The position numbers and the translations under genes were made by a program. Source: Fidelibacterota bacterium (GTDB lineage Bacteria > Fidelibacterota > UBA2242 > JAOZSR01). Taken from it: a stretch of DNA of 35,019 nt. The stretch spans positions 1 through 35,019 of the forward strand of contig JAOZSR010000029.1 of NCBI GenBank assembly GCA_029939575.1, in the 5' to 3' direction. Shown here in pieces: positions 1 to 35,019 of the stretch. Below the pieces are notes generated by a model. It was not told where the DNA came from, ran no database searches, and was given only the letters and a program-made list of their open reading frames with translations. How positions within the stretch are numbered: the first letter of the stretch is position 1; every line of letters begins with the position of its first letter.

Positions 1-52
1 GCTGGTAAATTTAAGAAGCCTTGGTTTTACCACTCACTATAGGCCATAATAT

Positions 53-2359
53 TTATTTGTCTCTGCTGTAAGAGTAGGGAATATTATCTGGGTCATTTCC
101 CCATTTTTTATTTGGTGTGTTTCCCAGGTTAAATATAAACTCACCACCCTTTTGGATATCTTCGAACCTGATATAGTTATTACTATAATTATTTCCATTT
201 AAACTGGTGGATTGAATGTAGTAATTCTTTGTAGAATTATTTTTAGAGGTTATTGTAAACTTATTTCCATTTTGCAGCGTTATTGTTGCTTTATCAAATA
301 GGGGAGAACCGATTACATATTGATTAATTCCCGGAGTTACAGGGTAAAATCCTAAGGAACTGAATACATACCAGGCTGATGTTTGTCCATTGTCTTCATC
401 GCCACAATATCCGTCAGGTGTTGCGAAATACAATTTTGTGAGAACTTCCCGGATTCGTTTTTGAGTTTTATAAGGTACTCCGGCATAGTTATAAAGATAG
501 ATCATATGTTGTATGGGCTGATTACCATGAGCATAATTTCCCATATTTGTAATCTGCATTTCCCGGATTTCATGGATCACTTTTCCATAGTAAGATTCAT
601 CAAAATCGGGTGGCATTTCAAATACATTATCAAGTTGAGCAATAAATTCCTTATTACCTCCCATCAAATCTATAAGTCCCTGCACATCATGAAATACTGA
701 CCAGGTATAGTGTAAACTGTTTCCCTCGGTAAATGCATCGCCCCATTTCAAAGGATTAAATGGTGATTGAAAACTACCATCTTCATTTCTTCCTCTCATT
801 AAGTTTGTTGAAGGATCGAATACATTCTTGTAATTCATGGATTGCTTATAGAATTGTTTGGCAATATCAGATTTTCCCAATTTTTCAGCCATTTTTGCAA
901 TATTAAAATCAGCGAAAGCATATTCCAAAGTACGAGCCGCATTTTCATTTATTCCAACATCATAAGGAATATATCCAAGTTTATTGTAATAATTTACACC
1001 TTCACGCCCCACTGATTCATAGGGTTTTCCTTCATCAGTAGCAGCATTTTTTAGCATGGCTTCAAGAAGAACTTCTATATCTTCTCTGTCTGTTAAAGAA
1101 CCTTTCATATAAGCGTCGGCAATATTGATAGCAGAATTAGAACCAATCATACAATTTCTATGTCCAGGGCTTGCCCATTCCGGCAACCATCCAGACTCTT
1201 TGTATGTATTTGCAAGACCTTTCATAATTTTACTATTCAGTTCGGGATACATCAGGTTAAAAAATGGAAAAACAGCTCTGAAAGTATCCCAAAACCCATT
1301 ATCAGTAAACATATATCCCGGTAAAACTTTTCCATTATAAGGACTGTAATGTACTACTTCATTATTTTCATTAAACTCAAAAAATTTTCTTGGGAATAAT
1401 AGCACGCGATATAAGCAGGAATAAAATGTTCTGATATTATCAAGGTTACTATCTTCAATTTTAATTCTGCTTAATTCCTTTTCCCAGGCATTTTTAGCAT
1501 TGTTTTTAGTGGTTTTAAATGTATCTTTTCCAATTTCTCTGGATAAATTCAGTTGAGCCTGCTCCGGAGAGATAAATGATGAAGCTACTTTGGCATGTAC
1601 AACTTCACCTCTTTTAGTTTTGAAGCCAATAATTGCACCTACATGATGGCCTTCACTACTTTTAGAATTTTTCTTAAGTTTCCAGTTATCTTTCCAGGTG
1701 TGAGTTATTTCAAAATCCTTATCAAATTCAGCTACAAAATAATTATGAAAATTTTCCGGAACGCCAGCTTTATAATTTCGGCAATAACCAATAATCTTTC
1801 GTTCTTCAGGAATAATTTTTACCATAGAACCTTTATTGAAACCATCTAAAATAATATAAGAAGATTGTGATTCAGGGAAAGTAAATTTAAACTGTGCAGC
1901 CCTCTCTGTAGGGGTTACTTCTGCAACGACATCGTAATCAGCCAAATAGACTTTATAATGATAAGGTTTTACAGTTTCTGCTTTATGTGAAAACCAGGAG
2001 CCTCTTTCATCTTCTTTATATTTTAACTCTCCTGTAACAGCCATTAATGAAAATGCAGCATAATCGTTTATCCAGGGACTGGGCTGATGAGTTTGTTTGA
2101 TTCCTCTTATTTTATTTTCATTGTATTTATAAGTCCAACCATCACCCATAGGTGATGTCATTGGTGTCCAGAAATTCATTCCCCAGGGTGTTGCAATTGC
2201 CGGATAAGTATTTCCATTTGAAAGGGAATACTTCGAATCAGTACCCATCAACGGATTTACATAATCAACTAATGAAATATCATTATTTTCTTTTGCCAAT
2301 CCAGAACCTGATAGACATAGAATAGATAATAATACAAATTTAACTTTTATAAATTTCAT
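53..2359 (-). CDS. GH92 family exo-alpha-mannosidase, secreted
   Basis: A 768-residue protein that should remove terminal alpha-linked mannose from glycans, a calcium-dependent reaction in family GH92. Residues 1-22 form a signal peptide ending GSGLA, so it acts in the periplasm or outside. Family landmarks are DNGFWDTFRA, EWASPGHRNCMIGSNSA, an EGNSLHYTW block with Glu545 in the place of the family's general acid, GNQPIQHMIYLYN, and an acidic GDEDNGQ cluster (Asp654-Glu655-Asp656) where the family has its general base, followed by the SAWYVFSSLGFYPVTPG signature. Length is normal for a single-module GH92. No lipobox or C-terminal sorting domain is seen. It lies downstream of, and parallel to, a GH3 glucosidase and a C69 dipeptidase, which fits glycoprotein use. 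A 260-base gap separates it from GH3, so it may have its own promoter. The family call is firm; the exact linkage is unknown. Confidence 0.95.
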   Translation of the reverse strand: MKFIKVKFVLLSILCLSGSGLAKENNDISLVDYVNPLMGTDSKYSLSNGNTYPAIATPWGMNFWTPMTSPMGDGWTYKYNENKIRGIKQTHQPSPWINDYAAFSLMAVTGELKYKEDERGSWFSHKAETVKPYHYKVYLADYDVVAEVTPTERAAQFKFTFPESQSSYIILDGFNKGSMVKIIPEERKIIGYCRNYKAGVPENFHNYFVAEFDKDFEITHTWKDNWKLKKNSKSSEGHHVGAIIGFKTKRGEVVHAKVASSFISPEQAQLNLSREIGKDTFKTTKNNAKNAWEKELSRIKIEDSNLDNIRTFYSCLYRVLLFPRKFFEFNENNEVVHYSPYNGKVLPGYMFTDNGFWDTFRAVFPFFNLMYPELNSKIMKGLANTYKESGWLPEWASPGHRNCMIGSNSAINIADAYMKGSLTDREDIEVLLEAMLKNAATDEGKPYESVGREGVNYYNKLGYIPYDVGINENAARTLEYAFADFNIAKMAEKLGKSDIAKQFYKQSMNYKNVFDPSTNLMRGRNEDGSFQSPFNPLKWGDAFTEGNSLHYTWSVFHDVQGLIDLMGGNKEFIAQLDNVFEMPPDFDESYYGKVIHEIREMQITNMGNYAHGNQPIQHMIYLYNYAGVPYKTQKRIREVLTKLYFATPDGYCGDEDNGQTSAWYVFSSLGFYPVTPGINQYVIGSPLFDKATITLQNGNKFTITSKNNSTKNYYIQSTSLNGNNYSNNYIRFEDIQKGGEFIFNLGNTPNKKWGNDPDNIPYSYSRDK

Positions 2360-2427
2360 TTTAGATCCTTTTATCTAAATGAGTCATAACTATATATCTG
2401 TGTAGATATTGCATGTAAAATCCCTAT

Positions 2428-2455
2428 TTTATAATTGAATTAATTTTTATATCAA
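2428..2455 (-). promoter_or_regulatory. possible sigma70-type promoter of the GH92 gene
   Basis: On the minus strand TTGATA (2450-2455) is followed after 16 bases by TATAAA (2428-2433). It lies about 70 bases upstream of the GH92 start, which has its own AAAGGA-type ribosome binding site. In DNA this AT-rich such pairs arise by chance, so this is only suggestive. Confidence 0.3.
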
Positions 2456-2619
2456 TTCTTATCAAACCTCTGTTTGCTGATTACATTATCATAAAAAATG
2501 AATTGTTACAACATATATTTTATTGTGACTACTCAGGTCATTTTTCACTCATAAAGGAGAATTCCTATTATCCGGTTTTGAGTAGTGGAAATGCAATAGG
2601 TGACCTAAATAGTTACATT

Positions 2620-5184
2620 TTATTTTACTTCAATAACCTGACTTAGTTTAATATCTTCAGAAGATGAACCGATCATGAATTCAAATGCACCAGGTTCAAG
2701 ATTCCAATTATTAATCGAAGTGTCCCAATATTGGAGTTGATCTTTTTTTACCTTGAATGTCACGGTTTCTGATTTTCCTTTTTTCAGAGAAATTCTCTTG
2801 AAATCAACCAATTGTTTGTTGGGACGTTTCAAAGAAGACTCAAGATCAGTGCAATAAAGTTGGACAACTTCATCACCTTTGGTTTTACCTGTGTTTTTAA
2901 TTTTTACAGATACTGAAATTTCATCATCTGAATAATAAACCGACATCTTGCTGTATTTGAATGTTGTATAGCTCAGGCCATATCCGAATGGATAAAGTGG
3001 TTTACCTTCAAAATACATATAAGTTCGGCCTTTATAAATATCATAGTCATCAAAAGCCGGTAAGTCATTTATTGATTTGTAAAATGTAAAAGGAAGTCTG
3101 CCACCGGGATTGTAGTCTCCAAAGAGGACATCAGCAATAGCTGTTCCACCACTTTCACCGGGATACCAGGCTTCTACAATTGCAGGAATATTTGCATCTA
3201 TCCAGTTAATTGACATTGCACTTCCGGCAATTAGAACCACGACAATGTTTTTATTCTCTTTATATATTTCTTTCAGGTAATTTACCTGCTCTTTTGGAAG
3301 ATCGATAGTTGTTCTATCAAGACCTTCTCTTTCAGTATTTTTGTTGATACCCATTATTGCCAGAACATAATCACTTTCTTTGGCAGCTTTTTTATCTGCA
3401 GCAAACAGATCTGATTCGGTCTCACCGGGAACCTGCCAGAATAATTGACAAATTTCATCATCTCTGTTTACAAAATATTCAAGTTTAACAGCATATTTCT
3501 GTCCGGCTTCCATCTTATATTCAAACTTATCGGTAGTTTCACCACGACCATACCATTCATCAATTTTCAGATTATCATCAATCCAAAATTTGATTCCATC
3601 AGATGATGTGATGGCAATTTTATAGGAGCCTGATATACGAGGTGTAATATAGCCTGTCCATCTGATAGACATAGGTGCATCTGATATTACCGGATCTGGT
3701 GGCTGGCTGACAGCATCATAGTTAACCATATTATCAACTCTGGTTTTAGGTGTGCCTTCCAGTTTCATGTTGTCAAAATATTCAGCATAAAGTCCTGTTT
3801 CCTCTGATTTATCATTACTTAAAAAATCAGTTTCGATTAGACTAAACTCCTTTGATGTTGTTTTCCATTTAACATGAGTAATTTCAGTTTTATTACCAAC
3901 TTTGTTTTTTATTCCTTCCAGAACAGAAACTGCTTTAATAACTGGTTTACCACTATAATCTCCAAAGACGATATTGGCTGCATTTGGTCCAAGTACAGCT
4001 AGTTTTTTAATTTTTCCCCTTTTTAATGGAAGAGTTTTTTTAATATTTTTTAGAAGAACAATTGATTCTCTTGCTGTTTCCAATGCAATGGCTTGATGCT
4101 TTTTTGAACCAATTACATCGGGAGAAATTTTTGAATAAGGATTGTTTTCAGCAGGGTCAAAAATTCCTAGCTTGAAGCGAGAATCCAGAACTCTGTAAGC
4201 AGCTTGATTAATTGTAGATTCTTCAACTAATCCATCTTCATAAGCCTGTAACAGAAAATTTTTATAAATATAATCTCCACATTCCAAATCAAGTCCGGCT
4301 TTTATAGCCATTTCTGCAGCTTCTACTTCTGTACCTGCATAATGGTGGTTCCTCATCAAAGCATGAATTGCACCACAATCACTAACGACATATCCTTCAA
4401 ATCCCCATTCATCACGCAAAAGGTCATTAAGCAGCCATTTGTCTGCTGTACAAGGGACACCATTAATTGCATTATAGGCGCTCATAATTGATTGGGCTTT
4501 ACCTTCTCTGATACAGGTTTCAAATCCTTTTAAGTAATATTCTCTTAAAGCTCGATCTGAGATTACGGCATTACATTCGAAACGGTTATGTTCCTCATTA
4601 TTAGCTGCAAAATGTTTGGGTGTTGAAACCACTTTCAAATATTTTTCATCATCTCCCTGTAAACCTTTTACAAAAGAAACTCCGATTCTACTGGTGAGAA
4701 ATGGATCTTCACCATAAGTCTCAGGTGTACGACCCCATCTTGGATCCCTGGCCATATTTACTGTTGGAGACCAAAATGTCAATACATCACTGAAGGGACT
4801 GATCTGGTCTTTTCCCTGGTTGTAAAAATTCCATTTTGCTCTTGCTTCATCGGAAATGACAGTACCAACTTTTTGAATAAGCTCTGGATTCCAGGTGGCA
4901 GCCAGTGCTATTGCCTGTGGAAATACAGTAAAACGTCCGGGTCTCACAACACCATGTAATGCTTCATTACCATGATAATATTTTTCTATTTCTAATCTAG
5001 GTATTTCTACACTGGTGGCAAGTAACAATGAAATTTTTTCTTCCAATGTTAATCTTCTTAAAAGATCATTAATTCTTTGTTCTTTTGATAAATCAGGATT
5101 TCGAAAAGGTAAATCTGATTGTGCCACTAATAAACTAGTAGTTAATAATAAAATTAAACTGATAAAATACTTTGCTTTAAACAT
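2620..5184 (-). CDS. GH3 beta-glucosidase-type hydrolase with inserted PA14 domain, secreted
   Basis: An 854-residue glycoside hydrolase of family 3, expected to release non-reducing-end beta-linked sugars (glucose or xylose) by a retaining mechanism. Residues 1-21 are a signal peptide (ends LLVAQ). The (beta/alpha)8 domain carries KHFAANNEEHNR and VSDCGAI, whose Asp269 is the nucleophile position. A PA14 domain, starting at GLYAEYF near residue 464 and ending around 585, is inserted in the C-terminal alpha/beta sandwich; in characterised GH3 enzymes this insert helps bind sugar near the active site. The sandwich resumes with AGSAMSINWIDANIPAIVEA and YPFGYGLSYT, and an Fn3-like domain closes the protein (about 745-850). 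An AAAGGA site six bases before the ATG supports the start. A promoter with a perfect palindrome lies just upstream, suggesting repressor control. Family and architecture are firm; substrate is not determinable. Confidence 0.95.
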   Translation of the reverse strand: MFKAKYFISLILLLTTSLLVAQSDLPFRNPDLSKEQRINDLLRRLTLEEKISLLLATSVEIPRLEIEKYYHGNEALHGVVRPGRFTVFPQAIALAATWNPELIQKVGTVISDEARAKWNFYNQGKDQISPFSDVLTFWSPTVNMARDPRWGRTPETYGEDPFLTSRIGVSFVKGLQGDDEKYLKVVSTPKHFAANNEEHNRFECNAVISDRALREYYLKGFETCIREGKAQSIMSAYNAINGVPCTADKWLLNDLLRDEWGFEGYVVSDCGAIHALMRNHHYAGTEVEAAEMAIKAGLDLECGDYIYKNFLLQAYEDGLVEESTINQAAYRVLDSRFKLGIFDPAENNPYSKISPDVIGSKKHQAIALETARESIVLLKNIKKTLPLKRGKIKKLAVLGPNAANIVFGDYSGKPVIKAVSVLEGIKNKVGNKTEITHVKWKTTSKEFSLIETDFLSNDKSEETGLYAEYFDNMKLEGTPKTRVDNMVNYDAVSQPPDPVISDAPMSIRWTGYITPRISGSYKIAITSSDGIKFWIDDNLKIDEWYGRGETTDKFEYKMEAGQKYAVKLEYFVNRDDEICQLFWQVPGETESDLFAADKKAAKESDYVLAIMGINKNTEREGLDRTTIDLPKEQVNYLKEIYKENKNIVVVLIAGSAMSINWIDANIPAIVEAWYPGESGGTAIADVLFGDYNPGGRLPFTFYKSINDLPAFDDYDIYKGRTYMYFEGKPLYPFGYGLSYTTFKYSKMSVYYSDDEISVSVKIKNTGKTKGDEVVQLYCTDLESSLKRPNKQLVDFKRISLKKGKSETVTFKVKKDQLQYWDTSINNWNLEPGAFEFMIGSSSEDIKLSQVIEVK

Positions 5185-5225
5185 GTGTTGTCCTTTTATT
5201 TTTTTATTCTTATTTATGGTTGAAA

Positions 5226-5254
5226 ATATTAGTGTAAATTTTACACTAATGCAA
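5226..5254 (-). promoter_or_regulatory. GH3 promoter with palindromic operator in the spacer
   Basis: On the minus strand a -35 box TTGCAT (5249-5254) and a -10 box TAATAT (5226-5231) are exactly 17 bases apart. A perfect palindrome with 11-base arms and a 1-base centre (ATTAGTGTAAA, 5228-5238; TTTACACTAAT, 5240-5250) fills the spacer and touches both boxes. This is the classic place for a dimeric repressor to block RNA polymerase. The 5' leader would be about 35 bases and contains the AAAGGA ribosome binding site. The regulator is not in the window. Confidence 0.65.
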
Positions 5255-5321
5255 GTAGATAATTTTTTTTGTTATAAATCTGCTCCTATTTATAATTACT
5301 CGGGTTCGTCGCTATCATCTA

Positions 5322-6767
5322 CTATTTATGAAATGTTTTTAAAAGATCCAGGTTTTTCCGGGAGTATTTAGATGCTATCTTAATTGCTTTAGCAGGTTTT
5401 TCTTTACTTAATTTTTTCATTTTATCCAGAAATCCGGCATGTTTATTAAACATTTTCTTTTCTAAAATCCCTATCTCTTTTTTAATCCTATCAATTTCTC
5501 CATAATAATTTTCATCAATTTTAAAATTTTTCTCAGTTATTGAGAAAAAGGCATGGGTAGCCATATTTTGCCTGATTTCAGAAGGTTCAATTGAAAAATG
5601 ATTTTCAATTGCTGATTTATAATCCCCATAATGAAAATCATCGGGAAATTTATTTATACTATAAAATATCGGAACAAAGGGATTAGCACAAGGATGGGTT
5701 GATGAATACCAGAGAACATTTCCAATATCCTTTGGCATTTTGCTGTTAAGTTGTGCAATAAAGCCATATTGCGTTGATTGAGTACATATTGTCCCGTTTT
5801 TTTGCTCATGTATTGTTTTTGAAAAATCCTTATTTTCCAGACTCGTTCCTTCATAATGATATCGCAAAACCCGTGTTAAATCGGACACACTGATTTTTTT
5901 AGACGGAGTAATTAAAAAGGGAAAATTATCATCCAGTTCAAATTTTCCCTTTGCCAACAATTTAAATCCACCCCATTTTCTTTGGATATTATTTGGATGT
6001 TCCAGCGATGTTTTTCTGCCATAAACCTGACGAAAATCAAACTCTCCATCTTCGTTAGGTGAATACCAACCCTTTTTAATGGCAATTTTTATTAAATTCG
6101 GCGAACTGAGAAAATTAATTGTATCTTTCAAGTCAATATTTTGAATTGTATAATAGTTTGGCAATACCATAATTTTATCATCCGGAACTCGTTGGGCAAT
6201 CCAGTTTTTACCCATAACAACAGACAAAACCCAGGCTTCATTTGGATCTGCAATACAGTACGTGCGTCCCGAGTGATTATAACCAAACTCTTCAATCAAT
6301 TTCCCGGCTATCTGAACCGCTTCGCGAGATGTTTTCGCTCTTTCCGCCATAATACGGCGAAGCCAATAGCCAATTCCACCATTTTTTAAGCTAGCAGTTT
6401 TCTCTTTCGATGGGCAGCTGTTGGAAGCAATTGTAACTCCATATTCATTCAAATAACTATCAGAAAAATTCATTCCGGGCATATTAAGCCAGATATAACT
6501 ACAGGTTGTGGGAACCTGCGGAATTCTACCACCATTTTTCAGAATCACCACTTCATCAGCTTTGTGATTTATTCGTGGAACTTTATACATATTAACTATT
6601 TGGTCTCCGTAATCATCTTCATTGTGAGCAAACATTACAGAACCATCCACAGTACAATCCTTGCCAACTAAAACCGAATAACAATTGAATTCATGATTTG
6701 ATTGAGCTGATAATAATTGAATAACCAAAAAAACAATACTAAATATAATTTTTTTCAAATGTCTCAT
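5322..6767 (-). CDS. C69-family (PepD-like) dipeptidase, secreted
   Basis: A 481-residue N-terminal-nucleophile hydrolase of peptidase family C69, which cleaves dipeptides and, in some members, other amide bonds. After a signal peptide ending LLSAQ, mature-region Cys29 (FNCYSVLVGKDCTVDGS) is the predicted nucleophile, exposed by processing of a short leader. Further family blocks are FAHNEDD, WLNMPGMNFSDSYLNEYGV and SNSCPS. The first in-frame ATG, at 6791, has no ribosome binding site. The ATG at 6767 follows GGGAG with an 8-base gap and begins the hydrophobic signal, so it is preferred. The gene is upstream of and parallel to the GH3 and GH92 genes, 137 bases from GH3. A secreted dipeptidase beside glycosidases suggests consumption of glycoprotein debris. 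The family call is strong; the natural substrate is unknown. Confidence 0.87.
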   Translation of the reverse strand: MRHLKKIIFSIVFLVIQLLSAQSNHEFNCYSVLVGKDCTVDGSVMFAHNEDDYGDQIVNMYKVPRINHKADEVVILKNGGRIPQVPTTCSYIWLNMPGMNFSDSYLNEYGVTIASNSCPSKEKTASLKNGGIGYWLRRIMAERAKTSREAVQIAGKLIEEFGYNHSGRTYCIADPNEAWVLSVVMGKNWIAQRVPDDKIMVLPNYYTIQNIDLKDTINFLSSPNLIKIAIKKGWYSPNEDGEFDFRQVYGRKTSLEHPNNIQRKWGGFKLLAKGKFELDDNFPFLITPSKKISVSDLTRVLRYHYEGTSLENKDFSKTIHEQKNGTICTQSTQYGFIAQLNSKMPKDIGNVLWYSSTHPCANPFVPIFYSINKFPDDFHYGDYKSAIENHFSIEPSEIRQNMATHAFFSITEKNFKIDENYYGEIDRIKKEIGILEKKMFNKHAGFLDKMKKLSKEKPAKAIKIASKYSRKNLDLLKTFHK

Positions 6768-6806
6768 AATCAGATCTCCCAGCATTTTCATTTATTGAAG
6801 TTAACA

Positions 6807-6829
6807 ATTTTTTGAATTTTTCAAAAAAT
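6807..6829. promoter_or_regulatory. inverted repeat between divergent dipeptidase and lsrG-like genes
   Basis: Perfect 10-base arms ATTTTTTGAA (6807-6816) and TTCAAAAAAT (6820-6829) around TTT. It lies 40 bases before the dipeptidase start in the divergent intergenic region. It could be an operator or only AT-rich DNA; it is too AT-rich and badly placed for a terminator. Confidence 0.3.
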
Positions 6830-6924
6830 GAAATTTGCTTTGTAGTCAGAATCTTATTTCAGATATATTTCTACAGATACTTGGATCATTTCTAAAAATA
6901 TTTGGATGTAATGGCATATATCAC

Positions 6925-6953
6925 TTGAAAAAACAATATTAATCTGATATACT
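6925..6953 (+). promoter_or_regulatory. sigma70-type promoter of the lsrG-like/alcohol dehydrogenase pair
   Basis: TTGAAA (6925-6930), a 17-base spacer and TATACT (6948-6953). Predicted transcription starts near 6960, about 35 bases before the ATG at 6995, with AGGAGG in between. Spacing and both boxes are close to consensus. Confidence 0.6.
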
Positions 6954-6994
6954 TATAGGGAAAAGTTCTGCAAAATATGACAAGGAGGATTGCT

Positions 6995-7291
6995 ATGATA
7001 GTTACAACAGTTTTTATAAATGTTAAAAAAGAATATGTTGAAGATTTTATTAAAATCAGCCGGGAAAATCATCTTGGTTCAATTCAGGAAAAAGGAAATT
7101 TTAGATTTGATATTTTACAAGATCCAAATGATCGGACTAAATTCATGTTTTATGAAGCCTATAATACTATGGAAGATGTAGCCCTTCATAAAGAAACATC
7201 TCATTATAAAAAATGGAAAGAAACAGTTGCCGGTTGGATGGCATCAGACCGTACAAAAAGCAATTACAATATTCTTATGCCAACAGAATAG
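6995..7291 (+). CDS. lsrG: LsrG-like phospho-AI-2 isomerase / ABM-domain protein
   Basis: A 98-residue protein of the antibiotic-biosynthesis-monooxygenase fold. It is strikingly like LsrG, which converts phosphorylated 4,5-dihydroxypentanedione derivatives during breakdown of the quorum signal AI-2. Shared blocks are NHLGSIQEKGNFRFDILQD, FYEAY, LHKETSHYKKW and a C-terminal NILMP, with nearly identical length. An in-frame ATG at 6977 lacks a ribosome binding site; the ATG at 6995 follows a full AGGAGG by six bases and is chosen. The gene is co-transcribed with an iron-type alcohol dehydrogenase nine bases downstream, from a good promoter. None of the other lsr genes (kinase LsrK, thiolase LsrF, transporter, repressor LsrR) is in the window. 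The physiological substrate may therefore be another ketose phosphate, or the protein may be a quinol monooxygenase-like relative. Confidence 0.78.
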   Translation: MIVTTVFINVKKEYVEDFIKISRENHLGSIQEKGNFRFDILQDPNDRTKFMFYEAYNTMEDVALHKETSHYKKWKETVAGWMASDRTKSNYNILMPTE

Positions 7292-7300
7292 GAATTATAT

Positions 7301-8452
7301 ATGAATTTTAATTTTACAACTATCCCCAAAATATATTTCGGAAACAGACGAATCGAAATTTTGCCGGAAATAATAAAAAATTATGGAAAAAAACTTCTTA
7401 TTGTAACCGGTTCGTCATTTATCAGGAAAACAGACAAATTAGATTTTTTGACAAAAACAATCTCTGCAAAAAATATAGAATCACATATATTAATAGTTAA
7501 AGGTGAACCATCGCCCTCGACTATAGATGATGCTGTTATAAAATATAAAAACACTGATGTGGTGGTTGCTATTGGTGGTGGAAGTGTTATCGATACCGGC
7601 AAAGCAATCTCTGCGATGTTGCCTCAAAATCAAAATGTAATAAACTTTCTGGAAGGAATAGGAGACGAAAAACATAATGGAATTAAAATACCCTTTATTG
7701 CATTGCCAACTACTTCTGGTACAGGAAGCGAGGCCACAAAAAATGCTGTTTTAAGTATAATTGGGCAAAAGGGATTCAAAAAATCACTACGCCATGATAA
7801 TTTTGTGCCGAATATTGCGATTATTGATCCGGAATTGACCAGTTCCTGCCCTTTTGAAGTTACAGTAAATTGTGGCATGGATACTTTTGCCCAGTTATTA
7901 GGCTCCTATGTTTCCACTCAAGCAAATCCAATGACTGATGCTCTTGCATTAGATGGTATCACCCGTTTTTGCAATAATTTTGATAAAGTTTGTACAGATC
8001 CGGACAATATTGAAACAAGAGCAGAATTGGCTTATGCATCTTTACTTTCGGGGATTACTCTGGCAAATGCCGGACTTGGAATTGTACATGGGTTTGCTTC
8101 GTCTATAGGAGGATTTTTTGATATTCCCCACGGAGTTATCTGCGGTAGTTTATTGGCCGCTGCAACCGAAATTAATATTTTGGAGTTACGTAAATCTTGC
8201 AATTCATCTGCAGCCTTGAAAAAATATGCAAAAGTTGGTCAAATATTAGATCCAGGTGCAGATTCCACAGAATCAAAATATAATACCTTGATTAACACTC
8301 TTTATAATTGGTCTGAAAAATATAAAATCCCATCTTTAAAAGAGTTTGGTATTAAGCATAATGATTTTTTTAGAATAATAAAAAATACAGGGCAAAAAAA
8401 TAATCCAGTAAATTTAAACGATGAACAATTAGAAAAAATACTTAGAAAATAA
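7301..8452 (+). CDS. iron-type (group III) alcohol dehydrogenase
   Basis: A 383-residue NAD(P)-dependent dehydrogenase of the Fe-ADH family, interconverting alcohols with aldehydes or ketones in the cytoplasm. The dinucleotide-binding segment GGGSVIDTGKA (92-101) and the PTTSGTGSEAT block (136-146) are intact. The usual metal ligands are Asp-x3-His-...-His-...-His. Here Asp194, His263 (VHG) and His277 (PHG) are present, but the second ligand is Gln198 (GMDTFAQLL), a variation that some family clades share. The gene follows the LsrG-like gene by nine bases and converges with the VWA gene, ending 36 bases away with no obvious terminator. The tight pairing suggests the dehydrogenase reduces or oxidises the product of the LsrG-like enzyme. 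Family is firm; substrate is unknown. A maleylacetate-reductase-like role is the main alternative. Confidence 0.92.
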   Translation: MNFNFTTIPKIYFGNRRIEILPEIIKNYGKKLLIVTGSSFIRKTDKLDFLTKTISAKNIESHILIVKGEPSPSTIDDAVIKYKNTDVVVAIGGGSVIDTGKAISAMLPQNQNVINFLEGIGDEKHNGIKIPFIALPTTSGTGSEATKNAVLSIIGQKGFKKSLRHDNFVPNIAIIDPELTSSCPFEVTVNCGMDTFAQLLGSYVSTQANPMTDALALDGITRFCNNFDKVCTDPDNIETRAELAYASLLSGITLANAGLGIVHGFASSIGGFFDIPHGVICGSLLAAATEINILELRKSCNSSAALKKYAKVGQILDPGADSTESKYNTLINTLYNWSEKYKIPSLKEFGIKHNDFFRIIKNTGQKNNPVNLNDEQLEKILRK

Positions 8453-8488
8453 TAATTTTATTAAAGAAATTTCCTGTTTCAAATTTAA

Positions 8489-10612
8489 TTAATGATAACC
8501 TGCGAATTTTCTGATAATCCATTCTCCCAATAGTAAAATCAACAAAAATATAAAAGAACCAACCCAACGCCATAATTTGATTTCATGTTTTAAAACCAGT
8601 TCTCTTTTTTCCGGATTAATTAACTGAGGCAATTTTTCAATTTCATCAAAATTAATTAATTGAGCATTGGTTTTATTTGAAATAGCCCGTAATGTCTCAA
8701 TATTTTGATGCAGATCTACTAATTCTATCGGTTGATTAATTACAATGAATCTCTGTTCCTTTTCGCCAATAAAAATATCATTTCGGGAAGCAGAAATATT
8801 AAGTATATATTCACCATGATTTTGCAAAGGAATTTGACTATAATATTTTTTACCATTCCAGATAAGAGGAAATGATTTCTCCGGATTATCAGCAAGTAAA
8901 ATTGTCCCTCTTACATCACAATTATCTGTTCGTTTTCCCTGAACATCAAAAACCGAACAGCTGATATTTGCACTTTCACCTACTAAATAAACTGATTTAT
9001 CCACTAAAACCTGCAAATTAGATGAACTCATAGGATCACAAAGCCAATTGACGCAGGATGTAAAAGTTTCTTTATAAAGATCATAAACCCGGGTATCTCG
9101 CATTTTAAAATGCCAACGCCAAAAATCATCACCAAAAGCAATAGCAATTTTTTGTCCCTGATTCCGACCAACTACTAAAACCGGATTTTGTCTGATATCC
9201 ATTGTTTGTAATAATGGAGAAAATGATTTTGGTAATGAGATGTTATTGAAAGAATATCCAATTGGTGGTAAATTTTCCCAAAAACGATTATTCTCTTTTA
9301 GACTAAAATTATTATTCAAAATCCGATGTTCTAACCCTTTTTCACTAATTTTGACCAACGTACTTTGAGAACGATTTTTTTGAATTTCAAAATTAATATC
9401 CAAATTATATAATTTTTTAATTTTATTTAACGAACTCCTGTTATTTATAATAAAAAGTATGGGAATATCGTTCGTAATTTTTTGTCTAACCATAGAAAGC
9501 GTTTGCATGGAAGTAGTTTGGGACGGAAATCCATTCAAAATGGCTAAATCCCATTTTTGTTGTGAAAATTTTTCATCATTTATCGAAAGCCAGGAATTTT
9601 CAAACTCAACAAAATTAGTAACTGTAAAATTTTTTAACCGATTTAATGTATAGGTTAATATTTTTCCTTCAAAACCGGCCTTACTACTGATAATTGCAAT
9701 ATTCACATTTTCAGCAATAATCCTGGTAATCCCGGTTTTTGTATTATTAAAAGGATTAGAATCATTCTCCTTATTAACAACTACACTATATTTGGTAATT
9801 CCAGTCTTCCTGGCAATAGTATTAAATATCAACTCTTTCTTAAAACGTGTATCATTTGCCAATACTATTTTTTTCCCAACAATATCATCATTTTCCTTTA
9901 ATAAAATTTCCAACTTCTGACCGTTTATTCCCATTGGAATAATTTCAGATACAACTTTGATTGTATCCCCTGCTTTTGCAGTTTCTGGTAAACTAATATT
10001 TAAAACTGCCGGATCAAGTATTTTGGTTGTATCACCAATTCCAGTTGTAAACAGCGGAAATTCAGGAAAATCTTTCATAAGTGCCGGATCTTCACCTTTT
10101 GTAGTTATTCCATCGGAAACTAACAAAGCCCCGCAAATATTTTGACTTGCATACTTCCTGGCAACTTGTTCTATAGATAGAGCAATATCAGTACAACCAT
10201 CCTTCCAATCAAGGTCTGCAAAATTTTCTATTGAGATTGCCTCATAACTGAATTTTTCATATTCAGATTTAATGTGCATGGATGATAATTGTTTTTCTAA
10301 ATTTAATAAATTAGTCTCAATTTTACTGGAGGAAAAATTCTTTTGCTTACTGATACTTTGAGAATTATCAATTAAAAATATAAATTTTGGTGGGATATTC
10401 TTTTCAGTTGTCCATTGGAAAACCGGTTTTAGAATTAAAAAAATCAGGAAAAAAAATATAAATGTTCTAATAACAAGTAAAATATTTTTAATTCGCTTAT
10501 TATATTTTTGTTTAAAGTTGCTAAAACTGAAAAATAACAGCAGAATAGCAACAAATCCGACAAAAACCAGCCACCAGTTAGAATTTTGAAAAGTTAAGGA
10601 AAGAGTATCCAT
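8489..10612 (-). CDS. VWA-domain integral membrane protein
   Basis: A 707-residue membrane protein of unknown function. Two hydrophobic helices (about 13-30 and 43-62) precede a von Willebrand factor A domain whose metal-ion-dependent adhesion motif starts at DNSQS (Asp82, Ser84, Ser86), with TDIALS and LLVSDG as later elements. A large extracytoplasmic region follows, with beta-sandwich segments and an FPSQTTS/AIAFGDDFWRW stretch like the glutamine-amidotransferase-fold part of similar BatA-type proteins. A final transmembrane helix lies near residue 685 and the tail is short and basic. Such proteins often sit in operons with MoxR ATPases and DUF58 proteins; none is here. It lies 13 bases upstream of tsaD on the same strand, so they may be co-transcribed. 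The domain call is good; the role is unknown. Confidence 0.72.
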   Translation of the reverse strand: MDTLSLTFQNSNWWLVFVGFVAILLLFFSFSNFKQKYNKRIKNILLVIRTFIFFFLIFLILKPVFQWTTEKNIPPKFIFLIDNSQSISKQKNFSSSKIETNLLNLEKQLSSMHIKSEYEKFSYEAISIENFADLDWKDGCTDIALSIEQVARKYASQNICGALLVSDGITTKGEDPALMKDFPEFPLFTTGIGDTTKILDPAVLNISLPETAKAGDTIKVVSEIIPMGINGQKLEILLKENDDIVGKKIVLANDTRFKKELIFNTIARKTGITKYSVVVNKENDSNPFNNTKTGITRIIAENVNIAIISSKAGFEGKILTYTLNRLKNFTVTNFVEFENSWLSINDEKFSQQKWDLAILNGFPSQTTSMQTLSMVRQKITNDIPILFIINNRSSLNKIKKLYNLDINFEIQKNRSQSTLVKISEKGLEHRILNNNFSLKENNRFWENLPPIGYSFNNISLPKSFSPLLQTMDIRQNPVLVVGRNQGQKIAIAFGDDFWRWHFKMRDTRVYDLYKETFTSCVNWLCDPMSSSNLQVLVDKSVYLVGESANISCSVFDVQGKRTDNCDVRGTILLADNPEKSFPLIWNGKKYYSQIPLQNHGEYILNISASRNDIFIGEKEQRFIVINQPIELVDLHQNIETLRAISNKTNAQLINFDEIEKLPQLINPEKRELVLKHEIKLWRWVGSFIFLLILLLGEWIIRKFAGYH

Positions 10613-10625
10613 TAATAATATAAAT

Positions 10626-11624
10626 TTAAATTAATTGTAAATTTGGAATTGCCGATATATTCATTTCGGAAGAAATATTATTTTTATACATTTCCAGCCC
10701 TGTTCTTGCGATCATTGCAGCATTATCAGTACAATATTCTATTGAGGGAAAATATATATCAATATTTTTTTCTTTGGCTTTGTGGGAAAAAACTTCTCGT
10801 AACCTGGAGTTTGCGGCAACTCCACCAGCCAATACTATTCTGGATGTATCAATATCACCAATAATTTCAAATACCTTTTTTTGTAAGACATCCACAATTG
10901 CATCCTGATAAGATGCGCAAATATCAGCCAGATTTTCTTTTACCCAACTCTCTCCTTTGGCTTTTACCAGATATAGTATTGCAGTTTTAAGACCACTAAA
11001 AGAAAAATTTTGAGGCTCTTTTTTTACTTTTGCCCTGGGGAAGTGATGAAATTTAGGATCTCCTGATTTTGCAATTTTATCAATTATCGGACCTCCAGGA
11101 TAACCAAGATTTAGAATTCTGGCTGCCTTATCAAATGCTTCCCCTGCAGCGTCATCAATGCTCCTGCTTAAAATTTCATATTCTCCAAATTTTTTAACAT
11201 AAACAATCATGGTGTGCCCTCCGGAAACCAGCAAACAAAGAAATGGAAATTCAAGAGCACTATGATCGAGAAAATTAGCCATGATATGGCCTTCAATATG
11301 ATTAACACCAATCAAAGGTTTTTTAAGCGAATAGGCTAAACCTTTGGCAAAACTTAGTCCCACAAGTAATGCTCCCATCAATCCCGGGCCTCTTGTAACT
11401 GCAACAGCATCAACATCCTGTAATTCATAAGAATTATTCTTAAATGCATCTAAAGTTAGTTTCTGAATATTTTTCATGTGCTCCCTGGATGCAAATTCCG
11501 GTACAACACCGCCATATTCTTTATGCAACACCTGGGAGGCGATGATATTTTCTACAACTTCATTGTTATTGAGTAATGCGATGGAGGTTTCATCACATGA
11601 TGATTCAATGCCTAAAATCAACAT
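10626..11624 (-). CDS. tsaD: tRNA threonylcarbamoyladenosine (t6A) transferase TsaD
   Basis: A 332-residue enzyme that, with TsaB and TsaE, transfers the threonylcarbamoyl group from threonylcarbamoyl-AMP to A37 of ANN-decoding tRNAs. It begins MLILGIESSCDETSIAL, typical of the family. It has the metal-binding His pair in NHIEGHIMA (His109, His113), the glycine-rich SGGHTMIV and AGGVAANSRLR nucleotide-site motifs, and the terminal CTDNAAMIA aspartate motif. Length is normal. It starts only three bases after the YbbR-domain gene stops, so the two are probably translated from one message, with the VWA gene downstream. Function is near certain. Confidence 0.97.
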   Translation of the reverse strand: MLILGIESSCDETSIALLNNNEVVENIIASQVLHKEYGGVVPEFASREHMKNIQKLTLDAFKNNSYELQDVDAVAVTRGPGLMGALLVGLSFAKGLAYSLKKPLIGVNHIEGHIMANFLDHSALEFPFLCLLVSGGHTMIVYVKKFGEYEILSRSIDDAAGEAFDKAARILNLGYPGGPIIDKIAKSGDPKFHHFPRAKVKKEPQNFSFSGLKTAILYLVKAKGESWVKENLADICASYQDAIVDVLQKKVFEIIGDIDTSRIVLAGGVAANSRLREVFSHKAKEKNIDIYFPSIEYCTDNAAMIARTGLEMYKNNISSEMNISAIPNLQLI

Positions 11625-11627
11625 CCC

Positions 11628-12665
11628 CTAATTCCTTTCTTTCAGAACACGAATTTCAATTTGTCTGGGAGTAATATTGCCAATAGAAATTATATTCTGA
11701 GGAGATTTAATATCCGGTATATATTTTGATTTTCCATTTTCCCAGGATTTTGCATAGTCAAAAGTAACATCAAAATCATACAATCCAAGATTTTTTAATA
11801 CTTCGACTCCAGCTGTTATTGACAATGAAATTACACTTGGACTCACTGTAATCTTTTTGTCCAAAGGAACATTTAGAATCCTAACCGGTATATTTTCAAT
11901 TATTTTTTCTCCAATCAATTCAATTTCCTGGAAGTAATTAATTTGATTATGGGATAATGAAATATTTTTCAAATCCTTAACATTTAGAAAAATATCTACA
12001 TTTACCGGTGTAGTAACGTTGTTTTTAGTAAATTTTTCTGTCATTATTTGAGAAATTTGTTTAATACTTGAACGTGGACCACTAATAGTAATTGAATCTG
12101 GAAAAATGATCGGGTTGTCTATTTTAGCAAATCCGGGTTCTTCAACAATTTCAATATTAGGCACAACCGGAATTTTCTTCTTTGCAACTTTATCCAGTTC
12201 AATATGAATTGTGTCAGGCCAGATAATTTGGTCAAATTTTACATCTACATTCCTCGGTGTAATAATTTTTTCAGGATTATTATCAAAATATTCTTTAATT
12301 GGAAAATCATAAAACCAGCGAATACTTTGAAGATCAATTACAAATTTAAATGAATATTTAGGTGCAAACAGCAAATACAACAATGAAATTCCTTTTCCGG
12401 TAAATTCAGACTGGATTTTGTCAGGAATTCTTGTTTTAATAATTTTACCCTCTTCTATATTAATAATATTTAAGGGTACATCAAAAATATAACTGTAAGT
12501 GTTACCTAAGATAGTATAAAACCAAATTATTATAGCAAAGATCAAAACACCAATTTTGGTACCAATATTTGTAAAAAAGGACTTTCTGATATTTTCCAGG
12601 ACTATGCCCGGATATATCATATAAAATGGTTTCTTTTTATTATCTTTTGTTTTGTAAACTTTCAT
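11628..12665 (-). CDS. YbbR-domain membrane protein (CdaR-like)
   Basis: A 345-residue membrane-anchored protein. A short cytoplasmic N-terminus is followed by one transmembrane helix (around GVLIFAIIIWFYTILG), then several extracytoplasmic YbbR-type beta domains with the repeated pattern of a conserved proline and hydrophobic strands (IPVVPNIEI..., IPVRILNVPL...). In Firmicutes, YbbR/CdaR proteins bind and regulate the diadenylate cyclase CdaA, usually encoded just upstream; no DisA_N gene is in this window. An upstream in-frame TTG at 12701 lies inside the rpsA terminator hairpin, so the ATG at 12665 is chosen; its ribosome binding site (AGGT) is weak and close. It is coupled to tsaD. Domain assignment is good; a c-di-AMP link is inference. 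Confidence 0.8.
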   Translation of the reverse strand: MKVYKTKDNKKKPFYMIYPGIVLENIRKSFFTNIGTKIGVLIFAIIIWFYTILGNTYSYIFDVPLNIINIEEGKIIKTRIPDKIQSEFTGKGISLLYLLFAPKYSFKFVIDLQSIRWFYDFPIKEYFDNNPEKIITPRNVDVKFDQIIWPDTIHIELDKVAKKKIPVVPNIEIVEEPGFAKIDNPIIFPDSITISGPRSSIKQISQIMTEKFTKNNVTTPVNVDIFLNVKDLKNISLSHNQINYFQEIELIGEKIIENIPVRILNVPLDKKITVSPSVISLSITAGVEVLKNLGLYDFDVTFDYAKSWENGKSKYIPDIKSPQNIISIGNITPRQIEIRVLKERN

Positions 12666-12680
12666 CTTACCTAAAATAAT

Positions 12681-12709
12681 AAAGGGGATTGGAAAATCCA
12701 ACCCCCTTT
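12681..12709 (-). terminator. rho-independent terminator after rpsA
   Basis: Thirteen-base arms (12681-12693 and 12697-12709) around a 3-base loop, pairing fully with one G-U in RNA. The minus-strand stem AAAGGGGGTTGGA is followed by ATTATTTT. It starts about 20 bases past the rpsA stop and ends before the YbbR start, separating S1 from the YbbR-tsaD-VWA genes. Confidence 0.85.
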
Positions 12710-12730
12710 GATAAAAATAATTAGTTCATA

Positions 12731-15004
12731 TTATTCTTTATCTTCAGCATCTGTTTTTTCAGGTTCTACTTCAGGTTTGTCTTTCTTTATTTCCTCTTTA
12801 GGTTCTGCTTTTTCAGTTGCTTTTTTCTTTGTTGTTACTTTCTTCTTGGTAGTTTCTTTTTTTACTTCAGGTTCTGCTTTAGCTTTTTTGTCATCTTTTT
12901 CTTTTTTGATGTCTTCTTTAACTTCTCCAGATTCTTCAACAGGTTTTTCTTCAACTACTTTTTTCTTTGCAGTTGTTTTTTTCTTTTTTAAGTCTTTAGT
13001 TTTTTCCGATTTTTCAATACTTTCAATAATTGCATTAGGTATTTCAATTTTATCAGAAACTTCTTCCTGTTTCATCATATAAGCTTCAGCATCACTTTTT
13101 GGTTTCTTAGGAATTGCCTGGGTTCTTGATAATACAATACGTTTTTCATCTTTGTTGAGTTCAATAACTTTCAGTTGCATTTTTGCCCCAACCTTAATAC
13201 TATCATCTACATTTTTAGCATCAGATTTAGGAATTTGTCCTAAGGGTACAATACCACTTACACCATGATCTAATTTAACAACAATAACTTTATCAGTTAC
13301 TTTAATTACTTCACCTTCAATAATTGAACCTACAGCACAATCAATTTCAATTAATGGCCATGGATCATCCTGACACTGTTTTAAACCAACATTGATTTTG
13401 CGATTTTCTTTTGAAATATCAAGAATTTTTACATCAATTTCTTTACCCTTTTTAAGAACATCTTTAGGATGACGGAGTTTACGCGTCCAGGAAAGATCAG
13501 AAATATGAACAAAACCATCTACGCCTTCTTCCAATTGAATAAAAGCACCATAAGGTATGATATTTCCGACAATACCTTTATGATTACTATTAATTGGATA
13601 TTTTTCTTCCATAGTATTCCAGGGATCAGGTTCCAGCTGTTTGTAACCAAGAGAAATTTTTCTTCCCTCTGTATCAAGACTTAGAACTTTTGCTTCAACA
13701 GTTTGTCCCAGGGCAAAAATTTCAGAGGGATGTTTGATATGTTGTGTCCATGAAATTTCAGAAATGTGAATTAATCCTTCAACTCCCTTTTCCAATTCAA
13801 TAAAAACACCATAATTTGCAATATTTACAACTTTACCTTTGATAACTGTGTCAACAGGATATTTCTGCTCAATACCTTCCCATGGATGAGGTGTGAGTTG
13901 TTTTAGACCCAGTGAAACACGAGATTTTTCAGTGTCATAATCAATAACTTTTACTGTTAATTCTTCATCCATTTTCACAACTTCTTTAGGATGATTTACT
14001 CTACCCCATGACAGGTCAGTAATATGGAGTAAGCCGTCTAAACCACCAAGGTCGATAAAGACTCCAAAATCAGTAATGTTCTTTACTCTTCCGGTCAATA
14101 TATCACCAACATTGAGTTTTGACAATAAATCCTGGCGTTTTTCTTTAAGATCTTCTTCAAGAAGAGATTTACGACTAAGAACAATATTTTTTCTTAATTC
14201 ATTTAATTTTACAATTCTAAAATCATAGGATTTTCCTACATAATAATCAAAATCTGTAACAGGTCGAACATCTATTTGTGAACCTGGTAAAAAGGCGTCA
14301 ATTCCCATAATATCGACAACCATGCCACCTTTAATCCGGCTTTTTATTTTTCCTTCAACAATTTCTGTATTATCAAAAATCTGTCTGACTCTTTCCCATA
14401 CGCGCATAAAATCGGCTTTTCTTTTTGAAAGAATCATCTGGCCTTCATCATCTTCAAGTACATCTACCAGAACTTCGATTTGATCGCCGGGTTTTGGTGT
14501 TTCCCCTTCTTCAAATTCATCTTTAGAAATAAAACCTTCAGATTTGAAACCAATATCCATTAATACATCATTATCTCGTACACTTACAACAGTACCAATA
14601 GTTCTTTGTCCGGGTGAAATATCTTTTAAAGAACTTTCATAAATTGACCTTTTTTCATCATAATCAGCAGCTTTGTCTTCAGATAACTGACCAAGCTCAT
14701 AAACTCTGATTTCTTCAGTAAAAGGGCCTGTTGAAACAATTTCAGTTTCATAATTAACTTCTGAAGTTTTTTCTTCATCTTTTTCCTCAGAAGGTTCTTC
14801 AACTACCTCTTCAGTAGTTTCAGATGCAACTTCTTCGGCTTCAACAGGAATATTACTTGGTTTTTCTTCTGTATTATCATCATTCACTGTTGCTTCAGTA
14901 GATTCAACTATGTCTTCAGTTGGAGTTTCTTCCACTTTTGGTTGTTCTTCTACTGTTTGTTCTTCTTCAGAAGGTTTAGGGTTTAAGGTTTTCTCGTCAC
15001 TCAT
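12731..15004 (-). CDS. rpsA: 30S ribosomal protein S1, six S1 domains with long charged tails
   Basis: A 757-residue S1 protein, which captures mRNA on the small ribosomal subunit. Six OB-fold S1 repeats lie at about 133-196, 215-280, 300-370, 385-456, 472-543 and 558-629. Repeats 3-5 have the textbook FGVFI/YGVFI...G-L-HI-S-SW signature; 1, 2 and 6 are divergent, as in other six-domain S1s. E. coli S1 has 557 residues. The surplus here is a Glu/Thr/Val-rich acidic head (1-110) and a Lys/Glu-rich tail (about 650-757) with repeated KKK-TT-KKK blocks. Such tails occur in some FCB lineages. It starts 43 bases after cmk with an AAGGAA site and is closed by a strong terminator, giving the common cmk-rpsA operon. 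Identity is certain; the role of the tails is unknown. Confidence 0.97.
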   Translation of the reverse strand: MSDEKTLNPKPSEEEQTVEEQPKVEETPTEDIVESTEATVNDDNTEEKPSNIPVEAEEVASETTEEVVEEPSEEKDEEKTSEVNYETEIVSTGPFTEEIRVYELGQLSEDKAADYDEKRSIYESSLKDISPGQRTIGTVVSVRDNDVLMDIGFKSEGFISKDEFEEGETPKPGDQIEVLVDVLEDDEGQMILSKRKADFMRVWERVRQIFDNTEIVEGKIKSRIKGGMVVDIMGIDAFLPGSQIDVRPVTDFDYYVGKSYDFRIVKLNELRKNIVLSRKSLLEEDLKEKRQDLLSKLNVGDILTGRVKNITDFGVFIDLGGLDGLLHITDLSWGRVNHPKEVVKMDEELTVKVIDYDTEKSRVSLGLKQLTPHPWEGIEQKYPVDTVIKGKVVNIANYGVFIELEKGVEGLIHISEISWTQHIKHPSEIFALGQTVEAKVLSLDTEGRKISLGYKQLEPDPWNTMEEKYPINSNHKGIVGNIIPYGAFIQLEEGVDGFVHISDLSWTRKLRHPKDVLKKGKEIDVKILDISKENRKINVGLKQCQDDPWPLIEIDCAVGSIIEGEVIKVTDKVIVVKLDHGVSGIVPLGQIPKSDAKNVDDSIKVGAKMQLKVIELNKDEKRIVLSRTQAIPKKPKSDAEAYMMKQEEVSDKIEIPNAIIESIEKSEKTKDLKKKKTTAKKKVVEEKPVEESGEVKEDIKKEKDDKKAKAEPEVKKETTKKKVTTKKKATEKAEPKEEIKKDKPEVEPEKTDAEDKE

Positions 15005-15047
15005 TAAATTAATTCCTTAAGTTTGGTTTGTTTGGTTAACATTATCA

Positions 15048-15710
15048 TCATTTGTTTTTTACAATATCTACAATTTTTCCCACCTGTTCTTCAAAAGTAA
15101 GATCACTTGTATCAATTGTAACTGCATCCTGAGCTTTTTTTAATGGTGAATGCTCTCTGGATGAATCTATTTTATCTCTTTGTTTCATTTTTTCAATTAT
15201 TTCTTCAACAGTTAAATCCTGTCCAATTTTTTTATAATCATGAATCCGCCGTTTTGCCCGAACTTCGACATCTGCAGTGATATAAAATTTAAACTCGGCA
15301 TTAGGAAAAACATTAGTCCCAATATCACGACCTTCCATCACAATATTGTCAGTATCTGCTAGCTTTCTCTGATTATTAGCCAAAATTTCACGAACTTCCG
15401 GAATTACAGAAACCGGGCTTACCATAGAAACCACTTCTTTTGAGCGAATTTTATCGGTTACATCAACATTATCAACAAAAGTATGGAAAACATCATCTAT
15501 CCAACGAAATTCAATTAAAATATTTTTTGCAATGTCTGAAATTTTTGCATGATCGGAAATATCTATATTTTGTTCCAGGACAATTAATGTAACTGCTCTG
15601 TACATTGCCCCGGTATCGACATATACATAATCTAATTGTCTTGCGACTTCTTTTGCTGTACTACTTTTTCCGGCACCAGCCGGACCATCTATTGCTACTA
15701 CTATTCCCAT
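15048..15710 (-). CDS. cmk: cytidylate kinase
   Basis: A 220-residue kinase that phosphorylates CMP and dCMP with ATP in pyrimidine nucleotide salvage. The P-loop GPAGAGKSS lies at residues 9-17, followed by VDTGAMYRA (acceptor site), GRDIGTNVFP, and RQRD-type lid residues in KMKQRDKIDSSRE. An earlier ATG at 15716 touches its AGG sequence directly, whereas the ATG at 15710 has AGG six bases upstream, so the shorter form starting MGIVVAIDG is preferred. rpsA follows on the same strand, a pairing found in many bacteria. Function is certain. Confidence 0.96.
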   Translation of the reverse strand: MGIVVAIDGPAGAGKSSTAKEVARQLDYVYVDTGAMYRAVTLIVLEQNIDISDHAKISDIAKNILIEFRWIDDVFHTFVDNVDVTDKIRSKEVVSMVSPVSVIPEVREILANNQRKLADTDNIVMEGRDIGTNVFPNAEFKFYITADVEVRAKRRIHDYKKIGQDLTVEEIIEKMKQRDKIDSSREHSPLKKAQDAVTIDTSDLTFEEQVGKIVDIVKNK

Positions 15711-15844
15711 TCGCATCCTATTAAAGCCTGATAATTTAAAATTACAGAGGATAAAAACAAAGTTTTTCCTTATTTATTTTATAGCCCTGAACATTAGTAA
15801 AAAAAACTCTGCAATCTAAATAACTCATTCCCTTAAAACTCTAT

Positions 15845-15865
15845 AAAGATAAGATATTTATCTTT
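15845..15865 (-). terminator. weak AT-rich hairpin after argS
   Basis: Eight-base arms AAAGATAA (15845-15852) and TTATCTTT (15858-15865) with a 5-base loop, just past the argS stop, followed on the minus strand by ATAGAGTTTT. The stem is AT-rich and the T-run broken, so termination would be weak. Confidence 0.4.
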
Positions 15866-15881
15866 TTAATAATTAAGAAAT

Positions 15882-17510
15882 TTACATTCTTTCCGGTGCA
15901 CTAATTCCAATCAGCTTAAGACCATTAAATAAAACAATTTTTGTAGCCTTTATTAATTGCAATCGGGCCTTCGTTATTTCAATATCTTCTGAAATTACAA
16001 TGTGTTCAGTATAAAGTTTATGAAAAGCGGTTGCCATTTTTTGAAGATAAGTAATTATCTGCTGAGGCTCAAGAGAATTTGCTGCAAGTTGACAAATTTC
16101 ACCAAATTCACTAAGAATATTTAAGAGGTTCAGAGATTCCGGTTCAGTTAGCAGAGATAAATTTTGACTATCTGGTTCAATATTCCGATTTTCTGCTTTT
16201 CGCAAAATGCTACAAATTCGGGCATGAGCATATTGAAGATAAAAAACCGGATTTTCATCGCCCTCTGCTTTTGCTAATTCTAAATCAAAATTAAGATGAC
16301 TATTTGCTCCACGCATTATAAAAAAGTATCGGACAACGTCTTTCCCAATTTCATTAGTCAATTCATCTAAAGTGACATAAGTGGCTTTTCTTGTGGACAT
16401 TTTAATTTTTTGACCGCCCTGGGTTAAAGTGACAAACTGGTGAATTACCACTTTAATTTTTTCAATATCATATCCCAGGGCTTTCAGGCCCGCTATGACA
16501 TCGGGATATGTTCCATGATGATCAGCTCCAAACACATCAATAATTAAATCATATTTCCGCATATATTTGGTTATATGGTAGGCAATATCAGGCAACCTGT
16601 ATGTCGCCTCATCGGCTACACTTTTCCAAAGTACCCGATCAGAATTTGCTCCAAATTCACTACCTTTAAACCAAATCGCACCATCTTTTTCATAAGTTGC
16701 GTTCTTTTCTTTAAGATCTTTTAAGACTGATTCTATTTTCCCACTATCATATAAACTTTTTTCATTATAAAAACAATCAAAATGAATGGCTAACTTCTTT
16801 AAGGTAGCTTTAATATCTTTAAAAACTGCTGCCTCAGCTGAATTTTTAAAAATTTCATTATCACAATCATCCTGAAACTTATTTCCATATTTCTCAACCA
16901 GTTCGGAAGCAATGTCCTTTATATACTCGCCCTGGTAATGCTCCTCACCAAGTTCATCATCAAAACCGAGTAATTGCCTGTATCGAACAAAAGTTGATTC
17001 TCCCAAAATTCGCATCTGGCGACCAGCATCATTATAATAATATTCCCGTTCTACCTTATATCCATTCCATTCTAATATTCTTGCAATCGTATCACCTAAA
17101 ACAGCCTGACGTCCATGTCCTACAGTTAATGGGCCAGTCGGATTAGCACTAACAAATTCGACAAGTACTTGCTGTTTTTTTCCAAAATCGGAACTACCGT
17201 ATTTTTCATTCCGCTCTAAAATTTCCGGGATAAAATTCTGCAAAGTGGCCGGTGAAAGAAAAAAATTAATAAATCCCGGAGGTTTAATTTCAATTTTATC
17301 GATGCTATCAGGAAGCTTTATTTTCTCACTAAGTTTCTCTGCAATTTTCAGTGGTGGCTGTCTAAGAAGTTTTGTTAAAACAAGTGGCAAGTTGGTCGAA
17401 AAATGGCCAAATTCAACTCGTTTGGTTCTTTCTACGTGAATTTGATTATCATATTTAATATCAAGAGAAGCGAGTGCATTTTCTAAAATATCACGTATAT
17501 TACTTATCAT
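15882..17510 (-). CDS. argS: arginyl-tRNA synthetase
   Basis: A 542-residue class I aminoacyl-tRNA synthetase that charges tRNA-Arg. The N-terminal tRNA-binding (Add1) domain precedes NPTGPLTVGHGR, the HIGH-type ATP site, in which the first His is Thr129 (T-V-G-H132), a substitution seen in several ArgRS clades. The KMSKS equivalent is KMSTRK around residue 371. The C-terminal DALR anticodon-binding domain has HARICSILRKAE and ends LKLIGISAPERM, typical of bacterial ArgRS. The gene stands between rsfS and cmk, all on the minus strand, with an AGGT site before the ATG. Identity is certain. Confidence 0.97.
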   Translation of the reverse strand: MISNIRDILENALASLDIKYDNQIHVERTKRVEFGHFSTNLPLVLTKLLRQPPLKIAEKLSEKIKLPDSIDKIEIKPPGFINFFLSPATLQNFIPEILERNEKYGSSDFGKKQQVLVEFVSANPTGPLTVGHGRQAVLGDTIARILEWNGYKVEREYYYNDAGRQMRILGESTFVRYRQLLGFDDELGEEHYQGEYIKDIASELVEKYGNKFQDDCDNEIFKNSAEAAVFKDIKATLKKLAIHFDCFYNEKSLYDSGKIESVLKDLKEKNATYEKDGAIWFKGSEFGANSDRVLWKSVADEATYRLPDIAYHITKYMRKYDLIIDVFGADHHGTYPDVIAGLKALGYDIEKIKVVIHQFVTLTQGGQKIKMSTRKATYVTLDELTNEIGKDVVRYFFIMRGANSHLNFDLELAKAEGDENPVFYLQYAHARICSILRKAENRNIEPDSQNLSLLTEPESLNLLNILSEFGEICQLAANSLEPQQIITYLQKMATAFHKLYTEHIVISEDIEITKARLQLIKATKIVLFNGLKLIGISAPERM

Positions 17511-17635
17511 TAATTACCTCATTACTTTGATTTATTAAAGTCAAAATTCATGGTTATTATTTTTTAAATTTACCTTTTTTTCAAATGAAATATTTGATAA
17601 ATAAAACCTGGAAGAAGTGGGAGTGGTCTAAAACC

Positions 17636-18004
17636 TTATTCTATTTTTTCTACCGGTGCATCAGCCCATAATTTATCGAGATTATAGTATTCACGCTTTT
17701 CCTCCTGAAAAACATGAATTACAAAATCAAAAAAATCAAGTAAAATCCATTCCTGATTATTATAGCCTTCAATATGCCAGGGCTTTATATCTTTTTTTAA
17801 CTGTCTTTTTATTTCATCAGCAATCGATTTGACATGCAGGTCTATATCACCGGTACAGATTATAAAAAAATCTGTCATTGATGTGATATCCCGTAAATCC
17901 AAGATCACAATATCTCTGGCTTTCATGTCTAAAGCCGCCTGCGCTGCCTTTTTTACTAAAGAATATATTAATTGCTTATCTGTTGTGCTTGTTGATTCTG
18001 TCAT
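17636..18004 (-). CDS. rsfS: ribosome silencing factor RsfS (YbeB/Iojap)
   Basis: A 122-residue protein that binds ribosomal protein uL14 and blocks joining of the 50S and 30S subunits when nutrients are short. The central blocks are DIVILDLRDITSMTDFFIICTG, here split by position 32-53, then KPWHIEG and WILLDFFDFVIHVFQEEKREYYNLDKLWADA, all hallmark residues. It starts six bases after the LytR_C gene. In many genomes RsfS and a LytR-family gene are neighbours, which supports both calls. Confidence 0.95.
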   Translation of the reverse strand: MTESTSTTDKQLIYSLVKKAAQAALDMKARDIVILDLRDITSMTDFFIICTGDIDLHVKSIADEIKRQLKKDIKPWHIEGYNNQEWILLDFFDFVIHVFQEEKREYYNLDKLWADAPVEKIE

Positions 18005-18010
18005 ATTTGT

Positions 18011-18541
18011 TTATAATTTCTCTTTAATTTTTAAAATTTTTGAATAGACATCCAATGTTTTGTAGTCTTTCCCTATTATTAATGTAAAATCAGCCTGACG
18101 AGACGGATCTTCTTCATGTTCTAATTTTTGCTCATCTAATTCTAAAACAGAAAGAACAATCTTGCTTTTATCAGTACGCTCTACCCGTTCTATTATCTTT
18201 GTTTCCAAAAAATTTGTGTTCTCGGCGTTACTTGTATAAATTACATCAAATCCCTGCTGCCTTAAATAATTTGTGAATTCCTGCGCCAATCCGGTAACTC
18301 CGCATCCATTTAAAACCTCTAATACAATATACGAATAGGGCTTCTCCACTAAAGGAGCATCATCTACACGGGATAATTGGATTTTTTGAGGATTTTTAAC
18401 AATTCTTTTCCCGGTTGAAAACATAAAACCAAGAATAACTACTGCAAGACTGAATATAGCAATGTTAAAAAGCCATTTTTGAATGTCAGGATTCCTCATA
18501 AAATTATTTCTTCCTCTTAATTTTGATTTCTTGTTCGCCAT
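18011..18541 (-). CDS. membrane-anchored LytR_C-domain protein
   Basis: A 176-residue protein with a basic N-terminus, one transmembrane helix (about 23-43) and an extracytoplasmic LytR cell-envelope C-terminal domain from residue 72, beginning VLEVLNGCGVTGLAQEF with the family's LNG-GV-GLA core and continuing FTNYLRQQGFDVI. It has no LytR-CpsA-Psr phosphotransferase domain, so it is a stand-alone LytR_C protein; function is unknown, probably envelope-related. Its ATG overlaps the stop of the preceding exported-protein gene (TAATG, one base shared), implying translational coupling, and rsfS follows six bases later. Confidence 0.8.
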   Translation of the reverse strand: MANKKSKLRGRNNFMRNPDIQKWLFNIAIFSLAVVILGFMFSTGKRIVKNPQKIQLSRVDDAPLVEKPYSYIVLEVLNGCGVTGLAQEFTNYLRQQGFDVIYTSNAENTNFLETKIIERVERTDKSKIVLSVLELDEQKLEHEEDPSRQADFTLIIGKDYKTLDVYSKILKIKEKL

Positions 18542-19077
18542 TATCTATTTAAAATATATCGATATCCATAGGGTGAAATACCATAGTTATTTCTATACCC
18601 CATTCCATAACCATAATTATTATATAATGAATAGGGCCGTTTATCAAAACTGAGATGGAAAACTACATTTTCTTTTGGACGAAATGTCAAATCAGCACCA
18701 TAAACTAAATTATCCATCATGTTCATATTCATATTTTGTCCCGGATTACCCATTTGTAAAGGATCATGAGCAAATCCTACACGAGCGTTTAACAATAATT
18801 TATCTGAAAAAACATAACTCATATTATTTATATACATGCCAATGGAAGAATTTGAATTACCAAAAGAACTCATGGAGAGGCTATAGGAATGATTCATTGA
18901 AAACCTGGCCGGATCAAAAAGGTTTAAATCCAGACTTGTATGTCCCATCCCCGGAACCTGGATTTCTCTCTCAACCGAAGTGCCGATATTCATCTGACTT
19001 TTTAGTTGTGCATTAACAACCAAACATGGTATAAAAATAAAAAGAACTAAAATAAATTTAATGATTTGTTTATTCAT
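18541..19077 (-). CDS. small exported protein, probable outer-membrane barrel or surface protein
   Basis: A 178-residue protein I cannot assign to a named family. A signal peptide (1-23, ending LVVNAQ) is followed by alternating polar/hydrophobic strands (SMNHSYSLSMSSFG, SIGMYINNMSYVF, LLLNARVGFAHDP, LVYGADLTFRP, VVFHLSFDKRP), as in a small beta-barrel. A Met/Asn-rich stretch (GNPGQNMNMNMMDN) and a Tyr/Gly/Asn-rich C-terminus are unusual. It has a consensus promoter and an AGGTG ribosome binding site and is coupled to the LytR_C gene, so the two probably work together at the envelope. Confidence 0.75.
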   Translation of the reverse strand: MNKQIIKFILVLFIFIPCLVVNAQLKSQMNIGTSVEREIQVPGMGHTSLDLNLFDPARFSMNHSYSLSMSSFGNSNSSIGMYINNMSYVFSDKLLLNARVGFAHDPLQMGNPGQNMNMNMMDNLVYGADLTFRPKENVVFHLSFDKRPYSLYNNYGYGMGYRNNYGISPYGYRYILNR

Positions 19078-19114
19078 AATTTCACCTAATTAAACTTATA
19101 CTTTCGCACATGTC

Positions 19115-19143
19115 ATTTTAACTTATTTCTTTGATTTTGTCAA
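19115..19143 (-). promoter_or_regulatory. sigma70-type promoter of the exported protein / LytR_C / rsfS genes
   Basis: On the minus strand a perfect TTGACA (19138-19143), a 17-base spacer and TAAAAT (19115-19120), about 38 bases before the ATG at 19077. It is the best promoter match I found in the window. Confidence 0.7.
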
Positions 19144-19266
19144 GACTAAAATCGAGATAAAATCATTTAATTAATTAAAAAATAATCCAACCGCCCTGTT
19201 TATAAACTATGCTTTACATTACCAATTCAATAGATTCTACAAAGTAATACAAATCAAACATTACTA

Positions 19267-20109
19267 TTATTCAAACCTAAGATTGTCAATTAACCTTGTC
19301 TTTCCATAATACACGGCAACAGCTACAAATGTTCCTGGAATTATGTTTAAATCTTTTTTTAAATTTTTTGCATTGACAATTTCAATGTATTCAATTTTCG
19401 CTAAAGAAGAAGATTTAATAGTTTCATTGATCAAAGCATGGATAATTTTTGCATTTGTTTCGCCTGATTGAAAAAGTTCCTGAGCTCTGGACAGGGCTTT
19501 GAAAATTACAGGAGCCTGCTTCCTCTGCTCTTTTGTAAGATAAGTATTTCTGGAACTCATAGCCAGACCATCTTTTTCACGGACAATAGGAGCTACTATT
19601 ATTTCTATAGGAAAGTTCAAATCTTCTACCATTTTTTGAATAATTATCGCCTGTTGATAATCCTTTTGCCCAAAAACAGCAATATCAGGCTGAACAATAT
19701 TAAACAGTTTGGCGACAATTGTCGTTACTCCTCTAAAATGGTTTGTTCGCTTGTTTCCGCATAATACTTTTGATAATTTTTCTGAAATTACATAAGTAAA
19801 AAATGGTTCCGGATAGAGCAATTTTTCTGTAGGAACGAAAAGAATATCAACACCCTGATTCTTTGCCAGTTCCTGATCCCTGGTAAGATTTTTTGGATAT
19901 GTTTCAAAATCCTCTCCTGGCGCAAACTGAGTGGGATTAACAAACAGGCTGGTTACCACCACATCACATTTTTGACGGGCTATTTCCATTAATGACAGAT
20001 GTCCCTGGTGAAAATATCCCATAGTTGGTACTAATCCGATTTTCTTCCCTGCTTTTCTATAGGTATTAAGTTGTTCCCTAATAACATCAATCTTACTTAT
20101 AACATCCAT
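19267..20109 (-). CDS. panC: pantothenate synthetase
   Basis: A 280-residue ATP-dependent ligase joining pantoate and beta-alanine to give pantothenate, the coenzyme A precursor. The nucleotide-site motif PTMGYFHQGHLSLM (His34, His37), FVNPTQFAPGEDFETYP, FGQKDYQQ and AMSSRNTYL (the KMSKS-like loop) are all intact. Length is typical. It starts six bases after panB, so panB-panC form an operon. The aspartate decarboxylase gene panD is not in the window; beta-alanine must come from elsewhere. Confidence 0.97.
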   Translation of the reverse strand: MDVISKIDVIREQLNTYRKAGKKIGLVPTMGYFHQGHLSLMEIARQKCDVVVTSLFVNPTQFAPGEDFETYPKNLTRDQELAKNQGVDILFVPTEKLLYPEPFFTYVISEKLSKVLCGNKRTNHFRGVTTIVAKLFNIVQPDIAVFGQKDYQQAIIIQKMVEDLNFPIEIIVAPIVREKDGLAMSSRNTYLTKEQRKQAPVIFKALSRAQELFQSGETNAKIIHALINETIKSSSLAKIEYIEIVNAKNLKKDLNIIPGTFVAVAVYYGKTRLIDNLRFE

Positions 20110-20115
20110 ATTCTA

Positions 20116-20916
20116 TCAATAACTTTCATTTGCAGAGGGGAAATTCTCAGTCTGTACATCTTCAATATATTGTTTTACACTACTACGAATTTCTTCTGCT
20201 AAATTTCCATAATTTCTGACAAATTTTAAATTCATTTTATCAAACAAACCCAGCATATCATAAGTAACTAAAATCTGTCCGTCGCAATATTTTCCAGCCC
20301 CAATTCCAATCGTAGGGATATCCAATTCCTTGGAAATTTCTTTTGCTAAATGGCTGGGAATTTTCTCTAAAACAATTGCAAAAACTCCTGCTTTCTGCAG
20401 CGCAAGAGCATCACTCTTAATTTGATCAGCTTCTTTAGTTCTTTTACCCCTGACACTATAACCACCATATCCATGTACACTTTGCGGAGTCAAACCCAAG
20501 TGCCCCATAACAGGAATTCCAACATCCACAATTTTTTCTATGATCCGACATATAGGTTTGCCACCTTCTAACTTAACAGCCTCAACTCCACCTTCTTTGA
20601 TTAAGCGGCCAGCATTTCTTAAACCGTCTTCCTCGCTTGCCTGATATGACATAAATGGCATATCGCCTACCAGCAATGCTCTTTTCACACCCCTTTTTAC
20701 AGATTTACAATGATAAATCATTTCATCCATTGTAACCGGTATAGTTGTTTCATAACCGGCACAAACATTGCCACAGGAATCACCGACCAAAATAATATCA
20801 ATTCCCGACTGATCAAGTAAATAAGAAAATGTAAAATCATAAGCTGTAAGTGCTGATATTTTCTTCCCAACAGCTTTCATTTTTAAGATATTTCCTATTC
20901 TTATTTTATCCTTCAT
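20116..20916 (-). CDS. panB: 3-methyl-2-oxobutanoate hydroxymethyltransferase
   Basis: A 266-residue enzyme that adds a hydroxymethyl group from methylene-tetrahydrofolate to 2-oxoisovalerate, giving ketopantoate. The VGDSCGNVCAGYETTIPVT block is present, and the metal-binding acids Asp46, Asp85 and Glu117 and the catalytic Glu184 (IVLEKIP) are in place, as are HLGLTPQSVH and IGIGAGKYCDGQILV. An AAAGGA site precedes the ATG. It is the first gene of the panB-panC pair. Ketopantoate reductase (panE) is not seen nearby. Confidence 0.97.
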   Translation of the reverse strand: MKDKIRIGNILKMKAVGKKISALTAYDFTFSYLLDQSGIDIILVGDSCGNVCAGYETTIPVTMDEMIYHCKSVKRGVKRALLVGDMPFMSYQASEEDGLRNAGRLIKEGGVEAVKLEGGKPICRIIEKIVDVGIPVMGHLGLTPQSVHGYGGYSVRGKRTKEADQIKSDALALQKAGVFAIVLEKIPSHLAKEISKELDIPTIGIGAGKYCDGQILVTYDMLGLFDKMNLKFVRNYGNLAEEIRSSVKQYIEDVQTENFPSANESY

Positions 20917-20985
20917 TATATTCCTTTTTTTAATTATTCATTTCTTCCGGCTATAGGTAAGTGACAACCCGACTTGTCTTCTGCG

Positions 20986-21016
20986 GCACTATTATTCATT
21001 ATTTTACAAATAGTGC
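20986..21016. promoter_or_regulatory. inverted repeat upstream of panB
   Basis: Perfect 8-base arms GCACTATT (20986-20993) and AATAGTGC (21009-21016) with a 15-base gap, 70 bases before panB. It could be an operator or an RNA stem in the leader. No T-run follows. Confidence 0.3.
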
Positions 21017-21090
21017 AAACAATGACTTCTTTCCACAAAAGCTCTCTAAATAATTAAATATTTTTCAAAAAAAACCAACAACCTTTAAAT

Positions 21091-22152
21091 TTATAAAGAA
21101 TCCTCAATAATACCACCAAAAATCAACATGTCATTTTGATATAAGACTGCCGACTGTCCGGGAGCAACTGAATTTTGAGGTTCCTCAAAATGAACTATCA
21201 TTTTATTTCCAAAATATTTGGCTCTACATTTTACACCTTTATGATTATAGCGAATATGGATTATGCCTTCAATTTTCTCCTGTTTTTCGAGGCTAACCCA
21301 ATTGATATTCGTTAGTACCAGTCCCGAATTCTGCCTATTATTTTTTCCACATATAATTATACGATTATTAATTGAATCAATCTTTTTAACATATTTCGGC
21401 TCTCCGAATCCAATCCCAAATCCCTTTCTCTGGCCTATTGTAAAATTATAATACCCATTATGCTTCCCAAGCACTTTTCCTGACTCATCGACAATATCAC
21501 CCTCTTTAATTGACTGAATTTGATCAGGACAATACTCTTTTAAAAATTCACGATAATTGTTATTTGGAATAAAGCAAATATCCTGGCTTTCCTTTATTTT
21601 TCCGAAAATCAATCCTTGCTCAACTGCATTTTTTTTCACCTCTTCTTTACTAATTTCTCCTAAGGGAAAATTAATAACACTTAAATATTTCTGGGGTAAT
21701 TGCCATAAAAAATAAGATTGGTCTTTTTTCAGATCTTTTCCCTTTTTTAACACAAATCTATTATTCTCTTGATTATAAAAAACTCTTGAATAATGTCCAG
21801 TAGCAATTTTTTCGATATTCATTTCTCTGGCAATTTCAAATAACTTATGAAATTTAATTATAGGATTACATAAAACACATGGATTTGGTGTCGTTCCGGA
21901 AAAATATCCATTAATAAAATCATTAACTATAGTATTTTTAAATTCCTGCTCAACATCAGCCATTTTAAATTGAATTTTTAATATATCACAAATTCGATTT
22001 GCTTTTTTGGCTACTTCGAACTCTTTTTCACCCTTGGCATTCCAAATCTTCAACGTCAAGCCTATTGGAATATAACCTGATTGTTTCAATAGATAGGCTG
22101 CAACCGAACTGTCAACGCCACCACTCATACCAACTAATATTCCATTTTTCAT
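21091..22152 (-). CDS. mnmA: tRNA-specific 2-thiouridylase
   Basis: A 353-residue enzyme that places sulfur on C2 of the wobble uridine (U34) of tRNA-Lys, -Glu and -Gln. The PP-loop ATPase motif GMSGGVDSS opens the protein. The two redox cysteines are visible: Cys92 in NPCVLCNP and Cys193 in ESQDICFIPN. ATGHYSRV, DQSYFLWQL and FTIGQRKGFG follow. Length is typical. It starts 13 bases after a Nudix hydrolase gene on the same strand. Confidence 0.97.
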   Translation of the reverse strand: MKNGILVGMSGGVDSSVAAYLLKQSGYIPIGLTLKIWNAKGEKEFEVAKKANRICDILKIQFKMADVEQEFKNTIVNDFINGYFSGTTPNPCVLCNPIIKFHKLFEIAREMNIEKIATGHYSRVFYNQENNRFVLKKGKDLKKDQSYFLWQLPQKYLSVINFPLGEISKEEVKKNAVEQGLIFGKIKESQDICFIPNNNYREFLKEYCPDQIQSIKEGDIVDESGKVLGKHNGYYNFTIGQRKGFGIGFGEPKYVKKIDSINNRIIICGKNNRQNSGLVLTNINWVSLEKQEKIEGIIHIRYNHKGVKCRAKYFGNKMIVHFEEPQNSVAPGQSAVLYQNDMLIFGGIIEDSL

Positions 22153-22165
22153 AATCTACTCTTTT

Positions 22166-22666
22166 TTATTTAGAATTTTGAACATACCATTTATTTATTA
22201 AATCATTATGTAAATCAAAGGCAATCTCCGGTTTTAAATCAAGCGAGAAAAAACCAGCGTCACATGCATCATCGCCGGCACAAATATTGAAATTTTCCAA
22301 AGTAACCGAATAGGTAATTAAAATAATATCTCCATAGTATCCATTATTAATGGAATTTACACTAAATAATTTTGGAAATTTGCACAATAATCCGGTCTCC
22401 TCCTGTAATTCTCTATGGACAGACTCTTCTACTTTTTCTCCCTTTTCAATAAATCCACCCGGCAGGCACCATTTCCCAATTCCTGGTCTTACATTCCTTT
22501 TTACCAATAAAATTTCTCGTCTTTGATTTTCCGCAATAATTGCTACTGAGGGAATGGGATTTTCATAAAAAATAATATCACAATTTTCACAATAGCCACG
22601 CGAAATACTATCTATATCTCTGTATTTTATTCTGTTACCACAATTATAACAATAAAAATACTTCAT
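22166..22666 (-). CDS. Nudix hydrolase with N-terminal zinc ribbon
   Basis: A 166-residue pyrophosphohydrolase, acting on a nucleoside diphosphate linked to another group, substrate unknown. Four cysteines (Cys6, Cys9, Cys26, Cys29) form a zinc ribbon like that of NADH pyrophosphatases. The Nudix box spans 71-93 with every consensus residue in place (Gly71, Glu77, Arg85-Glu86, Glu89-Glu90, Gly92). The SQPWPFPxS motif that marks NudC-type NADH pyrophosphatases is absent, so NAD(H) specificity cannot be claimed. It heads a two-gene unit with mnmA and is transcribed divergently from the PfkB gene. Confidence 0.88.
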   Translation of the reverse strand: MKYFYCYNCGNRIKYRDIDSISRGYCENCDIIFYENPIPSVAIIAENQRREILLVKRNVRPGIGKWCLPGGFIEKGEKVEESVHRELQEETGLLCKFPKLFSVNSINNGYYGDIILITYSVTLENFNICAGDDACDAGFFSLDLKPEIAFDLHNDLINKWYVQNSK

Positions 22667-22695
22667 AATAGAAATTAATAAAAATTAAAAGAATA

Positions 22696-22724
22696 TTGAA
22701 AACAATTCCAGATTATTGTAATTT
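22696..22724 (+). promoter_or_regulatory. possible sigma70-type promoter of the PfkB-mtnA genes
   Basis: TTGAAA (22696-22701), 17 bases, TAATTT (22719-22724), about 40 bases before the PfkB start. The -10 box is weak. Confidence 0.4.
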
Positions 22725-22762
22725 ATTTAGCAAATTTGAAAATTAATTAAATGAGGAAAAAA

Positions 22763-23668
22763 ATGAAACAACCCACACTTGTTATTGGATCAGTTGCTTT
22801 TGATGATGTTGAGACCCCTTTTGGAAAACGAAACAATGCATTAGGCGGTTCTGCTATATATTTTTCTTTAAGTGCCTCATATTTTACTAATGTTCGTATT
22901 GTTGGCATTGCCGGATCTGACTATCCGCAGGATGCCATAGACTTATTAAAAAATTATGAAATAGATATTGATGGTCTGGAAATCAAAGAGGGAAAAACAT
23001 TTCGATGGGGTGGGAAATATCATGAAGATATCAATTTTCGGGATACATTATATACAGATTTAAATCTTTTCGCTGATTTTAAACCCAATATTCCTGACTC
23101 CTATAAAGAGACTCCTATTGTATTTCTTGGTAACATCCAGCCAGCATTACAAATTGATGTATTGAATAATATGAAAAAACCTTCCTTCGTGGCACTTGAT
23201 ACAATGAATCTTTGGATTAATACTGCCAAAAAGGATTTACTCAAAGTTTTACAAAAAATTGATCTTTTATTAATCAATGACACTGAATTAAGGGAATTAA
23301 CAGGAGAATTAAATTTATTAAAGGGACTGCAGAATCTCCATTCTCTTGGTATTAAATATGTTGTCATAAAAAAAGGTGAACATGGTGCATATCTCAGCCA
23401 TCAAAGCAATCTGTTTTATGTACCCGCATTTCCTGTATTACAGCCAACTGATCCTACCGGAGCCGGTGATTGTTTTGCTGGCGGAATGATTGGATATTTG
23501 GCAACATGTGAAAATTTTGATTTTAACTCTCTCAAAAAGGCTCTTGTATATGGTGCAATTATGGGTTCAGTCTGTGTAGAGCATTTTAGTATAGATGGGC
23601 TTCTAAACATCAATGAGAATGAAATAAAAAACAGATTTCAAAAATTACATGATTTAGTAACAATATAA
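22763..23668 (+). CDS. PfkB-family sugar/nucleoside kinase
   Basis: A 301-residue ribokinase-like kinase. The C-terminal signature PTDPTGAGDCFAGGMIGYLA has the catalytic Asp236 and the anion hole, and NALGGSA near residue 28 is the substrate-side glycine motif. The ATG at 22751 overlaps the ribosome binding site; the ATG at 22763 has TGAGG six bases before it and starts the first strand (MKQPTLVIGS). mtnA follows 30 bases downstream, so the sugar is plausibly a nucleoside-derived pentose such as methylthioribose, 5-deoxyribose or ribose-1-phosphate. The true methylthioribose kinase MtnK belongs to a different fold. Family is firm; substrate is inferred from context only. Confidence 0.9.
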   Translation: MKQPTLVIGSVAFDDVETPFGKRNNALGGSAIYFSLSASYFTNVRIVGIAGSDYPQDAIDLLKNYEIDIDGLEIKEGKTFRWGGKYHEDINFRDTLYTDLNLFADFKPNIPDSYKETPIVFLGNIQPALQIDVLNNMKKPSFVALDTMNLWINTAKKDLLKVLQKIDLLLINDTELRELTGELNLLKGLQNLHSLGIKYVVIKKGEHGAYLSHQSNLFYVPAFPVLQPTDPTGAGDCFAGGMIGYLATCENFDFNSLKKALVYGAIMGSVCVEHFSIDGLLNINENEIKNRFQKLHDLVTI

Positions 23669-23698
23669 TTCTTCTAAACCTTAAATGGCAGCTAATCT

Positions 23699-24718
23699 AT
23701 GATAAAACCAATTTTTTTTAAAGACAATCAACTATATATTGTTGATCAGACCTTACTTCCAACAAAATATAAATTAATTAAAATCAAAGATCATATTGAT
23801 ATGGCAAAGGCTATTAAAAGATTGTCAATCAGAGGAGCACCTGCTTTGGGAATTGCCGGAGCTTATGGTCTGACAATTGGCTTACAAAAATTCATTAATG
23901 AAAATAAAACATCGTTTTTTAAACAGATGGAAATTATTTCTTCAGAATTAATTGATACACGACCAACCGCTGTAAATTTAGCCTGGGGAATTGATAGAGT
24001 ATGTAAATTGGCAAAGGCAAATAATTTCTTGTCAGTAGATAAAATCTGGAATTTAATGTTGCAGGAATCAAAGAATATTCATTCTCAAGATATTGCCATG
24101 TGTGAATCTATTGCTAAAAACGGATATGAAATAGTACCTGAGAAAGGTGCAGTTTTAACCCATTGCAATACAGGCGGACTTGCAACTGGCGGCCTTGGAA
24201 CCGCACTTGGAGTGATTATCAGAGCCTTTCAAAATGGAAAAAAACCTCACATTTTTGTTGATGAAACCCGTCCACTACTCCAGGGAGCAAGACTTACAGC
24301 CTGGGAATTAATGGAAGAAAAAATTCCCTGCACCCTATGTACTGATAATATGGCTGCCTATCTGATGAGGAATAAATCCATTAAAATGGTAATTGTTGGA
24401 GCAGACAGGATTGCAGCCAATGGAGACACAGCAAACAAGATAGGCACTTATGGATTAGCAATATTAGCTCATTTCCATGGAATTGATTTTTATATCGCTG
24501 CTCCAACTTCTACAATTGACAAATTAACTAAAAAAGGTTCACATATTATTATCGAGGAGAGAAAAGGAAGTGAACTAAGTAGGATTGGTTCACAACAAAT
24601 AGCACCTATTAATTGCAAAACGATATCTCCGGCATTTGATGTAACTCCAGCAAAATTAATAACCGGTATTATTACTGAAAAAGGAATTAATTACCCTCCA
24701 TACAATTTTTTTAAATAA
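23699..24718 (+). CDS. mtnA: S-methyl-5-thioribose-1-phosphate isomerase (aIF2B-like)
   Basis: A 339-residue isomerase that turns methylthioribose-1-phosphate (or 5-deoxyribose-1-phosphate) into the matching ribulose phosphate in S-adenosylmethionine by-product salvage. RGAPALGIAGAYG, THCNTGGLATGG (catalytic Cys156), DETRPLLQGARLTAWEL and GADRIAANGDTANKIGTY (catalytic Asp236) are intact; these two residues match Cys160 and Asp240 of the Bacillus enzyme. The ATG has no clear ribosome binding site, perhaps relying on the PfkB gene 30 bases upstream. No mtnB, C, D, K, N or P is in the window, so only one step of the classical pathway is visible. A ribose-1,5-bisphosphate isomerase is the main alternative. 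Confidence 0.92.
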   Translation: MIKPIFFKDNQLYIVDQTLLPTKYKLIKIKDHIDMAKAIKRLSIRGAPALGIAGAYGLTIGLQKFINENKTSFFKQMEIISSELIDTRPTAVNLAWGIDRVCKLAKANNFLSVDKIWNLMLQESKNIHSQDIAMCESIAKNGYEIVPEKGAVLTHCNTGGLATGGLGTALGVIIRAFQNGKKPHIFVDETRPLLQGARLTAWELMEEKIPCTLCTDNMAAYLMRNKSIKMVIVGADRIAANGDTANKIGTYGLAILAHFHGIDFYIAAPTSTIDKLTKKGSHIIIEERKGSELSRIGSQQIAPINCKTISPAFDVTPAKLITGIITEKGINYPPYNFFK

Positions 24719-24792
24719 GATTCTTGGAATCTGGTAATTGGTTTTATAAATTAACAGGATTTATGAATAATTATTTAACAAGGAGAACTAGG

Positions 24793-25833
24793 ATGAAAAA
24801 AACCACTTTATTCTTTTTAACTTTAACAATTTGTATACTTTTCCTTTCTGCGTGCACTCCACCGGAAATCACATCAGCAAAAGTTTATCTTCAACAGGAC
24901 AACGCAAAGGCCGCTGAAGAGCAATTAGAAAAAGCAAAAGACTTATATCCGGATAATCCAGAAATTTATTGGCTACTTGCTACTGCTATTTACATTCCAA
25001 ATGAAGATTATGAAAAAGCAAAAACTGCATTGAATAGATGTAAAAAAAGCCCTGCATTCAAAGCAAAAGCTGAAAATGAAATTACAAGAATCTGGGGTGC
25101 CATTCATACTGATGCCGCAAATTACTTTAATGATGCACTCAATTCTATAATGGAAAGTGACAAGGACTCATTACTAAAAATTTCTGGCAAAGAATTTGAC
25201 AGAGCCCTGTCAATTCAAGCAAAGAGAGAAACTTTTAATGGTATTGTAAAATGTTACTATCTGTTAAAAGATAGTCTAAATGTTCAGAAATATGCTGAAA
25301 TGGCAATTGACAATGAAATATTCGATAAAGAAATAATGTTGTATTATATTCAGACTTTATGGGTTCCCGATCGTTACGAGGAAACATTACAAAAACTGGA
25401 TGATATTATTGCAGATCATCCCGATGAATCAGCTGGTTTAAAAGGACTCCAGGTTCAGTTTTTGACAGAAATTAAAGAATATGACAAAGCAATGGAAAAA
25501 ATCAAGATTCTGTTAGAAGATGATCCTTTTAATACTGATTTGAGATTTATTATGGCTCAGATTTATGTACAATTAGGCGATCTTGAATCAGCAATTTTTG
25601 AATTTGAAAAAGTTATCGCAGATCATCCTGATGATCCGGAAGTAATTATTCGAATTGCCCAAACAACATTTAATTCAAAAGATTGGGTAATGGCGGAAGA
25701 ATATTCCAACAAATATATCGAAATTGAACCCGACAAAGCCATTGGATATGAAATACTTTGGAAAGCCTTGTATAATCAAGGAAAAAAAGATGAAGCTGAA
25801 GAATATAGAGCTATAGCAAAAAGTTTAAGATAA
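24793..25833 (+). CDS. TPR-repeat lipoprotein
   Basis: A 346-residue lipoprotein. The signal peptide ends in the lipobox LSAC with Cys21 as the lipid-bearing residue. The rest consists of tetratricopeptide-like helical pairs, for example from LQQDNAKAAEEQLEKAKDLYP and IYVQLGDLESAIFEFEKVI, listed here only in part, which normally hold protein partners. A TTG-started extension from 24724 is rejected: AAGGAG lies seven bases before the ATG at 24793, where the signal peptide begins. It follows mtnA by 74 bases and ends in a good terminator. The specific role is unknown; envelope assembly or scaffolding is the usual guess for such lipoproteins. Confidence 0.85.
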   Translation: MKKTTLFFLTLTICILFLSACTPPEITSAKVYLQQDNAKAAEEQLEKAKDLYPDNPEIYWLLATAIYIPNEDYEKAKTALNRCKKSPAFKAKAENEITRIWGAIHTDAANYFNDALNSIMESDKDSLLKISGKEFDRALSIQAKRETFNGIVKCYYLLKDSLNVQKYAEMAIDNEIFDKEIMLYYIQTLWVPDRYEETLQKLDDIIADHPDESAGLKGLQVQFLTEIKEYDKAMEKIKILLEDDPFNTDLRFIMAQIYVQLGDLESAIFEFEKVIADHPDDPEVIIRIAQTTFNSKDWVMAEEYSNKYIEIEPDKAIGYEILWKALYNQGKKDEAEEYRAIAKSLR

Positions 25834-25854
25834 CAAAAAACATATTAATTATTC

Positions 25855-25887
25855 AAAAAGGCCGGTTATATTAAAATCGGCCTTTTT
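25855..25887 (+). terminator. rho-independent terminator after the TPR lipoprotein gene
   Basis: Arms AAAAAGGCCG (25855-25864) and CGGCCTTTTT (25878-25887) with a 13-base loop, 22 bases past the stop. With the next hairpin it forms a tail-to-tail terminator pair separating this plus-strand unit from pfkA. Confidence 0.85.
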
Positions 25888-25903
25888 AATTTTGAAACAA
25901 AAA

Positions 25904-25935
25904 AAAGACCGAAAGCAAAAATTCTTTCGGTCTTT
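25904..25935 (-). terminator. rho-independent terminator after pfkA
   Basis: Twelve-base perfect arms AAAGACCGAAAG (25904-25915) and CTTTCGGTCTTT (25924-25935) with an 8-base loop. On the minus strand it is followed by an unbroken run of T. It begins ten bases past the pfkA stop. Confidence 0.9.
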
Positions 25936-25944
25936 AACATTTTT

Positions 25945-27150
25945 TTAGAGATGACGATTAGGTTGTGTCTCTATGCATTTATATTCTAAATCTAAATTCG
26001 TTACCTCACGGCCAAAGCAAATACCCAGATGCTCATGGAATTTGATTTGATCGTTATCTACAAAACGCTGTTTAATCGCATCTTCTGTTTTCATATAATT
26101 AATGGTTCTCCCGAATACATTAGATACTGTAACACCGGTTTTTCCATCCATCAAGAGATTAGTTGCAGCTGCACCGGCTTCAATACCAAAATTCACATCA
26201 TAAGCTGATGTTTGCCCACTTCTTACGAGATGTCCAGGTGTTACTGAACGAATTTCCGGTACTTCATACAATCCCTCAACAAATAAACCAAACTCATGCA
26301 TTAAATCTTTAATTTCAGGATCAGCCTTTAATCGCTTTGTCAGTTCCTGGCATACATATTTTCCGGCACCGGCAAGACGTTTATGACCAAAAGCATCGAC
26401 ACCGGCAGTATCATCAACAATATCAGAGCCACTAACATCTTTCATACCTTCTGCCACAATAATTGAATATGTACCTGCAGTCACATCACTTGCCCGAAGC
26501 CTGGTAAAAAATAGCTCTTTCAGATGTTTATAAACTACATCAAAATCTACTTCAATTTCTGGAATTAAAATCGCATCTGCTTCAGCAGCAATCCCACCAC
26601 GAAAAGCAGTATGACCTGCATATCGTCCAAAAACCTCAACAACGACAATCCGATTATGAGTACGGCCGGTAGTTTTTAGATCCCGTGCAAAAGTGGCAAT
26701 ACGACTAACAGTGGAATCACCGCCAACAGAATATGTTTGAAGATCCAAATCCATAGTCTTGGGTGCATGAATACATTTAATTCCCTGATTAGTTAAATCT
26801 ATAATTACACTTCCGGTATCATCACCCCCACTAATTACTAATCCGTCAAGAGCAAATTTCTCCATTCCTCTTTTGATACGTTGATATTTTTCCGGATCAT
26901 TAATTTTCTTTATTTTTACACGAGAGTGTCCGGCTTCAGAGCCAGCAATACCAGCTTCCAGGGTTGTCAATCTGCTTAGATTTAATTCAACCAGTTCCTT
27001 AAAATCTATAAGATTATAAAGGCCGGCATAACCATTTGGAATTACATAACAAAGGCTTCCACGTTTCAAAGCAGCCATAGCCGCACCTTTTATTACAGCA
27101 TTTAATCCGCCACAATCACCGCCACTAGTGACTATTCCTATTTTTTTCAT
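25945..27150 (-). CDS. pfkA: 6-phosphofructokinase, probably pyrophosphate-dependent
   Basis: A 401-residue phosphofructokinase of the PfkA superfamily, making fructose-1,6-bisphosphate in glycolysis. The opening TSGGDCGGLNAVIKG binds the phosphoryl donor. SGGDDT has Asp111 where ATP-specific enzymes have Gly (GGDGS), and PKTMDLD has Lys131 where they have Gly (PGTIDND). In the family these two residues (Gly104 and Gly124 in E. coli numbering) mark pyrophosphate-dependent members, so PPi use is predicted and the reaction would be reversible. Catalytic Asp133 and Asp135 are kept; EVFGRYAG replaces the usual EVMGR. It is monocistronic, with a TATAAT -10 box at 27222-27227 (weak -35) and a strong terminator. 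Family is certain; donor specificity is inference from residues. Confidence 0.93.
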   Translation of the reverse strand: MKKIGIVTSGGDCGGLNAVIKGAAMAALKRGSLCYVIPNGYAGLYNLIDFKELVELNLSRLTTLEAGIAGSEAGHSRVKIKKINDPEKYQRIKRGMEKFALDGLVISGGDDTGSVIIDLTNQGIKCIHAPKTMDLDLQTYSVGGDSTVSRIATFARDLKTTGRTHNRIVVVEVFGRYAGHTAFRGGIAAEADAILIPEIEVDFDVVYKHLKELFFTRLRASDVTAGTYSIIVAEGMKDVSGSDIVDDTAGVDAFGHKRLAGAGKYVCQELTKRLKADPEIKDLMHEFGLFVEGLYEVPEIRSVTPGHLVRSGQTSAYDVNFGIEAGAAATNLLMDGKTGVTVSNVFGRTINYMKTEDAIKQRFVDNDQIKFHEHLGICFGREVTNLDLEYKCIETQPNRHL

Positions 27151-27316
27151 AAATCAATCCTTGTTTTTTTGCATTACTATTTGTATTTATATTATTACTT
27201 TAATTCGTTTTAGTTTTTTAAATTATAACAGCGGAATATTAACCAATAGCAGGAAAAAATACAATTATTTTTATAAAATTTTAAGTTTTAATTAAATGAA
27301 TGAATTACTGTATAAA

Positions 27317-28564
27317 TTATTCAAATCGAAGAGACTCAATAGGATCCAACTTTGATGCAATCATTGCCGGCCATAAGCCAAAAACTATACCTACTGAAGT
27401 ACAAAAGATTAATCCACCAAGAATCCATTGAAGAGGAACATGTGCGTTAAAAGGAGTTACCAGGCTAACAATATTCCCAAGTCCAAATCCAACCAACACC
27501 CCAAAAAAACCACCAATATTTGTCAAAATAATTGCTTCAAGCAAAAATTGGGTAAGTATATTTTTACGTTTGGCACCTAATGCTTTCCTGAGTCCTATTT
27601 CTTTTGTTCTTTCTGTTATAGATACCAGCATAATATTCATAATTCCAATTCCAGCAACTATAAGTGCAACAATACCAATTATGAAAGCCCCAATTTTCAC
27701 TCCACCAGTAACATCATTAAAAGTATCAATATTGCTCTGATTAGTATAAATTGTAAAATCATCTTCTTCATTAGGTTTAAGACCACGTTCAATACGCATT
27801 ACAAGACGCGTTTTGGCTATAGCATCCTCCAGGAGTTCAGTAGATTTAGCATTAACTGTAATATTTACAGAATGTCGTCTTCCATCCTCTCGATATCTTC
27901 CATAAATCCTTTTAAATAATGTAATTGGGATAAGTGTATAATTATCAAAATTACCACCCATTGCAGATTTTTTTTCTTCAAAGACACCAATAACTTTAAA
28001 TCTTCGCCCATCAATTTTAATTTTTTTATTAATAGGATCTGTCCAGGGAAATAGTTCCCTTGCAACTCTATGGCCTAATACTACAACACTACGTCCAACT
28101 TTAACATCTTCGTGAGAAATTGTTCGTCCAAATTCAATATAATGAGTATTATTTGGACTGTATTCCGGAGTACCGCCACACATTTGAATATTTGGTTCTG
28201 TTTTAATATTTCGATATTGTAAAACACGTTGATATCCCCAAAGTTCTGCGCCAACCAAATCAACACTTTCAACCAGTTCACGAATTGCATCAGCATGTTC
28301 AACACTTAAAGGACGACGATCGGCAATTTTTCTTCTCTCTTCTTCACTGATTGGACCACCACTTGCCCATTTTTGAACCTGGAAAGTCGTTGTTCCCAAT
28401 ACACTTAATTCCTTCTCCATTGCACTCTGTATGACAGAAATTCCAGTCATAACTGCCACAATAGATGCAACCCCGGCAATAATTCCTACCAAGGTTAAAA
28501 TTGAACGCAATTTATTCATCATGATTGCTACTAATGCCATTTTGAATGCTTCAATAAATCTCAT
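27317..28564 (-). CDS. MacB-type ABC transporter permease (FtsX fold), second copy
   Basis: A 415-residue permease of the type VII ABC family. One helix near residues 20-42 is followed by a periplasmic MacB_PCD core domain, then three C-terminal helices. The FtsX signature ITERTKEIGLRKALGAK lies between helices 2 and 3, and it ends SKLDPIESLRFE. There is no nucleotide-binding domain, unlike E. coli MacB where it is fused. A paralogous permease lies 94 bases upstream and a MacA-like adaptor before it, so they may form a heterodimeric pump for a small molecule, peptide or lipoprotein. A palindrome (28574-28590) sits just ahead of the AAAGGAAA ribosome binding site. Confidence 0.9.
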   Translation of the reverse strand: MRFIEAFKMALVAIMMNKLRSILTLVGIIAGVASIVAVMTGISVIQSAMEKELSVLGTTTFQVQKWASGGPISEEERRKIADRRPLSVEHADAIRELVESVDLVGAELWGYQRVLQYRNIKTEPNIQMCGGTPEYSPNNTHYIEFGRTISHEDVKVGRSVVVLGHRVARELFPWTDPINKKIKIDGRRFKVIGVFEEKKSAMGGNFDNYTLIPITLFKRIYGRYREDGRRHSVNITVNAKSTELLEDAIAKTRLVMRIERGLKPNEEDDFTIYTNQSNIDTFNDVTGGVKIGAFIIGIVALIVAGIGIMNIMLVSITERTKEIGLRKALGAKRKNILTQFLLEAIILTNIGGFFGVLVGFGLGNIVSLVTPFNAHVPLQWILGGLIFCTSVGIVFGLWPAMIASKLDPIESLRFE

Positions 28565-28658
28565 GATTTTCCTTTAATTGTAACAATTAACATGATGCAA
28601 AGTCAAGTCAGAAAAACTGTTATCAGACAACATATGTTCCTTATTTGGTTTAATATAA

Positions 28659-29894
28659 TTATTCATAATGTAATGCATCTATTGGATTTAATCTTGCTGC
28701 TTTTAATGCTGGTATTAAACCGGATAAAACACCAACTAATATTGAAATGAAAATACTAATCAGAGCAACCGGAATAGAAACGGAAGCCGGCATTAGGAAA
28801 GTATCAATAATTTTTGCAATCCCAAAAGACAATCCTAATCCGACAAAACCACCAATCAAACAAATAGCTGATGATTCGAATAAAAATTGAGTTAATATTG
28901 TTCGGCTTTTTGCACCAATCGCCTTTCGAATTCCAATTTCTCGGGTACGTTCAGTAACAGATACAAACATGATATTCATTACCCCAATCGCCCCAACAAA
29001 CAGTGAAATACTTGTAATAAGTAATCCTATCAGAACAACCACTCCCATAATACTGTTAAATGCATTCATAAGAGAATCTAATGAATTAATTGAGAAATCA
29101 TCTTTTTGGTTTGGTTTCAATTTTCTGATTTGTCGCATCTGACCAATAATTTCATACTTAAAATTTTCCATATCAGCCTGATCAGGTACTTTTACTGCAA
29201 TATCAAATTGACGATTGAATCCGCCATAAGCTTTTATAAAAGCAGAAATCGGGACAAAAATTTGCCTGTCAAAATTCGGTCCCCCAAAATTACCTGCACT
29301 ACCTCTTTTTTCCATTACACCAATAATTCTAAATTTATATCGTCCGATTTTCAAATCCTTATTCAGAGGATCTACATTTTTAAAAATCTCCTCTTTGATT
29401 TCAGCCCCAATTACACATACAAATTTCTTATATTGCACATCAAGAGATGTAATAAATCGTCCATATTTAGGATAAGCATCCATAATCTGAACCTGCTGTT
29501 CTGTTGTACCAATTACTGGAACCCGCCCCATAATCCTGGATTGATATTTAATATCCAGACCATCACCTGTAGAGGGAATAACTGCTTTGGCAGTCGTTAG
29601 TTCATTTTTTAATTTTTCACCCTGTTTAAATGTTAAAATTTGACGGTTCCGAAAGTCAGCAAAGTTACCAGTAAAAATCCATGGCATTCTGGATACATAA
29701 TAAACATCTGTGCCAATGGCAGCCGCACTTTCCTTAAAATTATTTACAAGACTATTCGCTGTTGTCATTGTAGTTGTTACCGCCACAATACCAATCACAA
29801 TTCCAAGAGTTGTTAAAATAGCCCTGCTTTTATTTGATTTAATTGCTGCAAATGCAATTTTTAAAGATTCAATTTTTTCTAGAATGGTTCTCAT
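28659..29894 (-). CDS. MacB-type ABC transporter permease (FtsX fold), first copy
   Basis: A 411-residue relative of the next gene, with the same layout: helix near 22-45 (AILTTLGIVIGIVAVTTTMT), periplasmic domain, then three helices around VTERTREIGIRKAIGAKS, ending LKAARLNPIDALHYE. No ATPase domain is present. The two copies are clearly diverged, which favours a heterodimer over recent duplication. AGGAAT before the ATG supports the start. It lies 82 bases after the adaptor gene, in the same direction. Confidence 0.9.
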   Translation of the reverse strand: MRTILEKIESLKIAFAAIKSNKSRAILTTLGIVIGIVAVTTTMTTANSLVNNFKESAAAIGTDVYYVSRMPWIFTGNFADFRNRQILTFKQGEKLKNELTTAKAVIPSTGDGLDIKYQSRIMGRVPVIGTTEQQVQIMDAYPKYGRFITSLDVQYKKFVCVIGAEIKEEIFKNVDPLNKDLKIGRYKFRIIGVMEKRGSAGNFGGPNFDRQIFVPISAFIKAYGGFNRQFDIAVKVPDQADMENFKYEIIGQMRQIRKLKPNQKDDFSINSLDSLMNAFNSIMGVVVLIGLLITSISLFVGAIGVMNIMFVSVTERTREIGIRKAIGAKSRTILTQFLFESSAICLIGGFVGLGLSFGIAKIIDTFLMPASVSIPVALISIFISILVGVLSGLIPALKAARLNPIDALHYE

Positions 29895-29976
29895 ATATTA
29901 TTCCTGAACTTTAATTCTTTTTTGCATTCTGAGATTCAATTTTAGCCTCTGTGCAAGTAAATTATAAACCAAAAAA

Positions 29977-31227
29977 TTACTCATTATTTTTATTTTCAAC
30001 CTTAACTACTGTGAGATTTTTTAATTCCTGACTAATAGCGCGAAAACTTCCGGTTACAACTTCATCGTTTTCTTCAAGTCCTTCAATTATTTGAATATTA
30101 TCTTCGCCCTGAATACCGGTATCTACTTGCTTAGCAATAACTTTATTGTCTTTAACTAAGAATACTACCTGCACAAATCCCTCTTTATCAAAATTATAAT
30201 CAGGTATATCTACAGTTATAGTTGAATCAATTTTATTTGATAGAGTAAGATTTTCCTTTGTTTTCAAAGTAACACTTTGGATTGGCACTCCAAGTACATT
30301 TTCACATACTTTTGTTACAATATCACTACTTGCAGTCATCCCGGGTCTAAGATTCATTCCGGGATTCAAAATAATAATTTTTACTTCAAATTCTGTTTTC
30401 TGACTCGCACTTCCCTGTCCTGTAATTGTTGCACTGTTAGCGATTTCTGAAACCAAACCTTTGTATATGGTTTCCGGAAGAGCATCCACCTCAATATTTG
30501 CACTATCAGACAACTCAATTGATACAATATCATTTTCATCTACGCTTACCACCGCTTCCATTACTGACAGATCGGATATTACCATAATTACATCTTCCTG
30601 AAATTGTGAGCCAAGTGCAATTTCTCCAACCTCCTTATTCAATTCACTGATTGTACCAGTCATAGGAGCGTAAATACTAGTTTTAGACAAAGCATCCTGT
30701 GCCTGTTTCAGAGATGCTTTTGCTTGCTCAACCTGCTCCAATGCTGACTTGTATCTGGCTTTTTCTACCTGGGCAATAGCGTAAACCTGTTCATAAACAG
30801 CCTTGGATTCAAGTTTTTTTTCATACAACATTTTAGTCCGCTTGTAATCTTTTTCTGTTTTTCCCATATTTTCTTTATATACATCAGCACTGGCTTTCAC
30901 TGCTCTTAAATTTGCTTCTGCACTTTCAACAGATGCTAAAAATCGTTCCCTGTCAAGTTGGAGTAAAAAATCACCTTCATTAACAAAATCGCCTTCTTTT
31001 ACGTCCATTTTAATTATTTTTGCTGCCACATCTGCACTAATTTTCACCTGGGTTTTTGGTTGAATTCTACCCGTAGCAGTCACTTTCTCAACAATCTTCT
31101 GTTTTTTAACTTTCTCAGTTTGAATTGTAACAGAATGTACTTCTTTCTTTTTAATTATAACTACAATAATAATACTGATAATTATCAATAAAGCAATCGA
31201 TCCAAGTATAATCTTTTTCTTTGACAT
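29977..31227 (-). CDS. MacA/HlyD-type periplasmic adaptor of an ABC efflux system
   Basis: A 416-residue membrane-fusion protein. An N-terminal transmembrane anchor (about 7-27) is followed by a barrel-sandwich lipoyl half (TGRIQPKTQVKISADV, VKEGDFVNEGDFLLQLDR), a coiled-coil hairpin (about 85-180, rich in Ala/Glu/Lys), the second lipoyl half (IYAPMTGTISELNKEVGE) and beta-barrel domains (LRPGMTASSDI). It should bridge inner-membrane permeases to an outer-membrane TolC-like channel; neither a channel nor the ATPase is in the window. AGGAGTGG seven bases before the ATG is a strong ribosome binding site. It is the first gene of a three-gene unit. Confidence 0.92.
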   Translation of the reverse strand: MSKKKIILGSIALLIIISIIIVVIIKKKEVHSVTIQTEKVKKQKIVEKVTATGRIQPKTQVKISADVAAKIIKMDVKEGDFVNEGDFLLQLDRERFLASVESAEANLRAVKASADVYKENMGKTEKDYKRTKMLYEKKLESKAVYEQVYAIAQVEKARYKSALEQVEQAKASLKQAQDALSKTSIYAPMTGTISELNKEVGEIALGSQFQEDVIMVISDLSVMEAVVSVDENDIVSIELSDSANIEVDALPETIYKGLVSEIANSATITGQGSASQKTEFEVKIIILNPGMNLRPGMTASSDIVTKVCENVLGVPIQSVTLKTKENLTLSNKIDSTITVDIPDYNFDKEGFVQVVFLVKDNKVIAKQVDTGIQGEDNIQIIEGLEENDEVVTGSFRAISQELKNLTVVKVENKNNE

Positions 31228-31290
31228 AAGTAAACCACTCCTAACTATAATTTCTTAACAGAAACAATTCATTTTTTTTCTCCAGAGCTC

Positions 31291-31326
31291 TTTATTCCAC
31301 TCAGTAAACAACAATTCAAATTGTTG
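31291..31326 (-). promoter_or_regulatory. promoter with overlapping palindrome for the adaptor/permease unit
   Basis: On the minus strand TTGAAT (31314-31319), 17 bases, AATAAA (31291-31296), about 60 bases before the adaptor start. A perfect palindrome with arms CAACAATT (31309-31316) and AATTGTTG (31319-31326) covers the -35 box, a typical repressor position. No regulator gene is adjacent. Confidence 0.45.
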
Positions 31327-31422
31327 CCTTTTTTCATTTACAAATAAAGAGGACTATAATAAGAGTGAATAAATGATAAATAGTTGTCATTTATACTTGA
31401 TTATTTTTCAGTCTAAAAACAA

Positions 31423-31446
31423 AAAAACCCCTGAAATCAGGGGTTT
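31423..31446 (-). terminator. rho-independent terminator after the sugar transferase
   Basis: A near-perfect stem: AAAAACCCCTG pairs with CAGGGGTTTTT around AAAT, and on the minus strand the T-run continues to seven. It begins about 24 bases past the stop and separates the transferase from the adaptor operon. Confidence 0.9.
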
Positions 31447-31469
31447 TTAAAAATATAAATAAATAAACA

Positions 31470-32861
31470 TCAATATGCATTTGGAACATTGAATCGAATC
31501 ATCTGCCAAAAAGTATTCCAAACAATTTTTAAATCCAGCATAAAAGTCCAACGTTCTACATAAAAAATATCAAAATTTGTACGTTTCTTCATGAGTTTCA
31601 GGTCATCAGTTCCACCACGATACCCATTAACCTGGGCCCAGCCTGTAATGCCGGGCTTTACAAAATTCCTGACACGGTATTTTGATACTTTTTTACGGAT
31701 TTCTAAATCTTCCTGAATCATATGGGGTCTTGGGCCTACTACAGACATTTCACCTTTTAATACATTTAAAAACTGGGGTAGTTCATCTAAATTGGTTTTT
31801 CGTAAAAGTTTACCAATCCATGTAATCCTTGAATCAGATTCGCGGGTAATATCTCCAAAACCGTTTTCTGCAGCTGCGTGATCTTTTCCATTTTGCTTCA
31901 TTGTTCTGAATTTATAGCATAAAAATTCTTTTCCATCAACACCGACCCGTTTTTGTTTAAACACAACTGGCCCTTCTGAACTAAGCTTAATAAACACACC
32001 AACTAACAACCTAAACCACCAATAGAATAAAACTATTACAACAGAAGAAAATACAATATCAAAAGCCCGTTTAATTATTCTCTTATGCAATAACTTGAGA
32101 GGTTCATTGCGAATACTCATTATGGGCTTTCCATTAATATAATCTATAAAAACTCTATCAGTATAAGTTCTCATAAATTTTGGAATAACCATTACTCTTA
32201 GGCCATGATCTTCTGCAACATGAATTACAGACTCAATTTGATTTCCAAGGGTTGCGGGAGATACAATCAGTAATTCATCAAATTCTTTTCCCTGCAGTGT
32301 ATTTTCAAGTAATTCGGCATAATTAACAACCCAATCTGAATATTGAATAGTATCTTCCACCCGGTAACCATACTCAGGATTATTAAAATCCCAATACTTA
32401 TTGTCCCCATTAGGTTCCAGTTTACCAAGTACAATTAACTTTTTATAATTCCTGCCCTTTTTCCGCCACCAGACTATAACATTTCTTCTAATTACATGAA
32501 TTCCAGTAATTAAAATTAATTGTAAAATCAAAAACAAAGCTATGAATTCGCGAGAAAAATTACCCTTAGTTGCCACAATATACATAAAAATAAATAACAA
32601 CATGATAGATTGCGACAAAAAAAGTTTAAATATATGAAATTGAAGATCATGAGCCTGTTTTTCTTCATAGGTTTTAAAAATTAATGACGATAAAGCCCAA
32701 ATAATAAAAACATAAATAAGTAAACTAAAATAGGTTGATGGATAGAAATAAAAAAAATCTCCAAATTTGGCATAATAGGAAATTAGAAAAGATCCAAGAA
32801 CAATGAATATATCAAAAATATAAAAAAGCGGTAAAAGTATTTTATTGTAACGATCAATCAT
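31470..32861 (-). CDS. polyprenyl-phosphate sugar-1-phosphate transferase (WcaJ/WbaP type)
   Basis: A 463-residue integral membrane enzyme that moves a sugar-1-phosphate from a nucleotide sugar to undecaprenyl phosphate, the first step in exopolysaccharide, capsule or O-antigen assembly. Four N-terminal helices (within 10-120), a Rossmann-like middle region and a re-entrant helix (about 267-292) precede the catalytic domain. That domain shows KRAFDIVFS, EGPVVFKQKRVG, CYKFRTMK, LRKTNLDELPQFLNVLKG, MSVVGPRPHM and PGITGWAQVNGYRG, complete for the family. The sugar (glucose or galactose in known members) cannot be read. Monocistronic, with no glycosyltransferase neighbours, so its polysaccharide locus lies elsewhere or beyond the disrupted right side. 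Confidence 0.95.
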   Translation of the reverse strand: MIDRYNKILLPLFYIFDIFIVLGSFLISYYAKFGDFFYFYPSTYFSLLIYVFIIWALSSLIFKTYEEKQAHDLQFHIFKLFLSQSIMLLFIFMYIVATKGNFSREFIALFLILQLILITGIHVIRRNVIVWWRKKGRNYKKLIVLGKLEPNGDNKYWDFNNPEYGYRVEDTIQYSDWVVNYAELLENTLQGKEFDELLIVSPATLGNQIESVIHVAEDHGLRVMVIPKFMRTYTDRVFIDYINGKPIMSIRNEPLKLLHKRIIKRAFDIVFSSVVIVLFYWWFRLLVGVFIKLSSEGPVVFKQKRVGVDGKEFLCYKFRTMKQNGKDHAAAENGFGDITRESDSRITWIGKLLRKTNLDELPQFLNVLKGEMSVVGPRPHMIQEDLEIRKKVSKYRVRNFVKPGITGWAQVNGYRGGTDDLKLMKKRTNFDIFYVERWTFMLDLKIVWNTFWQMIRFNVPNAY

Positions 32862-33312
32862 AATAGCAATTTTAATATATTTTTAATTAAAAAACAAAGT
32901 GTGTAAATAATAATTGATACAAATCACAAAGATTATAGTATTTTACAATTTTTCCCATTATTCAAATTTGAGTTTTATCCTTTACCTTAATAACATTATT
33001 TAAAAAAATATGCACTATTTATAAAATATAACCAAAAACAAATCTTATTATTAATATAAGGATTTACAAATTTAAATGTCAAATTATTTCTTAATTTCTA
33101 AAGCAGGCTTGACTGCAGACATTTTTTCAAACTGGAGTTAAGTCTGCACAAAATAATAGTAAATTTACTCGGATTATTCATGAAGTTCTGCTATAAAGGC
33201 ATTAAGAATATTGGTATTATGTATTGAATGAACTCACCCCCTACCCCCTCTCTTAAAAAGCGAGGGGAAATGTCATCAGGTAAGATAATATTATTCATTA
33301 CACTTAACCAAA
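32862..33312. other. 451-base intergenic stretch
   Basis: AT-rich DNA without an ORF I believe. It contains a weak hairpin (TGCAGAC near 33113, GTCTGCA near 33143), the GC-rich palindromic repeat listed separately, and the left member of a short inverted repeat that flanks the IS30 remnant. It probably holds the promoter of the sugar transferase at its left end, where I can see only poor matches. Confidence 0.6.
33235..33270. repeat. GC-rich palindromic intergenic repeat
   Basis: CACCCCCTACCCCCTCTC runs into TTAAAAAGCGAGGGGAAA. CCCCTC (33245-33250) pairs with GAGGGG (33262-33267), and three more pairs form inside past one mismatch. The composition stands out sharply from its surroundings. 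It resembles the short C-rich palindromes scattered between genes in several bacterial phyla. Confidence 0.5.
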
Positions 33313-33567
33313 ATGAATAATTACAAACAACTTACATTTAGATAAGGATACATGTTTTATATAATGGAAAAAAACGAATTTACACAAACTAAAATAACAA
33401 ATATGATAGGGGTACACAAATCAATAATTAGGAGTGAACACAATCGTAATATAAGCAAAAGAGGTTACCGGCATAAATATACACATAATTGGGCTCTTGG
33501 ACGACGAAAAGTAAACTCTATCAAAAAAAATGAAATGAAATTATCATTGATAGAGAATTTATATTGA
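33313..33567 (+). pseudogene. IS30-family transposase, N-terminal remnant with in-frame stop
   Basis: Reading from the ATG at 33313 gives MNNYKQLTFR, a stop (TAA, 33343-33345), then GYMFYIMEKNEFTQTKITNM, then IGVHKSIIRSEHNRN, KRGYRHKYTHNWALGRRK and KMKLSLIENLY-like sequence, all in one frame. IS30 transposases start with the same order: KxYxQLT-EQRY, a helix-turn-helix with IGVHKSTISRELKRN, then RGYRP-Q-A...RR. The stop lies where the family has Gln (CAA to TAA). After about 85 codons the frame ends and the DDE catalytic domain is missing, so the copy is dead. The helix-turn-helix itself is partly decayed (RSEHNRN for SRELKRN). It marks past transposition next to the accessory edge. Confidence 0.75.
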
Positions 33568-33719
33568 CTTTGATTAACATCGGATTACTGTACTGCCCAC
33601 GGTAATGTATTGAGTTCATTTATTCGCTGAAAGCGATTTACTGATTTTATATACATCTCATCAAAGATGTATAGAGGATTGATGACTGTCGATTGATGTT
33701 TTAAAACATTTGATTAGAT

Positions 33720-34049
33720 TTATTTTCTTTTATTCATGAGAAGATAAGACTCCGGACACAATTTAATTATGTTATTAACAAGTTTAGTCGTACTTTGAGA
33801 ATTCGAGATATAGTAAGAGGCCATAATTTCACGGGCACGAAGTATCTCTCTATATAACAAATGCCATTTGTCATAATCATCTATTAAAAAATCCATTAAT
33901 TCAAGGGCTAATTCAATATGCTTTTTGTAATGTGTTGATTTTTTTTTCTGAGATTCGGCACGATTCAATTCATTACAAATCATTAATATTTGCTGGAATT
34001 TCGGGAATGTTGCAAAACGTTTCGAAATATTTTTATGATGTATTGGCAT
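33720..34049 (-). CDS. uncharacterised small helical protein
   Basis: A 109-residue, Lys-rich protein without signal peptide or membrane segment. It should be nearly all alpha-helical: FQQILMICNELNRAE, IELALELMDFLID, KWHLLYREILRAREIMASYY and LVNNIIKLCPESYLL alternate like a small helical bundle. I do not recognise the family securely. Its ATG directly follows the stop of a 57-codon ORF (TAA then ATG), and three hairpins (33624-33636, 33651-33672, 33696-33709) follow its stop. The pattern E-x2-RA, A-EL-D, W, RE-LR-RE reminds me of short helical proteins near phage-like or diversity-generating elements, but that is memory, not evidence. Confidence 0.55.
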   Translation of the reverse strand: MPIHHKNISKRFATFPKFQQILMICNELNRAESQKKKSTHYKKHIELALELMDFLIDDYDKWHLLYREILRAREIMASYYISNSQSTTKLVNNIIKLCPESYLLMNKRK

Positions 34050-34223
34050 TTACTCATCTAATTTAATTTGTTCGTCCGGTGATAATAGTTTCAATTCTAC
34101 TATCCTTCTGATTTCATCTTTGATTTTTAGTTCTTCAACAAACTTCACAAAATGTTTGAAATACTGTTTACATAGTTGTGTAAGCAATTTTTTACTTATT
34201 TTGTCAACAATTATTTTTATCAT
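34050..34223 (-). CDS. 57-residue hypothetical protein
   Basis: A small ORF starting MIKIIVDKISKKLLTQLCKQ and ending LSPDEQIKLDE; charged and probably helical, with no known motif that I can see. Its stop is immediately followed by the ATG of the 109-residue gene, and its own ATG lies one base after the stop of a 40-codon ORF, so the three would be translated in series. The ribosome binding site is weak. It could instead be the remnant of a larger, decayed gene. Confidence 0.4.
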   Translation of the reverse strand: MIKIIVDKISKKLLTQLCKQYFKHFVKFVEELKIKDEIRRIVELKLLSPDEQIKLDE

Positions 34224-34224
34224 C

Positions 34225-34347
34225 TTAATTATCCAAGTCTATTTTGAGGAATGGTTCAATTTTACCACAATACATAAGAGTTTTAACGATCTTTGATCTA
34301 TATTTTGCATTAACACGGTTAATGCACTCCAAAAAAAATAAAAACAT
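34225..34347 (-). CDS. 40-residue possible ORF
   Basis: Begins MFLFFLECINRVNAKY and ends PFLKIDLDN. GGAAG lies seven bases before the ATG. It contains a perfect inverted repeat in its DNA (34307-34325), which argues that the stretch may be regulatory rather than coding. Kept mainly because its stop abuts the next ATG. Confidence 0.2.
   Translation of the reverse strand: MFLFFLECINRVNAKYRSKIVKTLMYCGKIEPFLKIDLDN
34307..34325. promoter_or_regulatory. perfect inverted repeat, possible operator
   Basis: Arms GCATTAAC (34307-34314) and GTTAATGC (34318-34325) around ACG. It lies between the ImmA-like gene and the 57/109-residue genes, upstream of the latter. The size and half-site spacing suit a dimeric helix-turn-helix regulator of the kind usually encoded with ImmA peptidases. 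Confidence 0.4.
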
Positions 34348-34393
34348 GGGTGATCTTCCAAGAAAAAGTGAAATCAGATTTTAGAAAATACTG

Positions 34394-35019
34394 TCAGAGA
34401 ACCCCTGATAAAACCGCTTCACGTTCGAAATGTAACGGCTCTGTTAGGGACTGCGGTTCCATTTTACCCCATTTATACCGAGCGCTGGTAAAATTCTGAC
34501 GCAATTGATCACTGTTAAGCATACCAATCTCCTTCAGGCGATAAAGAATAACCATATAACTGACACGAAAATGACGCTTCAAATAAAATAGAACATTATC
34601 TGTTATACGTACGGGATTGCCAATAATCTGCAATCGGTTTTTCAATCCCTTTGCCGGAACTAAAAACGCACCGGCGAAAGAATCAACAAATCGCTCCCTG
34701 GGATCTTTCTTTTTACCTTTTCCAATCTTACTTGGACCTGTATGTTTGGTATCAGTAATGATATGTGCAAGTTCATGAATGATGGAAAAACGCTGTTTTT
34801 CTATCGATACATTATTTCCAGTGTTGACCGCAATACCAAATCGAAACTCACTTTCTTCCCTACCTGCTATCCCAAAAATCTTATCACTTTCAAAGTCAAA
34901 CCCGGTAACCATAATACCATATTCTTCCAGCAGGTCAACAACATCCATCAAAGGCATATTGCCCATGCTCCAACGAACTCTTAACCATTCGGCTGTTGCT
35001 TCCCCATCATCATGTAAAT
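34394..35019 (-). CDS. ImmA/IrrE-family metallopeptidase, cut off by the window edge
   Basis: The C-terminal 208 residues of a gene whose start is outside the window: the frame stays open to 35019 (reading LHDDGEATAEWLRVRWS before the first internal Met at 34975). The zinc-protease motif HELAH with the downstream acid in ERFVDSFAGAFLVP matches ImmA/IrrE peptidases (COG2856), which cleave or regulate phage- or plasmid-type repressors. Many are fused to, or encoded with, an XRE helix-turn-helix, which here would lie upstream. The C-terminal half (KRHFRVSYMVILYRLKEIG) is a helical family segment. The base composition is richer than the rest: 27 of 60 bases are G or C in 34621-34680, suggesting acquisition from elsewhere. 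Family call is strong; partner and target are unknown. Confidence 0.88.
   Translation of the reverse strand, partial: LHDDGEATAEWLRVRWSMGNMPLMDVVDLLEEYGIMVTGFDFESDKIFGIAGREESEFRFGIAVNTGNNVSIEKQRFSIIHELAHIITDTKHTGPSKIGKGKKKDPRERFVDSFAGAFLVPAKGLKNRLQIIGNPVRITDNVLFYLKRHFRVSYMVILYRLKEIGMLNSDQLRQNFTSARYKWGKMEPQSLTEPLHFEREAVLSGVL

Follow-up and report, generated by a model that had tools for sequence, protein, structure and literature searches.

An LsrG-like gene and an iron-type alcohol dehydrogenase gene recur as an adjacent pair across bacterial phyla

Organization of the locus

The locus lies on a 35,019-nt contig (JAOZSR010000029.1, hereafter "the window") from a 3.79-Mb draft genome of a Fidelibacterota bacterium that is 95% complete, and all of its features are on the forward strand. 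Two genes are separated by a gap of 9 nt. The first (positions 6995–7291) encodes a 98-aa LsrG-like protein with an ABM domain, a putative small-carbonyl isomerase that we term pair-type after its Trp74 (assigned from the ORF, profiles, residues and a structural model). The second (7301–8452) encodes a 383-aa iron-type alcohol dehydrogenase (Fe-ADH, or ADH below) with an Asp194-Gln198-His263-His277 site and a K160xS162xR164 motif (ORF, profiles, alignment and model). Both genes, including the unusual Gln198, had been proposed in a sequence-only reading of the window, and were confirmed here by ORFs, profiles and an alignment of the ligand columns. A Shine-Dalgarno sequence, AGGAGG, is readable at 6983–6988 ahead of the isomerase start at 6995, and this start is preferable to an in-frame ATG at 6977 (104-aa product) because the latter precedes the ribosome-binding site.

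Further upstream, a candidate sigma-70-type promoter (TTGAAA - 17 nt - TATACT, 6925–6953, 10/12 matches) is one of two 10/12 matches in the region, and is a plausible promoter of the pair judging from its letters. The same reading had credited the pair with a near-consensus promoter of its own: the match itself stands, but promoter-like sites are no more common here than in shuffled sequence (16 vs. 14.4 ± 4.1). No terminator-like site was found in the region scanned for promoters. Within the window, the LsrG-like gene is flanked by a C69-type dipeptidase gene (below the cut-off of its model) and by the Fe-ADH gene, and no lsr gene adjoins the pair. The G+C content of the two genes (30% and 34%, vs. 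33% for the window) gives no sign of a foreign origin.

A distinct branch of LsrG-like proteins

The window protein matches a single NCBIfam model, LsrG (PRK10486.1, whose name describes an isomerase of P-DPD), with 106.9 bits against a cut-off of 135, and is 49% identical to E. coli LsrG, which bears out the closeness to LsrG suggested from the sequence. The same model scored five ADH-paired proteins at 81.6–102.2 bits, an unpaired protein (L181) at 85.8, and the E. coli and Klebsiella proteins at 191.8 and 169.7. Because the lsr-operon LsrGs of Sinorhizobium (109 bits) and Thalassospira (121.3 bits) also fall under the cut-off, the shortfall of the window protein is, alone, not decisive. The best PDB sequence matches were 2omo from Nitrosomonas europaea, followed by the LsrGs of E. 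coli (3qmq) and Yersinia pestis (2gff). Structural comparison gave the same order: a confident model of the window protein (pLDDT 95.9) superposed on 2omo with Z 19.6 (rmsd 0.6, 97 residues aligned, 52% identity), on 3qmq with Z 19.1 (rmsd 0.7, 96 aligned) and on ArqI/PA0709 (8eif) with Z 15.9 (rmsd 1.3, 94 aligned, 20% identity).

An unrooted tree of 88 LsrG-type proteins places the lsr-operon LsrGs (five) on one side of a 100/97 branch and the other 83 on the opposite side, and the proteins without an adjoining ADH are scattered over the tree rather than gathered in a single clade. The split is mirrored by a few residues. Position 74 is Trp in 83/83 non-lsr proteins (a count biased upward, since one of the two search patterns contains Trp74) vs. 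Cys in 5/5 lsr-operon LsrGs, Arg or Lys fills position 75 in all non-lsr proteins (74 paired, nine unpaired) vs. Val in 5/5, and position 88 is Gly in 81/83 vs. Lys in 5/5, the window protein being an exception with Lys88. Among profile-found proteins sampled from Pseudomonadota, Trp/Arg/Gly occupied positions 74/75/88 in 21/21 pair-type proteins vs. Cys/Val/Lys in 4/4 lsr-type ones. Positions 77–81 also differ between the two types, and with differences spread over positions 74–81 the pocket may differ from that of LsrG. Fourteen residues (N25, E32, N35, R37, F38, D39, F50, Y53, E54, H65, T68, H70, Y71 and R86) are common to both types, each being kept in at least 73/74 pair-type proteins and in 5/5 lsr-operon LsrGs.

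A dehydrogenase subfamily marked by glutamine at a metal-ligand position

The partner is an Fe-ADH by its matches to PF00465 and PF25137 (3.4e-40 and 5.4e-31), and matches 18 NCBIfam models, each under its cut-off. Its nearest solved relatives by sequence profile are methanol dehydrogenases, followed by AdhE and 1,3-propanediol dehydrogenases. The structural model (pLDDT 91.0) has an ordinary Fe-ADH fold, close to ADH/D1 (5yvm; Z 48.7, rmsd 2.3, 375 aligned), FucO (1rrm; Z 47.3, rmsd 2.1, 365 aligned) and the Oenococcus 1,3-propanediol dehydrogenase (4fr2; Z 47.0, rmsd 2.2, 368 aligned).

The four metal-ligand columns of the family (ligands as described in section 3.7 of PMC5125639), canonically Asp-His-His-His, are occupied here by Asp194, Gln198, His263 and His277, Gln198 replacing the first His. 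Gln198 occurs in 72/72 ADHs with a letter at that column, the window included, next to Asp194 in 73/73 and both His263 and His277 in 71/71, while K160, S162 and R164 are invariant in 73/73 paired ADHs. Read from these sequences, Gln198 is a mark of an ADH subfamily and not of decay. Gln also occupies the corresponding position of the solved 4fr2, and since this enzyme was crystallised with nickel according to the review (PMC5125639), the exchange of His for Gln need not abolish metal binding.

In the ADH tree, a single clade holds 73 paired ADHs together with a Bacteroidota branch, and support of 100/100 separates it from two outgroups, a Klebsiella EutG-like protein and a Pseudorhodobacter Fe-ADH. 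E. coli FucO sits on a very long branch in the ADH trees, which leaves the root relative to it uncertain. The paired Fe-ADH of one Chloroflexota locus (L056) is more distant and falls outside the main clade, perhaps as an independent pairing. Branches without an LsrG-like gene belong to the clade as well, namely the Bacteroidota branch and, in a quick tree, a Pseudomonadota branch of 27 rows.

The pair is conserved across bacterial phyla

To survey the distribution of the pair, contigs of 84,980 species genomes were scanned with an alignment of four LsrG-like proteins, which yielded 239 confirmed matches, of which the best 80 were kept. An Fe-ADH gene lies directly downstream on the same strand in 71 of these 80 loci, which span 11 named phyla, so that the adjacency is far wider than a single genome. 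The paired loci among the best 80 include 39 from Pseudomonadota (21 of them Nitrosomonas-type), 15 from Bacteroidota, five from Nitrospirota and four from Cyanobacteriota, with one each from Neomarinimicrobiota, Latescibacterota, Planctomycetota, Spirochaetota, Chloroflexota, Lentisphaerota and Fibrobacterota and one more without phylum assignment. The spacing is tight, with a median of 8 nt between profile matches and at most 30 nt in 69/73 pairs (including the window and a Stanieria plasmid). The ADH is split into two frames at one locus (L051) and cut short at another (L036). Nine of the best 80 loci have no ADH nearby, two of which hold fewer than 900 bases downstream. A contig scan with the ADH protein alone found no relative. 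Among phage records, two relatives were seen, one in a Salmonella record and one in an Escherichia record.

Clustering of the neighbours at 81 loci (the 80 and the Stanieria plasmid) revealed no third conserved gene, no family being present in more than 9/81. The widest family (9/81, six of them Nitrosomonas-type) consists of GGDEF proteins, judging from two scanned members, and is followed by an ABC transporter ATPase (8/81) and an Slp lipoprotein (8/81, mostly Nitrosomonas); GGDEF proteins and ABC transporter ATPases are common kinds of protein. Pfam searches on 20 neighbours of the pair returned mixed families; a LOG-type gene recurred at L031 and L060, an MFS gene follows the ADH at the sister loci L024 and L082, and a FIST gene lies at L018. 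Within the open-licence literature searched, which leaves most subscription journals outside its coverage, no account of the pair came to light, and LsrG and iron-containing alcohol dehydrogenase are never named together.

One-sided co-occurrence and signs of transfer

Co-occurrence was evaluated in genome samples of two phyla. An LsrG-like match was present in 28 of 294 Pseudomonadota genomes, and these divide by bit score, in agreement with residues 74, 75 and 88, into 21 pair-type proteins (126 bits or more), four lsr-type ones (104–108 bits) and three other ABM proteins (~50 bits). At the only lsr-type locus of the four with a scanned neighbour (L203), this neighbour is a DeoC/LacD-type aldolase, as LsrF would be. 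Twenty of the 21 pair-type genomes carry the ADH, adjacent in 12 and elsewhere in eight (3 kb away on the same contig in one), while in the remaining genome (G779) nothing reached the cut-off applied for the ADH. In the reverse direction, the ADH occurs in 69/398 Pseudomonadota genomes, of which 20 have the LsrG-like gene and 49 have no match. Among 395 Bacteroidota genomes, 55 have the ADH and only two the LsrG-like gene, both beside the ADH, leaving 53/55 ADH genomes without an LsrG-like match. Both samples include a seed genome chosen for its pair (G177 and G153), without which the counts become 19/20 (11 adjacent), 19/68 and 1/54. A binomial estimate for 20/21 is ~1e-14 or 4e-12, but ignores kinship and is not used as proof.

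Taken with the scan of 84,980 genomes, the co-occurrence in Pseudomonadota indicates that the adjacency is more than chance. The dependence is one-way, from the LsrG-like gene to the ADH and not the reverse. The two genes are thus not an obligate pathway, as many genomes have the ADH but no LsrG-like match, and for the same reason the ADH probably has a role of its own to which the LsrG-like protein is an addition. At one locus (L175), a lone ADH gene is immediately preceded by a short LsrG-like match of low score (29 bits), which may be a remnant.

Within the window's own phylum the LsrG-like gene is rare. It was found in 2/149 genomes, the window's own and one other (G132) that also has the pair, and the ADH subfamily in 3/245, again including the window's own, the third of which (G011) has no LsrG-like gene beside the ADH. 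The window ADH is joined in its tree by two Bacteroidota sequences (98/92), with the other paired member of the window's phylum placed elsewhere. In the cyanobacterium Stanieria, the pair resides on a plasmid that was typed as conjugative. Together, these two observations suggest that the pair has been horizontally transferred.

Proposed function and alternative explanations

We are highly confident that the LsrG-like protein and the ADH are functionally linked. As to what they do, we tentatively favor, with slightly less than even confidence, a stand-alone and transferable isomerase-reductase unit that acts on a small dicarbonyl or hydroxyketone and not on AI-2. The two genes would be co-transcribed as one unit and provide one pair of metabolic steps, separate from the AI-2 (lsr) system. 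The LsrG-like protein, with its conserved LsrG pocket, would use proton transfer to shift the position of the carbonyl group in a small alpha-dicarbonyl or alpha-hydroxyketone, and the Fe-ADH would reduce the isomer with NAD(P)H (or, in reverse, oxidise it), the direction and the substrate both being conjectural. Such isomerise-then-reduce chemistry, on a phosphorylated ketose or a dicarbonyl, is plausible from the conserved LsrG residues and the ADH fold, and the simplest reading, given that most of the LsrG residue set is kept, is that the protein would shift the carbonyl of some other small dicarbonyl or hydroxyketone in a similar way. The pair would probably serve to clear a reactive carbonyl by-product or to salvage it. 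The ADH would keep its own core role, and the LsrG-like protein would widen the range of the ADH to an isomer that it could not use directly.

Alternatively, the LsrG-like protein might be no enzyme at all, and instead sense carbonyls and control the ADH through binding, by analogy with the binding of PqsA by the Pseudomonas aeruginosa protein ArqI, a possibility that we consider unlikely. Genes with a FIST domain, a proposed ligand-sensing family, immediately follow the LsrG-like gene at five of the eight Pseudomonadota loci where the pair is unlinked (one of the five matches being partial), and they also come after the ADH at L014 and L018, a hint of sensing in place of catalysis. ArqI, itself an LsrG-like ABM protein, binds PqsA directly and was found to have no appreciable part in glyoxal resistance (PMC12274486). 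However, the pair-type proteins keep the residue set in common with LsrG almost without exception, and ArqI is structurally further from the window protein than LsrG is (Z 15.9 vs. 19.1). The two genes are also apart in 8/20 Pseudomonadota genomes, a separation that a complex would tolerate but does not suggest.

A second possibility, distinctly improbable in our view, is that the pair disposes of AI-2 or phospho-AI-2 originating from other species or from ribulose 5-phosphate, the LsrG-like protein isomerising it and the ADH reducing it. The 49% identity to E. coli LsrG and the Lys88 that the window protein shares with lsr-operon proteins are in keeping with this, and inactivation of AI-2 by reduction has been proposed for the unrelated SDR QQ-2 (PMC4942472). 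The gene content of the genomes argues against it. No luxS match was found in the window genome (a 95%-complete draft) or in any of 49 pair-bearing genomes searched (0/49, a set outside the 21 Nitrosomonas-type genomes), vs. 5/14 controls in the same search. This result is weakened by kinship and by the incompleteness of the drafts, and the corresponding binomial values, 4e-10 at the control rate of 5/14 but 0.006 at an assumed rate of 0.1, take no account of kinship and do not amount to proof. The window genome likewise gave no lsrF match, and its two matches in the lsrK search (both searches being without a positive control) are other sugar kinases, namely a glycerol kinase over its own cut-off and one that comes closest to xylulokinase (323.4 bits where 380 are required); the AI-2 kinase model gives the two matches only 94 and 124.5 bits against a cut-off of 528. 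In these searches for luxS, lsrF and lsrK no lsr operon turned up, and the suggestion from the sequence that the pair stands alone, without lsr partners, is supported. The proteins themselves are also separated, by the 100/97 split between pair-type and lsr-type, by Trp74 in 83/83 vs. Cys74 in 5/5 and Gly88 in 81/83 vs. Lys88 in 5/5, and by a split at positions 74 and 88 that holds in the Pseudomonadota sample (21/21 vs. 4/4).

The ADH could also serve an amino-alcohol or cofactor pathway, such as that for the aminopropanol part of cobamides, with the LsrG-like protein feeding it. This very improbable explanation draws on the Bacteroidota branch of the ADH tree, where at least one of cobU, cobT and cobS (families each identified on one or two members) lies within 3.5 kb of the ADH in 12/18 extended loci. 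Yet these cob-linked ADHs form a single branch (100/100) from genomes without an LsrG-like match, no cob gene is found among the 20 pair neighbours scanned, and no third gene extends beyond 9/81 loci. Iron-containing alcohol dehydrogenase is not named among the cobS/cobamide literature matches listed. That the adjacency is merely an inherited, neutral gene order without common function is barely credible: many loci do come from one genus (21/80 Nitrosomonas-type), but the pair spans eleven named phyla with mostly different flanking genes, the two genes co-occur even when unlinked, and the grouping of the window ADH with two Bacteroidota (98/92) instead of with its own phylum's member suggests joint transfer.

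Comparison with known systems

LsrG homologues are easily taken as a sign of AI-2 signalling, and the large LsrG-like branch described here occurs with a dehydrogenase and in genomes where luxS was not found; pair-type LsrG-like genes should therefore not count as evidence of quorum sensing. The pair-type proteins resemble LsrG (3qmq, 2gff) in length, in fold (as reflected by the Z score of the window protein against 3qmq) and in the 14 common residues. The window protein differs from it in having no adjoining lsr gene and in scoring below the NCBIfam cut-off, and the pair-type proteins in the lack of a luxS match in the genomes searched, in forming a separate branch, and in carrying Trp74 for Cys, Arg or Lys75 for Val, a different position 78 and usually Gly88 for Lys (the window protein keeping Lys88). 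The best structural match, the DUF176/ABM protein 2omo of N. europaea, is itself pair-type by its Trp74 and Gly88; it is named in its record only as a putative ABM protein, and neither 2omo nor NE0621 is mentioned among the open-licence literature matches listed. The pair is a compact and expressible two-gene system of which one member seems already to have a crystal structure, and through it a possible missing step of reactive-carbonyl metabolism is open to direct assay.

The closest parallel in gene arrangement is ArqI-gloA2 of P. aeruginosa (PA0709-PA0710), in which an LsrG-like ABM gene also shares a two-gene unit with a carbonyl-handling enzyme, gloA2 being on the carbonyl-detoxifying side; this operon of an LsrG-like gene and a glyoxalase gene is described as induced specifically by glyoxal (PMC12274486). 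It differs from the pair in that the partner there is a glyoxalase and here an Fe-ADH, and ArqI is the more distant protein (20% identity). It is conceivable, though doubtful, that the pair-type protein is the older and wider form, an ABM isomerase with an interchangeable partner (Fe-ADH, the glyoxalase of ArqI-gloA2, or a FIST sensor in some Pseudomonadota), from which the AI-2 enzyme LsrG was a late recruit into the lsr operon. If true, a carbonyl-salvage step common to over ten phyla would so far have gone unnamed. On the dehydrogenase side, the window ADH shares the Fe-ADH fold with FucO, the Bacillus methanol dehydrogenases and 4fr2, the last of which also has Gln at the aligned position; unlike any of these, to which it is only 24–28% identical, it belongs to a clade of its own (100/100) with the KxSxR motif.

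Genes adjoining the LsrG-like/dehydrogenase pair

Beyond the window, the neighbors of the pair mostly differ from locus to locus. A LOG-type (lysine-decarboxylase-like) gene adjoins the pair in two loci (L031, 3865-4473, and L060, 7501-8037), upstream of it in one case and downstream in the second. The gene immediately after that of the iron-type alcohol dehydrogenase (ADH) encodes an MFS transporter in L024 (1618-3237) and L082 (7514-9076), the two Bacteroidota loci whose ADHs group with that of the window. FIST-domain genes were also observed, located after the ADH gene in a cyanobacterium (L014) and a Neomarinimicrobiota member (L018, where the gene spans two overlapping frames), and near the ADH gene in L023.

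LsrG-like and ADH genes found apart

In five loci from Pseudomonadota (L181, L182, L184, L195 and L196; the match in L195 is partial), the LsrG-like gene is separate from an ADH and is itself directly followed by a FIST-domain gene. Within the Pseudomonadota sample, one genome (G779) carries a full-length pair-type LsrG-like gene along with another two matches that are partial, all within 2.5 kb (contig C2, 36689-39181; loci L189, L207 and L208), one of these partial matches including an inner stop, and no ADH match was listed at the cut-off used in the search of that genome.

Conversely, eight Bacteroidota loci (L121, L122, L123, L125, L130, L132, L134 and L135) lack the LsrG-like gene and have an ADH of the same subfamily lined up with cobU, cobT and/or cobS, which places the dehydrogenase of these loci in a vitamin B12 context. 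Elsewhere, a small gene family adjoins the ADH gene in 19 of 29 loci (L090-L117 and L120), mostly oriented to face its 3′ end, and the one member scanned is a SET-domain protein. In L175, whose lone ADH belongs to the Pseudomonadota branch, a weak and short LsrG-like match (29 bits, 2685-2822, minus strand) immediately precedes the ADH gene and is perhaps the remnant of a lost partner.

Other genes of the window

Divergently from the pair, three genes occupy 53-6791 on the minus strand, encoding a GH92 glycosidase, an 854-aa product which, judged by eye, looks like a GH3 glycosidase, and a C69-type dipeptidase. On the plus strand, at 22751-24718, a PfkB-type sugar kinase gene adjoins mtnA (methylthioribose-1-phosphate isomerase), a combination that is a signature of methionine or 5-deoxyribose salvage.
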